From positions 4,464,001 to 4,528,000 of the forward strand of contig NZ_CP107947.1 in the NCBI RefSeq assembly GCF_036059255.1: 64,000 bases of DNA. The letters are read 5' to 3'. Shown piece after piece: positions 1 through 64,000 of the stretch (its first letter is position 1; every line of letters starts with the position of its first letter). Both the position numbers and the translations under genes were made by a program. The notes under the pieces were generated by a model. The model did not search any database and was not told the origin of the DNA. It saw nothing but the letters and a program-made list of their open reading frames with translations. The stretch comes from Micromonospora sp. NBC_00389. Its GTDB lineage: Bacteria > Actinomycetota > Actinomycetes > Mycobacteriales > Micromonosporaceae.

Positions 1-638
1 CCGAGCACTTCACCGTCTACAACTACGCCCGCCGTGGCCGCGCCGGCAGCGGAGACACCGCGCCGTACGCCGTGCAGCGGGAGATCGAGGACATCGCGGC
101 GCTTATCGCCGAGGCCGGCCCACCCGTTTTCGTGTACGGCGTCTCGTCCGGCGGAATGTTCGCCTTGGAGGCCGCCGCGGCTGGGCTGCCGATCGACAAG
201 CTTGCGGTGTACGACGTCCCGTACGACCCGGACCCCGACTCTGCTCCCCACTACGACGAGTATCGGCAGCGCCTCGCCGTGGCCCTCGCGGCGGACCGGC
301 GCGGCGACGCGGTGGCGCTGTTCATGAGGCTCGCCGGCTCGTCCGAGACCGACCTCGAGAGCGCCCGCCAGTCGCCGTACTGGCCGGGCCTGGAAACCCT
401 CGCCCCGACGCTGGCCAATGACGCCGCCCTTTACGGCCCGCCGCCGGCCGACCGCCTCGCGACGGTCACCCAGCCGGCGCTGATCGCCACCGGCGAGCAC
501 AACGGCTTCTTCGCTCCCGCGGCGGACGCCGTTGCCGCGCTCCTCCCGAACGCCGTGCGCCAGACGTTCGCCGGCCAGGGACACGTAGCCTCCCCGGCGG
601 TCGTCGCGCCCGCACTGCACCGCTTCTTCACCGCCTGA
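1..638 (+). CDS. Alpha/beta hydrolase, 5' end outside window
   Basis: The open frame enters the window from the left (first codons read E-H-F-T-V-Y-N-Y-A-R-R-G-R), so about 212 C-terminal residues are visible. The nucleophile elbow G-V-S-S-G-G follows a hydrophobic strand (PVFVYGVSSGG), as in alpha/beta hydrolases. A late aspartate/glutamate region (ALIATGEHNGFF) and a terminal histidine (GQGHVASP) fit the rest of the catalytic triad. The R-G-R-A-G-S-G-D-T motif is typical of small soluble esterase-like hydrolases. The substrate cannot be told. The next gene to the right is over 500 bp away, so no operon is evident on that side. Confidence 0.85.
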   Translation, partial: EHFTVYNYARRGRAGSGDTAPYAVQREIEDIAALIAEAGPPVFVYGVSSGGMFALEAAAAGLPIDKLAVYDVPYDPDPDSAPHYDEYRQRLAVALAADRRGDAVALFMRLAGSSETDLESARQSPYWPGLETLAPTLANDAALYGPPPADRLATVTQPALIATGEHNGFFAPAADAVAALLPNAVRQTFAGQGHVASPAVVAPALHRFFTA

Positions 639-761
639 CCGCCGTGCCCTGCCCCGACCTTATGACTATCCACCCTGAACGACATCGTGAACGCCCGGCC
701 GACCCGTCGACGCTGCTCCACTGGTTTTCGAGCGCCTCACCGCCAGGTTCCATCCGGCGGA

Positions 762-951
762 TCATGGAGGAAGCCAGAGCCAGATCGCGGCGACGGTGCC
801 GGTGCCGTGCAAGACGTAGGCCCGCTTGTCGTACCTCGTGGCCACGGCCCGGAAGTTCTTGAGCCTGTCGATCGTCCGCTCGACCTCGCTCCTACGCTTG
901 TAGATCGTCTTGTCGAAGCCGGAGGGCCGACCGCCTTTTGACGCGGTGCTG
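762..951 (-). pseudogene. IS5-family transposase C-terminal remnant
   Basis: Read on the minus strand, this stretch encodes about 63 residues ending at 762. It contains GGRPSGFDKTIYKRRSEVER, then TIDRLKNFRAVATRYDKRAY and a hydrophobic tail (AAIWLWLPP). This is the conserved C-terminus of IS5/IS427-group DDE transposases; the transposases at 4921 and 30162 end very similarly. No start codon or catalytic N-terminal part remains, so this is a relic of an older insertion. Confidence 0.8.
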
Positions 952-1200
952 CGCCGGGCCGGAATGGCCCGCCTGGCCCATCTCGACCGCGCAGTCGTCG
1001 CAACACCTTGTCGGAAAGGTGAAGCGATGGGCAGTGGCCCGGGGCAGAAGCGGGTTCGGCACGTGCGGTGGCGGTCGACGCGCGGTCCTGCCGAGATCAG
1101 GATGTCTCGTCGAAACCGTCAAGCAGTGAGACGAAACGGCATGTGAACTCGGCGGCGTCGCGTACCTGGGGCGCGGAGCTGAGCGTGCCACACTGGCGCG

Positions 1201-1572
1201 ATGGGCAGGCCTCAGACGGTCGACGAGTACATCGAGGGCTTCAGCGGGCCGGGCCGCGAGCTGCTTGAGCAGCTGCGCGCACTGGCCCACGAGGCGGTTC
1301 CTCAGGCGAGCGAGGCGATCAAGTGGGGTTATCCGGCGTGGGTGCACCCGTCCGGGACGATACTTCTTATGGTGAGCGGTCACGCTAAACACGTGAGCGT
1401 CGCTTTCACGCCCAGCACTCGCAACGAGTTCGATGCCGACCTCGCCGGCTTTGCCACCGGCAAGGGCACGGTCAAACTCCCGTACGGCCAACCTGTGCCG
1501 GTCGACCTGCTGCGCCGGATGATCGCGTTTCGTGTGGGCGAGCACGAGGACGAGGGTGTGCTGTGGATGTGA
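1201..1572 (+). CDS. DUF1801 domain protein (YdhG-like)
   Basis: This 123-residue protein has the DUF1801 pattern: V-D-E-Y-I near the start, a helical segment (LLEQLRALAHEAVPQASEAIKWG), then Y-P-A-W and beta-rich sequence ending in a helix (VPVDLLRRMIAFR). Family members are small soluble proteins that form a compact dimeric fold; some Bacillus relatives are described as iron chaperones, but most are uncharacterised. The ATG at 1201 gives the usual family length. A second, diverged DUF1801 gene lies at 43428-43811. No operon partner is evident. Confidence 0.85.
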   Translation: MGRPQTVDEYIEGFSGPGRELLEQLRALAHEAVPQASEAIKWGYPAWVHPSGTILLMVSGHAKHVSVAFTPSTRNEFDADLAGFATGKGTVKLPYGQPVPVDLLRRMIAFRVGEHEDEGVLWM

Positions 1573-2226
1573 CTGCGTCCTGAAGTGGTGAGATCGCTTC
1601 CAGCTGGGCAACGTGAGTGTGCTGGAGCCGCAGCACGCCTGGATTTGGCGCCGTGGCTCGGCCTGCCTCGCTGCAAGACAAGTCACTCCTAGACAGCGTC
1701 AAGGCCGATCGCCAGGCTGCCCGGAGAGCCGTTCGCGCGGCGGGTCGCGACGCACACATCTGTCGCGATGCGAGCGCCGCCGTGACGACGACGGATGTCC
1801 GGGCTCGGGCTTTCGAGGCGGTTGCTCCTATCCTCTCTGTTCACCAATCCGCCGCGACAGGTAGGCGGCGGTCGTCCCCGCGAGGCTGCCGAAGGACAGG
1901 GCGAAGGCCAGCGGGAGGAACAAGTCCCACCGGGGGGGCGGCCGGAATACGGCAGAAACGGGGCCGCGGCGGCGATCGGCGCGTGGTCGACGCCCAGCTC
2001 GCCGACCCCGCCCCTCAGTGCTCGGCACCAGGACAAAAATGGGTGGCCTCGCCAGCCCGTCCCGCCCTACCTTGTAACTGGATCTTTCTTCTCCGACCCA
2101 CTCACAAGAGGACTTCACCCCGCGTGACACCGCCTGCTCTTTAGACCTGACACCTTCCCCGTGCATCGGTCGCCGACGTCGCCGTCGGCTCTTTCCCATG
2201 CCTTCCGTCAGGTCTTCAGAGAGATC
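1573..2226. other. Intergenic, no convincing gene
   Basis: I see no complete gene here. On the minus strand around 1825-1945 a short hydrophobic segment (FLPLAFALSFGSLAGTTAAY followed by LSRRIGEQRG and a stop) looks like the end of a small membrane protein. No plausible start or N-terminal part accompanies it, so it is not called. Confidence 0.4.
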
Positions 2227-2776
2227 ATGTCTATGCGTCCTCATATCGTGCTGTCCTGGACCCTTCGGCGCACGCGCCTTCCCCTGCTCGCGTTCCACTG
2301 CGTCCACTGCCATTCCGGCCTCGCCAGCACCGGCGACGGGAAGTTCCGCGTCAATGCCGACGGCAAACTCCTCGACATCTGGCTCCTGGTTGCCTGCGTT
2401 TCCTGCGACCGAACCAGCAAAATCACCGTTCACGATCGCGTCCCGGTCCGGTACCTGGATCCGATCCTTCTGGAGGACTACTCCGGCAACTGCTCTGCCC
2501 TCGTCGCCCGCGTCCCTCTCGACCCGCTGATCGCCCGGCGCAACCGGTTCGCCCTGGAGTGGGACTCATGCTGGGAACTGCTCGCCCCGTCCCCTCCCGA
2601 AAGCCCCTGGCCCGTCCAGGTTCCGGTCATCTTCGACGACCCCGTACCTCTTCGCCCCGAACGGCTCATCGCCCAAGGGGCTGGGCATCAGCTGCGGGGA
2701 GATCGCTCGCCGCGTCAAGATCAGCATTCCGCTGAACCGCAGAACTCACAGGGACCTCTCGTTCGTCCTGCCATGA
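2227..2776 (+). pseudogene. DUF1062 protein, frameshifted near its C-terminus
   Basis: From the ATG at 2227 the frame encodes FHCVHCHSGLASTGDGKFRV, N-A-D-G-K-L-L-D-I-W-L-L and a second C-V-S-C pair. This is the DUF1062 pattern of a zinc-ribbon-like N-terminus followed by K-F-R-V-N-A and L-D-(I/V)-W. Near 2680 the conserved C-terminal helix-turn-helix (LGISCGEIARRVKISIPLNR ... DLSFVLP) continues in the +1 frame to a TGA at 2774-2776, consistent with one inserted base in the GGGG tract. Function is unknown even for intact members. A sequencing error is the alternative to real inactivation. Confidence 0.75.
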
Positions 2777-3008
2777 GCCGCCGCCGTGGGCCTGAGCCGG
2801 GACGAGAGGCAAGGTGGCCTTGCCCCGGACTGCATCACGCGGCGGTCAGCGCGCGGTCGCTCATGACCGGGCGCGAACGAAGGTCAGGGCCGGCCCGATA
2901 CCGGCGACGAAGGTGAACGCCCGGGTGCATACATCCGGACGTGCCGATGACAGGGCGTTTGGTGCCGCGTTCGGTTATGACAACCACGACGTCGGCCTCG
3001 GCATGGTT

Positions 3009-4502
3009 CTATGAGCGAGTCGCCTCGTAGTCGGGGAGTGTGGCCGGGGTGGTCCGGGTTGCCGGGCGCATGGTCAGGATCAGTACGGCCAGCCCGGCGA
3101 AGATGACCGCGGCGAAGACGCCGGTGACGTGCAGGCTGGCGGTGAACGCCTCCCCCGCGGTGTGCAGCAGTTCCGCGCCCTGGCTGGCGGGAAGGTGTTG
3201 GCTGGCTGCGACCGCGCCGGCCAGCGAGTCGGACGTGCCGTCCATCCGGCTGCGGTAGACCACCGCGGCCACCACGCCGAGCAGCGCGAAGCCGAGCGAA
3301 CCGCCGAAGTAGTTGCCGGTCTCCGACATCGACGCCGCCGAACCGGCGCGCTCGGGCGGTACGGACCCGACGACCAGCCCGGTGCCCAGCGCGAACAGCG
3401 GGCCGGTGCCCAGCGCCAGGACGGCGATGCCGATCATCACCAGCGGCAGGGCCCTCGCACCGTCAACGCCGACCAGCAGCAGGCTGCCCAGCGCCGACCC
3501 CGCCAGCCCGCCGGCGATCGCGGTCGTCTGCTTCATCCGTCGGGCCAGCGCCGGCGCGGCCATGGTGCCGACCGCCACGCCCAGGCCCATTGGTGCGAAC
3601 AGCACCGCCGACGCGACCGGCGAGAAGCCCAGCACGCTCTGTAGGTACTGGGTCACCAGCAGGCCCGTACCAGCCATGGCGATGCCGGCGAAGACCAGCG
3701 CGACGAGTACGGCCGTGAACGGGCGGTTGCGGAACAGCCGCAGATCCAGCAGCGGCGTCTCCAGCCGCAGTTGCCGGTGTACGAACAGCAATCCGATGGC
3801 CCCGCCGGCGACGAGGGCCACCGTCGGGACGACTGGCACGCTCTCGACGGTGAGCTGCTTAATGCCGTAGACCATCAAAAGCACCGCCAGGAGCGACAGC
3901 CCGACGCTGGCCAGGTCCAGCCGGCCGGGCTGGTCGGTGCGGAACTCCGGCAGCAGGACCGGCCCAGCGAGCAGCAGCAACGCCATCGCCGGTACGGCGG
4001 CCAGGAACACCGATCCCCACCAGAAGTGCTGGAGCAGGAGTCCGGCGAGTACGGGTCCGAGCGCGCCGCCGGTGAACTGGCAGGTCGCCCAGATCGCGAT
4101 GGCCTGCCCACGCTGCCGTTCGTCGCGGAACATGTTGGTGATCAAGGCGAGGGTGGACGGCGCCAGGGTCGCGCCGGCGACGCCCAGCAGCGCACGCGCG
4201 AGGATCAGCATCAGCGGGCTGACCGCGAAGGCGGCCAGAACCGACAGCACCAGGAACGCCGCTCCGCCGATCATCAGCAGCCGCCGGCGGCCGATCCGGT
4301 CGCCGAGCGTACCCATCGTGATGACCAGGCCGGCCACCATGAATCCGTAGCTGTCACTGATCCACAGCTGCTGGACGTTGGTGGCACCCAGGTCAGCGCT
4401 CAGCCGTGGGAGCGCGAGGAGCAACGCCGTCGCGTCGATCGCGACGAGCAATGTCGGCAGCATGAGGACGACCAGTCCCAGCCATGCCCGGTTGACTCGC
4501 AT
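3009..4502 (-). CDS. MFS drug exporter, DHA2 (14-TM) family
   Basis: This is a 497-residue integral membrane protein with about 14 hydrophobic segments. It has the DHA2 signature in TM1 (LVAIDATALLLALPRLSADL), motif B-like W-I-S-D-S-Y, and motif A between TM2 and TM3 (GTLGDRIGRRRLLM). Such proteins export toxic compounds using the proton gradient. I chose the ATG at 4502 because AGGAAG lies about 8 bases upstream; a longer reading to 4568 is open but unneeded. It is divergent from the YCII/ECF42 pair across about 250 bp, so shared regulation is possible but unproven. Confidence 0.9.
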   Translation of the reverse strand: MRVNRAWLGLVVLMLPTLLVAIDATALLLALPRLSADLGATNVQQLWISDSYGFMVAGLVITMGTLGDRIGRRRLLMIGGAAFLVLSVLAAFAVSPLMLILARALLGVAGATLAPSTLALITNMFRDERQRGQAIAIWATCQFTGGALGPVLAGLLLQHFWWGSVFLAAVPAMALLLLAGPVLLPEFRTDQPGRLDLASVGLSLLAVLLMVYGIKQLTVESVPVVPTVALVAGGAIGLLFVHRQLRLETPLLDLRLFRNRPFTAVLVALVFAGIAMAGTGLLVTQYLQSVLGFSPVASAVLFAPMGLGVAVGTMAAPALARRMKQTTAIAGGLAGSALGSLLLVGVDGARALPLVMIGIAVLALGTGPLFALGTGLVVGSVPPERAGSAASMSETGNYFGGSLGFALLGVVAAVVYRSRMDGTSDSLAGAVAASQHLPASQGAELLHTAGEAFTASLHVTGVFAAVIFAGLAVLILTMRPATRTTPATLPDYEATRS

Positions 4503-4900
4503 ATCCGAAACTTCCTGTTCTCTCGACGTTTCGCCAGTTGGTCGGAGCGGTCGAGAGTTTCTTGACATCGGGACGGACGGAAATCTCCCGCGGCTGCCAC
4601 GGCGGGGGGCACCTGAAATGGCGATCTCGCGGTCCGGCGATGCGACGGCGAAAACTCATGCGTAAGTTCTGGCGGGGGATGTCAAGACGGCGGCGGCGGG
4701 TCCGACCAACCGGGTGAAGGGCCCAGCCGGGGCTCGCGAACGACGAGGAGTACGAGGTGAAGTTCCTGATCAGCATGCATATCAACCCGGCCGTGCTGGA
4801 CGCGCTGACCGACGAGGAGAAGGCGGCGATCGGCGACGGCCACGGCGAGTTCATCAAGGCGCTGAAGGCGTCCGGCGAGTTGATCAACACGCAGGCGCTA

Positions 4901-5930
4901 AGGCGTGTTTCATAAGCCGGTCAGAGCCACTCGGTGATGATCGTGATGGTGAGAACGGCTTGGAAGCGGACTGCCAGCTTGTCGTAGCGGGTGGCGACGC
5001 CGCGGTGGCGTTTGAGCCGGTTGATGCCGTTCTCCACGGCGTGGCGTAGCCGGTAGAGGTCCTTGTCGAACGCGGGTGGGCGGCCACCCTTGGAGCCTTT
5101 GGCCTTGCGATGGGCGTCCTGGTCGGTCTTGCTGGGGATGCAGGCCTGGATCCCGCGTGAGCGCAGATGACTGCGGTTGCCGCGGCTGGTGTAGGCCTTG
5201 TCGGCCAAGACCAGGTCGGGGCAGGTGCGGGGTCGACCCACGCCGAGGCGGGTCACATGGATGCGGCGCAGGACGGGGATGAACTGCGGGCTGTCACCAC
5301 GGTGCCCGGCGGTCACGATCAGGGAGAGGACCTTCTGTCCCTGCTCGCAGGCCAGATGAGTCTTGGTGGTCAGCCCGCCGCGCGATCGGCCCAGCGCGTG
5401 ATCGGCCGGCTCGTCGTGCACCCCGCCGGGCGGCTCCTTCTGCAGATGCCCGTCGGTGCGGGCTCCGGCGGCGTGCTGGTGGGCGCGGCTGGTCATCGAG
5501 TCCACGCTCACCGTCCAACCGATCCGGCCGGTCGCGTCGCCAGCGGCTTGCAGCGCGGACAGGATCTTGTCCCAGGTTCCGTCACGCTGCCAGCGGCGGA
5601 ACAGGCCGTAGACGGTGGGCCAGGGCGCGTACTCGGACGGGACGTCACGCCACGGGGCACCGATCCGGATCCGCCACCGGATCCCGTCAATGAGCTGTCG
5701 TTTCTTCCACTTCGGCGGACGACCCGTCCTCGGCGCGGCAGGCAGCAACGGAGCCAGAACAGCCCACTGCCCGTCGGTCAGGTCATGCCGCCTCGTCACC
5801 GCTACGCTGGGCACGAGGTCTCCGGTATGAAGTTCTTGCTTGGTCGCAGAACCAGTTACCGGAGACCTCTTCAGCTGTCGATCACCGCCACGCGGTGACT
5901 TCGATCAGACTCCACTTTTGAAACACGCCT
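4901..5930 (-). mobile_element. IS5-family (IS427-like) insertion sequence, copy 1
   Basis: The 1030-bp element has terminal inverted repeats AGGCGTGTTTCA at both ends and a TA target duplication (4899-4900 and 5931-5932) inside an original CTAG. It carries one transposase gene on the minus strand. A second 1030-bp copy in the opposite orientation lies at 32596-33625, with a one-residue difference in the transposase. Precise reconstruction of the interrupted gene shows that the insertion is recent relative to that gene's decay. Confidence 0.95.
4921..5814 (-). CDS. IS5-family transposase
   Basis: The protein has 297 residues in a single frame. The N-terminal DUF4096-like domain reads R-H-D-L-T-D-G-Q-W-A-V-L-A-P-L-L-P. 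The DDE core shows a D in W-T-V-S-V-D-S-M, a second in L-A-D-K-A-Y and the final E in RLRHAVENGINRLKRHRGVA. It would catalyse cut-and-paste movement of the surrounding element. The start is a GTG. It differs from the copy at 32712-33605 by A versus V in L-L-P-A-(A/V)-P-R-T. It appears intact. Confidence 0.95.
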   Translation of the reverse strand: MPSVAVTRRHDLTDGQWAVLAPLLPAAPRTGRPPKWKKRQLIDGIRWRIRIGAPWRDVPSEYAPWPTVYGLFRRWQRDGTWDKILSALQAAGDATGRIGWTVSVDSMTSRAHQHAAGARTDGHLQKEPPGGVHDEPADHALGRSRGGLTTKTHLACEQGQKVLSLIVTAGHRGDSPQFIPVLRRIHVTRLGVGRPRTCPDLVLADKAYTSRGNRSHLRSRGIQACIPSKTDQDAHRKAKGSKGGRPPAFDKDLYRLRHAVENGINRLKRHRGVATRYDKLAVRFQAVLTITIITEWL

Positions 5931-6156
5931 TAGCCGACCCGTCACAGGCCGTTGTGGTATCCGTACGCAACGGCCAGCCGGTGGTGACTGACGGCCCTTT
6001 CCTGGAGTCCAAGGAGTATCTGGGCGGTTTCTACCTGATCGACTGCGAGAACAAGGAGCGGGCAATCGAGCTGGCATTGCAGATCCCGGACAGCGGAATC
6101 GAGGGTCTGGGGGTCGAGGTGCGGCAGGTGATGTTCGCTGACGGACAATTGGAGGC

Positions 6157-7368
6157 ATGACGGTGCCAGCCGCCGAGGACCTGCTGCGTGAGCTCACGCC
6201 GCAGGTCCTCGGCGCGTTGGTACGTCGGCACGGCCAGTTCGAAGGATGTGAGGACGCCGTGCAGGAGGCCGTGCTCGCCGCCGCCGTGCAGTGGCCGGCC
6301 GAGGGAGTGCCGAACAACCCGCGCGGCTGGCTGGTGACTGTCGCGTCCCGGCGGCTCATCGACCAGATGCGAAGTGACCAGGCGCGCCGCGAGCGGGAGT
6401 CGGCGACGGCCGCCGAGGTGGTGCCCGAGGATGTACCGGACACCGACGACTCACTCGTTCTGCTGTTCCTGTGCTGCCATCCGACGCTGACCGCGGCCTC
6501 CCAGACCGCCCTCACGCTGCGGGCGGTCGGCGGCCTGACCACTGCCGAGATCGCCCACGCATTCCTGGTGCCGGAGGCCACGATGGCGGCCAGGATCAGC
6601 CGGGCCAAGCAGCGCATCAAGGCCGCCGGCAGCTCGTTCAGGCTGCCGGACGGCGCGGAGCGCGAGGAGCGGCTACGGGTCGTCCTGCACGTGCTGTACC
6701 TGATCTTCAACGAGGGCTACACCGCCTCCTCGGGCAGCGAGTTGCACCGCGCCGACCTCGCGCACGAGGCGATCCGGCTGGCCAGGATGGTGCACGCGCA
6801 GCTGCCCGAGGACGGCGAGGTGACCGGGCTGCTCGCGCTGATGCTGCTGACCCACGCTCGCCGGGAGGCACGTACGACGGCGGCCGGTGACCTGGTGCCG
6901 CTGGACGAGCAGGACCGTACGAAGTGGGACCGAGGGCTGATCGACGAGGGCATCGAGCTGGTCAAGGCGTCGCTGGCCGGCCCGGCGCTGGGGCCTTATC
7001 AGCTGCAGGCCGCCATCGCCGCCACGCACGACGACGCGGCCACGGCCGAGGAGACCAACTGGCCGCAGGTGCACACCCTTTACCTGATCCTGGAACGGAT
7101 CGCGTCCAACCCGATGGTCACCCTCAACCGGGCGATCGCGCTCGCCGAGACCGAGGGCCCGCTGGCCGGGCTGGCCCTGCTATCCACATTGGACAGCGAC
7201 GAGCGGATGGCCGGGCATCACCGGCTGCTGTCCGTACGGGCGCATCTGCTCGAGAAGGCCGGCGACATGGCCGGGGCGTACGAGCACTACCGGCGCGCCG
7301 CGAAGTCCACCGCCAGCATCGCCGAGCAACGCTACCTGGGGTCCCGGGCCAGCCGGGTGAGAACATAG
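6157..7368 (+). CDS. ECF42-group RNA polymerase sigma factor (DUF6596)
   Basis: This 403-residue protein starts with sigma-2 (LVRRHGQFEGCEDAVQEAVL, then GWLVTVASRRLIDQMR). Sigma-4 follows (L-T-T-A-E-I-A-H-A-F-L-V-P-E-A-T-M-A-A-R), then a long alpha-helical C-terminal extension containing L-I-F-N-E-G-Y and N-R-A-I-A-L-A-E. This architecture is the ECF42 group, in which the TPR-like extension is required for activity and the gene is linked to DGPF/YCII proteins instead of an anti-sigma factor. The start overlaps the stop of the YCII gene (ATGA), so translation was probably coupled. The IS insertion upstream removes that coupling and probably most read-through transcription. Confidence 0.93.
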   Translation: MTVPAAEDLLRELTPQVLGALVRRHGQFEGCEDAVQEAVLAAAVQWPAEGVPNNPRGWLVTVASRRLIDQMRSDQARRERESATAAEVVPEDVPDTDDSLVLLFLCCHPTLTAASQTALTLRAVGGLTTAEIAHAFLVPEATMAARISRAKQRIKAAGSSFRLPDGAEREERLRVVLHVLYLIFNEGYTASSGSELHRADLAHEAIRLARMVHAQLPEDGEVTGLLALMLLTHARREARTTAAGDLVPLDEQDRTKWDRGLIDEGIELVKASLAGPALGPYQLQAAIAATHDDAATAEETNWPQVHTLYLILERIASNPMVTLNRAIALAETEGPLAGLALLSTLDSDERMAGHHRLLSVRAHLLEKAGDMAGAYEHYRRAAKSTASIAEQRYLGSRASRVRT

Positions 7369-7747
7369 ATTCTGCCCCAAACCCCTCCACTAGGTCACGC
7401 GCAGCTTCGGCGCTGCGAGGTTCGCGATCCACGCCACGGAGGGCAGATCCTCAAAGTAGGACGTACTCAACGACTCGCCACGCCTGGTCGTGCTGGCCCG
7501 AGCAGGCGCGGCGTCAGCGCGGCGAGGCGCGTCAGCGGAATCGACCGGCCGTTCCACGTGCTGTCAGCGCAGCGCGGGTCGGCGTCGGTCCGGTCGACTC
7601 CGCACTGATCGGAGTCGCGTCGGTTGATCCGCCAGCGCCGTCGAGATGGCAGATGACGGCAGATGACGGCCAGCCTCACCGAGTCCGTCACGACGAGCGT
7701 CAGCTCACCTGCCACCACCTGGAAGACCGTGCCCACGGCGGGTACGT
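7369..7747. other. Intergenic, no gene seen
   Basis: No convincing reading frame is present. A perfect tandem duplication of CAGATGACGG occurs at about 7650-7670. The stretch leads into an IS481 remnant. Confidence 0.4.
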
Positions 7748-8014
7748 CGGCATCACGTGCTGGACAAAGGCATCCACCACGCCTACATCAAGCCACGAAC
7801 GCTGCGGCTCAACGGCAAGGTGGAGAGATCCCACCGCATCGACGCCGAGGAGTTCTACCGGATGCTCGACGGTGTCGTCATCGACGACGCCCAAGTCTTC
7901 AACGACAAGCTCCGCGAATGGGAGGACTACTACAACTACCATCGCCCCCACGGCGGCCTCGGCGGCCAAACCCCCTACGAACGCCTCAAGCAAAAGACCA
8001 CGACCCAGGCGTAA
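7748..8014 (+). pseudogene. IS481-family transposase C-terminal fragment
   Basis: About 88 residues are readable: LDKGIHHAYIKPRTLRLNGK, V-E-R-S-H-R-I-D-A-E-E-F-Y, then Y-N-Y-H-R-P-H-G-G-L-G-G-Q-T-P-Y-E-R-L. This is the end of the rve integrase core of IS481 transposases, including the last catalytic glutamate (K-V-E-R-S). The HTH and first two catalytic aspartates are absent, so it is non-functional. It is unrelated in sequence to the IS481 beta-domain fragments at 27485 and 31638. Confidence 0.85.
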
Positions 8015-8052
8015 ACGATCACCGTCGGTTGCACACGGCCGCCGGCAGATGT

Positions 8053-8550
8053 CTAGTCCCACCACCTGCTTGACGAATCCGTCCCAGCACATGCACGACA
8101 GTCGGCCTTGGTTCCTCGGTCGTCCTGGTTACAGTCGGTGACATCTGAGCGCCTGCGCGCGCACTCAAACTCAGGCAGAGAACGAACCAATGCCGCCAAG
8201 ACGCCATGCACGAGGGGAAGGCCGCCCAGCTCGCTGATCCCGATCCATGCGATGTCGTCATGCTCGTCAGGTGCACGGTTGGTCGGAGAGCCAACCCAGT
8301 CTCCAATTTGCCAGACGCCCACGTGAACGGCGTCCTCACCACTGCCGGCATGCAAGACGCCCAGCCGTGAAGCGGACTCGGCCACAATGTGGACACCGAG
8401 CTCCTCGTGCATCTCACGCGCGAGGGCTTGTAGTTCCGACTCACCCGCTTCGACCTGCCCCCCGGGCAGATCCCAGACATCTGGGTATACCCGTTTGGTC
8501 GGCCTGCGGTGTACTACAGCGGTTGAAAGTCTGGGGTCTGTTTCGGTCAT
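8053..8550 (-). pseudogene. Nudix hydrolase, 3' portion with IS-derived start
   Basis: From 8514 down to 8053 the frame encodes HRRPTKRVYPDVWDLPGG and a perfect Nudix box (G-Q-V-E-A-G-E ... A-R-E-M-H-E-E-L-G-V). It is therefore MutT-like, hydrolysing a nucleoside-diphosphate-linked substrate. The first 17 native codons are missing; they lie at 16165-16213 beyond the composite transposon. The frame stays open into the IS630 terminus, where an ATG at 8550 overlaps the transposase stop (ATGA). It would add the IS-encoded residues M-T-E-T-D-P-R-L-S-T-A, so a chimeric protein may still be made. Confidence 0.88.
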
Positions 8551-9035
8551 AGTGGTTCCGGTTCCAGGCTGAGTCCGGTCTGGGCGAGGAACCCGGGGAT
8601 CAGGTCCGGTCGGTACTGAATGCGCTTGAGTCGGTTGCGGATGATCGCGGCGAGGTGGTCCACGCCGTCGACGGCCAGGTTGCCCAGGCTGGACTTCACC
8701 GTTGACCACAGGCCCTCGACCGGGTTGAGGTCGGGTGCGTACGCGGGTAGCTGGACCACGGTCAGCCACCGGTGGCGGGCGGCGATGAGCTGGCGCATCA
8801 GTGCGCTGGTGTGGGTGTTGACCCCGTCCCAGATCAGGATGATCGGGGCGTGGAGCTGGCGGTGCGCGGCGGTGACCAGGGTGGCGTAGTCGTCCTCGGA
8901 CAGGCTGCGGCGTTCGCCTTTGCGTCCGCGGTGGACGCGGAGGCGGTAGAAGACGTGGCCGCGCTGGCCGGGCTTGTAGGAGATCAGTCCGGCGATCGAG
9001 ACCCGACCCGAGCCCTTGCCGTTGACCCGCACGGT
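8517..9035 (-). pseudogene. IS630-family transposase, 3' remnant
   Basis: The 3' end of the element at 14965-16162 is repeated here in the opposite orientation. It encodes VNGKGSGRVSIAGLISYKPG through to L-S-L-E-P-E-P-L and includes the last two catalytic acidic residues (W-D-G-V-N and L-N-P-V-E-G). Homology stops near 9035 at C-C-C-A-C-C-G-T-G-C-G-G, so the helix-turn-helix half and the inner terminal repeat are gone. On its own it cannot transpose, but the remaining outer end can be used in trans by the intact copy. Confidence 0.92.
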
Positions 9036-9178
9036 GGGGCGTCTCCCGAGCGCCGGGGGCCGGCCGCCGCCTCGAGGGCGGCGACCCGGTCGGGGTGACC
9101 GTGGAAGCGTCGCCAGCCGTAGACCACGAGCGCCAGGGTCACCACCCCGGAGACCATGTGGCTGACCCCGGCCCAGAG
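9036..9178 (-). pseudogene. Membrane-protein C-terminal fragment
   Basis: In a minus-strand frame, LWAGVSHMVSGVVTLALVVY followed by G-W-R-R-F-H-G-H-P-D-R-V-A-A-L-E reads like a final transmembrane helix with a basic cytosolic tail. It runs straight into the broken edge of the IS630 remnant. I do not recognise the family. It may be the truncated last gene of the cargo operon. Confidence 0.35.
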
Positions 9179-9194
9179 CCCCGGGCAGCCAGGT

Positions 9195-9638
9195 CTACGA
9201 GGGCAGCGCCCACCATCGCGGCTGCTTCGGCGACCACACCCACGGCAGGCCCGCCAGCGTGTTGGCCAGGGTGATCACGAACAAGCAGACCGCTCTGGTC
9301 AGCGTCCGCACGCCATGGGCCACCTTCACCAGCGCACGGCGCTTGAAGCTGTGCACGCGCTCGGCCGCCCAGGGGTGGTGCTTGGCCAGCGTCGCCATCC
9401 CCAGCGCGAGCAGGAGCAGGCCCGGCCCGGGGAGGGGGAACAACAGTGCGCCGGCGACCAGCTGCACCCAGCCCAGCGCGGTGAACACGGTGCGCTGGCT
9501 GAACGGGCGACCCGGGCGGGCGGAGGACCGTGGGTCCGGCACCAGCGCGAGCTCGACCGGCCGGCCGGGGGCGGCGGCCGGCGTGCGGAACGGCGGCCCA
9601 CCGGGGATCTCCCGGTGGGCCGCCTGATTCTCCGTCAT
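9195..9638 (-). CDS. PGPGW-type small transmembrane protein
   Basis: This 147-residue protein has a Pro-rich N-terminal tail and one long hydrophobic hairpin with the family motif in variant form (GALLFPLPGPGLLLLALGMA). Basic residues and a last hydrophobic helix follow (A-V-C-L-F-V-I-T-L-A-N). The PGPGW family consists of small actinobacterial and proteobacterial inner-membrane proteins of unknown role. It starts 22 bp after the stop of the propeller/phosphatase gene and is the fourth gene of the cargo operon. The conserved final W of the motif is replaced by leucine here. Confidence 0.75.
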   Translation of the reverse strand: MTENQAAHREIPGGPPFRTPAAAPGRPVELALVPDPRSSARPGRPFSQRTVFTALGWVQLVAGALLFPLPGPGLLLLALGMATLAKHHPWAAERVHSFKRRALVKVAHGVRTLTRAVCLFVITLANTLAGLPWVWSPKQPRWWALPS

Positions 9639-9660
9639 GGGATCCGTCAGTGACGCGACA

Positions 9661-12453
9661 TCAGTCGACGTCGGTGCCGGGCAGGGCTGCGCCCGGGACG
9701 TCCTTCGGCAGGTAGATCTTGGAGTCGCCCGGGTAGGGCAGGTCCCAGTTGTGGGCGCCGTACCACGTGTACCGGTTCATCAGCGCCGGGTTCGCGTAGT
9801 CGGCCTGCGCCCACTTGCCGGTGAGGCGCTGCTTGGACACCCACTTGTCCCACTCCTCCGAGTAGGAGACGAAGTTCGCCGGCACCGGGCCCTGGAGGGC
9901 GGCCGCGTTGGCGCCGGTCGGCGTGTCGAGGCCGCACGCGGGCGCGGTGTTGATGTTCTCGGTCAGCGAGATGTTGTTGGCCTTCGCGGTGTACGGCGTG
10001 AAGTCGGCCTTGGGCGTGAAGGCGTCGTACATCGGGGTGGCCGCGGCGACCTTCTGGTTCAGCGGCTCCGCGCCCAGGATCTGCTCGATGGTGCGGACCA
10101 TGTTGATCTGGGAGTAGTAGGTCGAGACCGTCTTGCCGTGGACGGCGTAGGGGCTGATGACCTGGATCGGGGCCCGGTGGCCGTCGACGTGGTCAGGGCC
10201 GGCCTGGCTGTCGTCCTCGACCACGAAGATCGCGGAGTCCTTCCAGTACGGGCTGTGCGAGATCGTCTCGACGATCTTGCCCAGGGCCAGGTCGCCACCG
10301 GCGACGTTCGACCGCTGCGAGACCGGACCACCGGTGTGGTCGTCGGAGAGCCACACCATGTTGAACTCGGCCGGACCGTTCTTCTCGAAGTCCTGCTTCC
10401 AGATCTGGTACCGGTACAGGTCCGGGATCTGCATGTCGAACGGCGGTGCCTCCGGGACGGTGATGTCGTTGAGCGACGGGATCGGGGAGCCGTAGTCGCC
10501 CTTGAGTGCGGGGCTGGTCAGCTGCGCCGGGTCGCCGCCGGCCTCGACGGACTGGTTGGCGCAGTAGTACTGCTGCCAGGTCGAGCCGGCCGGCTTGCCG
10601 CTCGAGGAGTAGACGAACTCGCCGAAGTTCTTGGCGGTGTGGCCGGCGTCCTGGACGGCGGTCCACAGGAAGCCCGAGCGCTGGTGGCCCAGCACATCCT
10701 CCTGCGTGTCGTAGCTGCGGACGTACTCGCCGGCGCTGGACTCGGTGTACTCCGGGTTGTCACCCTGCATGATCCAGTTGTGACCCTCGGCGGAGTTGGT
10801 GCCGACGTCGTAGGTGTTGTCGTAGAGACCGAACTGGCGCGAAAGCGCGTGGATGTTGGGCGTGACCTGCTCGCCGAACTGTGCCAGCGACGGGTCGCCG
10901 TTGCCCTCGGGCATGTCGCCGTGGACCTGGTCGTAGGTGCGGTTCTCCTTGACCAGCATGAAGACGTGCTTGATCGTGGAGTGGTCACCGATGCGCCGGG
11001 GCACGGGGCGGGGCGCCACGTTGCTGCCCGGGACGGCGCGCTTGACGTCGCTGTCCGCGCCGCCCCAGCCGTTCTGCTTGAAGACCTGCGGGGTGTAGGT
11101 GTCCCTGATCTCGCTGTCGGAGGGGAGGGTGAAGCGGGTCAGCGAGGCGGTCGTGGCGTGGGTGCCGTGGCCGGTCGCCGGGGTGGTGCCGAAGCCCTGG
11201 TTGTAGGTGATGGCCGGGCCCCGGGCGTCGATGCCGCGGCGGTTGGCCACGACGATCTGGTCGTCGACCGCGAAGACGTCCTCGGGGTAGTAGTCGGTCG
11301 GGACGAGGCCGACGTAGCTGACCGGGTCGAGCGCGCTCTCGCCGAGCTTGTAGACGGCGATCGCGTTGACGCGGCCGAGGCTGACGAGCAGACGGCCGTT
11401 GTACACGGCGATCGCGTCGGGCTCGTAGCCGACCTCCGAGCTCTGCCAGGGCTTGGTCTCGATCGTCTGGACGACCTTGTCCGTGGTGGTGTCGACCACC
11501 GAGATGGTGTCGTCGTTGGTGTTGGCCACGTAGAGCGCGCTGCCCTCGAGGTGCATGTCGGTCGGGTGGAGACCGACCTCGATCTGGCCGATGGGCGCCG
11601 CGGCGTTGGCCGTGTCGATGACGCTGAGGACACCGGTGGTCGAGGTGCCGAGCACCGGGTCCGCCGGGACGTTGGTGCCGTAGGACTTGATGGTGTCCTC
11701 ACCCGGCTGGGCCAGGCGGCCGCCCTCGTCGCTGACGTAGAGCTTGGTGCCGACGAACTTCAGCTGACGCGGCGCGATGCCGACGGGGTAGGTCGCCTTG
11801 ATGGTGCCGGCAACCGGGTCGATCGTGACCACCGAGTTCTGGCCGTTGACGGCGGCGTACAGCGTGCTGCCGTCGGGCGAGAACGTCATGCCGGCGGTGA
11901 GCGCCTGACGGGTGGGGCCGGTCAGGTTGGGGATGGCGATCTTGGTGCCGGCCGCCAGGGTGCCGTCGGCGTTGACCGGGAACCGGGTGATGCCGGTCGC
12001 GTTCGGCATGAAGAGGAACTTGCCGTCGGGGGAGTAGAGGGGGCTCTCCTGGCCGACGGTGTTGTCGGACGGACGCAGGTTGGCGCCCGAGGCGGTGCCC
12101 GCGCGGAAGATCAGGTGGTAGGTCTCCAGGTCGAAGATCTGCAGCGAGATCGACCGGTCGTTGGCGGTCGCGGCCAGGAAGCGGCCGTCGGGGCTGATCG
12201 TGGAGCCCATGAACTTGCCGTAGTTGGTCACGAGCCGCTCGCCGAGCGGCTTGATGATCTGGTTGGAGGAGACCTGCAGGCCGTCGGTGTACTCCTCGCC
12301 GACCAGATTCTCACCGAAACCCATGGTGGAACCGTAGGCAACACCACCCGTAATGACCGCGAGGGCCACGCCGCCGGCCACGAGGCCGGTGGGCAACGAG
12401 CGCAGGAGGCGACGACGAGGCCGCTTCACGACGCGGTTGCGCCTTACATTCAT
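9661..12453 (-). CDS. Secreted YncE-type propeller / alkaline-phosphatase-superfamily protein
   Basis: The protein has about 930 residues. A basic N-terminus and one hydrophobic segment (LVAGGVALAVITGGVAYGST) form a signal or anchor. Residues ~60-460 hold repeated beta-propeller blades (F-S-P-D-G-S-T-L-Y-A-A-V, LYVANTNDDTISVVD). The C-terminal half is a phosphoesterase domain with H-V-F-M-L-V-K-E-N-R-T-Y-D-Q, G-H-N-W-I-M-Q-G-D and FVVEDDSQAGPDHVDGHRAP, the metal-binding residues of the phospholipase-C/phosphatase fold. I chose the ATG at 12453, where AGGGA is correctly spaced; a GTG at 12468 overlaps the preceding stop. It is co-transcribed with the ABC transporter genes. Substrate unknown. 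Confidence 0.88.
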   Translation of the reverse strand: MNVRRNRVVKRPRRRLLRSLPTGLVAGGVALAVITGGVAYGSTMGFGENLVGEEYTDGLQVSSNQIIKPLGERLVTNYGKFMGSTISPDGRFLAATANDRSISLQIFDLETYHLIFRAGTASGANLRPSDNTVGQESPLYSPDGKFLFMPNATGITRFPVNADGTLAAGTKIAIPNLTGPTRQALTAGMTFSPDGSTLYAAVNGQNSVVTIDPVAGTIKATYPVGIAPRQLKFVGTKLYVSDEGGRLAQPGEDTIKSYGTNVPADPVLGTSTTGVLSVIDTANAAAPIGQIEVGLHPTDMHLEGSALYVANTNDDTISVVDTTTDKVVQTIETKPWQSSEVGYEPDAIAVYNGRLLVSLGRVNAIAVYKLGESALDPVSYVGLVPTDYYPEDVFAVDDQIVVANRRGIDARGPAITYNQGFGTTPATGHGTHATTASLTRFTLPSDSEIRDTYTPQVFKQNGWGGADSDVKRAVPGSNVAPRPVPRRIGDHSTIKHVFMLVKENRTYDQVHGDMPEGNGDPSLAQFGEQVTPNIHALSRQFGLYDNTYDVGTNSAEGHNWIMQGDNPEYTESSAGEYVRSYDTQEDVLGHQRSGFLWTAVQDAGHTAKNFGEFVYSSSGKPAGSTWQQYYCANQSVEAGGDPAQLTSPALKGDYGSPIPSLNDITVPEAPPFDMQIPDLYRYQIWKQDFEKNGPAEFNMVWLSDDHTGGPVSQRSNVAGGDLALGKIVETISHSPYWKDSAIFVVEDDSQAGPDHVDGHRAPIQVISPYAVHGKTVSTYYSQINMVRTIEQILGAEPLNQKVAAATPMYDAFTPKADFTPYTAKANNISLTENINTAPACGLDTPTGANAAALQGPVPANFVSYSEEWDKWVSKQRLTGKWAQADYANPALMNRYTWYGAHNWDLPYPGDSKIYLPKDVPGAALPGTDVD

Positions 12454-12464
12454 CTGCATTCCCT

Positions 12465-13820
12465 TCACTTTGTAGTTGCCAGCAGGTCAACGACTCCGTC
12501 GAACTGCCACAGCGGGTTCGGTCGGTCACCCAGGGGGGTGGCGACCTGGAAGAACCCGTTGACCTGGATTGGCCCGTCGCCGTCGGCGACGTACCGTCCG
12601 TCCGCGGTCACCTCGAGCTGATAGATCGCGTCGGCGGTCGCGGTCGCACCAGGGAGGGTCCACGTCACGACGCAGCGCCAGTCGGCGCCCGGACCGTGGT
12701 CCTCGACGCGCTCCCCGGCCTTGTCGCACTTGGCCGTGGCGTGGAGCTGCTCCTCGGTGACCGCCTGCCGGTTGAGCTGCTCGGTCTGCAGGACGTACAG
12801 GTGCGAGAACGACGTCGCCAGCGAGGCCTCGAGCTTGGGCCGCTCGATGCCCGTGCCGGTGGCACCCGTGGTCACGGCGACGACCACGGTCGTGACCGCG
12901 GCCAGGCCCGCCAGCGGGGCCAGACCCGCGACCAGGAAGCGGCGGCCCATGCCGTCGTAGGCCAGGTCGGTGAAGTCGCGACGCACGAAGAGCCGGTAGG
13001 CGAGGTAGGTGGCCAGCGCCGTCCAGGCCAGGCTGACGGCGAGCCCGATCCACAGCGACCCGAGCTGACCTGGGGCCATGAAGAGGCCGCGGTAGGTAAT
13101 GAAGGCGTTCATCGGCGTCGCCACCCGGAGCGCCACCGGGACCGGCATCAGCTGGACACCTTCGAGGATGAGCGCGATGACCACCGGCATCAGTAGGCCC
13201 AGCGGGGAGCGCCCCAGCGCGACCGACCCGAGCAGGCCGACCGCGGAGAAGGCGAGCGTGGGCGGGACGATGGTCAGCCAGCCGAGGAGGACCGTCCGGG
13301 TGAGCTCACCGGAGTCCATGATGTGCCCGTCCAGTCCCGGCATCGGCTGGGTGCCGAGCGCCAGCAGGCCGCCGGCCAGCGACGACACGAGGAGTGCGGC
13401 GAGAAGCGCCAGGGTGACGGTGAGCGCGGCCATCGCCTTGGACACGAAGATCCGGCGCGGCGAGCGCACCGCGACCATCAGGTGCCGCCACGTGCCGAGC
13501 CGGTCCTCGACGGCGAAGACGTCACCGGCCACGAGACAGGTGAGCAGGGGCAGCACCAACGTGCCCATGAAGACGAGGATGACCAGGGAGCCCGCCCAGC
13601 CGGACTGGTTCATCCAGCGGCCGTAGACCGCGTCGGCGGGAAGGGAGGTCTGCTGGCTGATCACCGCCGTGTAGATGGCCGGGGCGAGCAGGCACGCCAG
13701 GAAGACCAGCCGGACGCGCCACTGCGAGACCAGCTTGACCAGCTCGAACGTGTAGCAGCGGCTCAGCGCCACGGGCTGTGGCTGCGTGCGGACGGGGGCA
13801 TCGACGATGGCCGCGGTCAT
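12465..13820 (-). CDS. ABC transporter permease with extracytoplasmic C-terminal domain
   Basis: This is a 451-residue ABC-2-like membrane protein. The first ~300 residues contain seven or so hydrophobic segments after a cytosolic start (C-Y-T-F-E-L-V-K-L-V). The last ~140 residues, after a transmembrane helix (LAGLAAVTTVVVAVTTGATG), are hydrophilic with two cysteines (A-K-C-D-K and W-R-C-V-V) and predicted beta strands, so they probably face outside. ATG 13820 overlaps the stop of the ATPase gene (ATGA), and its own stop overlaps the possible GTG of the next gene. The transported compound is unknown. Confidence 0.85.
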   Translation of the reverse strand: MTAAIVDAPVRTQPQPVALSRCYTFELVKLVSQWRVRLVFLACLLAPAIYTAVISQQTSLPADAVYGRWMNQSGWAGSLVILVFMGTLVLPLLTCLVAGDVFAVEDRLGTWRHLMVAVRSPRRIFVSKAMAALTVTLALLAALLVSSLAGGLLALGTQPMPGLDGHIMDSGELTRTVLLGWLTIVPPTLAFSAVGLLGSVALGRSPLGLLMPVVIALILEGVQLMPVPVALRVATPMNAFITYRGLFMAPGQLGSLWIGLAVSLAWTALATYLAYRLFVRRDFTDLAYDGMGRRFLVAGLAPLAGLAAVTTVVVAVTTGATGTGIERPKLEASLATSFSHLYVLQTEQLNRQAVTEEQLHATAKCDKAGERVEDHGPGADWRCVVTWTLPGATATADAIYQLEVTADGRYVADGDGPIQVNGFFQVATPLGDRPNPLWQFDGVVDLLATTK

Positions 13821-14824
13821 CGGGAGGTCTCCTGGAGGTCGGGGGTGGAGGCAGGGCTGATGTCGGCGTCTGGGCCGGGGTCGGTGTCGGCGTCGGCGCC
13901 GGTGAGCGCCAGGAAAGCGGCCTCCAGAGGGGGCACGACGGGGCCGAGCTCGCGGACCGCGATGCCCGCGCCGACGAGCCGGGCGACCAGGTCGTCGAGG
14001 GCCGGCTCCGGGCCCCGCACGACGACCGACTGGTCGTCGTACTGCGACTGCGACTTCCGGCCCGCGACCTGGCTCAGGCCCGGGATGTCGTCGGCGAGCC
14101 GGCGTGCGCCGTCGGCGTCGGTCGTGACGAGCCGGTAGTCGAGCTCGCCGCTCTCCGTGGCCAGCTTGTGCACCGGGCCCGAGAAGACGACCCGGCCGGT
14201 GGACAGCAGGGTGACGTCGTCACAGAGCGCCGCGAGGTCGTCCATGCGGTGGCTGGAGAGGACCACGGTGCCGCCGGCCTCGGCGAGGTCGGTGAGGACC
14301 TGGTGGACCTGTCGCTTGCCGGCGGGGTCGAGGCCGTTGGCCGGTTCGTCGAGGACCAGCAGACGCGGCTCGCCGAGCAGGGCGGCGGCCAGCCCGAGGC
14401 GCTGCCGCATGCCGAGCGAGAAGCCGCGGACGCTGTCACCCGCCACCTCGGTGAGCCCGACCCGGTCGAGCAGCTCGTCGACGTCGGCGGAGCGGCCGGC
14501 GCCGCTCCGCAGGGAGACCAGGGCCTTAAGGTTCTGGCGCGCCGTCAGCTCGGGATACAGACCGGGGCCGTCCACGAAGCCCGTGACGCCGCCGGGCACC
14601 GACAGGATGCGCCCGACCGGTGAGCCGAGGATCTCCAGTGAGCCGCCGTCGGCCACCGCCAGGCCCAGCAGCATGCCCAGGAGAGTGGTCTTGCCGGCGC
14701 CGTTGGGCCCGACGAGCCCGTGGATCTGCCCCTCGGGGAGGTCGAGATCGACCCCGTCGAGGGCGATGACGTCGCCGAAGGTCTTGGTGATGCCGCGCGC
14801 ACGAACGGCAGCAGCTGGTTGCAT
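13817..14824 (-). CDS. ABC transporter ATP-binding protein
   Basis: This ATPase has Walker A (G-P-N-G-A-G-K-T-T), Q-loop region, signature-like F-S-L-G-M-R-Q-R-L, Walker B (L-L-V-L-D-E-P-A-N-G-L-D-P) and the switch histidine (V-V-L-S-S-H-R-M). An extra ~90-residue C-terminal domain is typical of ABC-2 exporters. I start at ATG 14824 (M-Q-P-A-A-A-V); an upstream open reading adds only non-conserved residues. It is the first gene of the cargo operon, followed directly by its permease. The signature S-L-G-M-R replaces the canonical L-S-G-G-Q, as is common in this subfamily. Confidence 0.92.
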   Translation of the reverse strand: MQPAAAVRARGITKTFGDVIALDGVDLDLPEGQIHGLVGPNGAGKTTLLGMLLGLAVADGGSLEILGSPVGRILSVPGGVTGFVDGPGLYPELTARQNLKALVSLRSGAGRSADVDELLDRVGLTEVAGDSVRGFSLGMRQRLGLAAALLGEPRLLVLDEPANGLDPAGKRQVHQVLTDLAEAGGTVVLSSHRMDDLAALCDDVTLLSTGRVVFSGPVHKLATESGELDYRLVTTDADGARRLADDIPGLSQVAGRKSQSQYDDQSVVVRGPEPALDDLVARLVGAGIAVRELGPVVPPLEAAFLALTGADADTDPGPDADISPASTPDLQETSR

Positions 14825-14964
14825 CGGGGTTTCGTCCCATCTGGCCGCGAGCAGCCAAAAACAGTTGCCAACTCCAACTTCCTTCGACGGCGAAGCTAAG
14901 GAGGCCAGATGACCTGACCCGATCGATTTGCTGAACGTATTGCAAACGTCCAACCAAACGCCTA
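14825..14964 (-). promoter_or_regulatory. Probable promoter region of the cargo operon
   Basis: The 140 bp between the ATPase start and the IS630 end must hold the operon's native promoter unless an IS promoter is used. Two inverted repeats are visible: AGTTGCCAACT at 14863-14873 and TTTGC-N10-GCAAA at 14927-14946. Either could bind a repressor. No matching regulator gene is present in the block. Confidence 0.4.
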
Positions 14965-16162
14965 CAGCGGTTGAATGGCCGGGGTCTGGTCTGGCTTGTC
15001 ACATGTGATCAACCACTATGGACGTCTGGTCAGCTTGGATCTATGCCTGGGGTATGAGGTACGCCGATAGTGGTGGCCTGTCCGCTGCGGGACGGGCCAA
15101 GCGGGAGCAGGTACGGACGCAGGCCGCGCGGATGTTCGCCGTCGATGTGCCGGCGACGCAGGTCGCGGCCCGGCTACGGGTCTCGACGAAGTCGGTCTAC
15201 CAGTGGCGGCGCCGCTGGCGCACGGGTGGAATGACAGCCCTGGCCTCGACCGGGCCCGGTGGAAACGTCTCCCGGCTCTCGCCCGACCAGCTGCTGCGGC
15301 TACAGGCCGAGTTGGACCTCGGCCCGGCGGCACACGGCTGGCGCGAGGACCAACGCTGGACCCTGGCCCGGGTCGCCACCCTGATCGGCCGACTGTTCCA
15401 TGTCTCCTACACCCTCCGCGGCGTGTCCTATCTGCTGCACCGCATCGGCTACACCCCGCAGGTGCCCAAACATCGGGCGACCCCACGCGACGAGGACGCG
15501 ATCGCCGCCTGGCGGGCCACCACCTGGGCGAAGGTACGAGGCTAGCGGCGGCGACCGGAGCGTGGATCGTCTTCGAGGACGAGGCCGGACAGACCCTCCG
15601 CCCGCCCAGGGCCCGCACCTGGGCCCGCAAGGGCCACGCACCCACCGTGCGGGTCAACGGCAAGGGCTCGGGTCGGGTCTCGATCGCCGGACTGATCTCC
15701 TACAAGCCCGGCCAGCGCGGCCACGTCTTCTACCGCCTCCGCGTCCACCGCGGACGCAAAGGCGAACGCCGCAGCCTGTCCGAGGACGACTACGCCACCC
15801 TGGTCACCGCCGCGCACCGCCAGCTCCACGCCCCGATCATCCTGATCTGGGACGGGGTCAACACCCACACCAGCGCACTGATGCGCCAGCTCATCGCCGC
15901 CCGCCACCGGTGGCTGACCGTGGTCCAGCTACCCGCGTACGCACCCGACCTCAACCCGGTCGAGGGCCTGTGGTCAACGGTGAAGTCCAGCCTGGGCAAC
16001 CTGGCCGTCGACGGCGTGGACCACCTCGCCGCGATCATCCGCAACCGACTCAAGCGCATTCAGTACCGACCGGACCTGATCCCCGGGTTCCTCGCCCAGA
16101 CCGGACTCAGCCTGGAACCGGAACCACTATGACCGAAACAGACCCCAGACTTTCAACCGCTG
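14965..16162 (+). mobile_element. Complete IS630-family insertion sequence
   Basis: This 1198-bp element has terminal repeats starting CAGCGGTTGAA at both ends and an inner match GGGGTCTG. TA is present on both sides (14963-14964 and 16163-16164), the IS630/Tc1-mariner target. It encodes one transposase spread over two frames. It forms the right boundary of the composite block. Confidence 0.93.
15054..16132 (+). CDS. IS630-family transposase (two overlapping frames)
   Basis: The first frame carries a winged helix-turn-helix (QVAARLRVSTKSVYQWRRRW) and a second HTH-like region (WTLARVATLIGRLFHVSYTL), and ends at TAG 15543-15545. The DDE domain (I-V-F-E-D-E-A-G-Q, I-L-I-W-D-G-V-N-T-H, Y-A-P-D-L-N-P-V-E-G) continues in the -1 frame to 16132. 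Split IS630 genes of this kind are usually expressed by programmed -1 frameshifting; a one-base indel is the alternative. I do not see a strong slippery heptamer at the overlap. ATG 15054 (M-R-Y-A-D-S-G-G-L) matches the family start better than ATG 15018. Confidence 0.88.
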
Positions 16163-16164
16163 TA

Positions 16165-16213
16165 GCAGGACCGCGCCGTTTTCAACGAGTGCGCCTGTGA
16201 CGACGACATGCAT
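16165..16213 (-). pseudogene. Displaced 5' end of the Nudix gene
   Basis: On the minus strand ATG 16213 starts M-H-V-V-V-T-G-A-L-V-E-N-G-A-V-L and then C+TA, completing a leucine codon. Together with the sequence left of 8515 it gives A-V-L-L-V-H-R-R-P-T-K-R, the first beta strands and lead-in of a Nudix domain. This identifies the fragment and dates the block's insertion as a single event. Confidence 0.88.
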
Positions 16214-16327
16214 GACGGGATTAGAGCACAGCGATAGGACAAGCTCGCTCCAGCCAAAGGGGACACCCAGACGTCCGGATCTGCCGCAGAGCGAGCGTTG
16301 TCCTCCCGCTGGGGGGCTGTCTGGCGA

Positions 16328-16729
16328 CTACGCGGCGTTGGACCACGAGCGGCTGGAAAGGACGAGGCGATAACCGTCCGGATCTTCGACCGTGATACCC
16401 CACCGATCCCAGTACGCGCCTTGGGAGACGCGCTTGCCGCCGGCCTGTTTAAGGCGGGCCACGAGCGCGTCGTCGATCGGTTCGGACAGATAGAGCACAA
16501 GGAGATCTTCGCTCGTCGGTGTCGGCTGCACGGGGAGGCTTAGGCCCCCAACCAGTTCCAGATGCCATGACGCCCCGCGCCAGCCCAGCATCAGCAGGTC
16601 ATGTTCTCCGGGGCCGCCCGCAGCCCGGTAGAGCACCTCCAGTCCCAGCCCCTGCACATAGAAGCGTTCGACCGCCGCAAGGTCCCGGGTGGGCCGGGCG
16701 AGGCGAATACTTACGTTCGGGTCGATCAT
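16328..16729 (-). CDS. VOC (glyoxalase/bleomycin-resistance) family protein
   Basis: The 133-residue single VOC domain begins S-I-R-L-A-R-P-T-R-D-L-A-A-V-E-R-F-Y, continues with G-L-G-L-E-V-L-Y, and ends W-G-I-T-V-E-D-P-D-G-Y-R-L-V-L. These beta-alpha-beta-beta-beta repeats carry metal ligands at the first strand and the final V-E-D-P-D-G. Such proteins include lyases, dioxygenases and drug-binding proteins; the substrate cannot be inferred. It is apparently monocistronic. Confidence 0.88.
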   Translation of the reverse strand: MIDPNVSIRLARPTRDLAAVERFYVQGLGLEVLYRAAGGPGEHDLLMLGWRGASWHLELVGGLSLPVQPTPTSEDLLVLYLSEPIDDALVARLKQAGGKRVSQGAYWDRWGITVEDPDGYRLVLSSRSWSNAA

Positions 16730-16842
16730 TCAGATAGCTCCGTCCAGACGATTGACGATCAGGCTGCAAGCTGAACCTTGCTTAAAGTCAAGACAGCTCA
16801 TCTCGACGCGCCACCCCATGATCAAACATCCTCTCTTGCCGC

Positions 16843-16910
16843 CGACCGCGCGCTATGCAGCGTCACGACAACCGGGTCAAGCCGGCGCGCGGTCGTGCCG
16901 ATGAGCCGTT
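16843..16910 (+). repeat. Dispersed intergenic repeat R1, diverged copy
   Basis: This stretch contains CGCGCGCTATGCAGCGTCAC and then, about 35 bp on, CGTGCCGATGAGC. It matches the layout of the better copies at 17397 and 37685. It lies between the VOC gene and the small membrane protein gene. Confidence 0.6.
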
Positions 16911-16972
16911 GCCTGCCTCTCCGTCGCGGGTACGGCTGTCGCGGGTACGGCTTTGGCGAGAACCACTGCTCG

Positions 16973-17302
16973 TCAGCGGCGGAGCCAAAAGACATCCCGA
17001 AGGATCGCGTTGCCAACACGCTCGTCGGTGACCCAGGTCAAGCCCCTGCGCTCGAAGGGGATGCCGGAGCGGTAGAACAGCACCACGGCGGGCACGAGTG
17101 TCACGCAGCCGACTGCCCAGGCCCCCATGAAGACCGGTTGCGGCAGCGTGGGCGCAATCTGCGCTACGGAGATGATGCCCCAGACAACCACCGGAAGCAG
17201 GACAAGGTTGGCCGCGCGAGCCAACCAGACGGCGGTTCGGTACACCGCGCTCCGCCGGATGCCCAGCAGTGCATCATCCTCGATCGGCAGCATGCAGGCC
17301 AT
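16973..17302 (-). CDS. Small membrane protein, unknown
   Basis: The 109-residue protein starts at ATG 17302 (M-A-C-M-L-P-I-E-D-D-A-L). Two clear hydrophobic helices (AANLVLLPVVVWGIISVAQI and W-A-V-G-C-V-T-L-V-P-A-V-V-L-F-Y) are separated by a short loop, and the tail is basic and hydrophilic. I do not recognise the family. A GTG/ATG-extended N-terminus to 17395 runs into repeat R1 and is unlikely. Confidence 0.6.
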   Translation of the reverse strand: MACMLPIEDDALLGIRRSAVYRTAVWLARAANLVLLPVVVWGIISVAQIAPTLPQPVFMGAWAVGCVTLVPAVVLFYRSGIPFERRGLTWVTDERVGNAILRDVFWLRR

Positions 17303-17396
17303 CGTAGAGCGACCATGCCACGTCGAGTCCTCTGCCGCACGAGGCGATCGGCTCCTCCCACGGCCCCTCGCAACTGGGCCCTCGCGCGTCCTCAAC

Positions 17397-17470
17397 TGCC
17401 GCGATCCGCGCGCTACGCAGCGTCACGCCGAGCTGGCCCGGTTGCCGTCCGGACGTGCCGATGTGCGTGC
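17397..17470 (+). repeat. Dispersed intergenic repeat R1
   Basis: This copy is nearly identical over about 60 bp to the one at 37685-37757, both containing GCCGCGATCCGCGCGCTACG, G-C-A-G-C-G-T-C-A-C-G and TTGCCGTCCGGACGTG. It lies in an intergenic space in the same orientation as the other copies. Confidence 0.8.
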
Positions 17471-17633
17471 ACTGGTGCCGCCAGATCATGCTCGTAGTCG
17501 AAGCTGATAGGCCAGGGGGCAGCGATACCTCGGGCACGGTCGAAGGGCAGCCATCCTTGCTGGATGGTTGCCCTTCGACAGGCGTTCGGCTCCCCGAATA
17601 CCTACCGAGGCGGGAAGAACGACGCTCAGCAAG

Positions 17634-18569
17634 TCACGGCATAACCTGGAGGCCTTGGCGCCAGGTGGGGTGTGTCGGGTGCCAGCCCAGTTCGCGCTTG
17701 GCCTTGGCGTTGGATGCGCCGCGCAGTTCGGTCATGAGTACGACGCCGGCCTGTCCGGCGGCCAGCCGTCCGATGAACCGCGGTACGCGCATCGGTTTCT
17801 TGGCGCCCAGCATCGCTGCCAGTTCCGGCAGCCATTCGGCGACCGGGGCGGGGTCGTCATCGACGATGTTGTAGACACCGCGGCCGCCGTTCTCTACCGC
17901 TGCGACCGTGGCCTCGGCGGCGTCGGCGATGTGGACGAACGACCACACCCCGCCGCCGTCGCCGACGACCGGGAACTTGCGGTTGCGGATCATCTCGAGC
18001 TGCTCGGAGCCTAGCGCCATGGAGGTGCCGGGTCCGTAGAACGCGCCGTAGCGCAGCACGATCCCTTCGGTCCAGGCGGCGCCCAGCACGGCCTTCTCCA
18101 AGTGCTCGATCGCGGCGATCATCGGGGCCATCTGGCCGATCGGTGAGCGATCCAGGGGGTCTTGTTCGTTCTTGACCGGCCCGCCGGTCCGGTTGTAGGT
18201 AAACGCGCCGTTGCTCTGGGCGACGAACCGTCGTACTCCTGTGGCGCGTGCGGCCGCGAGCAGGTTGTCGGTGCCCTCGATCCGCAGCCGGTCGGTGGCG
18301 GCGAAGCTGCGTTCGAAATGACGGGTGTCGATGTGCCCGATGGCGGTCAGCTGGTTAACGATCACCTCCGGGGCCGCCTGCCGCACGGCCGCCTCGACCT
18401 GGGCGCGATCCAGCGCATCGGCGATGACCGGTACCGCGCCCAGCTGTGATGCCCTGGCCTTGTTAGATTCGCTGCGGATCATGGCGAACACCTCGTGTCC
18501 CGCATCGACCAGACGCGGCACCAGTTCCTTGCCCATCGCTCCGGTCGCTCCTGCCACCAGCACTCTCAT
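17634..18569 (-). CDS. NAD(P)-dependent epimerase/dehydratase (ECF41 partner)
   Basis: This 311-residue extended SDR has a Rossmann motif at the start (M-R-V-L-V-A-G-A-T-G-A-M-G), F-V-A-Q-S-N-G-A-F in place of the usual serine region, and R-Y-G-A-F-Y-G-P-G. It ends with A-K-R-E-L-G-W-H-P, a conserved tail motif. It lies directly downstream (32 bp) of an ECF41 sigma pseudogene. The ECF41 group is known to be linked to carboxymuconolactone decarboxylases, oxidoreductases or epimerases. The same type of pair occurs at 35140-36930. The enzyme reads as intact. Confidence 0.88.
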   Translation of the reverse strand: MRVLVAGATGAMGKELVPRLVDAGHEVFAMIRSESNKARASQLGAVPVIADALDRAQVEAAVRQAAPEVIVNQLTAIGHIDTRHFERSFAATDRLRIEGTDNLLAAARATGVRRFVAQSNGAFTYNRTGGPVKNEQDPLDRSPIGQMAPMIAAIEHLEKAVLGAAWTEGIVLRYGAFYGPGTSMALGSEQLEMIRNRKFPVVGDGGGVWSFVHIADAAEATVAAVENGGRGVYNIVDDDPAPVAEWLPELAAMLGAKKPMRVPRFIGRLAAGQAGVVLMTELRGASNAKAKRELGWHPTHPTWRQGLQVMP

Positions 18570-18601
18570 CGTCGGCTCCCTTGCTGTCCGGTTCGTATTT
18601 G

Positions 18602-19405
18602 TCACTTGAACCGGATGGCCTGCCGATTCCTGACAGGAGCCAAAGGTGATACACGTCCCATCATGAGCAGGGGCTCCCCATGGTTGGCCGCCGCCCATTG
18701 CTCGGTCGCGCGTTCGAGCTTGTCGGGGTTTGCCTGGGTACGGCAGGCAGTGATGCCCTCGGCGGTGACCTCCAGGCACATGATGGCGACGACCCGGCCT
18801 TCCACGACGGCCACAACGGCGGGTTCGCCATTGGCGGCCCAGGCGTATATCTCGGGCGAGCCGCCGACGATGGCGCGCTTGGCCTCGGCGGGCTTGAACA
18901 TGGCCCACACGAACTTCGCGACCGCGACGGCTCCCTCGAACGCCTTGGTGCGTGCCGGAACCTTCCCTCCGCCGTCGCCGATGGAGATGGCGTCCTTGGT
19001 GAGCAGGCGTACGAGCTCATCGGTCTGGCCACTGGTGGTGGCCGCGAGGAACTCCTCGACGATCCGCTGGGCGGCGGCCTGGTCGATTTCGCTGCGGGCT
19101 TTGCCGTACGCGACATGCCTCTTGGCACGGTGAAAGATCTGCTGGCTGGCGGTCTCGGTGATGTCGAGGATCTCGGCGATCTCCCGGTGCGGGTAGTCGA
19201 AGGCTTCCCGCAGCACGTACACGGCCCGTTCGTTGGGGGACAGGCGCTCCATGAGGGTGAGGACCGCGTACGAGACCGATTCGCGCTGCTCAGCGGTGTC
19301 GGCCGGGCCGAGCATCGGGTCCCCCGCGAGCAGCGGCTCGGGGAGCCATCGGCCCACGTAGGTCTCGCGGCGTGCCCGCGTTTCGCTGCCGTCAGGGACA
19401 CCCGC
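18602..19405 (-). pseudogene. ECF41 sigma factor lacking sigma-2
   Basis: Readable from A-R-A-R-R-E-T-Y-V-G-R-W-L-P-E-P-L, it has the full sigma-4 region (PNERAVYVLREAFDYPHREI) and the SnoaL-like extension with D-G-G-G-K and N-P-D-K-L, the group's hallmark motifs. Upstream of about 19380, only scrambled relics of the R-A-Y-L-...-V-S-L-T segment remain across several indels, and the sigma-2 core is missing. Promoter -10 recognition is therefore lost. An open but unrelated frame extends to 19552. Confidence 0.8.
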
Positions 19406-19514
19406 GGCTACGGCCTCGTGAGGCGCCCCGAGTTTGCCGGCACGACGGGCGGCGATGTGAACGACGGTGACGAAGATCAGGTGCGCAGATCTGCCGCGTT
19501 CCGCTCGCCCGTAC

Positions 19515-19690
19515 GGAAGGTCATTCCGCTGCGCCCCGGCCGCGGCACTCAAGTCGGGGCGGACGTCTCGGTCACCGCGCGCTTGGCCGCCAAGGTCAAG
19601 ACCGCGATCTCCTCGATCCCCGAGGACGCCTGGACCACGATCGAGTACACCGACGCCGTCTACGACGAACAGACCAGTCGTTTCTCCCGC
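19515..19690 (+). pseudogene. IS1380-family transposase N-terminal fragment
   Basis: The frame encodes V-S-V-T-A-R-L-A-A-K-V, then AISSIPEDAWTTIEYTDAVY and D-E-Q-T-S-R-F. These match the region after the N-terminus of IS1380 transposases. Nothing more of the element follows. It sits where the sigma-2 part of the neighbouring ECF41 gene should be, so this insertion and its decay may have removed that part. Confidence 0.75.
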
Positions 19691-19777
19691 TCGATGTCAC
19701 ATCCGCGGCCCGGCCGGTGTCTCCATGGCGTGACGACCTATCAACCCGTCGGCACAGCCACCGACACAGGAGGAGAC

Positions 19778-20368
19778 ATGGAGCACACGACCCGCATCCC
19801 CCCGGCCGAGATCACCGGCGTCAAGGGAGCGCTGATCAAGCGGATGATCGAGAAGAAACTGGGTAAGGTGCCGACGGCGGTGGGCGTCTACTGGCACAAC
19901 CCCAAGGTGCTGTTCGCCAGCTTCGGCTTCGGCGGCAAGCTGCAGAAGTGGGACGCCTGCGACGAGCGCCTGAAGTCGTTCGCCCACATGGCGGTCGCGT
20001 CGCTAGTCGGCTGCACATGGTGCCTGGACTTCAACTACTTCGAGACCCGCAACAAGGGGCTCGACGTGGAGAAGGCGCGCGAGATCCCGCGGTGGCGGGA
20101 GGCGGACGTCTTCACTCCGCTGGAGAGGGACGTCCTGGAGTACGCCGAGGCGATGAGCCAGACACCGCCGACCGTGACCGACGAGCTGGTGGACCGGCTG
20201 CACGCCGAGCTGGGACCTCCCGCCGTGGTCGAGCTCACCTCGGTGATCGCATTCGCGAACATGAGCACGCGTGGCAACGTGGCGCTCGGCATCGAGTCCG
20301 ACGGCTTCGCCGCCACGTGTGGCTTAAAGCCGCTGGCCGAGCGACCGGGAGTAGCGTCCGCGTCATGA
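19778..20368 (+). CDS. Carboxymuconolactone decarboxylase family protein (ECF41 partner)
   Basis: This 196-residue AhpD-like helical protein has the redox motif G-C-T-W-C-L-D-F-N at about residue 80 and A-F-A-N-M-S-T-R-G-N near the end. AhpD-like members use the C-x-x-C pair in peroxidase chemistry, while others act on gamma-carboxymuconolactone. The ATG at 19778 follows a strong AGGAGGAG site. The stop overlaps the start of the ECF41 sigma gene (ATGA), so the two are one operon. This is the classic ECF41 neighbour, and its expression is expected to be driven by that sigma factor. Confidence 0.92.
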   Translation: MEHTTRIPPAEITGVKGALIKRMIEKKLGKVPTAVGVYWHNPKVLFASFGFGGKLQKWDACDERLKSFAHMAVASLVGCTWCLDFNYFETRNKGLDVEKAREIPRWREADVFTPLERDVLEYAEAMSQTPPTVTDELVDRLHAELGPPAVVELTSVIAFANMSTRGNVALGIESDGFAATCGLKPLAERPGVASAS

Positions 20369-21243
20369 GCGAGGACCCCTTCGTCGCCCACCGCAGCCTG
20401 CTGTTCACCGTTGCCTACGAGATGCTCGGCTCGGTCGCCGACGCCGAGGACGTGGTGCAGGAGACCTGGCTGCGGTGGGCAGCCTCGGTCGGGGCCGAAC
20501 GCTGCGAGGTCCGGGACCCCCGGGCGTACCTCGTGCGGATCGTGACCCGGCTCTGCCTCAACCGGCTGCGCACGCTCGCGCGGCAGCGCGAGGAGTACGT
20601 GGGCGAGTGGCTGCCCGAGCCCGTGCTGACCAGCCCGGACGTCGCCGAGGACGTCGAGCTCGCGGAGAGCGTGTCGATCGCCATGCTGGCGGTACTCGAG
20701 ACGCTGCTACCGACGGAGCGCGCGGTCTTCGTGCTCCGCGAGGTCTTCGACGTGCCGTACGACGAGATCGCCGAGGCGCTGGACAAGTCGCCGGCGGCGG
20801 TGCGCCAGATCGCGACGCGGGCCCGCAAGCACGTGGCGGCGCGCCGGCCGCGGATGTCGGTGAGCCGCACCGAGCAGGAGCGGGTGGTCGAGCGGTTCCT
20901 CGCCGCGTTGACCACCGGCGACGTGCCCGGCCTGCTCGAAGTGCTGGCTCCCGACGTGCTCGTCGTGGGCGACGGCGGCGGCCTGGCCCCGACAATCCCG
21001 AAGCCGGTCCGCGGGGCCGCGAAGCTCGCCCCGGTGATGGCCCGCTTTGCCGAGGTCGCGCCCGGCGCCAGGGCTTTCATCGTCGACCTCAACGGCGGCA
21101 TCGCGGCGCGCATCGACCCCGGCGGCGAGACCGACACGGCCGTGTCGTTCGTCATCGAGGACGGCCGGATCACCCAGATCTACGCGATCCGCAACCCGCA
21201 CAAGCTCGAGCGGCTGGGCGAGGTGGCCGAGCTTCGACGGTGA
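20365..21243 (+). CDS. ECF41-group sigma factor (SigJ-like) with SnoaL-like extension
   Basis: The 292-residue protein has sigma-2 (MLGSVADAEDVVQETWLRW), the Y-V-G-E-W-L-P-E-P linker, sigma-4 (F-D-V-P-Y-D-E-I-A-E-A-L-D-K-S-P) and a C-terminal NTF2/SnoaL-like domain with G-D-G-G-G and N-P-H-K-L. In ECF41 the extension replaces an anti-sigma factor and modulates activity through the W-L-P-E-P and N-P-D-K-L contacts. Here the latter has H instead of D. It is translationally coupled to the carboxymuconolactone decarboxylase gene and appears intact. Confidence 0.93.
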   Translation: MSEDPFVAHRSLLFTVAYEMLGSVADAEDVVQETWLRWAASVGAERCEVRDPRAYLVRIVTRLCLNRLRTLARQREEYVGEWLPEPVLTSPDVAEDVELAESVSIAMLAVLETLLPTERAVFVLREVFDVPYDEIAEALDKSPAAVRQIATRARKHVAARRPRMSVSRTEQERVVERFLAALTTGDVPGLLEVLAPDVLVVGDGGGLAPTIPKPVRGAAKLAPVMARFAEVAPGARAFIVDLNGGIAARIDPGGETDTAVSFVIEDGRITQIYAIRNPHKLERLGEVAELRR

Positions 21244-21267
21244 GTCCAGGCTTACGCATGCTCGCAT

Positions 21268-21345
21268 CTGCCGCGATCCGCGCGCTACGCAGCGTCACGA
21301 CGTGCCGACTCGGCCAGCATGCGCACATGCCGATGACCGGATGTG
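21268..21345 (+). repeat. Dispersed intergenic repeat R1, half copy
   Basis: This copy has CTGCCGCGATCCGCGCGCTA, C-G-C-A-G-C-G-T-C-A-C-G and a later C-A-T-G-C-C-G-A-T-G-A-C-C-G-G-A. The middle part seen at 17397 and 37685 is replaced. It lies between the ECF41 gene and the DUF1349 gene. Confidence 0.65.
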
Positions 21346-21423
21346 CCGTGCTGAGCGTCCTTCGAGATTGGACGGCGTCGTAAGGGTCTGCGCGGGGGCC
21401 GCCTGACGATTACGCTCTCCGCC

Positions 21424-21993
21424 GTGCTGAAGAACATGTCGTGGTTGAACGAGCCGCGTGACTGGTCACTGGAGGACGGCGTCCTCCGCGCAGTCACGGA
21501 ACTGAGGACCGATTTCTGGCGCGAGACGTTCTACGGCTGGACCACCGACAACGGGCACTTCTTCTACCAGCCGACGACTGGTGACTTCACTGCCGAGGTC
21601 ATCGTGTCTGCCACGCATACGACACGGTTCGACCAGGCCGGCATGATGATCCGAGCCGACGAGCGCAACTGGCTGAAGGCCGGCTTGGAGGTCACGTCGG
21701 ACGCTGTGCAGATCAGCACGGTCTTCACACGTGATTTCTCAGACGTGTCGATGGCGCCGATCGCGGGGGTTCCCAGCGAGGTCTCGATGCGAGTCACCCG
21801 CTTCGGCGCCGCAGTGACCGTGCACTGCCGCAGCGGCGACGGTCCCTGGCAGTTGTTGCGCCTTGGTTATCTCGACCTTCCCGCCACTGTGGACGTCGGC
21901 ATCATGTGCTGCTCGCCGGAGCGTGCCGGTCTGCGAGCTACATTCCGGGACCTTCGGATCGGGCCGCCGATCTCACGGGAAAACCTCGAGTAG
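21424..21993 (+). CDS. DUF1349 family protein (concanavalin-like fold)
   Basis: This 189-residue soluble protein has W-R-E-T-F-Y-G-W near residue 37, F-D-Q-A-G-M-M-I-R-A-D-E-R-N-W-L-K-A-G and a late G-I-M-C-C-S-P. These are the DUF1349 hallmarks of a jelly-roll resembling sugar-binding lectin domains. The start is GTG 21424 or ATG 21436. It is monocistronic between R1-like repeats. The ligand is unknown; carbohydrate binding is only suggested by the fold. Confidence 0.85.
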   Translation: MLKNMSWLNEPRDWSLEDGVLRAVTELRTDFWRETFYGWTTDNGHFFYQPTTGDFTAEVIVSATHTTRFDQAGMMIRADERNWLKAGLEVTSDAVQISTVFTRDFSDVSMAPIAGVPSEVSMRVTRFGAAVTVHCRSGDGPWQLLRLGYLDLPATVDVGIMCCSPERAGLRATFRDLRIGPPISRENLE

Positions 21994-22178
21994 TTCGGGC
22001 ACGCTCGTGACGCGAGAAGCGAGATGGGCTTGTGCCCGTCGTCAACGTGGCCTCACGCCATACCCGTGAGCCAGCTTGCTACGGACGGTGGCCCTTGACC
22101 CGCAGCTGAGCATCCGCTCATGCCGATGTGCGGATGCACTGACCCGGAGCCGTCTGCGATGACGCGTACGATCGTGAC

Positions 22179-23021
22179 GTGCGTTCTACGGGGACGGTTC
22201 GCGTCAGTGTACCTACGTGGGACATCGCGGTCCCGATGCGGCCGAGTCGGCTGGCGGGCACCACCATGGCGGGGTTCAGCGATCGGGCCAACAGCTTCGT
22301 CGACGTTGAGGTGGTGCCGCATCCGGCCGTCATGATGGTCTTCGACCTCGGCGACCGGGCTCTGGTCGTCGATGACGGCAATGGGCGGGAACAACGAGGG
22401 TGTGTCGTCGCCGGACTGGCGCCTAACCGCGCTCGAGGGCAGGGCCAGGCTGGCAGCTTCACGTGCCTTCAGGTGCGGATGTCGCCCGTGATCGCACACA
22501 TGGTCCTAGGTGCTGCGTCGGAGCTGAGCGGGGCGGTACTCAACCTCGACGACCTCTGGGGAGGCGACGCCGTGCGGACCCAGGAGCGGCTGCGCGCCGC
22601 CAAGTCGTGGGAAGACCGGTTCGCGATCGTGGAGGTCGCGTTGGCCCGGCGTCACGGCGCGGGCCACGCGGTCGATCCGGAAGTCGCGTTCTGTTGGGGA
22701 CGGATGGTGAACGGCCGGGGGCAGACACGGGTCGAGCGGTTGGCCGCTGAGGTCGGATGGAGCCGCAAACGGTTGTGGTCACGGTTCCGGTTGCAGATCG
22801 GCATCACCCCCAAGCGCGCCGCCCAGCTCATCCGGTTCGATCACGCGGCCCATCGCCTCGCCGCTGGTCACACCGCCGCCGCGGTGGCGGTGGATAGCGG
22901 TTACGCGGACCAGTCCCACCTTCATCGCGACGTCATGACCTTCACCGGGGTGACGCCTGGGGCGGTGGCGAGCGCGCCGTTCCTCGCCGTCGACGATGTC
23001 GCGTGGTCTGCCCGGCCGTGA
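22179..23021 (+). CDS. AraC-family transcriptional regulator
   Basis: The 280-residue protein has a non-conserved sensing half and a C-terminal double helix-turn-helix: V-E-R-L-A-A-E-V-G-W-S-R-K-R-L, then AAAVAVDSGYADQSHLHRDV and F-T-G-V-T-P-G. It starts with GTG. The esterase gene begins 112 bp downstream on the same strand and may be its target. No inducer can be inferred. Confidence 0.88.
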   Translation: MRSTGTVRVSVPTWDIAVPMRPSRLAGTTMAGFSDRANSFVDVEVVPHPAVMMVFDLGDRALVVDDGNGREQRGCVVAGLAPNRARGQGQAGSFTCLQVRMSPVIAHMVLGAASELSGAVLNLDDLWGGDAVRTQERLRAAKSWEDRFAIVEVALARRHGAGHAVDPEVAFCWGRMVNGRGQTRVERLAAEVGWSRKRLWSRFRLQIGITPKRAAQLIRFDHAAHRLAAGHTAAAVAVDSGYADQSHLHRDVMTFTGVTPGAVASAPFLAVDDVAWSARP

Positions 23022-23133
23022 CGCAGCACTCGATCGGAGTCCGTGGCTGACGGCCCGGGAACATTCGTCCAATCCACCGGCGGGCCGTGGCTGTGACAGT
23101 GGGTTCATAGCGTCGTTGCACCGCGGAGGACAC

Positions 23134-24096
23134 ATGAGAAGCAAGGCTCCACTAGGTACCCGCATCCTCAGGGACACCCAGGACTGGGAGGCCCTGAGCG
23201 ACGATCAGGTGATCACCGCGCGTGAGAAGACCAATCGGGCAGCATTGTCCCGTGCCGCCCGGATCGTCACTGGCTTGCCCGACCGCCGCGCGCACATCAA
23301 GGAGACCAGGATCGATCTTCCTGGCCGCCGCCTGATGCTGCGCGTACACCGACCGAAGGACGCAGGTCGGAAACTGCCGCTGATCGTGTCGTTTCATGGT
23401 GGAGGCTTCATCGCGGGGACCGCAACACAGAACGACTGGCTCAACAGCCACCTCGCGGTCCGGTGCCCCGCGGTGGTCGTATCGGTGGAGTACCGCCTCG
23501 CCCCGGAGCACCCGCTGCCCCAGCCGATCGAAGACGGCTTCGACACCCTCGTCCGGCTCGTCGAAGACGCCGCCGATTGGGGCGTCGATCCCGGCGCTGT
23601 CGCGGTCATGGGCGAGAGCGCCGGCGGCACGATCGCCGCGCTCATCGCCTTGCGCGCCGGCAAGGACGGCCCACCGCTCCTTGCCCAGGTGCTGAACTAC
23701 CCCGTCACGGACTGGACCGAGACCATGACCGAGTACTCGTCGATTGACGAGAACGCCGACAATCCCACCCTGCCGCTGTCCCGGTTGCGCGCAGCCCGCA
23801 AGCTGAGCGTCCCACCGGGCCTCGACGCTCGCGGCGTGTCGCCCCTCACGTTCGACAGCCTCGCCGGGCTGCCATCGGCACTGGTCGTCACGGCCGCGCT
23901 GGATCCGCTGGCCGACCATGGACGCCGCTACGTCGAACGACTCCGCGAAGACGGCACCGACGCTCACCTGACCTGCTACCCGAGGGCCACCCACACCTTC
24001 CTGAGCATCCCCGGTCTGGTGCCGGCCGCCCGGCCAGCGCGACGCGAAATCCTCACCTTCCTGCGTAGCCATCTACACCCGGCTTCGCGAGGATGA
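23134..24096 (+). CDS. Alpha/beta hydrolase, hormone-sensitive-lipase family esterase
   Basis: This 320-residue enzyme has the oxyanion motif H-G-G-G-F, the nucleophile elbow G-E-S-A-G-G, the acid in D-P-L-A-D-H-G and the histidine in A-T-H-T-F. These are the full catalytic set of HSL-type (Est/Aes) carboxylesterases. ATG 23134 follows G-G-A-G-G-A. There is no signal peptide, so it is cytosolic. Its position after the AraC gene suggests local control. The acyl substrate is unknown. Confidence 0.9.
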   Translation: MRSKAPLGTRILRDTQDWEALSDDQVITAREKTNRAALSRAARIVTGLPDRRAHIKETRIDLPGRRLMLRVHRPKDAGRKLPLIVSFHGGGFIAGTATQNDWLNSHLAVRCPAVVVSVEYRLAPEHPLPQPIEDGFDTLVRLVEDAADWGVDPGAVAVMGESAGGTIAALIALRAGKDGPPLLAQVLNYPVTDWTETMTEYSSIDENADNPTLPLSRLRAARKLSVPPGLDARGVSPLTFDSLAGLPSALVVTAALDPLADHGRRYVERLREDGTDAHLTCYPRATHTFLSIPGLVPAARPARREILTFLRSHLHPASRG

Positions 24097-24103
24097 CCAA
24101 CCC

Positions 24104-24391
24104 TTAGAGGTTGTCACGCCAGTAGCGGTAGGCCAGGCCTCGTGCCACCTCAATCGATCCTGCTGCGACGAGACAGGTAAGAAGATCATCCCCGGTCGGT
24201 GCGTCGACGTCGAAGGCAACGATCACTGGCGGTTCTTCACCGACGTGCCGACGCACCAGTGCGCGCTCGTCGAGGGTTGGCCCCGGAACCAGGAATCCCG
24301 GAACAGGGTCGGGCAGGCCAGGTAGCACCTCAACTACATCCTCGTGTTGGTTACGGCGATGTGCTGCCCGGCCTCGGCCGGCGCCGCGCAA
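24104..24391 (-). CDS. Hypothetical short protein, start uncertain
   Basis: The C-terminal ~75 residues (VVEVLPGLPDPVPGFLVPGP ... PPVIVAFDVDAPTGDDLLTC) have natural-looking composition and end at 24104. Upstream residues are arginine-rich and look like shadow coding. It may start at an internal GTG near 24335. It follows the TetR gene by 5 bp. I do not recognise it, and it may be a fragment. Confidence 0.35.
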   Translation of the reverse strand: MRGAGRGRAAHRRNQHEDVVEVLPGLPDPVPGFLVPGPTLDERALVRRHVGEEPPVIVAFDVDAPTGDDLLTCLVAAGSIEVARGLAYRYWRDNL

Positions 24392-24395
24392 GGGC

Positions 24396-24998
24396 CTAGG
24401 CCGCCGCCTCCGCCCGGATGCCGTTCAGCAGCAGGCGCAGGCCGTATGCGAATTGCTCGGCCGAGCCTGTTACCGGCAGTTCGGCACCCGGCGGGGCGCC
24501 TGGCAGCGTCGAGAACATCTCGCCGAGCTGGCGCCAGCGGGCGTCCGGCTCGCCGGCGGCGATGCTCATCGCGAGAGCCGCCGCGACGTACGCGATCAGG
24601 GCCTGTGTCGCTCGGACGACGTCGGCGGGCGAGAGCCCGGCCTCGGCGAGTGCGGCCGTCAGGGCGGCGGCGAGGCGGAGGCCGTTGTCCTGCAGGGGCG
24701 GACGGGCGGCGACGTGAGCGGCGATGCCGGGGTGCCGGAAGGCGGCCTCGCGCACCGCGGACAGGATGCCGCGTACCCGCTCGTCCCATGCGCCGGGGGG
24801 CACGGTGACGTCGGCGAGGGCGAGGTCGGCGACCGAGTCGAGCAGTGCGGTGCGGTCGGGAAAGTGCCGGTAGAGGGCCATCGGGTCGCAGCCGAGTTCG
24901 GCGGCGATACGTCGCATGGTCATCGCCTTGGGGCCCTCGGCATCGCCGACTCGAAGCGCCGCGGCGGTGATCAGCTCAGGGGTTAGGCGGCGTTGCAC
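24396..24998 (-). CDS. TetR-family repressor
   Basis: The 200-residue protein has an N-terminal HTH (MTMRRIAAELGCDPMALYRH, F-P-D-R-T-A-L-L) and an all-helical ligand domain resembling the TetR_C class. Start is GTG 24998. It is divergent from a membrane-protein/oxidoreductase pair across 65 bp that contain two GTCTAC-N3-GTAGAC palindromes, the obvious operators. It probably represses both directions until an effector, perhaps a quinone-like or toxic compound, binds. Confidence 0.92.
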   Translation of the reverse strand: MQRRLTPELITAAALRVGDAEGPKAMTMRRIAAELGCDPMALYRHFPDRTALLDSVADLALADVTVPPGAWDERVRGILSAVREAAFRHPGIAAHVAARPPLQDNGLRLAAALTAALAEAGLSPADVVRATQALIAYVAAALAMSIAAGEPDARWRQLGEMFSTLPGAPPGAELPVTGSAEQFAYGLRLLLNGIRAEAAA

Positions 24999-25017
24999 CC
25001 GCCTATCCTAACGCCTC

Positions 25018-25032
25018 GTCTACACCGTAGAC
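25018..25032. promoter_or_regulatory. TetR operator O1
   Basis: This is a perfect inverted repeat GTCTAC-ACC-GTAGAC, 20 bp upstream of the tetR start. The same half-sites recur in O2, 13 bp away. Two identical palindromes in a divergent promoter region next to a TetR gene make autoregulation very likely. Confidence 0.85.
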
Positions 25033-25045
25033 AGCAGCGGTATCT

Positions 25046-25066
25046 CATGTCTACCATGTAGACATG
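25046..25066. promoter_or_regulatory. TetR operator O2, overlapping a start codon
   Basis: This is a perfect palindrome with nine-base arms (CATGTCTAC and GTAGACATG) around CAT. The last ATG of the palindrome is the apparent start codon of the divergent membrane gene, so the repressor would sit on the transcript start of a possibly leaderless mRNA. Confidence 0.85.
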
Positions 25067-25402
25067 AGCCCTACGCTTCTTCGCCTCGGCCGGATCACCG
25101 CCGTCGCCATCAGCGCCGGCACGCTTGCCTTCCTCGTGCCGAACTGGACCGCCGACAACCTCTTCCTCGTGCCCGACCTGCTGCTCTCCGCGACCCTGCT
25201 GGCGGCCGCCGCCCTGCCTGCGCGCCACGCGCGCACGGCGCTGCTAGCCGCATTCTGCTTCGCGGCCGGCGTGCTCATCACCGCCGTAGCGTCGTACGCG
25301 GTCCAGGGCCGGATCGGCATCGGCAGCCTGGTCGGGGCGGTCGCGGCCGTCGCCATGGGCGCGGCGTTCCTCCGCCTCCGGTCGTCGGCCGGCTCGCCGT
25401 GA
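25064..25402 (+). CDS. Small four-helix membrane protein
   Basis: The 112-residue protein has four hydrophobic helices (AISAGTLAFLVPN..., LLLSATLLAAAALPA, L-L-A-A-F-C-F-A-A-G-V-L-I-T, VGAVAAVAMGAAFL). No ribosome-binding site is possible because the start lies in operator O2, so a leaderless start or a later start is implied. Its stop overlaps the GTG of the oxidoreductase gene. Family unknown. Confidence 0.75.
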   Translation: MSPTLLRLGRITAVAISAGTLAFLVPNWTADNLFLVPDLLLSATLLAAAALPARHARTALLAAFCFAAGVLITAVASYAVQGRIGIGSLVGAVAAVAMGAAFLRLRSSAGSP

Positions 25403-26370
25403 CCACCGCGCGCCGCCGCGTGGTCGTCGAACACGTCGGTGGCCCGGAGGTCCTGCGCGTCGTCACCGACGCCGCGCCGGAGCCGGGCCCCGGCCAAGTA
25501 CGGCTGCGTGTGCTCGCGGCCGGGCTGGCGCGCGCCGACCTGCTCATGCGGGCCGGGTGCTATCCCGGCCCGGCGCCCCGGCCTCCGTTCGTCGCTGGCT
25601 GGGACGCGACGGGCATAGTTGACGCGTGCGGGCCCGGCGCGGAGCCGTCGTGGGCCGGTCGGCGCGCCCTCGCGCTGACCCTTACCGGCGGCCATGCCAG
25701 CCACGTCGTCGTGCCGGAGTCTGGACTGGTGGCGGTGCCCGACGGCGTCGATACGGCCGCGGCGGCATGCCTACCGCTCAACTACCTCACCGCCTACGAG
25801 ATGCTGCATCACGCCGCGCGGGTGCGGCCCGGCGAGCGGGTGCTGGTACATGGAGCCGCCGGCGCCGTGGGCACGGCCGTGCTGGACGTCGGTCGGCTGC
25901 TCGGCGCGGAGACGTACGGCGTCGCGCGGCCCGCGGACCGGCGGCTCGTCCAATCGTTCGGTGCGTCGCATGTGGACCGCTCCGGGTGGGACCGGATGCG
26001 TGCCGACGTCGTGCTCGACCCTGTTGGCGGCGCCCACGTCCGGCGGTCGTTCCGGGCGCTGCGGCCCGGTGGGCGGCTGGTGGCCTACGGCTTCCTGGCC
26101 GACGGCGCGTCGCCGCTAGGCGGGCTCGCCCGGCGGCGGCTGTGGGACGCGCTACCCAACGGCCGTCGCGCGGCTTTCTACCGGCTCAGCGTCGCCGCGC
26201 GGAGGAATCCGCGTCGCCTCAACACCGCCACCGCAGCGCTCGTCGCGGCGCTGGCCGCTGGCCGGCTGCGCCCTGTGGTCGCCGCGTGCGTGCCACTAGA
26301 CGCGACCGCGGAGGCCCATCGCCTGCTTGCGGCCGGCACCCTGCGCGGCAAGGTGCTGTTAGCCCCGTGA
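25399..26370 (+). CDS. MDR-family NADPH:quinone-type oxidoreductase
   Basis: This 323-residue protein has the N-terminal GroES-like fold (V-E-H-V-G-G-P-E-V-L-R-V) and a Rossmann motif V-L-V-H-G-A-A-G-A-V-G-T-A typical of zinc-independent quinone oxidoreductases. Zinc-binding cysteines are absent. It starts with GTG coupled to the membrane gene (GTGA). Probably it reduces a quinone, enone or similar electrophile with NADPH under TetR control. Confidence 0.9.
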   Translation: MTTARRRVVVEHVGGPEVLRVVTDAAPEPGPGQVRLRVLAAGLARADLLMRAGCYPGPAPRPPFVAGWDATGIVDACGPGAEPSWAGRRALALTLTGGHASHVVVPESGLVAVPDGVDTAAAACLPLNYLTAYEMLHHAARVRPGERVLVHGAAGAVGTAVLDVGRLLGAETYGVARPADRRLVQSFGASHVDRSGWDRMRADVVLDPVGGAHVRRSFRALRPGGRLVAYGFLADGASPLGGLARRRLWDALPNGRRAAFYRLSVAARRNPRRLNTATAALVAALAAGRLRPVVAACVPLDATAEAHRLLAAGTLRGKVLLAP

Positions 26371-26994
26371 CGGCAGACGGCCCTTGTTAACGGCGAACGC
26401 GACAGTGTTCCTCCACCTAGGGCGAGCAGCGGCGTGCCAGCCCAGCGATCGGTGATACATCGTCTCCGGGGGCATGCCGGTCATCGTCCGAGTGTCTCCC
26501 GCCGCATCGCATGGCGTGCTCATAGCCGCGCACAGAGAGCCAGTTGGTCACCTGGATCGCCCACTGATCTAGCAATCGGCATGCCTCTGCGCCCGTCGAG
26601 CAGTGCGACTCGACTGCATGCGAGCGAGTGGAACGTCCGCAACTGCCGCGATCCGATCGCTACGGGGCGTGGCAGCCCATCGCCGGCGATTCGGCCATGC
26701 CGCGATGCGCGCCCGTGTCGCGGACCGTGAAGGCTTCCGCGGCGCCCTCTGAGGATCATGTCGGGCATCAGGTGGGACGTGAGCGTCAAGCGTGTCCCGT
26801 GACAGGACACCGGCCTGCCGGCGATGTCGGGTCTCAGGACCTCCGTGACAGATCGGTCTCGGGACGTGGGTGACACGTCCGGCTAGGAAATCCTGGGTTT
26901 GCTGCTCGCCGTGATTATTCGAGGGGACGGTGTATGCGGTCAACGGTGTGATGCTGTCCGGGCGTTGCCCGTTGGACGGGGCCCGGGCTCGGAC
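26371..26994. other. Intergenic, repeats only
   Basis: No gene is convincing here. The stretch holds a diverged R1 copy around 26638-26720 (AACTGCCGCGATCCGATCGC and later C-C-A-T-G-C-C-G-C-G-A-T-G) and a solo IS481 terminus at 26812-26886. Confidence 0.5.
26812..26886 (+). repeat. Solo IS481 terminus, copy 1
   Basis: This 75-bp block is shared with 29584-29659 and 30061-30135 in the same orientation. It contains CTGCCGGCGATGTCGGGTCT and GTCTCGGGACGTGGGTGACA and ends C-C-G-G-C-T-A-G. The reverse complement starts T-G-T-C-A-C-C-C-A-C-G-T-C-C-C-G-A-G, an IS481-type end. No transposase is attached here. Confidence 0.8.
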
Positions 26995-27460
26995 TCAGGT
27001 GAGGTCTTCGAGTTGCTGGACGACCGTCTCGATCGGTGCCGAGGTGTCGATCTCGACGGTGGCGGTGGCCCGCAGGCGGGGTTCGACGTCGGCGAGGTGC
27101 TGCAGGATGGCAGCGCGTTCCTCGGGCCGCTTGCCGTAGGGGTTGTTCGTGCGGGTGGCGATGCGGGCCAGCAGCACGTCGGCGGGGGCGCTGAGCAGGA
27201 CGATGTGGTCGAACTGGGGATAGAACTTGCCTTGGTTGCTTTTGCAGCCGGCCACGAAGGCTGCCGGTGTGGTGACCGGCGAGCAGACCGGTCATGGCCG
27301 GCTCGCGCCAGATCCAGTCTGAGGATCCGTCCGGCAACCTCACCCAGTGGCTCCATTGGTCGGTGTCGGATTCGACGGTGCGGTGTCCTTGTGGGGCGAG
27401 GATTTGCAGCAGGGTCGACTTGCCGGTGCCCGACATCCCGGTGATCAAGACCTTCGCCAT
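26995..27460 (-). pseudogene. AAA-type kinase-like ATPase, frameshifted
   Basis: The N-terminal part has a P-loop (M-A-K-V-L-I-T-G-M-S-G-T-G-K-S-T-L) and D-T-D-Q-W-S-H-W, as in small adenylate/shikimate-kinase-like proteins. Near 27255-27275 the frame breaks. The rest continues in another frame (V-A-G-C-K-S-N-Q-G-K-F-Y, FDHIVLLSAPADVLLARIAT, R-T-N-N-P-Y-G-K) to the stop at 26995. Two missing bases would explain it. An intact protein would be about 155 residues. It begins just beyond the end of an IS481 fragment. Confidence 0.82.
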
Positions 27461-27484
27461 GCCGCGAGCCTAGGTGGCGACTAC

Positions 27485-28105
27485 ATCGATGTCGGGGGCG
27501 CCCGGGTCGTGGCGGTTCGGGTTTGCGGACCTTGAACCTGGCTACGTCCTTGGCAGTGGTGCGGGCGACTTCGGTGAGGAGTTGGTCGCCGTTGTGGACG
27601 CGGAAGGTGGTGTCGGCGGCTTCGACGGTGAGGGTGGATCCAGCGTGGGCGACGCCGACGTGGATGCGTTGACCGGCGATGACTAGGGCTCCGCGGCTGC
27701 TTACGCGGCGTTCGACCCGCAGCGGCTGGGACGCGGGCTGCGGTGGTGGTCCGGCGGGGCGGGCGTCGCGGATGTGGGCGGTCTCGGCCGTGGTGAGGGG
27801 GTCGGGCAGGCTGCGTAGCAGGACACCATCGGCGGTGATCTGCATGAGGCCGCGGTCGAGGCGGACGGTGACACGCCTGCCGGCGAAGTGGTAGCCGACG
27901 GGGTGTTGCCAGCCGGCGAGGCCGATCAGGCCGGTGGCGTTGACGAGCCGTTCGACCTCGATCGGGGCGCCGGCCTGGATGGGCCCGGTGGCGATCGGTG
28001 GTGGTCCGGCCGGGACGCCGTCGTCGGCGAGGAACTGGTGCAGGTGGCCGGGGGTGAGCCGGGACGGGACGGTCTTGAGTCGGACGCCGTCGCTGACTGA
28101 TGGCC
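27485..28105 (-). pseudogene. IS481-family transposase C-terminal beta-domain fragment
   Basis: About 205 residues can be read: D-G-V-R-L-K-T-V-P-S-R-L-T-P-G, NATGLIGLAGWQHPVGYHFA, V-L-L-R-S-L-P-D-P-L-T, RRVSSRGALVIAGQRIHVGV. These repeated beta modules form the tail of one large IS481 subgroup. The HTH and catalytic core are absent. It is close to the fragment at 31638-32528 but truncated earlier. Confidence 0.82.
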
Positions 28106-28156
28106 AAGGCTCGGGGATATTGCTGGTCTTTCACGGTATGGGGTGTGGGTGGGTAA

Positions 28157-29365
28157 TCATCTGGCACCTGCGGTCGGCTGCCACATGATGCGTTCGTAGC
28201 AGACGAGGGCGGCGAGGACAGCGGTGATCACGCCGAAGGCGCCGAGGGCGGGCAGGCTCCGGGCGACGGGAAGCAGTGCGAGCATGATGCCGGCCGCGAC
28301 GATTTGGGCGCGTGGGGTGTGTCCGACGGTGAAACGGAGGAACAGGCCCCGGCCGATGAGGTAGACGACCGGGCCGCCGAACAGGGCTGCTGTGGGGGTC
28401 CAATCCAGCGGCGCCCCGGCAGGATGCTGCGACGGGTGGTGGGCCAGGTGCTCGAGGACGAGTTCGATGCCCAGGGCCAGGTAGATGATCCCGGCGATGA
28501 GCGGGAAGTGGGCCAGGCTGTAGGCGTTGATGGCAGGCCGGACGCGGTCCTGGTCGGGGAGGCGCGCCAGGGCCTGTCCGGCCGGTGCGGCGGCGTTCTC
28601 GAAGTACAGCCACCACAGGGCCGTGGCAATGGCCACGGCGAGCAGTGCGGCGATCAGGACCGGCCAGCGGGTGACCGCCGATCCGGCGCCGGCGCCCACC
28701 GCGATCAGCGACTCGCCCAGGGCGATAATCAGTAACAGGCCATGCCGGTCGCACAGGTGGCTAGCACTGCGCAACCGAAATCGCTCTCTGCTGAACACCG
28801 AGACGCACGCGGTACCGAGGCAGTCGATGAGGAACGCTGCGGCCCACAACAGCGTTTGTGTGGCCCCGCCGAGCACCGCCCCGAGCAGCAGCGGAATCCA
28901 GCCCCCCGCGATTGGGATGGCATAGCGGAAGCCGGGCGCCGGGATTCGCGGGTTAACGACGGCCACGTGCCAATTGAGTAGGTAAAACACGGTCCGGATT
29001 ACGATGTACGCCACCGCCACCGTCAGCGCTTCGGACACCGTCCACCTGCCGTGCCCCCACGCGTACGGGATGATCAAGCCGGCCACGAACATTGCGGCCA
29101 TCACCACGACCAGCCCGGCGCGGACCAGGCCCACGTCGGCGCGGACCCGGTTGGCCAGCCAGGCGAAGGTAGTGAAGGGCCACCACAGCAGCATCAGGAA
29201 CACCAGGCCCTGCACCAGGACGAGCGGCGTCGGCGACCCTGCCATGAACGTGGCCACGCGGATGAAGGCGAACGCGAACACCAGGTCGAAGAAGACCTCA
29301 AACGGGGTAGTGCGTTGGACCTCGCCAATCGGCACCGGTCGCCGAATCCCCAAGATATGCCCCAT
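28157..29365 (-). CDS. Low-temperature-requirement A (LtrA) family membrane protein
   Basis: The 402-residue protein has about ten to twelve hydrophobic helices. The family start motif reads TTPFEVFFDLVFAFAFIRVA, and a central motif is HLCDRHGLLLIIALGESLIA followed by V-G-A-G-A-G. LtrA proteins were first linked to growth at low temperature in Listeria; the biochemical role is unsettled. The gene is intact and flanked on both sides by IS481 debris, so it may have been moved or preserved between elements. Confidence 0.92.
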   Translation of the reverse strand: MGHILGIRRPVPIGEVQRTTPFEVFFDLVFAFAFIRVATFMAGSPTPLVLVQGLVFLMLLWWPFTTFAWLANRVRADVGLVRAGLVVVMAAMFVAGLIIPYAWGHGRWTVSEALTVAVAYIVIRTVFYLLNWHVAVVNPRIPAPGFRYAIPIAGGWIPLLLGAVLGGATQTLLWAAAFLIDCLGTACVSVFSRERFRLRSASHLCDRHGLLLIIALGESLIAVGAGAGSAVTRWPVLIAALLAVAIATALWWLYFENAAAPAGQALARLPDQDRVRPAINAYSLAHFPLIAGIIYLALGIELVLEHLAHHPSQHPAGAPLDWTPTAALFGGPVVYLIGRGLFLRFTVGHTPRAQIVAAGIMLALLPVARSLPALGAFGVITAVLAALVCYERIMWQPTAGAR

Positions 29366-29786
29366 AGGCGCATCTTCCTACTCAACCGGCCGATACGGAC
29401 CCGGACGCCTAATATGGTGCCAGTCCACCAGCGGTCCACAGCCGAGACGTTCCCAGCGGTTCGGGCGATCTCCGTCGTCGACGCACCGCCTGGACTTCCA
29501 GCACCACGCGATTCCGCTGCTCCGTCGCGGCAAACTCCACCAGCACACGGCGCACTGTCACGCAGGTTCTGCAATCAGACAGGCTGGCTGCCGGCGATGT
29601 CGGGTCTCCGGACGTCTGTGACAGATCAGTCTCGGGACGTGGGTGACACGTCCGGCTAGACGATCTTTTACGGCTCAGGCTACAAGTCCTGGCGAATGCC
29701 CTGGGTGGGGCTGGATTCCGACTGTTATGGAGCTGCTTGGTCAGGTGGTGCATCGGTTGGCGTGGGGTGGATGCCGAACTTTTCGA
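29366..29786. other. Intergenic, IS481 terminus only
   Basis: No gene is seen apart from the solo IS481 terminus at 29584-29659. The sequence after it (CTAGACGATCTT) is an uninterrupted version of the site occupied by the IS5 element at 30135-31067. Confidence 0.5.
29584..29659 (+). repeat. Solo IS481 terminus, copy 2
   Basis: This is the second copy of the 75-bp terminus, with three or four differences from copies 1 and 3. It ends C-C-G-G-C-T-A-G followed by ACGATCTT. Confidence 0.8.
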
Positions 29787-29987
29787 TCATGAACCGCCCA
29801 GAACAGGGGGCGAGGAGCGCGGCCGGCTGGATCGGTCGGCAAGCCCTTCCAGGCCCTCGTCCTGATACCAGGCCAGCCAGCGGTGCACCGCTTGGCGGGA
29901 GACTCCGAACCGTTCGGCGACGTCCGTGACCGTGGATCCGGCAAGCACGTCGTGGACGGCTCGATACCGCTGTTCCATCACGCTCAT
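29787..29987 (-). pseudogene. IS481-family transposase N-terminal fragment
   Basis: ATG 29987 starts M-S-V-M-E-Q-R-Y-R-A-V-H, then the helix-turn-helix VTDVAERFGVSRQAVHRWLA and W-Y-Q-D-E-G-L-E-G-L-A-D-R-S-S-R-P. This is the start of IS481 transposases. It stops after about 65 residues. The terminus at 30061-30135 lies 70 bp upstream, the expected distance, so both belong to one truncated element. Confidence 0.85.
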
Positions 29988-30060
29988 CTCCACCACACTC
30001 GGCGGAGTGTCACGTAGGTCCTGATACCGATGCGTCATGCAGGTCCCGAGACTGGACACC

Positions 30061-30135
30061 GGGCTGCCGGCGATGTCGGGTCTCAGGACGTCCGTGACAG
30101 ATCAGTCTCGGGACGTGGGTGACACGTCCGGCTAG
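30061..30135 (+). repeat. IS481 terminus, copy 3, attached to the transposase start
   Basis: This third copy of the 75-bp end abuts the HTH fragment at 29787-29987. Its outer edge C-C-G-G-C-T-A-G is interrupted by the IS5-family element starting at 30135. Confidence 0.82.
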
Positions 30136-30161
30136 GGCGTGTCCTGCCGATCTTGTAGTGG

Positions 30162-31051
30162 TTGATCGTTGACGATGTGCCGGTGGTGCGTCGTGGTGAG
30201 TTGACCGATGAAGCGTGGGCGGTGATCGCGCCGCTGCTGCCGGAGCCGGGCGGTGCGCGGGGGCGGTGGCGCGATCACCGTCAGGTCGTTAACGGGATCT
30301 TGTGGAAGCTGCGGACCGGTGCGCCGTGGCGTGACCTGCCCGAACGGTATGGGCCGTGGAAGACCTGCCATGAGCGGCTGCGGCGCTGGACGGCCGACGG
30401 GACGTGGGATCGGATCCTCGCGGCGGCACAGGTGCATGACGACGGGACACCGGTGCAGTGGACGATCAGCGTGGACTCGTCGATCGTGCGGGCGCACCAG
30501 CATGCCGCTGGCGCCCGCAAAAAGGGGGCTCCGCAACACGTGCGGCGACGCCTGGTACGCAAGATGGCGAGGCCATCGGCCGATCCCGCGGCGGGCTGAG
30601 CACGAAGATTCACCTCGCCGTCGACGGACGCGGCAGGCCGCTGTCGATCCTGCTCACTCCCGGCCAGGCCGGCGACAACCCTCAACTGTTGGCGTTGCTG
30701 GACGCGATCTGCGTCAACGAGCCCGGACCGGGTCGACCCCGCAAACGTCCCGAGGTGCTGATCGCGGACAAGGGCTACGCGCACGACTCGACCCGCCGAG
30801 CGTTGCGTCACCGCGGGATCCGGCACGTCATCCCCGAACGATCCGACCAGGTCGCCCGCCGCGCCGCCAAGGGCAGCAACGGCGGGCGGCCACCAGCCTT
30901 CGACAAGGCGATCTACCGCAAGCGCAACGTCGTGGAACGCTGCTTCAACCGGTTCAAGCAATGGCGTGACCTGGCCACCCGCTACGCCAAACGCGCATCT
31001 CTCTACCGCGCCAGCCTCGTCCTCATCGCCGCCATCATCTGGCTTCCATGA
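30162..31051 (+). CDS. IS5/IS427-group transposase (two frames, -1 shift)
   Basis: The first frame has the N-terminal domain (GELTDEAWAVIAPLLPEPGG) and first aspartate (W-T-I-S-V-D-S-S-I-V). It reaches A-A-G-A-R-K-K-G-A and runs on to a stop at 30599. The second frame continues with S-R-G-G-L-S-T-K-I-H-L-A, the second aspartate (L-I-A-D-K-G-Y-A) and the glutamate (RKRNVVERCFNRFKQW) to 31051. They meet at AAAAAGGGGG (30519-30528), a strong -1 slippery run in the right register, so a fused active transposase is likely. Confidence 0.9.
30519..30528 (+). promoter_or_regulatory. Slippery sequence for programmed -1 frameshift
   Basis: Five A's followed by five G's lie exactly where the two transposase frames overlap. 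Shifting back one base joins R-K-K-G to G-S-A-T-R and on to the DDE core. Programmed frameshifting is established for IS427-group elements. Confidence 0.75.
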
Positions 31052-31143
31052 TCGGCAGGACACGCCCTGGACGATCTTGTGTGAGGGTAGTCCCGTTGCG
31101 TGTCGAGCGGCTAGCTCGTTCTGCGCCGCGTTGCCTGACGCGC

Positions 31144-31641
31144 CTAATACCAAAAGGCTTTGATCACGGTATGTCCCGCTAGCGCGGCCCGCCCGTAAAA
31201 GGTGCGCAGGTCGTTGTGGTAGCCGAGGAAGATGTTCCTGGCGGCGTTCTTGTCCTCCCACCCGATGTACGGCTTGGAGAGCTCCGTCCCCGCGACCTGC
31301 CAGCGCTCGTCGAACGAAACGGTCCGGAGGAACTCCGCTACCCCGCGCACCTCGGCCGGGTTGAGGATGACGAACGGCGGTCGGTCCTTTGTCGGGCTGT
31401 GTATGTGACGGCCGCCGAAGATCGGCAGGGTGTTGGCGGCAATCGTGGCGTCGCCCTGGTCCGCGCCCATGGTGTAGAGCTCGTGGACGTGGCCGAAGTC
31501 CTTTTCGATGGAATCGGCGATGCCAGCCGCGTACTCCTGCTGGTGGTCCTCCCAGGCGGCTCCCATGAAGTCAAGCAGCGACGAGAAATCCTCTGGGGCC
31601 TCCCTGGAGGTCGTGGCGCGCAGGTGCATGTGGAAGCTCAC
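31144..31641 (-). CDS. DUF1877 family protein (YfbM-like)
   Basis: The 165-residue soluble protein starts M-S-F-H-M-H-L-R-A-T from a GTG. It has D-F-M-G-A-A-W, F-G-G-R-H-I, E-V-R-G-V-A-E-F-L and a final Y-H-N-D-L-R-T-F-Y-G-R-A-A. This fits the DUF1877/YfbM pattern of a start H-L-R-A and a late F-Y-x-x-A-A. The role is unknown. It lies between IS elements with no operon partner. Confidence 0.82.
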   Translation of the reverse strand: MSFHMHLRATTSREAPEDFSSLLDFMGAAWEDHQQEYAAGIADSIEKDFGHVHELYTMGADQGDATIAANTLPIFGGRHIHSPTKDRPPFVILNPAEVRGVAEFLRTVSFDERWQVAGTELSKPYIGWEDKNAARNIFLGYHNDLRTFYGRAALAGHTVIKAFWY

Positions 31642-32528
31642 TGAGCTGCTACTCCTTGCCTTGACCCCTGCGTGGGACCGGCGGGTGGACCCGCTGCTCT
31701 GTCCGCTGTCCGTCGAGGGGGCTCTGGTTTACGGGCTTTGAATCTAGCGATGGCCTTGGTGGTGGATTGAGCCACTTCGGTGATCAGCTGGTCGGCATCG
31801 TAAACGCGGAAGGTGGTGTCGGCGGCTTCGACAGCGAGAGTGCGGCCGGCGTGGGCGATGCCGACGTGGATGCGTTGCCCGGCGATGACGAGGGCTCCTC
31901 GGCTGCTGACGCGGCGTTGGACCCGCAGCGGTTCGGGTGCTGGGGTGGGTGGGGGTCCGGCGGGGCGGGCGTCGCGAATCGTGGCGGTCTCGGCGGCTGT
32001 GAGGGGGTTGGGCAGGCTGCGCAGCAGGACGCCGGCGGCGGTGATCTGCATGAGGCCGCGGTCGAGGCGGACGGTGACGCGCCTGCCGGCGAAGTGGTAG
32101 CCGATGGGGTGTTGCCGGCCGGCGAGGCTGATCAGGCCGGTGGCGTTGACGAGCCGTTCGACCTCAATCGGGGCGCCGGCTTGGACGGTGCCTGTGGTGA
32201 TCGGTGGTGGTCCGGCGGGTTGGGCGCCGTCGGCGAGGAGTTGGCGCAGGTGGGCGGGGGTGAGCCGGGACGGGACGGTCTTGAGTCGGACGCCGTCGAT
32301 GAGCAGGTGAACGACGGTGGTGTCGGCCCAGAGGGTGACCGGGAGTCCGGCTCGGGTAGGGCTGAGCCAGAACTGTTGCCCGCAGACGGTGAGGTTGCCC
32401 GAGGCGGGAACGAGGCGGGTGACTTCCACGGGCGCGGGAAGCGGAAGCCCAAGGGGCCGCCGCAGAACGACTGGGCAGTGATCGGTGGGGTCAGGGGTTG
32501 GCAGCCGGCCGGGCCGCGCGGCCAGCAC
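31638..32528 (-). pseudogene. IS481-family transposase C-terminal region, larger copy
   Basis: About 270 residues of the beta-rich tail are readable (P-V-E-V-T-R-L-V-P-A-S-G-N-L-T, NATGLISLAGRQHPIGYHFA, VSSRGALVIAGQRIHVGIAH, F-R-V-Y-D-A-D-Q-L-I). The tail is in one frame but has no HTH or DDE core. It is homologous to the fragment at 27485. It ends close to the second copy of the 1030-bp IS5 element. Confidence 0.82.
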
Positions 32529-32595
32529 CGCGCGGCGTAGGGGAGCGCACGCCGGCCGCGTCGGCGAGCTGGCGGCGGTCGCGGGGTTGCGGCTA

Positions 32596-33625
32596 AGGCG
32601 TGTTTCAAAAGTGGAGTCTGATCGAAGTCACCGCGTGGCGGTGATCGACAGCTGAAGAGGTCTCCGGTAACTGGTTCTGCGACCAAGCAAGAACTTCATA
32701 CCGGAGACCTCGTGCCCAGCGTAGCGGTGACGAGGCGGCATGACCTGACCGACGGGCAGTGGGCTGTTCTGGCTCCGTTGCTGCCTGCCGTGCCGAGGAC
32801 GGGTCGTCCGCCGAAGTGGAAGAAACGACAGCTCATTGACGGGATCCGGTGGCGGATCCGGATCGGTGCCCCGTGGCGTGACGTCCCGTCCGAGTACGCG
32901 CCCTGGCCCACCGTCTACGGCCTGTTCCGCCGCTGGCAGCGTGACGGAACCTGGGACAAGATCCTGTCCGCGCTGCAAGCCGCTGGCGACGCGACCGGCC
33001 GGATCGGTTGGACGGTGAGCGTGGACTCGATGACCAGCCGCGCCCACCAGCACGCCGCCGGAGCCCGCACCGACGGGCATCTGCAGAAGGAGCCGCCCGG
33101 CGGGGTGCACGACGAGCCGGCCGATCACGCGCTGGGCCGATCGCGCGGCGGGCTGACCACCAAGACTCATCTGGCCTGCGAGCAGGGACAGAAGGTCCTC
33201 TCCCTGATCGTGACCGCCGGGCACCGTGGTGACAGCCCGCAGTTCATCCCCGTCCTGCGCCGCATCCATGTGACCCGCCTCGGCGTGGGTCGACCCCGCA
33301 CCTGCCCCGACCTGGTCTTGGCCGACAAGGCCTACACCAGCCGCGGCAACCGCAGTCATCTGCGCTCACGCGGGATCCAGGCCTGCATCCCCAGCAAGAC
33401 CGACCAGGACGCCCATCGCAAGGCCAAAGGCTCCAAGGGTGGCCGCCCACCCGCGTTCGACAAGGACCTCTACCGGCTACGCCACGCCGTGGAGAACGGC
33501 ATCAACCGGCTCAAACGCCACCGCGGCGTCGCCACCCGCTACGACAAGCTGGCAGTCCGCTTCCAAGCCGTTCTCACCATCACGATCATCACCGAGTGGC
33601 TCTGACCGGCTTATGAAACGCGCCT
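32596..33625 (+). mobile_element. IS5-family (IS427-like) insertion sequence, copy 2 (inverted)
   Basis: This 1030-bp element is near-identical to 4901-5930 but reversed. Termini are AGGCGTGTTTCA on the left and T-G-A-A-A-C-G-C-G-C-C-T on the right (one change from copy 1). TA duplications (32594-32595 and 33626-33627) lie inside an original CTAG. It landed in non-coding sequence. Confidence 0.95.
32712..33605 (+). CDS. IS5-family transposase
   Basis: This 297-residue transposase is the same as at 4921-5814 except V for A in L-L-P-A-V-P-R-T. The DDE residues (W-T-V-S-V-D-S, L-A-D-K-A-Y, H-A-V-E-N-G-I-N) are intact and the start is GTG. It is probably functional and able to act on both copies. 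Confidence 0.95.
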   Translation: MPSVAVTRRHDLTDGQWAVLAPLLPAVPRTGRPPKWKKRQLIDGIRWRIRIGAPWRDVPSEYAPWPTVYGLFRRWQRDGTWDKILSALQAAGDATGRIGWTVSVDSMTSRAHQHAAGARTDGHLQKEPPGGVHDEPADHALGRSRGGLTTKTHLACEQGQKVLSLIVTAGHRGDSPQFIPVLRRIHVTRLGVGRPRTCPDLVLADKAYTSRGNRSHLRSRGIQACIPSKTDQDAHRKAKGSKGGRPPAFDKDLYRLRHAVENGINRLKRHRGVATRYDKLAVRFQAVLTITIITEWL

Positions 33626-33629
33626 TAGG

Positions 33630-34007
33630 GCGCCTCCGGCGGGGGCGCTCCGGCTCCAGGATGGCCGGGGCTCCGCCGGCGGGTCGCGGTCCGTGGGTGG
33701 TTACGGTAGCGCCATCCCACCGCCGAAGACCCGGGGCGAGCCGAGCAGACCGCCGCCGGGACCGCCAGCGTCCGTCCGTGCGTCAAGGCCGTCTTGACGT
33801 GGCGGCCCCGACGGCGGCCCGCTCCCACAAGGGCGGGTCGACGGCGACGGGATGGCGAGGTTCCGCTGGCTGGGTCAATGCCTCACCAACACGCATGCGA
33901 CACGGGGCGGGTCGAGCATCCACCCGGCCCTCAGCTATTGATGGGGTCGCCAGATCTTGTCGGCGGCTGCGGGGTGGCGGCTGCGTCGATCGTTTGGGCG
34001 AGGGCCG
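33630..34007. other. Intergenic; perfect inverted repeat, no gene
   Basis: No coding region is convincing. A perfect hairpin CGTCAAG-GCCGT-CTTGACG lies at 33781-33799. It has no T-run after it, so it is not a standard terminator. Confidence 0.45.
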
Positions 34008-34388
34008 TCAGAGTGGGTCGAGGCGGCGCTTGAGCAGGCAGAACTCGTTGCCTTCTGGATCGGCGAGGACGTGCCAGGACGCATCCGCAGGCTGACCGAT
34101 GTCGACGAGTTTGGCCCCGGCGGCCAGGAGGCGCTCGAGCTCGGCGTCCTGATCGCGGTCGGTGGGGTTGACGTCGATGTGCAGCCGGGCATGCCCGTTC
34201 TTCGGCTCGTCGTTGCGGATGAGGAAGATCGTCGGCTGCGGGCCGCCGAACCCTTCGCGCGGGCCTATCTCGATGTAGACCCCCTCTTCGCGATCGAGCA
34301 CTATGAAGTCCAGGACCTCGCACCAGAACCGCGCCAGCACCTCGGGGTCGCGGCACTTGAGCACGAGCTCACCGATACGGCATGCCAT
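34008..34388 (-). CDS. VOC family protein
   Basis: The 126-residue single VOC domain begins I-G-E-L-V-L-K-C-R-D-P-E-V-L-A-R-F-W. It continues with H-A-R-L-H-I-D-V-N and ends W-H-V-L-A-D-P-E-G-N-E-F-C-L-L. It belongs to the Glyoxalase_6-like branch common in actinobacteria. It is unrelated in detail to the VOC gene at 16328. Substrate unknown. Confidence 0.9.
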   Translation of the reverse strand: MACRIGELVLKCRDPEVLARFWCEVLDFIVLDREEGVYIEIGPREGFGGPQPTIFLIRNDEPKNGHARLHIDVNPTDRDQDAELERLLAAGAKLVDIGQPADASWHVLADPEGNEFCLLKRRLDPL

Positions 34389-34492
34389 TGACGAAACCTG
34401 CTCTCAGCATGGGAACTGCCGGGGCGGCCGCACGCGGATATCATGGGCTCCCTGCAGTGCGAACAAGCTCGCGATCGTACCGGGTGAGGCGA

Positions 34493-34709
34493 GCGGGGCT
34501 GGACGAGGGTGCCCGTCGGGCTGAGCCCTGACGGTCGTCAGTCAGCAGGAAGTCAGCGAGACGCGCGACAACAGCCGTCAACCGTTGGTACGGGACAGCA
34601 AAGTCCCGGACGACAACACCAGTCGTCGGCATTGATCAGCAAGCATCAACTGTGTGGAGCCGCCTTTGCAAGGCAGGGGTTAGGGGTTCGAGTCCCCTGG
34701 GCTCCACCA
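34493..34709 (+). repeat. Probable attachment-site relic with tRNA-Ala 3' half
   Basis: A tandem pair AGTCAGC-AGGA-AGTCAGC lies at about 34540-34560. About 100 bp downstream is an unmistakable tRNA 3' half (34661-34709): anticodon arm C-C-T-T-T-G-C-A-A-G-G, T-arm GGGGTTCGAGTCCCC and G-G-C-T-C-C-A-C-C-A. An integrase C-terminus follows at 34753. This is the layout of an integration site of a tyrosine-recombinase element in a tRNA-Ala(TGC) gene. Confidence 0.7.
34661..34709 (+). pseudogene. tRNA-Ala(TGC) 3' half
   Basis: The anticodon stem-loop with TGC, the variable loop, a perfect T-arm with T-T-C-G-A-G-T and an acceptor strand ending C-C-A are present. The D-arm and a proper 5' acceptor strand are missing (upstream reads G-T-G-T-G-G-A-G-C-C-G directly into the anticodon stem). 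It therefore cannot give a normal tRNA and is best read as att-site DNA left by integration. Confidence 0.75.
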
Positions 34710-34752
34710 GCACTTTCCTTGGTTGATCTCGGTCCCGAGTACAGCCAAGCGG

Positions 34753-34857
34753 TCACGCCGTCCGCTCCTGGCCGAGGACCCGATCTATGGCCGAGGCAGC
34801 CTGACGAGCCCTCGCCGGCAGAACGTGGCCGTAGGTGTCGGCCGTCATGAAGCTCTC
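34753..34857 (-). pseudogene. Tyrosine integrase C-terminal remnant
   Basis: The minus strand encodes S-F-M-T-A-D-T-Y-G-H-V-L-P and then ARARQAASAIDRVLGQERTA before a stop. T-A-D-T-Y-G-H-V includes the nucleophilic tyrosine of phage-type integrases. Only about 35 residues survive. It points toward the tRNA-Ala half 44 bp away, the usual int-att arrangement. Confidence 0.85.
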
Positions 34858-35139
34858 CGCGCCCACCGCAAGGGGCCTAGCGGCAGGTCGGCGGAGCGTG
34901 AGCGCACGGATCTGCCGATGACAGTGCACTCGATCATGCCGACGAGAGGTGCACCGACTGAGGCGTCGCCACAGCTTTCCCGTGGGCGTTTTCAAGCCTG
35001 CATCGCCAACTCGGCACCGAGACGACTATCGAGCTGCCACAAGATCCTCTCACTGTTGGAATTCAAGGCCCGGAGTGAAGGACTCGAGTGACCGGGGTCA
35101 CGCTCGGGTATGTCACGGATCGGAAGGCCGCCTTGTCCC

Positions 35140-36060
35140 ATGGCCATGACGGAGATGAAGAACCAGAGTGTGATCGTGGCCGGAGCCAGTGGTGTTTTCG
35201 GCCGGCACATCCGCGAGGCGCTGACCGACGCCGGGCACACCGTGCTAGGCGTGGGCCGCGGCGAGGGCAACGAGATCCGCGCCGACCTGCTCGACCGCGA
35301 CGGACTGCTGCGGGCGTTCGAGGGGATCAAGGCCGACGTCGTGGTGCACGCCGCGACCGCGTTGCGCAAGCCGCCGATGACGCACAAGGGCATGTTCGGC
35401 ACCGACGACCTGCGGGTCACCGGGACCGCAAACCTGATCGAGGCGGCCAAACTTGCGGGCGTACGCCGCTTCATCGGCGAGAACGTCGCCGTCGGCTACG
35501 GCTACCGCGACTTCGGCGACCGCGTTCTGACCGAGGCCGACGAGTTCGGGGCGTCCGTGACGGACCCGAACATCAACCGGCACCTGGAGGGCATGCGGGA
35601 GAAGGAGCGCTTGCCCCGGGAGTCGGGGCTGGAGGCGATCTCACTGCGATTCGGCTTCTTCTACGGGCCGGGGGGCACCGAGACGATGGTGCACATGCTG
35701 CGGAAGCGACAACTGCCGGCGTTCAACGACCACGGTCACCTCTCGCCGTGGACGCACCTGGCCGACGCGGCCGCCGCCGTCGTCGTGGCGATCGATCGCG
35801 GCCGGCCCGGTGAGGCGTACAACGTCGTCGATGACCACATGGGCTTCGGGGAGATGATCCGGGCGATCGCCGAGACCTTCGGCACGCCCAAGCCGTTCAC
35901 CGTGCCCACGTGGATGATGGCGGTCGCGCCCTACATGCACCTGATGCTCGGCGTCACCATGCGGGTCTCGAGCGAGAAGGCCCGCCGCGAGCTCGGGTGG
36001 CAGCCCGCGTACGCGACGGTGCTGGACGGGCTGCGGGCGCAGGCGCTCGGTCACGTCTAG
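35140..36060 (+). CDS. NAD-dependent epimerase/dehydratase (ECF41 partner)
   Basis: This extended SDR of about 300 residues has the nucleotide motif V-A-G-A-S-G-V-F-G near the start, R-F-I-G-E-N-V-A-V-G-Y-G-Y, R-F-G-F-F-Y-G-P-G and the tail A-R-R-E-L-G-W-Q-P. ATGs at 35140, 35146 and 35155 are possible; the last gives the family-like start M-K-N-Q-S-V-I-V-A-G. It ends 9 bp before the ECF41 gene and forms an operon with it. It is clearly related to the epimerase at 17634. Confidence 0.9.
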   Translation: MAMTEMKNQSVIVAGASGVFGRHIREALTDAGHTVLGVGRGEGNEIRADLLDRDGLLRAFEGIKADVVVHAATALRKPPMTHKGMFGTDDLRVTGTANLIEAAKLAGVRRFIGENVAVGYGYRDFGDRVLTEADEFGASVTDPNINRHLEGMREKERLPRESGLEAISLRFGFFYGPGGTETMVHMLRKRQLPAFNDHGHLSPWTHLADAAAAVVVAIDRGRPGEAYNVVDDHMGFGEMIRAIAETFGTPKPFTVPTWMMAVAPYMHLMLGVTMRVSSEKARRELGWQPAYATVLDGLRAQALGHV

Positions 36061-36069
36061 CCTGTTCCC

Positions 36070-36930
36070 ATGATCGATAGCCAGGTCTTCGCTCAGCATC
36101 GGCGGCTGCTCTTCGACGTCGCGTACCGGATGACGGGGAGCGTCGCCGATGCCGAGGACATCCTGCAGGAGGCCTGGCTGCGGTGCCGCGACGTCGACGG
36201 CGGCCAGCTCGCGAACCCCCGGGCGTACCTGGTCAAGACCGTCACCAACCTCTCGCTCAACCAACTCACCTCGGCCCGCGCCCGCCGCGAGACGTATGTC
36301 GGGCCGTGGCTGCCCGAGCCGGTGCTCACCGCGCCCGACGCGGGCCAGGAGGCCGAGATGGCCGAGTCGATCTCGATGGCGATGCTCGTCGTCCTGGAGA
36401 CGCTCACCCCCGCCGAACGCGCGATCTTCCTGCTCCACGACGTTTTCGGCTACAACCACGCCGAGGTCGCATCCATTCTGGACAGGTCCGAGGTCGCGGT
36501 GCGGCAGACCGCGGTCCGGGCGCGGGCGCACGTCGCGGCCCGCCGGCCTCGCTTCGACGTCGACCAAGGCGTACGCCGAGAAGCAGTGGACCGGTTCCGC
36601 AAGGCCTGTGCCGGAGGCGACCTGAACGCGATGATGGAACTCCTGGCGCCCAAGGTGATCTGCTGGTCGGACGGCGGTGGCAAGGTGACCGCGGCCCGCC
36701 GGCCGCTGGAAGGCGCCGACAACGTCGCCCGCTGGCTGCTCGGGGTCTTCGCCAAGCCGGAGACGCAGAACACACGGCTCGTGATCACCGAGATCAACGG
36801 CGGGCCGGGCATCCTCGGCCTGGCCGACGGGCAACCGGCCGGGGCGATCTGCCTCGACTTCGACGGCGAGCGGATCACCGGCGTACGCATGCAGGGCAAC
36901 CCGGACAAGCTCCGAGGCCTAACCCGCTGA
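36070..36930 (+). CDS. ECF41-group sigma factor (SigJ-like)
   Basis: The 286-residue protein has sigma-2 (MTGSVADAEDILQEAWLRCR), Y-V-G-P-W-L-P-E-P, sigma-4 (F-G-Y-N-H-A-E-V-A-S-I-L-D-R-S-E) and the SnoaL-like extension with S-D-G-G-G-K and N-P-D-K-L. All ECF41 signature motifs are canonical here. It is in an operon with the epimerase upstream. It is expected to recognise its own operon promoter and be adjusted by its extension rather than by an anti-sigma factor. Confidence 0.93.
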   Translation: MIDSQVFAQHRRLLFDVAYRMTGSVADAEDILQEAWLRCRDVDGGQLANPRAYLVKTVTNLSLNQLTSARARRETYVGPWLPEPVLTAPDAGQEAEMAESISMAMLVVLETLTPAERAIFLLHDVFGYNHAEVASILDRSEVAVRQTAVRARAHVAARRPRFDVDQGVRREAVDRFRKACAGGDLNAMMELLAPKVICWSDGGGKVTAARRPLEGADNVARWLLGVFAKPETQNTRLVITEINGGPGILGLADGQPAGAICLDFDGERITGVRMQGNPDKLRGLTR

Positions 36931-37189
36931 TCCCACCTCCCCCGTCGATCATGAACCTAAGATGATCCTCAACGGAACAGTTCCGGATCACCGTTCCATT
37001 CAGCCAGCCACATCAACGAGTACGCCGACAAGCGGTAAGTTGAACAGCCAGCGACCTGGTCGGCCACCGCAAACACGGCCACGTCGCCCTCAACGCACGG
37101 ATTTGCCGAGTTGCATGCACTCGATCATGCCGGGCTGGCGGGTCGTAGATCGGTTCGGATTCGTGGTCCCGTAGCTTACAGTCGCTGCC

Positions 37190-37648
37190 ATGGACCTCCC
37201 GACCAGCTTTCGCCGGCAAACGCGCCAGGCCCTGGAAGTGGCCGGGTGGCACGACGGCCGCGCTGTCGATACGACGCGGTGGGAGGCCCAACTGGCCGCA
37301 GACGGCTTTCCGGTCCTGCATCCGGTAGCTATCCAGTTCCTCTCCGGGTTTGGAGGCCTCACCTTTCCTGATGGCGGCGCCGGCGTCACCCGCGCCCGGG
37401 AGCCATTCACGCTCCTGCCGACCGAATGCTCCGGCGAAGCCGACAGATTCATCGCATGGGGCGAGCACATCGGCCGCAACATCGCCCCGATCGGCGAACT
37501 GGCAGGCGGAACGTGTTCGTGCGCATTTCTCGGCATCGACGAGCAGGAAGAGGTCTACCTCGTGATCGATGAGCTGGCCACCTTCGGCCGCATGCCGCAG
37601 GCCATGGACCACCTCGTTCTCGGATACATGCCCCGCGGCATCAACTGA
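37190..37648 (+). CDS. SUKH-3 family immunity protein
   Basis: This 152-residue protein has A-G-W-H-D-G-R-A-V-D near residue 18, V-A-I-Q-F-L-S-G-F-G-G-L-T-F, G-R-N-I-A-P-I-G-E-L and a C-terminal A-M-D-H-L-V-L-G. This is the SUKH-3 pattern (W-x-x-G-R, F-L-x-x-F-G-G-L, P-I-G-E). SUKH proteins neutralise contact-dependent or polymorphic toxins. No toxin gene is next to it in this window, so it is an orphan, perhaps protecting against a competitor's toxin. Confidence 0.82.
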   Translation: MDLPTSFRRQTRQALEVAGWHDGRAVDTTRWEAQLAADGFPVLHPVAIQFLSGFGGLTFPDGGAGVTRAREPFTLLPTECSGEADRFIAWGEHIGRNIAPIGELAGGTCSCAFLGIDEQEEVYLVIDELATFGRMPQAMDHLVLGYMPRGIN

Positions 37649-37684
37649 CGCCACGCCCGAGCAGCCTTCGCCGGATATCCGGAC

Positions 37685-37757
37685 ATGCCGCGATCCGCGC
37701 GCTACGCAGCGTCACGCGGAGCTGGCCCGGTTGCCGTCCGGACGTGTCGATGAGCGG
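37685..37757 (+). repeat. Dispersed intergenic repeat R1, best copy
   Basis: This copy is almost identical to 17397-17470 over 60 bp (GCCGCGATCCGCGCGCTACG ... GAGCTGGCCCGGTTGCCGTC) and ends C-G-A-T-G-A-G-C-G-G-A-T-G. It follows the SUKH-3 gene. Confidence 0.8.
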
Positions 37758-37871
37758 ATGTTCAGATCGTGGGGCAGGCGAGACGAAGGTCGCGGGACGA
37801 GCCTTGATCGTCGCTCTCGATAACCGGCACGTCCGGCGCGTAGGTCCGGACGGCGCCGCACGATGGTTGGG

Positions 37872-38738
37872 TCAAGGTGCGGTTGGTTCCACCAGTGGCG
37901 GCCGCTCGTTAGACCGGACCAACAACAGTCCAGCGCCGAGGACGAGCCCCGGTGCCATTACGAGCAGCACGGCCTCCGTGGGTCCCGACACCAACGGCAC
38001 GTCCCACACACCGAATGGCCTTGGCAGCCCCAGGTGGATCGCAACGAACCCGGCCGCGCCCGCCCCCATCAGCGTCAGGACTCGACTGCGCACGGCCCGA
38101 TCGACGCCAATGACGGTGGCCAGGGCCAGGGTCAGCACGACCGCGAATGTCAGGCCGCCAACAGCGCCGCCGAGCCGCGACGAGACGACGAATACGGCGT
38201 GGAACCCCGGATCGATGGAGTCTGCTTGTGACGGCCCGTTGTACTCCCCGAGTAGAGGAATCGCCGTCGCCGTGAGCGCGGTGACCGCTGCGGCGACTGC
38301 GAGCAGCCAACGCCCACGGCGTGTCAGCAGGTCCAGGCCGCGGCCGACCGAAGCGGTGGCGCTCAACAGCACTGCTGCCGCGACCGCCAGCAGCAGCGGC
38401 CATACCAGCAGGTCAAGCGGCGCGTCGTAGCCTTGGTCGCCCTTGAGGCGCGTTGCCACCACGACGATCTCGTACAACACGGCCGACCATGCGCCCAGCG
38501 CCGCAGCGGTCCGCCACCGCGCGAGGATGGCAATGCTAATCGCGACCCACGCGGCGGCGCGGGGCCAGGTCGCCGCCGGCACGGAGGCCACCGTTTCGCC
38601 TGTACGGGCGAGAAAGGCCGCCGCCTCGGCGAGCGGACGTAGCTGGCGGGCAGTCAGGATCAGTGTGACAACGACGGCGACAACGGCGGCGCCGTCCGCC
38701 CATCGGACTGGGCTGGACGGCTGATCGAGGGTTCCCAT
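37872..38738 (-). CDS. Polytopic membrane protein, unknown
   Basis: The 288-residue protein has about eight hydrophobic helices (AAVVAVVVTLILTARQL, LDLLVWPLLLAVAAAVLLSA, WLLAVAAAVTALTATAIPLL, FAVVLTLALATVIGV, AVLLVMAPGLVLGAGLLLV). No transporter or enzyme motif is recognisable. Start M-G-T-L-D-Q-P-S. A divergent 50-residue membrane peptide may begin at 38893. Confidence 0.65.
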   Translation of the reverse strand: MGTLDQPSSPVRWADGAAVVAVVVTLILTARQLRPLAEAAAFLARTGETVASVPAATWPRAAAWVAISIAILARWRTAAALGAWSAVLYEIVVVATRLKGDQGYDAPLDLLVWPLLLAVAAAVLLSATASVGRGLDLLTRRGRWLLAVAAAVTALTATAIPLLGEYNGPSQADSIDPGFHAVFVVSSRLGGAVGGLTFAVVLTLALATVIGVDRAVRSRVLTLMGAGAAGFVAIHLGLPRPFGVWDVPLVSGPTEAVLLVMAPGLVLGAGLLLVRSNERPPLVEPTAP

Positions 38739-38892
38739 CGTTGCTTAAGACGCGCAATCCCCCAGCATGGTTGCAGGACACCTCCGCAGCGTGGTGCGGC
38801 GCATCGGACGAGCGGCCGTAGGGCCACCCGGAGATGTACGAGGGCCCACCCGATCACTCTTCTGCCGCCGTTCGTGCGCGTCGGCCGCCGGT

Positions 38893-39051
38893 ATGCACAT
38901 CACTGGCCGTAGCCGGTCGCTCGCTGGCGTGGCGTCGCTGATGGGCATCGCGGCCACGGTGGTGCTGGTCATCGGCGCGCTTTTCGTGGTGGTGGCTCCG
39001 GTGCTGTGGACCGTCGGGGCCGACGGGGCGGTTCACGACTGGTTCGCCTGA
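38893..39051 (+). CDS. Possible 52-residue membrane peptide
   Basis: ATG 38893 opens M-H-I-T-G-R-S-R-S-L, then one long hydrophobic helix (GIAATVVLVIGALFVVVAPV) and a short outer tail ending D-W-F-A. Actinobacteria encode many such single-helix peptides. The call rests on composition only. Confidence 0.4.
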   Translation: MHITGRSRSLAGVASLMGIAATVVLVIGALFVVVAPVLWTVGADGAVHDWFA

Positions 39052-39115
39052 CGCGCTTGTCGCTGCCCCGGCTGCCGCCTTACGGTCACGGCCGGATTTT
39101 GCTAGGTTGACCGCC

Positions 39116-41470
39116 GTGGCCGTCGTACGGGCGTTCGAGCACGACGATTACTCTCCCGAATATGGACTCGTCGTCCTGCGGGACCCGGACGACTCGGGGG
39201 AGCCGGGCGACGATCCGGAGTTGCCGCGCGGGAGTGACCGTGAAGACGAGCCGACCGGCACGTTCGCCGGAGCTGGCGCCGGCTGGATCCTGTGTCAGGC
39301 CGGCGACGGCCACCACATGGTGCGTGTGGAGCTGCACGACGGCCCGCCGCCAGCTGACCACGCAGGCTTCGACGACGTGCTGGAGACTCCCTACCGTGCG
39401 AGCTCCCGGGGTCTGTCGCTGACCGTGCTGACCGGCGGCGCCGGTCCGGCCGACCTCGAGCTGGGTGGCGCCGGCTGCTACCGGGTCCGGGTGGCACGCC
39501 GGCGGGGCGACACCGAGGACGGGTTCGGGGATCGCTGGTTGCTGCGCTTCTGGCCGGATCCGGCACCCGAGCCGCCGGTCTGGCTGGCGCGCGGCCGGCC
39601 CGCCGTCGGTCCGGGCTACAACGGCTGGCAGTCCGAGCTGCAGTACGAGCCGATGGAATTGGCCGGCATTGTCAACGCCGCGGCCCGTGAGCACGCCGGG
39701 CCGGTGACCGTGGAGCACATCGACGACTGGGGCCGCGCGCACTCGCGCCTGCCGGGATGGCTCGACGCGCCGCTGTGGCAACCACCCCGGGAGCCGTTGA
39801 CCACCGGCCACGCCGACCTCGACGAGCGCAACGCCGCCCAGCGCGCGGAGGTGGTGGCTCGGCTGGCCGGGCAGCAGCGCCGGCTTGACGGAATCGCTGC
39901 CGAGCTGGGCGTGCCGCCGGTGCGCCGCAAGCGTGACCTGCTGCCGCTGCTGGCCGCCGCCGGCATCCTGGTTCGCGAGGGCCCGGACGGCTACCGCGCC
40001 GGGCGGCCGGCCCGGGTGGACACGGTGCTGTCGTTACCGCCCGACCGGGTCCGGTCCGTCCGGCTGCAGGACGCCCGCAGCCGGTTCGGCCCGCTGGCGG
40101 AGGATCTCGAGGCGGTGCTGAGGTGGGCATCCCGGGCACCGCTGGAGACCACGGCCGCCGAGCTGGCCGAACGGCTGCTGGTGAGCGAGGCAGAGCTGCG
40201 CGACGGGCTGGCCTTCGCGCAGCGGACGGGCCTGCTGCACGCCGACGGCGGGGAGCCGCTGCAGCTGTGGCTGGGACGCCGCCCGAGCCCGGCGTCGGCC
40301 GCCCCGACCGCGCCGGCCACCCCAACCGTACCGGCCGTCCCAACCGCGCCGGCCGTCCCAACCGCGCCGGCCGCGCCCGTTACACCGATCGGGACGTCGG
40401 TCGCCGCGCCGATGCTGTCCGGTCCGGCGCCGAACTCGGACGGCCCGTCGACCAGAAGCTTCCTGCTGGGCGCGATGGCGCGGGTGGCGGGCGATGCGGC
40501 GGACGGCCGCGGGATGTTCGTGAGGTTCCCGCAGCGCAACCGGGAGGAGCCGCCCGGCCCGCCGTTCGGTGCGCCGCCGCGGGCCGGCGTGATCGAGGCG
40601 AACGGCACCCTGGTCGGGTGGCGCGACGGCGCGCGGGTGGACCTGGCCCGGCTCGAAGCCGCGCGCTGGAGCCGGGCACTCCAAACCAGGCAGGGCGTGC
40701 TTGTGGTGAGCCACGGGCACCCGGCCCGGTTGGTCTCCGCGGCCGGCGAGGTGACCGAGATCGACGAGGTGCGGATGCCGGGCGTGATGCTGCTGGGCGA
40801 CGGCCGGCGGGTGGCGGTGGTCGACAGCAAGCACCACCGGCGGGTGTCGCGGTACCAGCTGCGGGTGATCGACCTGGGCGGCGGCCCGGTGGAGACCATG
40901 CCGTGGCCAGACGACCGGGGGATCGGCCTCGTCGGGGCGTACCGCGACACGGTCTTCTTCGTCGACCACCAGGCCCGGTGGGCCACAATGCGCTGGACAC
41001 CCGGCACCGACCCGGAGCGGTACGCGCACCCGGTGCAGCAGGTCGACCCGCTCACGGGCACCGGCAGTGCGCGGAAGGTGGAGGGGATCACCGTAGTTCG
41101 GCCAGACGGGACGACGGTGACGGTGCCGGTCGACCAGATGGCCCGGCTCGCGCCCGGCGGTGACCGGTTGTGGACGGTGCGCTCCAACCCGCCGGCGCTC
41201 ACGCTGTTCCCGGTCGAGCCGGGAGCTACGGTGCAGCCGCAGGTGTGGTGGTTGCCTGAGGACCGCCGGCGGTCCCCACAGGGGACGTATCGGGAGCCGG
41301 TCTGGGAGGACACCGAACACGTGCTGTTCGGCTACCACCCCTGGCACTTCCCGCGCGAACCCGCTAGCGGAGTACGGCTGTCGGTGCGCGACGGCGCGAT
41401 CGAGCGGTTACCCGCCGTCGGCTCCCGCGGGCAGTCGGTGATGTTCGTGGAGCCGCTGTTGACGCCGTAG
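39116..41470 (+). CDS. Large multidomain protein of unknown function
   Basis: The protein has about 784 residues, with a likely GTG start at 39116 (V-A-V-V-R-A-F-E-H-D-D-Y). Residues 1-170 form a beta-rich domain ending Y-R-V-R-V-A-R-R-R and L-L-R-F-W-P. Two winged-helix-like segments follow (GIAAELGVPPVRRKRDLLPL, L-A-A-A-G-I-L-V-R-E; then TTAAELAERLLVSEAELRDG). Next is a Pro-Ala linker with repeated P-T-A-P-A-V and a C-terminal ~330-residue region of short strands resembling a beta-propeller. There is no signal peptide. I do not recognise a described family. It is monocistronic and looks intact. Confidence 0.75.
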   Translation: MAVVRAFEHDDYSPEYGLVVLRDPDDSGEPGDDPELPRGSDREDEPTGTFAGAGAGWILCQAGDGHHMVRVELHDGPPPADHAGFDDVLETPYRASSRGLSLTVLTGGAGPADLELGGAGCYRVRVARRRGDTEDGFGDRWLLRFWPDPAPEPPVWLARGRPAVGPGYNGWQSELQYEPMELAGIVNAAAREHAGPVTVEHIDDWGRAHSRLPGWLDAPLWQPPREPLTTGHADLDERNAAQRAEVVARLAGQQRRLDGIAAELGVPPVRRKRDLLPLLAAAGILVREGPDGYRAGRPARVDTVLSLPPDRVRSVRLQDARSRFGPLAEDLEAVLRWASRAPLETTAAELAERLLVSEAELRDGLAFAQRTGLLHADGGEPLQLWLGRRPSPASAAPTAPATPTVPAVPTAPAVPTAPAAPVTPIGTSVAAPMLSGPAPNSDGPSTRSFLLGAMARVAGDAADGRGMFVRFPQRNREEPPGPPFGAPPRAGVIEANGTLVGWRDGARVDLARLEAARWSRALQTRQGVLVVSHGHPARLVSAAGEVTEIDEVRMPGVMLLGDGRRVAVVDSKHHRRVSRYQLRVIDLGGGPVETMPWPDDRGIGLVGAYRDTVFFVDHQARWATMRWTPGTDPERYAHPVQQVDPLTGTGSARKVEGITVVRPDGTTVTVPVDQMARLAPGGDRLWTVRSNPPALTLFPVEPGATVQPQVWWLPEDRRRSPQGTYREPVWEDTEHVLFGYHPWHFPREPASGVRLSVRDGAIERLPAVGSRGQSVMFVEPLLTP

Positions 41471-41608
41471 CCCTTTGTGCAAGGACGTCAATGTGGACTT
41501 TCATAAGGCGGCCACGACGATGACGACCGCTACCCAACGGATCACGCCGATCGTTGCCCCTCGCCGAAGATCAGACACACGCATCTGGTTCCCATCTAGG
41601 TCAAGGGA

Positions 41609-42690
41609 TCATGGCAACCTTGTTCTAGGCTTCTTGGTGGCGGGTCCGGGTTGTGACTTGTCCGAAGAGGCGGCTGTCGGGATAAGGCCGTCCGCGCTGG
41701 ATTGCAGAGTCGCTCCCGAGTGTCCTCCCGGACCCGTTTCACCAGCTCGGCCACGTCTTGCGTCGTGGATCATTCGCTTGTAGACGACGTCGGACAGGTG
41801 GCGTTTGAAAGCGCGGAGCGCTTCCATCGTGGTTTTGCCTTCGGTGAGGCGGCACCGGTAGTAGGCGCGGCCGGGCGTGTCACGGCCTAGCTGGACGACG
41901 GCCATGGTGAGACTCGGTTGATGCGACGGTTGCCGGCGCGGGACAGTCGGTGACGGCGCTGGTCGCCGGAGGACGCCTCGAGTGGGGCGGTGCCGTTCCA
42001 GGACGCGGAATGCGCGGCGGTGCGGAACCGGTGGATGTTACCGATGTCGCCGATTAGCCGGGCTGCGCCGGACGGGCCGATCGGACAGGGAGCTGCCGTG
42101 CTAGGTGACGAGCTGGCGCAACTGCTGTCGGCGCCCCGGATCTTGGCGTCGATCAGGGTGAGTTCCTCGATGAGTTCGCGGGCCAGATCGTGGCGGGTCT
42201 GGGCCACGATGTTCTTCGGCGGTGGGGCGGTGCGCAGCAGGTAGCTGGCCTGGCCGCGGGTGAGGAGCTTCTTCGCTCCGCCGGGGATGAGCTCCAGTAG
42301 CAGGTGATGGATGCGGCTGATGATGTCGGTGCGGGCCCGGCCGAGTTCGTCGCGGCGATCGGCCATCAGACGCACCACGACCGTGACGTCGTCGGGGGTG
42401 ACGGTGCGCAGGTTGCGGCTGCGCAGCCCGGCGACCGCGACGCTGTGCGCGTCGACCGTGTTGGTCTTGCGGCCCTGGCCGGTGTCGAAGACCCGGACTC
42501 GTGCCGACAGCTTCGGTGGTACGTCGAGCACCGGTCGCCGTCGGCGACCAGGCGCTGGGCGATGTGCCGGCCGATGCCGGAACAGCCTTCGACCGCCCAT
42601 ACCCGATCGTTGAAGGCGCACACGGGGGACTTCCTGCCCGTCGCCAAGCCTCTCGTAGACGAGCTGCCGCATCCATCTGCATCGGATCCT
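41609..42690 (-). pseudogene. IS110-family transposase, several frameshifts
   Basis: The pieces read in order on the minus strand. F-N-D-R-V-W-A-V-E-G-C-S-G-I-G-R-H is in one frame. LSARVRVFDTGQGRKTNTVD through G-P-S-G-A-A-R-L-I-G-D-I-G and G-D-Q-R-R-H-R-L-S-R-A-G-N is in a second. MAVVQLGRDTPGRAYYRCRL to the stop at 41609 is in a third. These cover the DEDD-type N-terminal part and the Tnp20 C-terminal domain of IS110. With at least two frameshifts it is inactive. Confidence 0.85.
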
Positions 42691-42730
42691 TCATAGGGGC
42701 GGGCCCAAATGTAGGCAGGAGGGGCGCTAC

Positions 42731-42862
42731 GGCTGTCGACAGCAACGCCGACAGCAACCGGGCTGGACGGCAGCAGGCCGGCCGGCACGGAGACGGACGG
42801 CACTCCGAGCGTATGGCCGCTCACGTACGAGCGCGGATATGTTGCACAGAGCTTTAAGCGAG
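42731..42862 (+). repeat. Repeat R2 (att-like), copy 1
   Basis: It starts with tandem GACAGCAACG / GACAGCAACC after GGCTGTC and ends about 110 bp later with C-A-C-A-G-A-G-C-T-T-T-A-A-G-C-G-A-G. The layout matches 47661-47796 and 51453-51588, although the middle part is diverged. Confidence 0.65.
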
Positions 42863-42884
42863 GCGTCGCCGTAGTCTTACGCCC

Positions 42885-43200
42885 GTGGATCCCGCTCAGC
42901 CAACTCCCCGGCGTGAACGAGCTCCGGGTGCAGTCGCAGGACGTTCTGGCTCAGCCGGGCTGTGGGTGAGGCTGTGGGACCGTCTGGCTCCTGCCGCAAG
43001 GTCGACACCTACCGGCCTCCAGCGCGACGAGTCCGGTACCAGCGGAAGGCATCGTGTTCGACGATCAAGGCAAGACGAGCGGCGGGATTCTGCTGTTCGT
43101 CCACGAAGGCCAACTGGCGGACCTTGAGGTGTACTCGTACGACGATCCGCTGCCGATGCCCTCGCCCGATCGGGTTTCGTGGTTCCTCAGAGATCGCTGA
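42885..43200 (+). pseudogene. Unknown protein with in-frame TGA in a Cys-Gly motif
   Basis: After a shift of frame near the GTG at 42885 the reading is QLPGVNELRVQSQDVLAQPG, C-G-(TGA)-G-C-G, T-V-W-L-L-P-Q-G, then G-I-V-F-D-D-Q-G-K, GILLFVHEGQLADLEVYSYD and a stop at 43198. The TGA (42967-42969) stands where a cysteine would complete C-G-C-G-C-G. A nonsense mutation is the simplest explanation because a frameshift is also present. The family appears to be a small actinobacterial protein of unknown role. Confidence 0.55.
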
Positions 43201-43227
43201 ATGACTCCTGCGCCGTCAAGGGTGAGC

Positions 43228-43345
43228 AGCCAAGCGAGCAGCCAAACCCACGAGCAGAGGCGGACTATGACGAACGGGGACGCCAGTTCACGCCCGGTCG
43301 GCACCCCTGCAAGCAGGAGCCCGGGACCGACTCGTAATGCGCGGA
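43228..43345 (+). repeat. Repeat R3 (att-like), copy 1
   Basis: Tandem GAGCAGCCAAG / GAGCAGCCAAA at the left end is followed about 100 bp later by G-A-C-T-C-G-T-A-A-T-G-C-G. Related copies lie at 44538-44583 (cut by an IS) and 50400-50530. Confidence 0.65.
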
Positions 43346-43427
43346 TCTGTTGACGCTGGCTGACTACCGCGACCAGGCTCCCCCCCGACGGGGGTCGTGA
43401 CCTGACACCCGCCAGTGTTGGGTAGCG

Positions 43428-43811
43428 CTATGCCCGGACCCAGTGGTTTACCAAGGACACCACAGCTGCCTGCTGGGACTGGATGGCTTCTAGGTCTGGG
43501 AAGGTCACGACGCCCCGGTCGGGTGCCAGCCATGTCATCAGCCCAGTGGGATCTTGGAAGGTGAACTCGGCAAGGTCCGATCGGACCTTCGCTCCGCGGT
43601 GGAAGATGAGTTGCAGACGGTCCGCGGGTCGAAGCCGGAAGGTCACCCGGTCCTCTCCGTTGTACCGGAAGCTCGGGGCGTTCCATTTCACATGCTCTGA
43701 GATGTCAGCGTTTGACGCCAAGATTGCCAATCTCAACTCCTCGACACCGGCCTTCAGCGGGTGATTGAGAGTCTCCATGAAGTCGTCAACCTCGCCAGAC
43801 TTGCTTGGCAC
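43428..43811 (-). CDS. DUF1801 domain protein
   Basis: This 127-residue protein has V-D-D-F-M-E-T-L-N-H-P-L-K near the start, I-S-E-H-V-K-W-N-A-P-S-F-R-Y, V-T-F-R-L-R and D-R-G-V-V-T-F. These are the DUF1801 pattern (E-x-x-K-W-x-x-P-x-F). It is distant from the family member at 1201-1572. Function not established. Monocistronic. Confidence 0.85.
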   Translation of the reverse strand: MPSKSGEVDDFMETLNHPLKAGVEELRLAILASNADISEHVKWNAPSFRYNGEDRVTFRLRPADRLQLIFHRGAKVRSDLAEFTFQDPTGLMTWLAPDRGVVTFPDLEAIQSQQAAVVSLVNHWVRA

Positions 43812-43858
43812 CTGCCACGTCCTTCCGTGGTGTTATCGAAGGATGAGAGACCATCAGT

Positions 43859-44033
43859 CTGACATCTGCGGCTGACATCAACTGTTGCAGACGGCGGTGG
43901 ACAGACGCGGACTCGCGGCCGGGCCGGCCAGGATGTGGCAGACGTCGCTGAAGGCACGGCACAAGCTGGAAGCGCCTTGTAAGCAGATGTCGCTGGCTCG
44001 ATTCGAGTCGGCTACTCGACCAGGCATGTCCCG
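43859..44033 (+). repeat. Repeat R4 (att-like) with tRNA-like 3' end
   Basis: Two CTGACATC octamers lie in tandem at 43859-43880, exactly as at 50789. About 110 bp downstream comes C-C-T-T-G-T-A-A-G-C-A-G, a T-arm-like CTCGATTCGAGTC and C-T-C-G-A-C-C-A. This resembles a decayed tRNA 3' half with a TGT anticodon. Confidence 0.55.
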
Positions 44034-44095
44034 CGGGCCGGCTACCGACGACGCGGTGTCTTAGGAGCCCTGCTGGCGGAGTAGCGTGCGGGAGC

Positions 44096-44513
44096 GTGCT
44101 GCGAAGTTGGAGGCTGGCGGGTTTCATGCTGGTATTCGCGGTGGTCGTGGCAGCTACGCGGTTTGCCGAGCGTTCGTACGGGCCCGGTGCCGTTGAGCTC
44201 CTAGTGTTCCTTTTGATGGCGTGGCTGATGTCTCCGCTGGTCTTCCCGGTTCAGTTGGCGCCGTTCAAGCGCAGCGCGGACGATGGCCGGCCAATCGTCT
44301 CCTGGCGGCCCGGCTGCCAATACTGCTTACGGCTGCGACTCCGGCTCGGCCGGGACGCCCGGCTGGCGTACTGGGTCAATATTTGGAGCGATCCAGCTGG
44401 TGCCGCTGCGGTCAGGGCGGTAACGGGGGGGCGATGAGACGGTGCCGACTGTTGTGGTCGAGGGACAGCCTTTCGTTAACCCCGACCCGCTCTGGCTGCG
44501 TGACCAGCTGTGA
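44096..44513 (+). pseudogene. Membrane-anchored glutaredoxin-like protein, G-tract frameshift
   Basis: GTG 44096 starts a protein with two hydrophobic helices (GFMLVFAVVVAATRF, VELLVFLLMAWLMSPLVF) and then a thioredoxin-fold domain with W-R-P-G-C-Q-Y-C (CxxC). A run of seven G's near 44425 shifts the frame to an early stop at 44437. With six G's the conserved end E-T-V-P-T-V-V-V-E-G-Q-P-F-V-N-P and a stop at 44513 are restored. It is probably a mycoredoxin-like dithiol oxidoreductase if expressed in frame. Confidence 0.8.
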
Positions 44514-44537
44514 GCCTCCTAGCGCCGCCAGGTTCAT

Positions 44538-44583
44538 CCGGAGCAGCCACAACGAGCAGCCAAGCCGGCGAGCACCGACAGGC
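44538..44583 (+). repeat. Repeat R3, copy truncated by IS3
   Basis: GAGCAGCCACAAC / GAGCAGCCAAG tandem repeats are cut at 44583 by the IS3-family element. The rest of the repeat is not seen on the far side. Confidence 0.6.
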
Positions 44584-44613
44584 TGAGTTCCCCCCGCTTT
44601 GCTGGAGCGGTGG

Positions 44614-45540
44614 TTACCTGCTGCCGGCTGGTGCAGGGGTGGCGATAGGTGGCTCGGCCTGGTCGTGCTGGCTGGTGTGCCAGGCGGTCTCGTATTCGTC
44701 GGGGCTGAGGTAGCCGAGTTCTTTCTGGATGCGGTGGGTGTTGTACCAGCCGTCGATGTACGCGAAGATCGCGTTCTCGGCCTCGTCGCGGGTTCGCCAG
44801 CTCGTGCGGTAGACGAGTTCGATCTTCAGCGTGGACCAGAAGTTCTCCATCAGGGCGTTGTCGTACGAGTCACCGACGGAGCCCATGGACGGCAGGATTC
44901 CGTTGTCCTGCAGCCGTTGCGTGAACCGGAAAGACGTATAGTTCGATCCCCTGTCGCTGTGATGGATCAACTGGCCGTCTCGGACATCGCGTGACCAGAT
45001 CCCGTATTCGAGGGCGGCGAGGATCAGGTCGGTGTCGCAGCGGTCGGAGGTCTTCCAGCCGACGATCCGGCGGGAGAAGACATCGCGGACCGCCGCCAGC
45101 CAGAACACGCCCTCACCGCACGGGATGCGGGTGGCGTCGGCGACCCACAGCCGGTTCGGCCCGGCGGCGGTGAACTGCCGGTTGACCAGATCTGGCGCCG
45201 GCGTCGCCCGAGGGTCCTGCCGGGTAGAGCCGCCGCGCCAGCCGCGACGCAGGAACGCGCCCTGCCAGCCCTGGTCGGCCATCAGCCGCTCGACCCGCTT
45301 GCGGCCCACCCGGATGCCGTCACGGCGGAGCTGCCGGTGCACTCGGTCCGCGCCGTAGGTGTGCCCGGACGCGCTCCAGATCTCGTGGATGTTGGAGATC
45401 AGGCCCAGGTCGACCATGTCGCGGTCGCAGGGTTGTTCGGCCTGCTTGACCCACGCGTAGTAGGTGGAGGCGCCGACGTTGAGAACCCGTAACAGGAGCG
45501 CGACCGCGAACTGGTCACGGTGTTCATAAATGAACGTCAT
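44614..45540 (-). CDS. IS3 OrfB (DDE integrase domain)
   Basis: The 308-residue protein has the HTH_21 lead (GHTYGADRVHRQLRRDGIRV). The rve core has D in W-V-A-D-A-T-R-I, D in H-H-S-D-R-G-S-N-Y and E in DNALMENFWSTLKIELVYRT. The start overlaps the OrfA stop (ATGA). It is normally made as an OrfAB fusion by frameshifting. It appears intact. Confidence 0.93.
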   Translation of the reverse strand: MTFIYEHRDQFAVALLLRVLNVGASTYYAWVKQAEQPCDRDMVDLGLISNIHEIWSASGHTYGADRVHRQLRRDGIRVGRKRVERLMADQGWQGAFLRRGWRGGSTRQDPRATPAPDLVNRQFTAAGPNRLWVADATRIPCGEGVFWLAAVRDVFSRRIVGWKTSDRCDTDLILAALEYGIWSRDVRDGQLIHHSDRGSNYTSFRFTQRLQDNGILPSMGSVGDSYDNALMENFWSTLKIELVYRTSWRTRDEAENAIFAYIDGWYNTHRIQKELGYLSPDEYETAWHTSQHDQAEPPIATPAPAGSR

Positions 45541-45848
45541 GACCGTCGCCGGGTCGGGTCGAGCTCCGCCGCGAAATACGCGCTCGCCGCTTTCAGGATC
45601 TCGTTCGCCCGTCGCAGCTCGGCGACTTCCTTGCGCAGCCGGCGGTTCTCCTCGGCCATCTCGCTGGTGGGCCGGTCGTGACGCTCGTCAGCGTCGGCCT
45701 CGGCCTGCCGGATCCAGTTCCGCAAAGCCTCGTGATGCACGCCGAGCTGCTCGGCGAGACGCCGGATCACGGGCTTCGGGTCCGACTCGCGATACAAACG
45801 CACAGCACGCTGACGCAGCTCGTCGGGGTACTTCTTCGGTGCTGCCAC
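45537..45848 (-). CDS. IS3 OrfA (helix-turn-helix)
   Basis: The 103-residue protein starts with GTG. It has K-K-Y-P-D-E-L-R-Q-R-A-V-R-L-Y, the HTH LAEQLGVHHEALRNWIRQAE and a leucine-zipper region (RRLRKEVAELRRANEILKAA). It binds the element ends and pairs with OrfB. Confidence 0.92.
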   Translation of the reverse strand: MAAPKKYPDELRQRAVRLYRESDPKPVIRRLAEQLGVHHEALRNWIRQAEADADERHDRPTSEMAEENRRLRKEVAELRRANEILKAASAYFAAELDPTRRRS

Positions 45849-45913
45849 AGAAACTTCCTCCCCACGGCCATCAGACCATGATCAAGAAGCTCCATGAAAG
45901 CGGGGGTGGCTCA

Positions 45914-46250
45914 GGCGGTTGCGGACCCGAACAGCAGTTGACGCGGCTCGAGCATCCGTGAAAGCAGGAACCGCCGCAAGGACCGCCTTGCCCGGTCGAT
46001 CCCCACGGATAGGCCGGGCGTTCCGCCGTGGTCGTAGACCGCCTGAACCTCCGCCAGGTATACCGCTTCGACCAATTCATCCCGGTTGAATCAGTTATGG
46101 TCGAGAGTACCGATACGGACCCCGTCCGGCGGGTCACCTCCGCCAGGGTGGCCTCCGCGCCCAGTTCGCCGAAGACGCCGCGGGCCGTGCGCAGGATGGC
46201 GTCGAAGTTGCGGGGCGGCGTCGGCGACGGGGCCGCCGGCGAGCCAGAAT
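45914..46250 (-). pseudogene. TetR-family regulator remnant cut by IS3
   Basis: Minus-strand pieces are spread over frames: NFDAILRTARGVFGELGAEA, T-L-A-E-V-T-R-R-T-G, then R-D-E-L-V-E-A-V-Y-L-A-E-V-Q-A-V-Y and RSLRRFLLSRMLEPRQLLFG. The last piece ends at the IS3 boundary. The HTH recognition helix region is scrambled. It was divergent from the aldo/keto reductase gene and probably once controlled it. Confidence 0.75.
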
Positions 46251-46254
46251 CGAG

Positions 46255-47157
46255 ATGACCATGACGTCTGGCTCCCCGTCCACCCCGCCCACGATCATCA
46301 TTGGCGGCGACCTTCCGGTCGGACGGGTCGGCTTCGGGGCGATGCAGCTCACCGGCGACCAGGTCTGGGGCCCGTACCCCGACCACGAGCGTGGGCTGGC
46401 GCTGCTGCGCGCGGTGGTGGCGGAGGGCGTCACCTTCATCGACACCGCCGATGTCTACGGGCCGCACACCAACGAGCTGCTGATCCGCGAGGCGCTGCAC
46501 CCCTACCCGGCGGGGCTGGTGGTGGCGAGCAAGGGCGGCTTCGTCCGGGGCGGCCACGACTACTCGACCCTGGGCTGGGTGGGCAACCCGAAGTACCTGC
46601 GGCAGTCAGCCATGCTGAGCCTGCGCCGCCTCGGCGTGGATCGGTTCGACCTCTACTACCTGCACAGCGGGTACGCGACCGACGCCCCGTTCGAGGACCA
46701 GGTCGGCGAGCTGAGGAAGCTGCAGGACGAGGGCTGGATCCGGCACATCGGGCTGTCCAACGTCACCGTGGCGCAGTTCGAACTCGCCCGGTCGATTGCG
46801 GAGATCGCCGCGGTGACCGCCCTGTACAACATCGGCAACCGCACCGGTGCGGACCTGCTTGCGGCGGCGGAGCGGACCAGAGCGGTGTTCTCGCCCTGGC
46901 ACCCGGTCAGCCTGCGCGACGGCGGGGACAACGCCGGCCAGGTCGCCGCCGCCCTCGCGCCGATCGCCGCCCGGCACGCGGCCACGCCCCAGCAGATCGC
47001 GCTGGCCTGGCTGCTGCACCGCTCTTCGGCGATGCTGCCCATCCCCGGCACCACGAGCCTGGCCCACCTGCGGGAGAACCTCGCGGCGGCGCGGATCGCG
47101 CTGAGCGACGCTGAGGTCGCGGAGCTGACCGCCCTCGTTCCCGAGACCGCCGCCTAA
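46255..47157 (+). CDS. Aldo/keto reductase
   Basis: This 300-residue TIM-barrel reductase has the family signatures: V-G-R-V-G-F-G-A-M-Q-L-T-G, FIDTADVYGPHTNELLIREA with catalytic Asp/Tyr, V-A-S-K-G-G-F, L-Y-Y-L-H-S-G, and a late I-P-G-T-T-S for NADPH binding. ATG 46255 or 46261. It is divergent from the broken TetR gene, so it may now be derepressed. Substrate unknown. Confidence 0.93.
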   Translation: MTMTSGSPSTPPTIIIGGDLPVGRVGFGAMQLTGDQVWGPYPDHERGLALLRAVVAEGVTFIDTADVYGPHTNELLIREALHPYPAGLVVASKGGFVRGGHDYSTLGWVGNPKYLRQSAMLSLRRLGVDRFDLYYLHSGYATDAPFEDQVGELRKLQDEGWIRHIGLSNVTVAQFELARSIAEIAAVTALYNIGNRTGADLLAAAERTRAVFSPWHPVSLRDGGDNAGQVAAALAPIAARHAATPQQIALAWLLHRSSAMLPIPGTTSLAHLRENLAAARIALSDAEVAELTALVPETAA

Positions 47158-47361
47158 CCGGGCACCGCCTCCCGCAGCTGGACCAGCTGGATGCCGGGAA
47201 GCATGCTCCGGCCACTCTCGGAAGCAGCGAGGAGGCAGCAGACGTGTCACCTGCGGCCGACACGTAACGACAGCAGGCGGGGTCGTAGCTAGGCTGAGAG
47301 GGACGGGACGGTAACCGATGGCAACAGACGATGCGCCGTAGCGGCGTTCGGGACGAAGAGG

Positions 47362-47640
47362 TCACGTGACGAAGGTGCCGGCCGGACTCATAATTTCGTC
47401 TCGCGCCAGCGGTATCGACGCCGACAAGCCGCCGTCGTCCACGGCGACCGACAGGCGGATCCGACCCTCGCCGTCATCAATGGCGTAGCTGACCACGCTG
47501 TACCGCTTGCCGTCCTCGCCGACGACCAGGCGCATCTCCTTGTCGTCGAGCATCGCGCACCACTCGCCATACCCGGTGCGTCGCCATTCCGCCAGGCGTG
47601 CCTCGGCGAGCTGCGCTTCGGCCTCCTTGTCCAGCCCCAC
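47362..47640 (-). CDS. Hypothetical 92-residue protein
   Basis: The small soluble protein starts M-G-L-D-K-E-A-E-A-Q-L-A-E-A-R-L-A-E-W-R. It has a helical start and then strands (E-M-R-L-V-V-G-E-D-G-K-R-Y-S-V-V, RIRLSVAVDDGGLSASIPLA). Composition is natural and the frame is clean, but no family is recognised. Repeat R2 lies just upstream. Confidence 0.65.
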   Translation of the reverse strand: MGLDKEAEAQLAEARLAEWRRTGYGEWCAMLDDKEMRLVVGEDGKRYSVVSYAIDDGEGRIRLSVAVDDGGLSASIPLARDEIMSPAGTFVT

Positions 47641-47660
47641 GCGCTCACTCTTTCACCCCG

Positions 47661-47796
47661 GGTGGCTGTCGACAGCAACGGTGACAGCAACGAGCCACGA
47701 CAGGGACAGCCGCCCGCCGCCGGGCGCGCACAGTCGTCCGAGGTCGCGAACGCGGACAGCGACGCCGGACGACCTGCACACAGCTTGTAAGCGAGT
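47661..47796 (+). repeat. Repeat R2 (att-like), copy 2
   Basis: It contains GGCTGTCGACAGCAACGGTG + A-C-A-G-C-A-A-C, then A-G-G-T-C-G-C-G-A-A-C-G-C-G-G-A-C-A-G and finally C-A-G-C-T-T-G-T-A-A-G-C-G-A-G. It is roughly three-quarters identical to 51453-51588. Confidence 0.75.
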
Positions 47797-47897
47797 GTCC
47801 GTGGCCAAGCGTCGGGCCGTCTCTGGCCCGTATGCGGCCGAAGCCTCAAGCTTCCGCGCCGTTCCGGAACGTGTCAAGGGATTGAGGCCAGCGGGAG

Positions 47898-48896
47898 TTA
47901 AGCGGCTTGTGGTTCGGGTTCTGGCTTGTTGATCCAGACCTGGTCGGGCAGGTCGAGGATCTTGGGCAGGAGCCGGGTCGTGCTGAACCGGTGCGGGTGC
48001 GCGGCGCGGGCCGCGGTCAGGGTCTGTTCCCGGCCGGCCCGCACGGTGTTATGCCGGCCGTGGTGGACTTCGGCGGGGGTGTGCAGGCCGATCCCGCTAT
48101 GCCGGTGGGCGTGGTTGTACCAGGTCACGAAGTCGGTCATGAACGCCCGGGCGTCGGCGAGGGACGCGAACCGGTCCGGGAAGACCTGCGCGTACTTCAA
48201 CGTCTTGAACCAGGCTTCGCTGTACGGATTGTCGTTGGACACCTTCGGCCGTGAGTGCGAGCGGGTCACGGTCAGGTCTTCGAGCAGGTCAGCAACCGAC
48301 TTCGAGGTCATCGAGGTGCCTCTGTCGGCGTGGACCACGTGCGGGACACCGTGGACGTCGAACACTTTCCGCATCATGGCCTCGGCCAACGGTCCGGACT
48401 CGCGGGCGTGCACGCGCACCCCGACGATGTACCGCGACCAGATATCGATCATCACGTAGGCGTCGTAGTAGACGCCCTTGGCCGGGCCGGCGAGTTTCGT
48501 GATGTCCCAGCTGTAGACCTGCCGCGGCCCGTCGGCGACCAGCTCGGGACGCTTGCGGGCCGGATGCCGGGCCAGCCTGCGACGCTCACGCACCTGCCGG
48601 TACTCGCGCAGGATCCGGTACATCGTGGCAATCGAGCCCACATACACGCCCTGGTCTAGCAGCGCCGCATAGATCTGCGCCGGAGCGGCGTCGACGAATT
48701 CCGGGCTGTCCAGCACCGCCAAAACCTGCTCCCGCTCGGCGGTGCTGAGCGCGTTCGCCGGCGCCCGCCGCGGCGAGGCCGTCGGGCTTGGTCGGCGCCG
48801 GTCCCGATCCGCGCTGGCCCGGGCGATCCCGGTCACCCGCGCCGCGTCCCGCGTCGTGGTCCCCGCATCGGTCAATGCCTGGTAGGCGTCCATCAA
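47898..48896 (-). CDS. IS3-type OrfB (DDE integrase)
   Basis: The 332-residue protein has the rve core: D in Y-S-W-D-I-T-K-L, D in V-H-A-D-R-G-T-S-M and E in NDNPYSEAWFKTLKYAQVFP. The N-terminal half resembles HTH_21. The start overlaps OrfA (ATGA 48893-48896). It is only distantly related to the OrfB at 44614. It is intact. Confidence 0.9.
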   Translation of the reverse strand: MMDAYQALTDAGTTTRDAARVTGIARASADRDRRRPSPTASPRRAPANALSTAEREQVLAVLDSPEFVDAAPAQIYAALLDQGVYVGSIATMYRILREYRQVRERRRLARHPARKRPELVADGPRQVYSWDITKLAGPAKGVYYDAYVMIDIWSRYIVGVRVHARESGPLAEAMMRKVFDVHGVPHVVHADRGTSMTSKSVADLLEDLTVTRSHSRPKVSNDNPYSEAWFKTLKYAQVFPDRFASLADARAFMTDFVTWYNHAHRHSGIGLHTPAEVHHGRHNTVRAGREQTLTAARAAHPHRFSTTRLLPKILDLPDQVWINKPEPEPQAA

Positions 48897-49297
48897 CGCC
48901 TGCCGAGCCCGAACACGTCCGGACCGTCCGGCTCGCTCCTGGAGATGTCCTCCAAGAGCTCGCGCGCTTTTCCCATGATCTGCAGCGCCGTCTCCGTCCG
49001 CGCCAACCGCGACTGCGTACGCTCCAACTCACGCCGCAACCGGGCGATCTCCGCCTGCTCGGCGCTGGGCCGCCCGACCGTCTCCCCGGCCGGCTTGCCC
49101 TGCAACAACCCGGCGTCCCGCGCCCGGCGCCACTCCGACATCAACGACGAGTACAAACCCTCCCGCCGCAGGAACGCCCCACCCTCACCCGCCGCCACGG
49201 CCTGCTCATACCGGGCCAGCAGGTCCAGCTTCTGACCTGGGGTGAACGACCGACGCGCCCGCGGCCCGTCCGAGCGTGGACCTCTCTTACGACTCAT
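48893..49297 (-). CDS. IS3-type OrfA
   Basis: The 134-residue protein starts at ATG 49297 (M-S-R-K-R-G-P-R-S-D-G). It has an HTH (F-T-P-G-Q-K-L-D-L-L-A-R-Y-E and L-Y-S-S-L-M-S-E-W-R-R-A-R) and a coiled coil (AEIARLRRELERTQSRLART). Partner of the OrfB downstream. Confidence 0.88.
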   Translation of the reverse strand: MSRKRGPRSDGPRARRSFTPGQKLDLLARYEQAVAAGEGGAFLRREGLYSSLMSEWRRARDAGLLQGKPAGETVGRPSAEQAEIARLRRELERTQSRLARTETALQIMGKARELLEDISRSEPDGPDVFGLGRR

Positions 49298-49365
49298 GAC
49301 CCCATCCTGGGCCGCCACCATGTCAACAGCAGTATCCAACGCTTCTCGATCCTGAACTCGCCCCG

Positions 49366-50235
49366 TCAGACGGACTTGCTACGAGCCGCTGGCCTCAACT
49401 CACCCTGACAGACAGGGTTCGGCCGGACTGCGGGCGCCCGGGCCAGTCGCCACCGCGTCGCGCCGTAGCCGAGCAGGAAGACGATCGCGGCCGCTTCCAG
49501 GCTCGGAATCATGGTCGCGGCAAGGGCCGGTCGGCTCGGAGCAGTCAGGGCGCCGAAGAACGGGTCAGCGGTCATGTACAGCGACCCGCAGATTGGGACG
49601 ACGACGGCCACCGTAACCGCCCACCAGCGGTTGAGTAGCGCGGCCAGGCCGATCCCAACGATCGCGAACAGCGGGACACCGGCCGCCGCGCGAAGCACCA
49701 CCGGCCACACCGACTCGTCGGCCAAGATCTGTACCGGCAAGAAGATGTCCTTCGAGGCCACTTCGCGCCGAACCCAGTGGTCGGCGACCACTCTGGGCGC
49801 CAGTGGCAGCACTGCGGCGAGGTCGGCCACGGCGAGGAGCACACCGAACAGCGCGGCCACGCCCGCCTTCGCTATTAAGTACCGGCCGGGACGGGGCGGC
49901 GGGGGGAGCCGGGCCGGCGGGGATACCAGGGCCGGCAGGGAGAGCCGGGCCGGGCGGCCGGTCAGCCATGGATCACGCAGTACCAGGAACGCCCCGGCCG
50001 CCAGCGCGGCCAGTTGAGCCCAGCCGAGGCCCGAGGTGTGGATCGCCTTGACGTCGAAGTGATACGCGTCAAGCTGTTCCTCGAAAGTCTGCGGGTCGTA
50101 GTAGACGTAGAACATGTAGGCGTCGTCGTTGAACGAAAGACTGCTCAGGCCGGCGAGCGCGACCAGGGGCGGCAGGAGCCACAGCGCCCGACTGCGGGCC
50201 AACCCGCGCAACTCCTGACGCAACAGACCGCTCAT
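49366..50235 (-). CDS. ABC-2-type membrane protein, C-terminus replaced by IS sequence
   Basis: About 289 residues start at ATG 50235 (M-S-G-L-L-R-Q-E-L-R-G-L). There are six hydrophobic segments and a long loop with F-N-D-D-A-Y-M-F-Y-V-Y-Y-D. After V-R-P-N-P-V-C the last residues (Q-G-E-L-R-P-A-A-R-S-K-S-V) and the stop are encoded by the end of IS3 element 2. The original tail is gone. No ATPase partner is nearby. Function uncertain; it may be non-functional. Confidence 0.65.
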   Translation of the reverse strand: MSGLLRQELRGLARSRALWLLPPLVALAGLSSLSFNDDAYMFYVYYDPQTFEEQLDAYHFDVKAIHTSGLGWAQLAALAAGAFLVLRDPWLTGRPARLSLPALVSPPARLPPPPRPGRYLIAKAGVAALFGVLLAVADLAAVLPLAPRVVADHWVRREVASKDIFLPVQILADESVWPVVLRAAAGVPLFAIVGIGLAALLNRWWAVTVAVVVPICGSLYMTADPFFGALTAPSRPALAATMIPSLEAAAIVFLLGYGATRWRLARAPAVRPNPVCQGELRPAARSKSV

Positions 50236-50399
50236 CGGCGTCAATCTACCCGTTGGCCGATTTGGCTCGCGGACGGCGCCGGGCGGGGCCAGCTCCTGCT
50301 TACGTCTGCCTTTGGCGGCCAGGTGGTGAACAGATCCGCTGTCTCACCGGTCGCGTTGCCGTCCGGGTGATCGCCCGTGGGAGCTTTGCTACCGGCAGT

Positions 50400-50530
50400 G
50401 GCGAGGAGCAGCCAACCGAGCAGCCAAGCCCGCGGACGTCAGGGGACTGGTGCGCACGCCGGCGCCAGCCGGATCGAGCGGCGCAGCGCCAAGACCGTCG
50501 GGGTCGCTAGCGACTCGTAATGCGTAGGTC
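50400..50530 (+). repeat. Repeat R3 (att-like), copy 3
   Basis: Tandem GAGCAGCCAACC / GAGCAGCCAAG is followed about 100 bp later by GCGACTCGTAATGCGTAGGT, an anticodon-arm-like sequence with CGT in the loop. No complete tRNA follows. Confidence 0.65.
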
Positions 50531-50788
50531 TCGGTGACCGGTCAAGCTTGCGGACGTCCCGGACGGTGACAGACGCCGCGACTATCGCCGGGCGCGCCTT
50601 ACAAGCGAGTGGTCAGGAGGGGAAAGCCCTGGCGTGCCCGTTGCGTGCCCGATGCCGCAGTCGCCGACGGGCAACGACGGTTAAGGCATGCTGCCTCGCG
50701 AGGCGTCTGGTCAGCGGCAACGGCAGGTAGCAGGGTCGAGGAATCCCGAGCGCCGACAGTTCCTAAACCGTGTGTCGGCCCCGCGCGC

Positions 50789-50812
50789 CTGACATCTGCG
50801 GCTGACATCAAC
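50789..50812 (+). repeat. Repeat R4 tandem octamers, copy 2
   Basis: This is an exact 24-bp match to 43859-43882, containing CTGACATC twice in tandem. Confidence 0.75.
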
Positions 50813-50906
50813 GATCGCGGGCGGCCAGGGACGAAGGCGCACCCACCACAGTGACGACTAGGACGTCACGTCGGGTCTCGGGACCTGCGACGGCTGACTG
50901 GCCCGC

Positions 50907-51449
50907 TCAGTCGGGGACAGGGCAGGTGCCAGGCGGTAAGGAAGGCTGCCCGGCCGCCGCAACCGCCTGGTTGGCCTCCGTTGGCGTGCGGATGCTCTCG
51001 AACGCGCTTCCCAGAATGACATCAATCCGGTCGTTGGAGCGGTGGATGTCGAACTCGGTCTTCACCTGTCCTTGGATGTATGACGACACGAGCCAGCCGG
51101 CCCCGACTGTCTGCGGCCCGTAGCGGATCACGGCCGCTTCGGGATAGCGTCGCCCGTCCCGGTACCGGTCGGTTGTGGAGAGCATCTGGAAGCCCCGCTT
51201 CCCGAGCTCCACGAACACCGTGAGCTCAAGTCCTTTGACGTCGCTCGCATTGAGCACGTTCAGCCTGGTCCCGTCCGGCCTGGGTACGGTGAGATCGACG
51301 GGAACCAGCCCTGGGGGACAAGTCGGCGACGCGTTTGGTTGAGCTGTCCCTTGGGCAGTCGGCATCGTGGGGGCGTCGCACCCCGACACGGCCAGCGCGG
51401 CGATCGAGGCGGCGAGGATACGTACCCGCGTCTTCACGATGACGACCAT
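50907..51449 (-). CDS. Lipoprotein with LytR_C-like domain
   Basis: The 180-residue protein has a lipoprotein signal (VRILAASIAALAVSGC, lipobox L-A-V-S-G-C). A domain follows with L-N-V-L-N-A-S-D-V-K-G-L, L-G-K-R-G-F-Q-M-L, A-A-V-I-R-Y-G-P and VDVILGSAF-like I-D-V-I-L-G-S-A-F. This is the pattern of the LytR_C domain found in cell-envelope attenuator proteins (V-x-V-x-N-A-T, G-x-A, R-G-F). It is probably membrane-anchored outside and envelope-related. Repeat R2 abuts its 5' end. Confidence 0.78.
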   Translation of the reverse strand: MVVIVKTRVRILAASIAALAVSGCDAPTMPTAQGTAQPNASPTCPPGLVPVDLTVPRPDGTRLNVLNASDVKGLELTVFVELGKRGFQMLSTTDRYRDGRRYPEAAVIRYGPQTVGAGWLVSSYIQGQVKTEFDIHRSNDRIDVILGSAFESIRTPTEANQAVAAAGQPSLPPGTCPVPD

Positions 51450-51452
51450 AGC

Positions 51453-51588
51453 CAGCCGTCGACAGCAACGGCGACAGCAACCGGGCTGGACGAGGACGCC
51501 CGTCGGCAGAAGCGTGCGGACAGTCGCCCGAGGTCGCGAACGCGGACAGACGACGCCGGACGACCCGCACAGAGCTTGTAAGCGAGAT
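51453..51588 (+). repeat. Repeat R2 (att-like), copy 3
   Basis: It contains GTCGACAGCAACGGCGACAG, then AGGTCGCGAACGCGGACAG and C-A-G-A-G-C-T-T-G-T-A-A-G-C-G-A-G. A weak T-arm-like G-G-G-G-T-T-C-G-G-C-T follows at about 51597. Confidence 0.75.
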
Positions 51589-51631
51589 GTAGCCGCGGGG
51601 TTCGGCTGGCCTGGTCGTAACCGCCGCTGGC

Positions 51632-52189
51632 TCAGTCGTCGCAGAAGGAGTCCTCGTACTTGGGCCAGAAGGTGACCTCGACGCTGTAGTAGCCGGGCCG
51701 ACCGGCTTCATCGCGGAAGACGCTCAACCATAGGCAACGATCCCGCAGCGTCTTCATGGCGAATACAAGCCGCCGGTCTGAGACGTCGAACGTCCACCCC
51801 GACTCGCGGGCAACCGCCTCATAGTGGCCTCGAATCTCCTCGTCCGACAGGTCACTGCGATACTCGACGGTCACCTCGCCGAAGATCTTGCTCTCACTGT
51901 CGCGGCGACCGTCGGCGCACGGCTGCTGCACGGTCGGCCCGCCAATCGACGAAGCGCCTGCCGGCACCCGCTGAAACACCGCCTCATCAGCTAGCTTCGT
52001 CGGCTCGTTTGGTGCGGCGATGCACCCGCCCGTGATCGGTGAGAGAAGCGTGTAGACCGCCTTAGCCACGACAGGTCGCGCGAGGTAGCCACCGGCAGCG
52101 CATACGACGAGCATGACGGCGAGGCTGGCCGCAATCCTCAAGAACCGCGCTCGCCAACGAGGATGAGGCTCGCCATTCACGACGTTCAC
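51632..52189 (-). CDS. Membrane-anchored hypothetical protein
   Basis: The 185-residue protein starts at GTG 52189 (V-N-V-V-N-G-E-P-H-P). It has one N-terminal helix (IAASLAVMLVVCAAGGYLAR). The outer domain contains several cysteines (G-G-C-I-A, Q-P-C-A-D, D-R-C-L-W, F-C-D-D) and V-E-Y-R-S-D-L-S-D-E-E-I-R-G-H-Y. It resembles actinobacterial secreted proteins of unknown role. The longer frame to 52300 is not supported by composition. Confidence 0.65.
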   Translation of the reverse strand: MNVVNGEPHPRWRARFLRIAASLAVMLVVCAAGGYLARPVVAKAVYTLLSPITGGCIAAPNEPTKLADEAVFQRVPAGASSIGGPTVQQPCADGRRDSESKIFGEVTVEYRSDLSDEEIRGHYEAVARESGWTFDVSDRRLVFAMKTLRDRCLWLSVFRDEAGRPGYYSVEVTFWPKYEDSFCDD

Positions 52190-52504
52190 CCTACGCAGCG
52201 ACTGCATTGGATTGGTGCCCGCTTGGCAACGTGCGTACGAGGCCCAGGCCGTCGGCGACCGCATCCGGTACAAGTTTCGGGCTACGGCGGAGACGACCAA
52301 GCCGAGGGCTGGAGGCAGCGACGAGGCAGCAGGCCCTTTGATCTAGGCGGGTAGGAGGCAGCAGAGAACATCTCGCGTCAGCTGCTCGGTCGCACTGGTC
52401 GACAACGCCCGGCACGAGTCGACGAGCTGTGTCCGCTTCCCCCCGACGGGGTCATGAACGACGGATCGGACGCGCCCGAGCCGACGAGATTCCCTTGGGG
52501 CGTG
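52190..52504. other. Intergenic, nothing recognised
   Basis: I see no gene, repeat or regulatory motif that I can support in this stretch. Confidence 0.4.
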
Positions 52505-52858
52505 TCACCACTGCTCATCGAGGGCTGCGATCTGCTTGCGGAGGGTTCGGGCATCCTTCGGAGGCAGGACCACAACGGCGACGTCCAGGATCCAGCGCAG
52601 CTCGGGCGGATTCGGACAGCACTCCATCACCCCACAGCCGGAGGTGGGGTCCCACAAGCGATGCCATGGGTGGCGCACGAACCATGACCAGGTCCGCAGT
52701 GCATCAGTGACGGCCTGGTTCCAGAGGCGGGTGCGTTCGAGGTAGGCGATGGCTCTCAATCCCCGGACCGAGAGCCCGGGGATGACAGAGGTTGATCCGT
52801 CAAGCGGTCGCCGGTAGATGGAGTCGGCACGCAGTTGTGCGGGGCGCCTACGCGGCAT
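52505..52858 (-). CDS. Hypothetical 117-residue protein
   Basis: The soluble protein has G-L-R-A-I-A-Y-L-E-R-T-R-L-W-N-Q, W-F-V-R-H-P-W-H-R-L-W-D and a cysteine cluster (S-G-C-G-V-M-E-C-C-P-N-P-P), and it ends in a helix (LPPKDARTLRKQIAALDEQW). The tail pattern P-K-D-A-R-x-L-R resembles other actinobacterial small proteins. No family is assigned. Confidence 0.6.
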   Translation of the reverse strand: MPRRRPAQLRADSIYRRPLDGSTSVIPGLSVRGLRAIAYLERTRLWNQAVTDALRTWSWFVRHPWHRLWDPTSGCGVMECCPNPPELRWILDVAVVVLPPKDARTLRKQIAALDEQW

Positions 52859-52988
52859 TGCCCTTTCGTGGAGTCGACATGCCGATCATCGTTGCACATC
52901 CGCATTCGGCTCACCTGCGCGACGACCTACGTGCGTGGGGACCGGACCACGACGACTCCCACGGTGGGGGTCGGCCTGGGTCGCGGCG

Positions 52989-53045
52989 GAACGGCTGTCG
53001 ACAGCAACGCTGACAGCAACGCCGCCGGACGGCGGCCCGCTGACA
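52989..53045 (+). repeat. Repeat R2, truncated copy
   Basis: GGCTGTCGACAGCAACGCTG + A-C-A-G-C-A-A-C-G-C-C-G begins as in the other R2 copies. It is cut off after about 60 bp, where the TSUP gene fragment begins. Confidence 0.65.
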
Positions 53046-53063
53046 AGCGCCAGCACGGCCGGG

Positions 53064-53289
53064 CGGGTAGGGCGGTGAGGACCACGACCAGGCTGAGGGC
53101 CTTGTTGAGGATCACGGCCTGCAGAGCGGCGAACCCGAACAGCATGATCAGCAGGGGCAGAGGGAACTCGGCGCCGCCGAGGCCGATCATCCCGCCGAGC
53201 ACGCCGACGGCCGCGGCGGCGGCGAACGCCAGTGCCAGCGCCAGGAAAGAACGAACGGCGGGGCGGTCGGGCGCCGGCGAGGTCGGCAC
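53064..53289 (-). pseudogene. TSUP/TauE-SafE family N-terminal fragment
   Basis: The minus strand encodes FLALALAFAAAAAVGVLGGM, I-G-L-G-G-A-E-F and LQAVILNKALSLVVVLTALP. These are the first two helices of sulfite-exporter-like TSUP permeases (G-x-I-G-L-G-G-A-E-F). It breaks off into repeat R2 after about 75 residues. Confidence 0.8.
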
Positions 53290-53739
53290 GCCCGAACCCT
53301 TTGCGGTAGCGGCGGACCTGGATGTGGGCCAGCGGCCGGCCTTCGAGTTGAGCTGGTTAGAACCTGACTCTTATCACTGGGTCGGTTTTCGGCGGGTCGT
53401 AGGGCGTTGACCTGGGGTTCCGGTCGGGAGGTTGCGCACTAATCGTGGCCTCTAGGCTTGTCGGCCGTGTCGCCGTACGTGCGAACGGTGAGGACGGCCT
53501 CACCCGCGAACTCACCGAGATCCATGAGCAGTTGGCCGTGGCCCACGCTGACCTCCGGGAAGCTCGCCGGCCAGCTGGCGCAGCCGTACGTGACTGACGC
53601 CCAATCGACCGTTGCCAGCTGTTCGATTTCCTCATCCCATCGAGTCGGTCAGGCGGCGCCGGAGAGCCGTCTTCACTCGCCCACCGACGTGCGGGAATTC
53701 GGTTGGTCCCAGGTCAACGCGTGGTTACGGTCTTCCACT
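53290..53739. other. Intergenic, possible coding relic
   Basis: On the plus strand around 53459-53600 a helical segment G-L-T-R-E-L-T-E-I-H-E-Q-L-A-V-A-H-A-D-L is readable before a stop. I do not recognise it. The rest shows nothing. Confidence 0.4.
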
Positions 53740-54474
53740 GTGACACGCCCAGGTTTTGACTCGTACCTGATCTGCGCGACGCCCCGCTCGGGAAGTACCT
53801 TGCTGTGCGGTCTGCTGGACTCGTCCGGGGTTGCCGGCCACCCAGCCTCCTACTTCAATCGCAAGAGTTTGAATGAGTACGCCGACGACTGGCGTATAGC
53901 ACGACCGCGTGACGGACGGATCGACGAAGCGTTCGTTCGAGCGGCGCTAACCGCCGGCAAGACTTCGAACGGTGTCTTTGGCGGGAGGATCATGGCAGAG
54001 ACGCTGCCGGAACTGATAAGTGGCCTTGCCGCCGCCGCATCTACACCAGCGGTGACGGATGTAGACCTATTGAGCGCCCAGTTGGGTCAACTCAGATTCG
54101 TTCACCTGCGTCGACGCGACGTCGTGGCCCAGGCGGTGTCGTGGGCAAAGTCACTGCAAACCCATTTCTGGCATCCGGGCGAAGCCGTCGCGCCCGGAGG
54201 TCAGGATCCTCATTACGACGAAGAGCTGATTGGTCGGCTTGTCGCCACGATCGAGAGATCCGAGGCGGACTGGACAGTCTGGTTCGCCTCTCACAGCATC
54301 GTGCCTTGCGAGGTGACGTATGAGGAGTTGGCGGCAGATCCGCCCCGCACTGCACAAAAGGTGCTCGACTATCTCGGTCTGAATGTTCCGCCGGATCGGC
54401 AACTGGTGGTCGGGCACCGTCGACAGGCCGATCAACTCAACGCAGACTGGATAACGAGATTTAAGTCTCGCTGA
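53740..54474 (+). CDS. Stf0-type sulfotransferase
   Basis: The 244-residue protein starts at GTG 53740 (V-T-R-P-G-F-D-S-Y-L-I-C). The PAPS-binding loop is A-T-P-R-S-G-S-T-L-L. It also has F-G-G-R-I-M, the 3'-phosphate motif LRFVHLRRRDVVAQAVSWAK and V-T-Y-E-E-L-A-A-D-P. This matches the Stf0 family, whose characterised mycobacterial member sulfates trehalose for sulfolipid. Monocistronic; the acceptor in this organism is unknown. Confidence 0.88.
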   Translation: MTRPGFDSYLICATPRSGSTLLCGLLDSSGVAGHPASYFNRKSLNEYADDWRIARPRDGRIDEAFVRAALTAGKTSNGVFGGRIMAETLPELISGLAAAASTPAVTDVDLLSAQLGQLRFVHLRRRDVVAQAVSWAKSLQTHFWHPGEAVAPGGQDPHYDEELIGRLVATIERSEADWTVWFASHSIVPCEVTYEELAADPPRTAQKVLDYLGLNVPPDRQLVVGHRRQADQLNADWITRFKSR

Positions 54475-54752
54475 ACCGTCTGTTCTACCCGAGCGTCTCC
54501 CGCTAGCAGTCCGGGCGACGGCGGAATGGGGTCGGAGAGTCATCCGGGGCATAAGACGCCGTGAAACGTCGTCAACCAGCGAGGAACCATGACAGCCGCA
54601 GACGCCGTGTGAGCAGGCGTCGCGGGCCGTTCCCGCTGGTGGTGGGACAGCCGCTCTCAGTTCCGCTTCAACAGCTGACACGGCTAGCGGTGCTTCGGGC
54701 CAGCATCAGCCGCTACGGTGCGCTCATGAGCCTGGCACACGGCGGCGTCTAG

Positions 54753-56183
54753 TACTCCAGCCGGGGATGTTGACCTTCGCTGAGCTGGGGCCTGATGCGG
54801 TCCGGGCACGAAGGCAGCCACCGTCGATCATGGACGGTTGTGTGGACTGACCATGACGCAGCGGTGGCTGCCGGATACAGGGTAGACGCCCAGCGATGGC
54901 GGGTGTTGTTCGACGACCTCATGTTGACCATCGGGCGGCGTTTCCGCAGGCCGGAGCCCCGACGTCGAGTTGGTGACTTGGTGCGGGGACTGCTGGCGCC
55001 GCTACCGCGTAAGAACTGCTGGACCATCGCCGAGCACGCCGGTGATGCGGGCCCGGACGGGATGCAGGACTTGTTGACCCGGGTGAAGTGGGACGATGCC
55101 GCAGTCCGTGCCGATGTCCGCGGGTTCGTCGCCGAGCAGCTCGGTGATGCCGACGCGGTGCTGGTCATCGACGAGACCGGTGATCTGATGAAGGGCCGGC
55201 ACACCGTCGGAGTCCAGCGGCAGTACTCCGGCACGGCCGGGAAGATCGAGAACTGCCAGCTTGCCGTGCATCTGGTCTACGCCACCGAAACTGTCCACGC
55301 GATGCTGGACGCAGCCCTCTACCTGCCCAAATCCTGGTGCGATGACCCGCAGCGGCGGTCCGAGGCGGGTGTCCCCGAACAGGTGCGGTTCGCGACCAAG
55401 CCGCAACTGGCAACCCGGATGATCGAGGCCGCGGTCCTTGCCGGGTTGCCCTGCCGCTGGGTGGCCGGCGACGAAGCCTACGGCGGCGACCCGCGCTTGG
55501 CCGCCAAGCTGCGCACGCTGCGATTGGGCTACGTCCTGGCGGTGGCCCGTTCATATCAGGTGGCCACCGGTCTGGGCGTCTATCGCGCTGATGTGCTGGC
55601 CGCCGGACTCCCCGCTTCGGCTTGGCAGCGGATGTCGGCCGGCCCCGGCGCTAAAGGCCACCGCTACTACGACTGGTCTTTCACCGCCCTGCCTCACGCC
55701 GCGGACAGCCACGGCGGGCAGCATTGGCTGCTGATTCGCCGCAACCGCACCACCGGCGAGCTGGCCTTTTATCGTTGCTGGTCACCCGAACTCACCGCGC
55801 TGCGCACCCTGGTCACGGTTGCCGGGCGTCGATGGAAGATCGAAGAGTCGTTCCAAGCCGCCAAGACCGGCCTCGGTCTGGACCAGCACCAACACCGCCG
55901 CTGGACGTCCTGGCATCGGTGGACCACTCTGGCGATCCTCGCCCACGCCTTCCTCGCCGCCGCTACAGCTCACCGCGACCGGCCCGACCCCATCGGGCTG
56001 ATCCCGCTGACCGTCAACGAGCTACGCCACCTGTTCCACGTCCTGATCATCGAACCTGCCCGCCGCCGAACCGACCCACTGCACTGGTCGATCCGCCGAC
56101 GCCGCCACCAAGCCCGAGCCAGAAACAGCCACTACGCCCGACAAGCCCTCATCGAACCGTGATCACGATCCCCGGCTGGAGTA
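54753..56183 (+). mobile_element. IS701-family insertion sequence
   Basis: The 1431-bp element has inverted ends TACTCCAGCCGGGGAT and a CTAG duplication on each side (54749-54752 and 56184-56187). It carries one transposase. A four-base CTAG-type duplication is the rule for IS701. Confidence 0.93.
54795..56162 (+). CDS. IS701-family transposase (DDE_5)
   Basis: The 455-residue frame has the GLL...RKN region (G-L-L-A-P-L-P-R-K-N-C-W), V-L-V-I-D-E-T-G-D-L-M-K-G, VGVQRQYSGTAGKIENCQLA, A-G-D-E-A-Y-G-G-D and I-E-E-S-F-Q-A-A-K. These are the conserved IS701 DDE segments. A GTG at 54840 may be the true start. It is intact and probably active. Confidence 0.93.
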   Translation: MRSGHEGSHRRSWTVVWTDHDAAVAAGYRVDAQRWRVLFDDLMLTIGRRFRRPEPRRRVGDLVRGLLAPLPRKNCWTIAEHAGDAGPDGMQDLLTRVKWDDAAVRADVRGFVAEQLGDADAVLVIDETGDLMKGRHTVGVQRQYSGTAGKIENCQLAVHLVYATETVHAMLDAALYLPKSWCDDPQRRSEAGVPEQVRFATKPQLATRMIEAAVLAGLPCRWVAGDEAYGGDPRLAAKLRTLRLGYVLAVARSYQVATGLGVYRADVLAAGLPASAWQRMSAGPGAKGHRYYDWSFTALPHAADSHGGQHWLLIRRNRTTGELAFYRCWSPELTALRTLVTVAGRRWKIEESFQAAKTGLGLDQHQHRRWTSWHRWTTLAILAHAFLAAATAHRDRPDPIGLIPLTVNELRHLFHVLIIEPARRRTDPLHWSIRRRRHQARARNSHYARQALIEP

Positions 56184-56392
56184 CTAGGTGCTCGTGCATC
56201 AGCTTCACCTCGGGGGATGGCCAGCCCTGGCCGCGAACCAGGGCTCGTCGCCGGGGCTGGCGTGGCGGTCAGCTACAGCTGGTGCAGGCGCTTGCGCAGA
56301 GCAAAAATGTCAATTCCTGTGGATGGCTGAACCACGGTGGCGGGCTGGTGCCTTGAATCTCCTGCGATCCCATGCTGTTCGGCCCGATAGTT

Positions 56393-57151
56393 TCAGCCGG
56401 CTGCCAGGACTTCCACGCCGCGCGCCGTGAGCCACTCGACGACTGCGTGGTGGGGGTCGGCGTCGGTGATCAGTCCGCTGATGTCTTCCCAGGGCAGGAC
56501 GCGGAACCGTGATGCTGTGCCGATCTTCTCGGACGAGGCGAGGATGTAGGTGTCCGCGGCCCGCGCGGCCAGGGTGCGCTTCATCGCGGCCTCTTCAGCG
56601 TCGCCGGTGGTAAGCCCCGCGTCTGGGTGGACGCCGGTGACGCCCAACAGGCAAAGGTCGGCGGAGATGTTCTGAGCGGCCTCGACCGCGGCCGCGCCGC
56701 AGGCAACCGCGGAGTGCTTGAAGATGCGGCCGCCGAGCAGGAAAACCTCGGCCTGCGGATGCTCCAGCAGCGCGGCCGCGACGGTCGGGCTGTGGGTGAT
56801 CACGGTGCAGTCCAGGTCCGGCGGAAGGGCATGAGCTACAGCGAGGGCGGTGGTGCCGCCGTCCAGGATCAGGGCGCTGCCCGGCCGCACCAGCGCGGCG
56901 GCCGCCGCGGCGACCTTCTGCTTGCCGGCGGGGGTGACCGTCTTCCGGGCGGCGTAGTCCGCCACGGCCGGGGAGACGGGCAATGCCCCGCCGTAGACAC
57001 GCTGGCACAGTCCCTCGGCGGCAAGGTCGCGCAGGTCGCGGCGCACGCTGTCCTCGGAGATGCCCAGGTCTGCGGCGACGTCCTTGGCGACGATCTTGCC
57101 CTGCCCGGCGAGCAGGTCCAGCAGGTGAGCACGCCGTTGAGCGGCCAGCAT
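56393..57151 (-). CDS. DeoR/GlpR-family regulator
   Basis: The 252-residue protein starts at ATG 57151 after A-G-G-A-G. The N-terminal HTH is R-R-A-H-L-L-D-L-L and VAKDVAADLGISEDSVRRDL. The sugar-phosphate-sensing domain has D-G-G-T-T-A-L-A, V-I-T-H-S-P, L-L-G-G-R and GVTGVHPDAGLTTGDAEEAA. It is divergent from the DUF4406/Nudix operon and most likely represses it in response to a phosphorylated sugar or nucleoside. Confidence 0.92.
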   Translation of the reverse strand: MLAAQRRAHLLDLLAGQGKIVAKDVAADLGISEDSVRRDLRDLAAEGLCQRVYGGALPVSPAVADYAARKTVTPAGKQKVAAAAAALVRPGSALILDGGTTALAVAHALPPDLDCTVITHSPTVAAALLEHPQAEVFLLGGRIFKHSAVACGAAAVEAAQNISADLCLLGVTGVHPDAGLTTGDAEEAAMKRTLAARAADTYILASSEKIGTASRFRVLPWEDISGLITDADPHHAVVEWLTARGVEVLAAG

Positions 57152-57200
57152 CCACACTCCTTCATGTTCTTGCACGTTTCTGCATGTATCGTAGCGCGTC
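57152..57200. promoter_or_regulatory. Divergent promoter/operator between DeoR and the Nudix operon
   Basis: Only 49 bp separate the two starts. They hold near-direct repeats TTCTTGCA and TTTCTGCA within CATG-flanked sequence (CATGTTCTTGCACG, T-T-T-C-T-G-C-A-T-G). These are probable DeoR half-sites controlling both directions. Confidence 0.55.
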
Positions 57201-57590
57201 ATGACCGACAAGCCGATGCTCATCCTCATCGCCGGGCCCTACCGCTCCGGCACCGACGGCGACCCGCGGGCCATGGCCGCCAACCTCGGCCGCCTCGAAG
57301 CGGCAGCGTGGCCGGTCTTCGCCGCCGGCCACGTGCCCGTGATCGGGGAGTGGGTGGCCCTTCCCGTCCTGCGCTCGGCCGGCGCGGGCCCCACGGACCC
57401 CCTCGCCGACCAGGTGCTCTACCCGACCGCCGAGCGCCTGCTCACCCACTGCGACGCCGTGCTCCGGCTCCCCGGTGACTCCACCGGAGCCGACCAGGAC
57501 GTCGCCACGGCCCGCCGCCGCGGCCCGCCCGTCTACCACGACGCGGCCGAGATCCCGCGCCGCACTCCGCAGGAAGGCAGGGCCGCGTGA
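57201..57590 (+). CDS. DUF4406 family protein (deoxyribosyltransferase-like fold)
   Basis: This 129-residue protein has L-I-L-I-A-G-P-Y-R-S-G at the start, an N-L-G-R-L-E-A-A-A-W helix, GHVPVIGEWVALPVL, C-D-A-V-L-R-L-P-G-D-S-T-G-A and a final strand. DUF4406 resembles nucleoside 2-deoxyribosyltransferases, with the G-P-Y-R loop binding a sugar ring. The stop overlaps the next start (TGATG), so it is coupled to the Nudix gene. Confidence 0.82.
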   Translation: MTDKPMLILIAGPYRSGTDGDPRAMAANLGRLEAAAWPVFAAGHVPVIGEWVALPVLRSAGAGPTDPLADQVLYPTAERLLTHCDAVLRLPGDSTGADQDVATARRRGPPVYHDAAEIPRRTPQEGRAA

Positions 57591-58264
57591 TGGCCCGCCC
57601 CGGCATCGACATCCCCGACCACCGCGGCCGCACCGGCCTCGACCGGGCCGGACGCGACCTGGACCGCAACGCCGACATCGTGGTCCGCGACGTGGAGCTC
57701 ACCTCCCAGGGCTGGCACATCCTGCGCCGCACCACCTTCGACTACCGCCGCCGCGACGGACGCTGGGAAACCCAGCAGCGCGAGACGTACGACCGCGGCA
57801 ACGGCGCGGTCGTCCTGCCGTACGACGCCGAGCGCGGCCGTGTGCTGCTCACCCGTCAGTTCCGCTACCCGGCCTACGTCAACGACCACCGGGACGGCAT
57901 GCTCGTCGAGGCCGCCGCCGGACTGCTCGACGGCGACGACCCGCTCGCCGCCATCCGGCGCGAGGCCGCCGAGGAGCTCGGCGTCACGCTCGGCCCGATC
58001 TCCCACGTCCTCGACGCCTATATGAGCCCCGGTTCGGTCACCGAGCGCCTGCACTTCTACGCCGCCCCCTACACCCCGGCCGACCGCACCGGAAACGGCG
58101 GCGGTCTTGACGAGGACGGCGAGGACATCGAAGTGCTCGAACTGCCCTTCACAGAGGCGCTCGCCATGGTCCGCGACGGACGCATCGCCGACGGCAAAAC
58201 GATCCTGCTCCTGCAATGGGCTGCCCTGGACGGACCCTTCGCCCCCGCAGCAGGCACCGGCTGA
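57590..58264 (+). CDS. NudK/YffH-type Nudix hydrolase
   Basis: The 224-residue protein has L-T-R-Q-F-R-Y-P-A-Y before the Nudix box GLLDGDDPLAAIRREAAEEL-G-V. The box has the D-D spacing of the NudK (GDP-mannose hydrolase) subfamily rather than the standard G-x5-E. A conserved A-Y-M-S-P-G-S-V-T-E-R-L follows. It probably hydrolyses a nucleotide sugar. It is in an operon with DUF4406, opposite a DeoR regulator. Confidence 0.9.
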   Translation: MARPGIDIPDHRGRTGLDRAGRDLDRNADIVVRDVELTSQGWHILRRTTFDYRRRDGRWETQQRETYDRGNGAVVLPYDAERGRVLLTRQFRYPAYVNDHRDGMLVEAAAGLLDGDDPLAAIRREAAEELGVTLGPISHVLDAYMSPGSVTERLHFYAAPYTPADRTGNGGGLDEDGEDIEVLELPFTEALAMVRDGRIADGKTILLLQWAALDGPFAPAAGTG

Positions 58265-58319
58265 CACCGCCGCCACCCGGTCGGCCTGCCTCGGGTGCGG
58301 GTGTCGTCGGTGGTCGGGG

Positions 58320-58815
58320 CCGCATTCGGTATGCGAAGCTTGCGCCGTCGACCACGGCGGGGGTGGCGACCATCCACGGCGCGTTGACCAGTCCGCTGTC
58401 GACTGCAGGTTTCTGGGCGGCCAGCATGCAGAACGACGGCAGGGCGTTCATCAGGTAGAGGTCGAGATCGTCGAAGGGCTCCTGTTCGCCGACGGTCACG
58501 CCTGTCCAGACCTCGACCCCGCGCTGGGTCAACGCCTGCCTCAGCGGTTCCACGTCGATGTGGACGGCTCGGTCGAACCGAAGCCCCACCTGCTCGCCCG
58601 CCAGCGGCTGCAGGCGCTCTCGCCACTGGCCTGCGCCCTGCATCGGCACGAACCCGCAGACGCCGTACCCGCGACCGGTCAGGTGGTGGCCGTTGCGTTC
58701 GAAGACGACTGCGCGGGTGAGGTTGCGCAGACGCAGCGGTACGACGAGCCGGCCGTCGGGAGCGAGCTGCTCCGGCCACGCTGGCGGGATATCCGGCGCG
58801 CCGACTTCTCCGGAC
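58320..58815 (-). pseudogene. FxLD-system / PCMT-like methyltransferase fragment
   Basis: The minus-strand frame reads A-P-D-I-P-P-A-W-P-E-Q-L-A-P, GRLVVPLRLRNLTRAVVFER, C-G-F-V-P-M-Q-G-A-G and then VDSGLVNAPWMVATPAVVDG. This matches the second half of isoaspartyl-methyltransferase-like enzymes of the FxLD type that modify lanthipeptide-like precursors. Both the SAM-binding N-terminus and the C-terminus are missing, and no precursor peptide or lanthionine gene is nearby. Confidence 0.7.
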
Positions 58816-58997
58816 TTCGATGATCTTGAATCCCGAGTTGACTCAGATTGGTGCGCAACTGGTTTGGACGATTTGATTGTGTCGTGGGCTTGGCCGAGGT
58901 CGTCGAGGAGGGTATTGGCGGCGGTGATGATCTCGAAGGGCGGATGTGCCCCGACGTTACGGCGGGGGCAGGCGCTCGCTGAGTTTGTGTGCTGATG

Positions 58998-59917
58998 TTA
59001 CGCATTGGCCCGGTGGAGGCGTTCGGCCGCCTGTGCCCGCAGTGCATCGCCACCTGCCGGGGTGCCCCCGCACAGTGCCATTTCCCGGGCGTTGTACGCA
59101 GCCATCCACAGGCTGGCCGCCCACGCGATCTCCAGTTCCACGGCCGAGAACAGGCGCCCTCGAATGTCTTGATAGGCCAACAGGAACGCCTCGGAGCTAT
59201 CGATCGGCGCCAGCATGGGCGGCCCGGCACTGGCGAAAGACCCGCTCGCCGCTCCCACCAGCGCCGCCTCCGGCTGCCACGCCAGCTGTCCCAGTCGTGC
59301 ACCGCCCACACCCGCCTACCCCGCCACCGCAGGTTCTGCGCCTCGAAGTCGGCGTGGCCGAGCACGCACGGCAAGCCGGCGGCCAGCAGGCGCCCCCGGG
59401 CCCGCTCAGCCGTCTGGACAATGTGCTCGGACACCGCACCCTGGTCCCGGCTGTCAAGAAAGTCGATCGTCGGCCACACCCCAGAATCGGTGTGGTCCCA
59501 GCGGACCCAGGGCGGACTCGGCAGCGGCGGCGCGACGGTCACGCCGGAAAGCTCGGCCATCAGCCGGGCGAACACCTCAGCGCAGCGCCTGGCTATGTCC
59601 AGCGAGTCCCCCCGCAGTACTTCGCCGCCGGGCCGGAATTCCTCGGCGTGCACGGCCAGCGCACCGACACCGACCACCGGCGTGAGCGGCCGGGCACATG
59701 CAAACCCGCGCTCGGCCAACCGGGCCTGCGCCGCGACACACGAAGCGGCCCGGCCGTCGTCGGCGCGCGCCTTGACCACGACGTCCCTGCCACCGGCCAA
59801 CCGCAGACCGAACACCATCGAGACCTGATGCGACTGGAACAGCACGCCGGCGGGTTCGCCGCCCAGATGGTCACGACACCAAGCCGGTAACCAGTCCGGC
59901 AACTCGTCCAGCTGCAC
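58998..59917 (-). pseudogene. Aminoglycoside-phosphotransferase-like protein, frameshifted
   Basis: GTG 59917 starts V-Q-L-D-E-L-P-D-W-L. The kinase-like core shows V-V-V-K-A-R-A, C-V-L-G-H-A-D-F-E-A-Q-N (catalytic loop) and V-W-A-V-H-D-W-D-S (metal-binding). Near 59270 one base is missing, and the rest (L-A-W-Q-P-E-A-A-L-V-G, FLLAYQDIRGRLFSAVELEI) continues in another frame to 58998. Joined, it is about 306 residues. The true substrate could be a small metabolite rather than an antibiotic. Confidence 0.82.
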
Positions 59918-60019
59918 ACTCAGGACTGTGCCATAGGCCCCAGACGCACCGGAGGCGAGATTGTCTGCTGGACGATCATCGGACCTCCGTGACGAGCCAC
60001 CCTGCCGCACATTTCTGGA

Positions 60020-61110
60020 TCAACGAACTGTAAAGTGATCAGCGATGCGCGGCACTAAGGGACGTCTCGTAACTCCGGTGTCTGTCTGCTGAGGACGATC
60101 ATCGAGGGTGCCTGGATGCAGGTGATCACCGCAGCCCGCCCTGAGTGGATTTTCCCGTTCACGGGGCTCGCCGAAGGCGCCGACCCGGCCCATAGAGCCG
60201 ACCAATCCGTTGCGGTGCAACGCCTTGACGAACTTTCGAGACCGGATTTGGCTGCCCCTATCCGAGTGCACGATCGTGCCGGCCGGGCCGCGCAGCCGGG
60301 CCGCGTTACGCAGCGCGGTGACGGCCAGTGACACCTTAATCCGAGAGTCGATCGAGTAGCCGACGATCCGGCCGGAGTACACGTTCTTGATCGCGCACAG
60401 GTACAGCTTGCCCTCGGCGGTGGCGTGTTCGGTGATGTCGGTCAGGCACACCTGGTTGGGTGCGTCGGCGGTGAACCGGCGTTGCACCAGGTCGCCGTGC
60501 ACCGGCGGGCCCGCCCGCCTCGTGAGGCCCTTGCGTTTGCCGAACACGGACCAGATGCGCTGCTGTGAGCAGAGCCTGGCCACCCTGTTCGGGCTAGCGG
60601 TGATCCGTGGGTGGGCAGTTCGTCGGCGATGAACCGGTACCCGAACGCCGGGTCGTCGTGGTGAATGTCCAGGGCGGCGTTGATCAGGTGCGCGTCGTCG
60701 AAGTCCCGCTGCGAGACCGGCTCGGCGCACCACGCGTAGTAGGGCTGCTTGCTGAAACCCAGCACCCGGCAGGTCACCGCGACGGGAATCCCGTCCGCGG
60801 CCGGGTCACCGACCAGCGGGTACATCATTTTGGGGCGATCTCCTTGGCGAAGAATGCCGCCGCCCGGCGCAGGATCTCGTTTTCCTGTTCCAGCAGCCTG
60901 TTGCGTTTTACGCAACTCCCGCAGCTCAGCGGACTCGCTGCTGGTCGTGCCGGGACGGACCCCGTCGTCGATGTCGGCAAGCTTGAGCCAGCGGTGCAGA
61001 CACGACTCGGAAATCCCGAAGTCCTTCGCGATCGGCGCCTCACCCTTGCGGGCGACCGCGGCCACGTCACGACGGAACTCCGGCGGGAACGCCTTCGGTA
61101 TGACAGGCAT
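60020..61110 (-). pseudogene. IS3-family transposase, decayed element 3
   Basis: OrfA is readable from ATG 61110 (P-P-E-F-R-R-D-V-A-A-V-A-R, KDFGISESCLHRWLKLADID). OrfB pieces follow in changing frames: GIPVAVTCRVLGFSKQPYYA, D-I-H-H-D-D-P-A-F-G-Y-R-F-I-A-D-E-L, LTDITEHATAEGKLYLCAIK and T-I-V-H-S-D-R-G-S-Q. The catalytic glutamate region is scrambled after G-S-M-G-R-V-G-A. At least three indels make it inactive. Confidence 0.87.
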
Positions 61111-61271
61111 CCTTCCAGCGAGGAACGCATCCTCACAGGTCAGGAGTCAACCGAACCGGGGGCAGTCCCGAGCCTGTGACGAGCTGATCGTTAGGCGTGG
61201 CGGGTGCGGTCCGCGGAGGTGGGTTGCTGCCTTGTGGTTCTGCCCGTCGGACGAGGCGGCATGATTTGGGC

Positions 61272-62231
61272 ATGGCGTTGTCGACGGCGTTCACGGAGAT
61301 GCTCGGCGTGCGGTACCCGATTGCGCTGGCGCCGATGGGTGGGTCGGCCGGTGGCGCGCTGGCCGCAGCTGTCTCCCGCGGTGGTGGGTTCGGGATTCTG
61401 GGCGGCGCGTACGGGGACCCGGAGTGGCTGGCACGTGAGGTGCCGATCGTCGCGGGTACTGAAGGGCCGTGGGGTGTCGGATTCCTGACCTGGGGGATCG
61501 ATCTCGACGCGGTGGAGCTGGCGCTGAGCTACGGCCCCAGCGCCGTGATGCTGTCCTTCGGCGATCCGAGCCCATACGCGGAGCATGTCCGCCGGGCAGG
61601 GGCTCTGTTGATCCTCCAGGTCACAGATCTGGAGGAGGCCAAGCGGGCCGTGGACCTGGGCGCCGATGTGATTGTGGCTCAGGGAACCGAGAGCGGTGGG
61701 CACGGAGCCGTGCGCGGGCGGTCCACTTTGCCGTTCGTGCCCGCGGTGGTGGATCTCGTAGCTCCGGTGCCGGTGCTGGCAGCGGGCGGGATCGCCGATG
61801 GACGTGGTGTGGCGGCGGCTCTCGTGCTGGGCGCGGCCGGAGCGCTCATCGGCACCCGCTTCCAGGCCAGCACTGAGGCCCTGGTCGATCCTTCGATCAC
61901 CAAGGCGATCCTCGAGGGGCGGGGGCAGGACACCGAGCGCAGCACCGTGCTGGACATCGCGCGCGGATCCCGGTGGCCGTCGAAGTACCCCGCTCGCACC
62001 CTCGGCCATCCCTACCTCGACCGCTGGCGCGGCCGGGAGGCCGAGCTCGCCGCCGATCCCCAAGCCCGTCAGGCGTACCAGGACGACGTGGCACGCGGTG
62101 CGGTGCCCCCGCTGCCGGTCTGGGCGGGCGAGGCCGTCGACCTCATCACCGACCTGCCCTCGGCGGAGGACCTGGTCACGGCCATGGCCACCCAGGCCCA
62201 GGACGCCCTGACCCGAGCGGGACGCCACTGA
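61272..62231 (+). CDS. Nitronate monooxygenase (2-nitropropane dioxygenase family)
   Basis: This 319-residue FMN-dependent TIM barrel has the start I-A-L-A-P-M-G-G-S-A-G-G, V-I-V-A-Q-G-T-E-S-G-G-H and VPVLAAGGIADGRGVAAALV with G-A-A-G-A-L-I-G-T-R-F phosphate-binding residues. Such enzymes oxidise alkyl nitronates, including toxins such as 3-nitropropionate. ATG 61272. It lies next to IS debris and is monocistronic. Confidence 0.92.
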   Translation: MALSTAFTEMLGVRYPIALAPMGGSAGGALAAAVSRGGGFGILGGAYGDPEWLAREVPIVAGTEGPWGVGFLTWGIDLDAVELALSYGPSAVMLSFGDPSPYAEHVRRAGALLILQVTDLEEAKRAVDLGADVIVAQGTESGGHGAVRGRSTLPFVPAVVDLVAPVPVLAAGGIADGRGVAAALVLGAAGALIGTRFQASTEALVDPSITKAILEGRGQDTERSTVLDIARGSRWPSKYPARTLGHPYLDRWRGREAELAADPQARQAYQDDVARGAVPPLPVWAGEAVDLITDLPSAEDLVTAMATQAQDALTRAGRH

Positions 62232-63591
62232 CCCACCAGCCGTCAGCGCCGTTCCGGCTTGCTCGTCACGCGCCGCGGCGAAGTTATCGAGCGAAGAGCG
62301 ATCACTCACAGCCACACCGCGACTGGCCGTCCATGGGGAATTTTGGTGGCCGCTGTCAGGCGCGGCTTGCTGGTGCGCGTCTGCGTGGACCAGCGACGCT
62401 CCGGAGACCACTCTTTTCACACCGCAGTGCTCAACTGCACCGCACTTACTTCAACTGCGCTCTATGTCGCCTGGTAGGGGAGTATGCGCAGGTCAGGGCG
62501 GTAACGACTCTGCGGCCGGGGCGGGCCTTGCACTGGGAGCAGATTGGGTGCGCGTCAACGAAGTGGTCATCGTTGCCGAAGTGCTCAACCAGCCCGCCGC
62601 CGGCCAAGGCCGTGAGCAGCAACGATAGAACCGTCCGACGTGCTTGACCTCCCAGTGAAGACCGAAGTAATCAGGCCGACGGCGTTTCGGGGTCGGCCCG
62701 CTTTGGCGGCCACGTCGGCTGCCTCAGCGACTCAGCATCAAAGCAGCTAAATCGGCGTACATCGCTGCGCTATGTCATCCGTGGGCCGGCAGCTGTCCTA
62801 CTTTCTGGAACACCGATCTCACTGGCAATGGGTTGGCCAGGGCTTCCTGCTCGGTGACCTCTTCGGCGGCTCCGAAGTGGTCTTGTGGCGCTAAGTCGCC
62901 AATGGGCCGAGCGCCACCGGTCAGGGGAGCATTGGTTTCCTAAACCAACGCTCGTCGATTGATTGCAGGCGCCTGACCTGCTGCTTCGGAATCTCAAACC
63001 CCACTCTTGGGGTCGCATTCGCGTGCACGCTGCTCGGCGGGCCGTCGGTCGATTGGTGGTGATGCCACGTTCGCCTCGCTGTGGCATCGGCCTCGTCGAC
63101 TCACCATTCCCCGATCAGGCCAGGCTCTGGGCCTGCACGGCGCCAGGGCCTACCTGTAACCCGTCGTGCCAACACCGCCATCACTGATCCCAACGCCGCC
63201 ACACTCGCCCCGGGCGGCAGCGAGCCGGATGGCTGCCGCGCGCGGTTCCGGCTGGTCCGGTTCGGCGCCGATGGCGATCACATAGGCCGATTCAGGCGGC
63301 GGGGACGAAGCGAGTTCAAGACGCGGGACCAAGCCGCATCGAAGTCTTAGCTTGCGTCGGTAGACAGTACGGCGAAGGCATGGCGCAGCCCGACGTGCGA
63401 CCGTTAGGCCGGAGTATTCGATCGTGGCGAGGTCGGCGATGTGGGCCGCTCAGGATGACTCTCGGTGGTGGGGTCGGCGACACAGCGCCCCGGATCATCT
63501 GAACGACAGGGGCAGGAAGTCATACCGGGCCGGGCGACGGAGGAGTCCACGGCTGGGGGCTATCAGAGCGTAACGGGGGAGGAGGTGAGCG
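62232..63591. other. Long gene-poor stretch
   Basis: I find no intact gene in 1.36 kb. On the minus strand near 62460-62625 a fragment reads L-L-T-A-L-A-G-G-G-L-V-E-H-F-G, then N-D-D-H-F-V-D-A-H-P and C-S-Q-C-K-A-R-P-G, without a start. Another minus-strand stretch near 63155-63320 has natural-looking composition (SPPPESAYVIAIGAEPDQPE). Neither can be named. Confidence 0.45.
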
Positions 63592-64000
63592 GCATGTCGG
63601 GGCGAGGACACGGTACGGCGCAGCCCGGGAGCCGCCATGACCGGGACGTACTGCGCACCGAACTGTTCAGCGATGCCGTGCTGGCGATCATTATCACCCT
63701 GCTCGGACTGGAGCTGCGGCCACCTCAGGTCGAGTCTGGGCGCCTGCTCGCCGGGCTGCTGGCGGAATGGCCGGTCTACCTGGCGTACACGACCTCGTTT
63801 GTGAACATCGCTGTAGTGTGGCTGTCCCACCGCACGGCGTTCAGCCGGATCATCCGGGTGGATCTCGGGTTGAGCTGGGCCAACTTCGGGGTGTTGTTCT
63901 GCACGGCCCTGCTTCCGTTCGCCACGGCGGTCGTCTCGCAGTCGCTGAAGGACGGTAGCGGGGCGGACATCCGCACTGCGACCGCCTTCTACGGCCTGGT
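63592..64000 (+). CDS. TMEM175/DUF1211-family membrane protein, 3' end outside window
   Basis: ATG 63592 follows G-G-G-G-G-A-G-G-A-G. About 136 residues are visible: R-T-E-L-F-S-D-A-V-L-A-I-I-I-T-L-L is the TM1 signature R-x-x-x-F-S-D-x-x-x-A-I. Further helices follow (YLAYTTSFVNIAVVWLSH, WANFGVLFCTALLPFATAVV). Bacterial TMEM175 proteins form potassium-permeable channels. The gene runs off the right edge. Confidence 0.88.

Follow-up and report, generated by a model that had tools for sequence, protein, structure and literature searches.

A probable IS630-family composite transposon with two right ends interrupts a MutT-like Nudix gene in Micromonospora

The stretch of DNA analysed here (the window; 64,000 nucleotides of Micromonospora sp. 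NBC_00389, contig NZ_CP107947.1, positions 4464001-4528000) holds a Nudix gene split by a block in which a transporter/phosphoesterase operon lies between a partial and a full-length IS630 copy (Table 1). The element proper extends from 8517 to 16162 (7,646 bp) and is flanked on either side by TA. Its extremities form a perfect inverted repeat of 525 nt with 100% complementarity (arms 8514-9038 and 15641-16165), which is not a product of chance. As read, the arms span C-TA and TA-G because the target is the palindrome CTAG, and the element proper begins 3 nt inward.

Table 1. Features of the interrupted Nudix locus and of the inserted block, in window coordinates.
Feature	Position	Strand	Evidence or remark
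Nudix hydrolase, 3' part, Nudix box and left TA included	8053..8516	-	PF00293, E 2.6e-15
Left copy of duplicated TA target	8515..8516	.	CTAG in 9/19 relatives
Partial IS630 copy: right (IRR) half with intact outer end	8517..9042	-	in 525-nt arm
PGPGW/TIGR02611-like membrane protein gene	9043..9638	-	PF09656, E 7.5e-13; TIGR02611 under cut-off
Phosphoesterase-domain protein with beta-propeller repeats, 935 aa	9661..12468	-	PF04185, E 6.9e-10; PF07676, E 3.6e-7
ABC-2 type permease, 451 aa	12465..13820	-	PF12730, E 1.1e-7
ABC transporter ATPase, 335 aa	13817..14824	-	PF00005, E 7e-28
TA at inner boundary of right IS copy	14963..14964	.	uninterrupted TA in G048
Full-length IS630 copy, 1198 bp; IRL inner, IRR outer	14965..16162	+	PF13592 / PF13358
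Right copy of duplicated TA target	16163..16164	.	sequence at junction
Nudix gene, 5' part, 16 codons from start plus one base	16165..16213	-	joined frame agrees with relatives

On the minus strand the right half of the Nudix gene (16213-16165) encodes MHVVVTGALVENGAVL plus one base, and via one TA it runs on in frame as LVHRRPTKRVYPDVWDLPGGQVEAGE..., giving a single open frame as in relatives. In a profile search the left half alone covers positions 21-119 of PF00293 (NUDIX), with the E-value given in Table 1, and the match of an intact relative (L018) starts at profile position 2 (E 5e-19); the best solved-structure match of the gene product is MutT2/NUDIX 5zrc (E 1.1e-14). In all 19 same-genus loci fetched, the two flanks (left of 8516, right of 16163) adjoin each other directly. 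The junction tetranucleotide in these loci is CTAG in nine (L017-L022, L024-L026), CCAG in seven and CGAG in three, i.e. the TA present on both sides here is present once in 9 of the 19 relatives, as befits a TA target duplication. With an intact relative as query, a broader search (160 Micromonospora genomes, E 1e-60 or better, up to three candidates scored per genome) found the gene in 64 genomes, and 67 of the 70 matching places cross the junction uninterrupted; among the remaining three, the copy in the window is the sole split one, and those in G007 (contig C5) and G145 stop short of the junction and are thus uninformative.

These comparisons agree with an earlier note made from the letters of the window, which had joined the right-flank minus strand to the left flank in frame through one TA, had expected Nudix homologues to align over the junction, as they do in 19 of 19 loci, and had proposed a search of relatives for the empty site, which the 67 uninterrupted places supply. 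The contrary finding that it had envisaged, a relative carrying the cargo at this locus without IS630 ends, did not turn up among the 70 places. The host also has a second, uninterrupted copy of the gene with 89% identity (G000:C1:4426103-4426573) and, therefore, loss of the interrupted copy may be tolerated. CTAG contexts account for 47 of the 874 TA sites in the window. Just left of the Nudix gene lies an integrase-core fragment (PF13683 rve_3, 7757-8014) that is probably left over from another insertion sequence, and an IS4/IS5-type transposase (PF13340, PF01609) is found at 4921-5814.

The terminal inverted repeats of the right IS630 copy comprise 27 nt at 89% identity with the CTA counted in, as is typical of the IS630 family. 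The two outer ends of the block are identical to each other at 40 of the first 40 nt compared, whereas each has 15 mismatches in 40 to the inner IRL of the right copy in an ungapped comparison, and both outer ends are therefore IRR. The claim of the earlier note that the same IS630 terminal repeat lies inverted, with a TA outside, at both block boundaries is thus borne out by the perfect arms. Its further claim that the left copy has since lost its inner 5' part holds as regards the loss: approximately 526 of 1198 bp are kept, the inner end is gone and the alignment extends to 9042 with one gap. The word "since" is unsupported; because a composite needs its outer ends only, the truncation may predate the insertion. 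In total, two related IS copies, one of them partial, surround genes that are dispensable for transposition. A search of the single-contig host genome recovered only the full copy, the left fragment and one relative at 68%, and with so few copies present the IS probably arrived together with the cargo.

The full copy has two overlapping transposase ORFs (15018-15545 and 15203-16132), both open. They carry the helix-turn-helix and DDE_3 parts that characterize IS630 transposases (PF13592, E 5.7e-23; PF13358, E 1.1e-21), and NF033545 (IS630 transposase) is the top match of both, with 74.1 and 92.1 bits against a full-length cut-off of 100. We considered that the transposase might be broken by an internal stop and disfavour this reading, since the TAG that ends the first ORF occupies the same alignment column in all seven relatives displayed, which were picked from 25 loci examined and the closest of which (L043) has further frame breaks. 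The conserved position of the stop suggests instead that the transposase is more likely made by a predicted programmed frameshift, as has been proposed for ISHsp2. CTA/TAG flanks are seen in three of the seven related elements displayed (L043, L045, L053); the rest are without them or unreadable. A stretch of 95 bp at 30132-30226 of the window has 93.7% identity to sequence adjoining an IS630 relative in G020 (L156 7121-7215).

In 48 of 80 named actinobacterial loci the phosphoesterase gene is immediately preceded, as in the cargo, by those for the ATPase and permease; 30 of the 80 have no permease at that place, and a few of the 30 are truncated at contig ends. The simplest reading is that the cargo encodes a transporter coupled to a cell-surface phosphoesterase. 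A role in defence was considered and set aside: PADLOC matched the ATPase only and returned no family for the other three proteins. The PGPGW-type gene has a reading frame unlike that of its copy in G057, with integrity uncertain in both, and no counterpart of positions 9043-9126 was found in the other loci compared.

The earlier note had suggested looking for the 7.6-kb block elsewhere. The cargo was found, at 95-98% identity and in other contexts, in three of the 151 genus genomes searched (G057, 97%; G123, 95%; G048, 96-98% on two contigs), and no further site with the complete composite was detected in 160 genus genomes. In 350 family genomes, which include most of the 151, the other cargo matches longer than 2 kb among those listed have 68-71% identity and weaker ones 65-66%, short ATPase stretches reach up to 81%, and G148 has a 218-bp cargo remnant at 95%. 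The flanks of the cargo in G057, G123, G048 and G148 are all unlike those in the window. We rejected the idea that the cargo is a discrete element with fixed ends of its own, given that its left limits vary (window position 9127 in G057, 9535 in G048 and 9560 in G123) and that G048 and G123 stay collinear past the right limit. A match was present in 18 plasmid records, none of which contains 80% of the block. The cargo is adjoined by fragments of a Mutator-type and a TnpB-type transposase in G123 and by integrase-like ORFs in G048 and, therefore, other mobile DNA is nearby in these two genomes. In G057 (L151 7279-8174) an ArsR-type regulator and, as judged by eye, an arsenate-reductase-like sequence lie beside the cargo; G148 (L155) has kept much of this flank and lacks nearly all of the cargo.

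In a phosphoesterase tree of 38 rows (37 selected loci and the window), the window clusters with G057 and G123 (100/100), Nocardioides luteus adjoins this group with values below the usual bar (94/93), all of these fall within a six-row set that also includes N. iriomotensis and an Aeromicrobium MAG (99/97), and six resident Micromonospora versions fall apart from the window group. Based on this placement among Nocardioidaceae, the operon was most simply acquired from a Nocardioides-like donor. Approximately 1 kb beyond the end of the window, G000:C1:4529036-4529592 matches the 3' part of the phosphoesterase gene of the cargo at 71% and is perhaps a remnant of a resident version.

The comparison genomes also bear on the inner boundary of the right IS copy. 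In G048 the TA corresponding to 14963-14964 is unoccupied and approximately 130 nt beyond it are collinear with G123, suggesting that the right IS630 probably inserted there by an ordinary insertion; G123 has CTCA at this position and lacks the TA, so that, of the two genomes compared, G048 alone has the empty TA. G057 (...CCTAG...) was dropped as an empty site in favour of G048, which serves better as the unoccupied reference: just past the TA of G057 lie approximately 32 bp (L151 14154-14185) that resemble the terminus of another element, one that G148 has in two places, and then other DNA. The inner-boundary TA is a dinucleotide that was hit twice, or a hot spot.

Combining the two IRR outer ends with the TA duplication and the empty site, we are confident that the block is a composite transposon, bounded by two IS630-family right ends in inverted orientation, that entered the TA of a CTAG in a MutT-like Nudix gene in one cut-and-paste insertion. 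The same three observations support the proposal of the earlier note that one transposition event brought in the cargo. The outer target duplication is seen directly and the single event is deduced from the types of the ends and the empty site; as no second insertion site was found, movement of the whole unit is likewise deduced from one insertion. We suggest the following sequence of events: (i) the cargo operon would have passed from a Nocardioides-like donor to Micromonospora, (ii) the right IS630 would earlier have inserted at the TA beside the cargo operon, (iii) a second IS630 end would have been present on the other side of the cargo, (iv) the transposase of a full copy would have used the two outer IRR ends and carried along all the DNA that they enclose, and (v) the unit would have entered the CTAG of the Nudix gene.

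How the second end arose is a separate question. The left fragment could have been copied in inverted orientation from the end of the right copy, by template switching beside the cargo before the unit transposed, a scheme that addresses the formation of the composite and not its insertion as one unit. It would account for the 100% identity of the arms along 525 nt, as against a difference of approximately 3% between the cargo and its nearest relative, and for the lack of a second full IS copy in the genome. The identity is accounted for no less well by a recent second insertion with a subsequent deletion, or by homogenised arms, and we regard template switching as unlikely, albeit worth keeping in mind. 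Far less probable is that a single IS630 inserted in the Nudix gene first and that the cargo and a second end were added later by recombination. Islands are often assembled piecemeal and the genome has one full copy only, as such a history would have it, but a simple insertion filled later would leave IRL and IRR outside and both outer ends are IRR; an extra inversion or exchange would be needed that kept the TA pair and the frame of the gene exact, and this history is largely refuted by the identity of the ends. An assembly artefact at the repeats formed by the arms is least credible of all, because the genome is one contig of 7,870,275 bp with 99.99% completeness, close IS copies number two only, the flanks, put together, restore exactly the gene of the relatives and, at most, the cargo would be flipped between the arms.

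Returning to a composite inserted as one unit, recombination between its identical arms could flip the cargo, and left and right are therefore not fixed properties of the element. The more ambitious idea that the pairing of a half copy with a full copy acts as a functional mobile unit spreading the Nocardioides-derived operon in Micromonospora, in which the 525-bp arms flip the operon and the full IS swaps sides, is in our opinion rather improbable.

The mechanism is of an already known kind and leaves accepted mechanisms unchanged. The locus offers a clean natural IS630-type composite in a CTAG of an actinobacterium, set in a gene that is uninterrupted in many relatives; it would also be a natural example of a half-length IS copy used as one transposon end, and of a simple element by which a foreign operon may be moved within a genus. 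The portion of the open-licence literature covered yielded no published report of this element or of IS630 in Micromonospora. Tenzen and Ohtsubo, in a study of 1991 known by its title, reportedly described an IS630-associated composite transposon with preferential transposition to the TA in 5'-CTAG-3'. To go by that title, both elements are IS630-associated composites and use the TA in CTAG, whereas the present one is natural and actinobacterial, has a truncated left copy and carries transporter/phosphoesterase cargo.

Two further systems provide points of comparison, as described in the available parts of their reports. ISY100, of the IS630/Tc1/mariner family, duplicates a TA target and moves by cut-and-paste, as proposed for the present element (PMC2170065). 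Mini-transposons with 30 bp of each ISY100 end moved in vitro as well as the full element (PMC2170065). Truncation of the left copy therefore need not prevent movement, and half an IS copy can suffice as an end. ISY100 has a single transposase gene and the part of the report available describes no composite, in contrast to the two ORFs and the composite structure here (PMC2170065). ISHsp2, of the IS630 family, duplicates TTAA, unlike the present TA, but like the present element has its transposase in two ORFs, for which a translational frameshift was predicted, and may potentially form composite transposons (PMC3606827).
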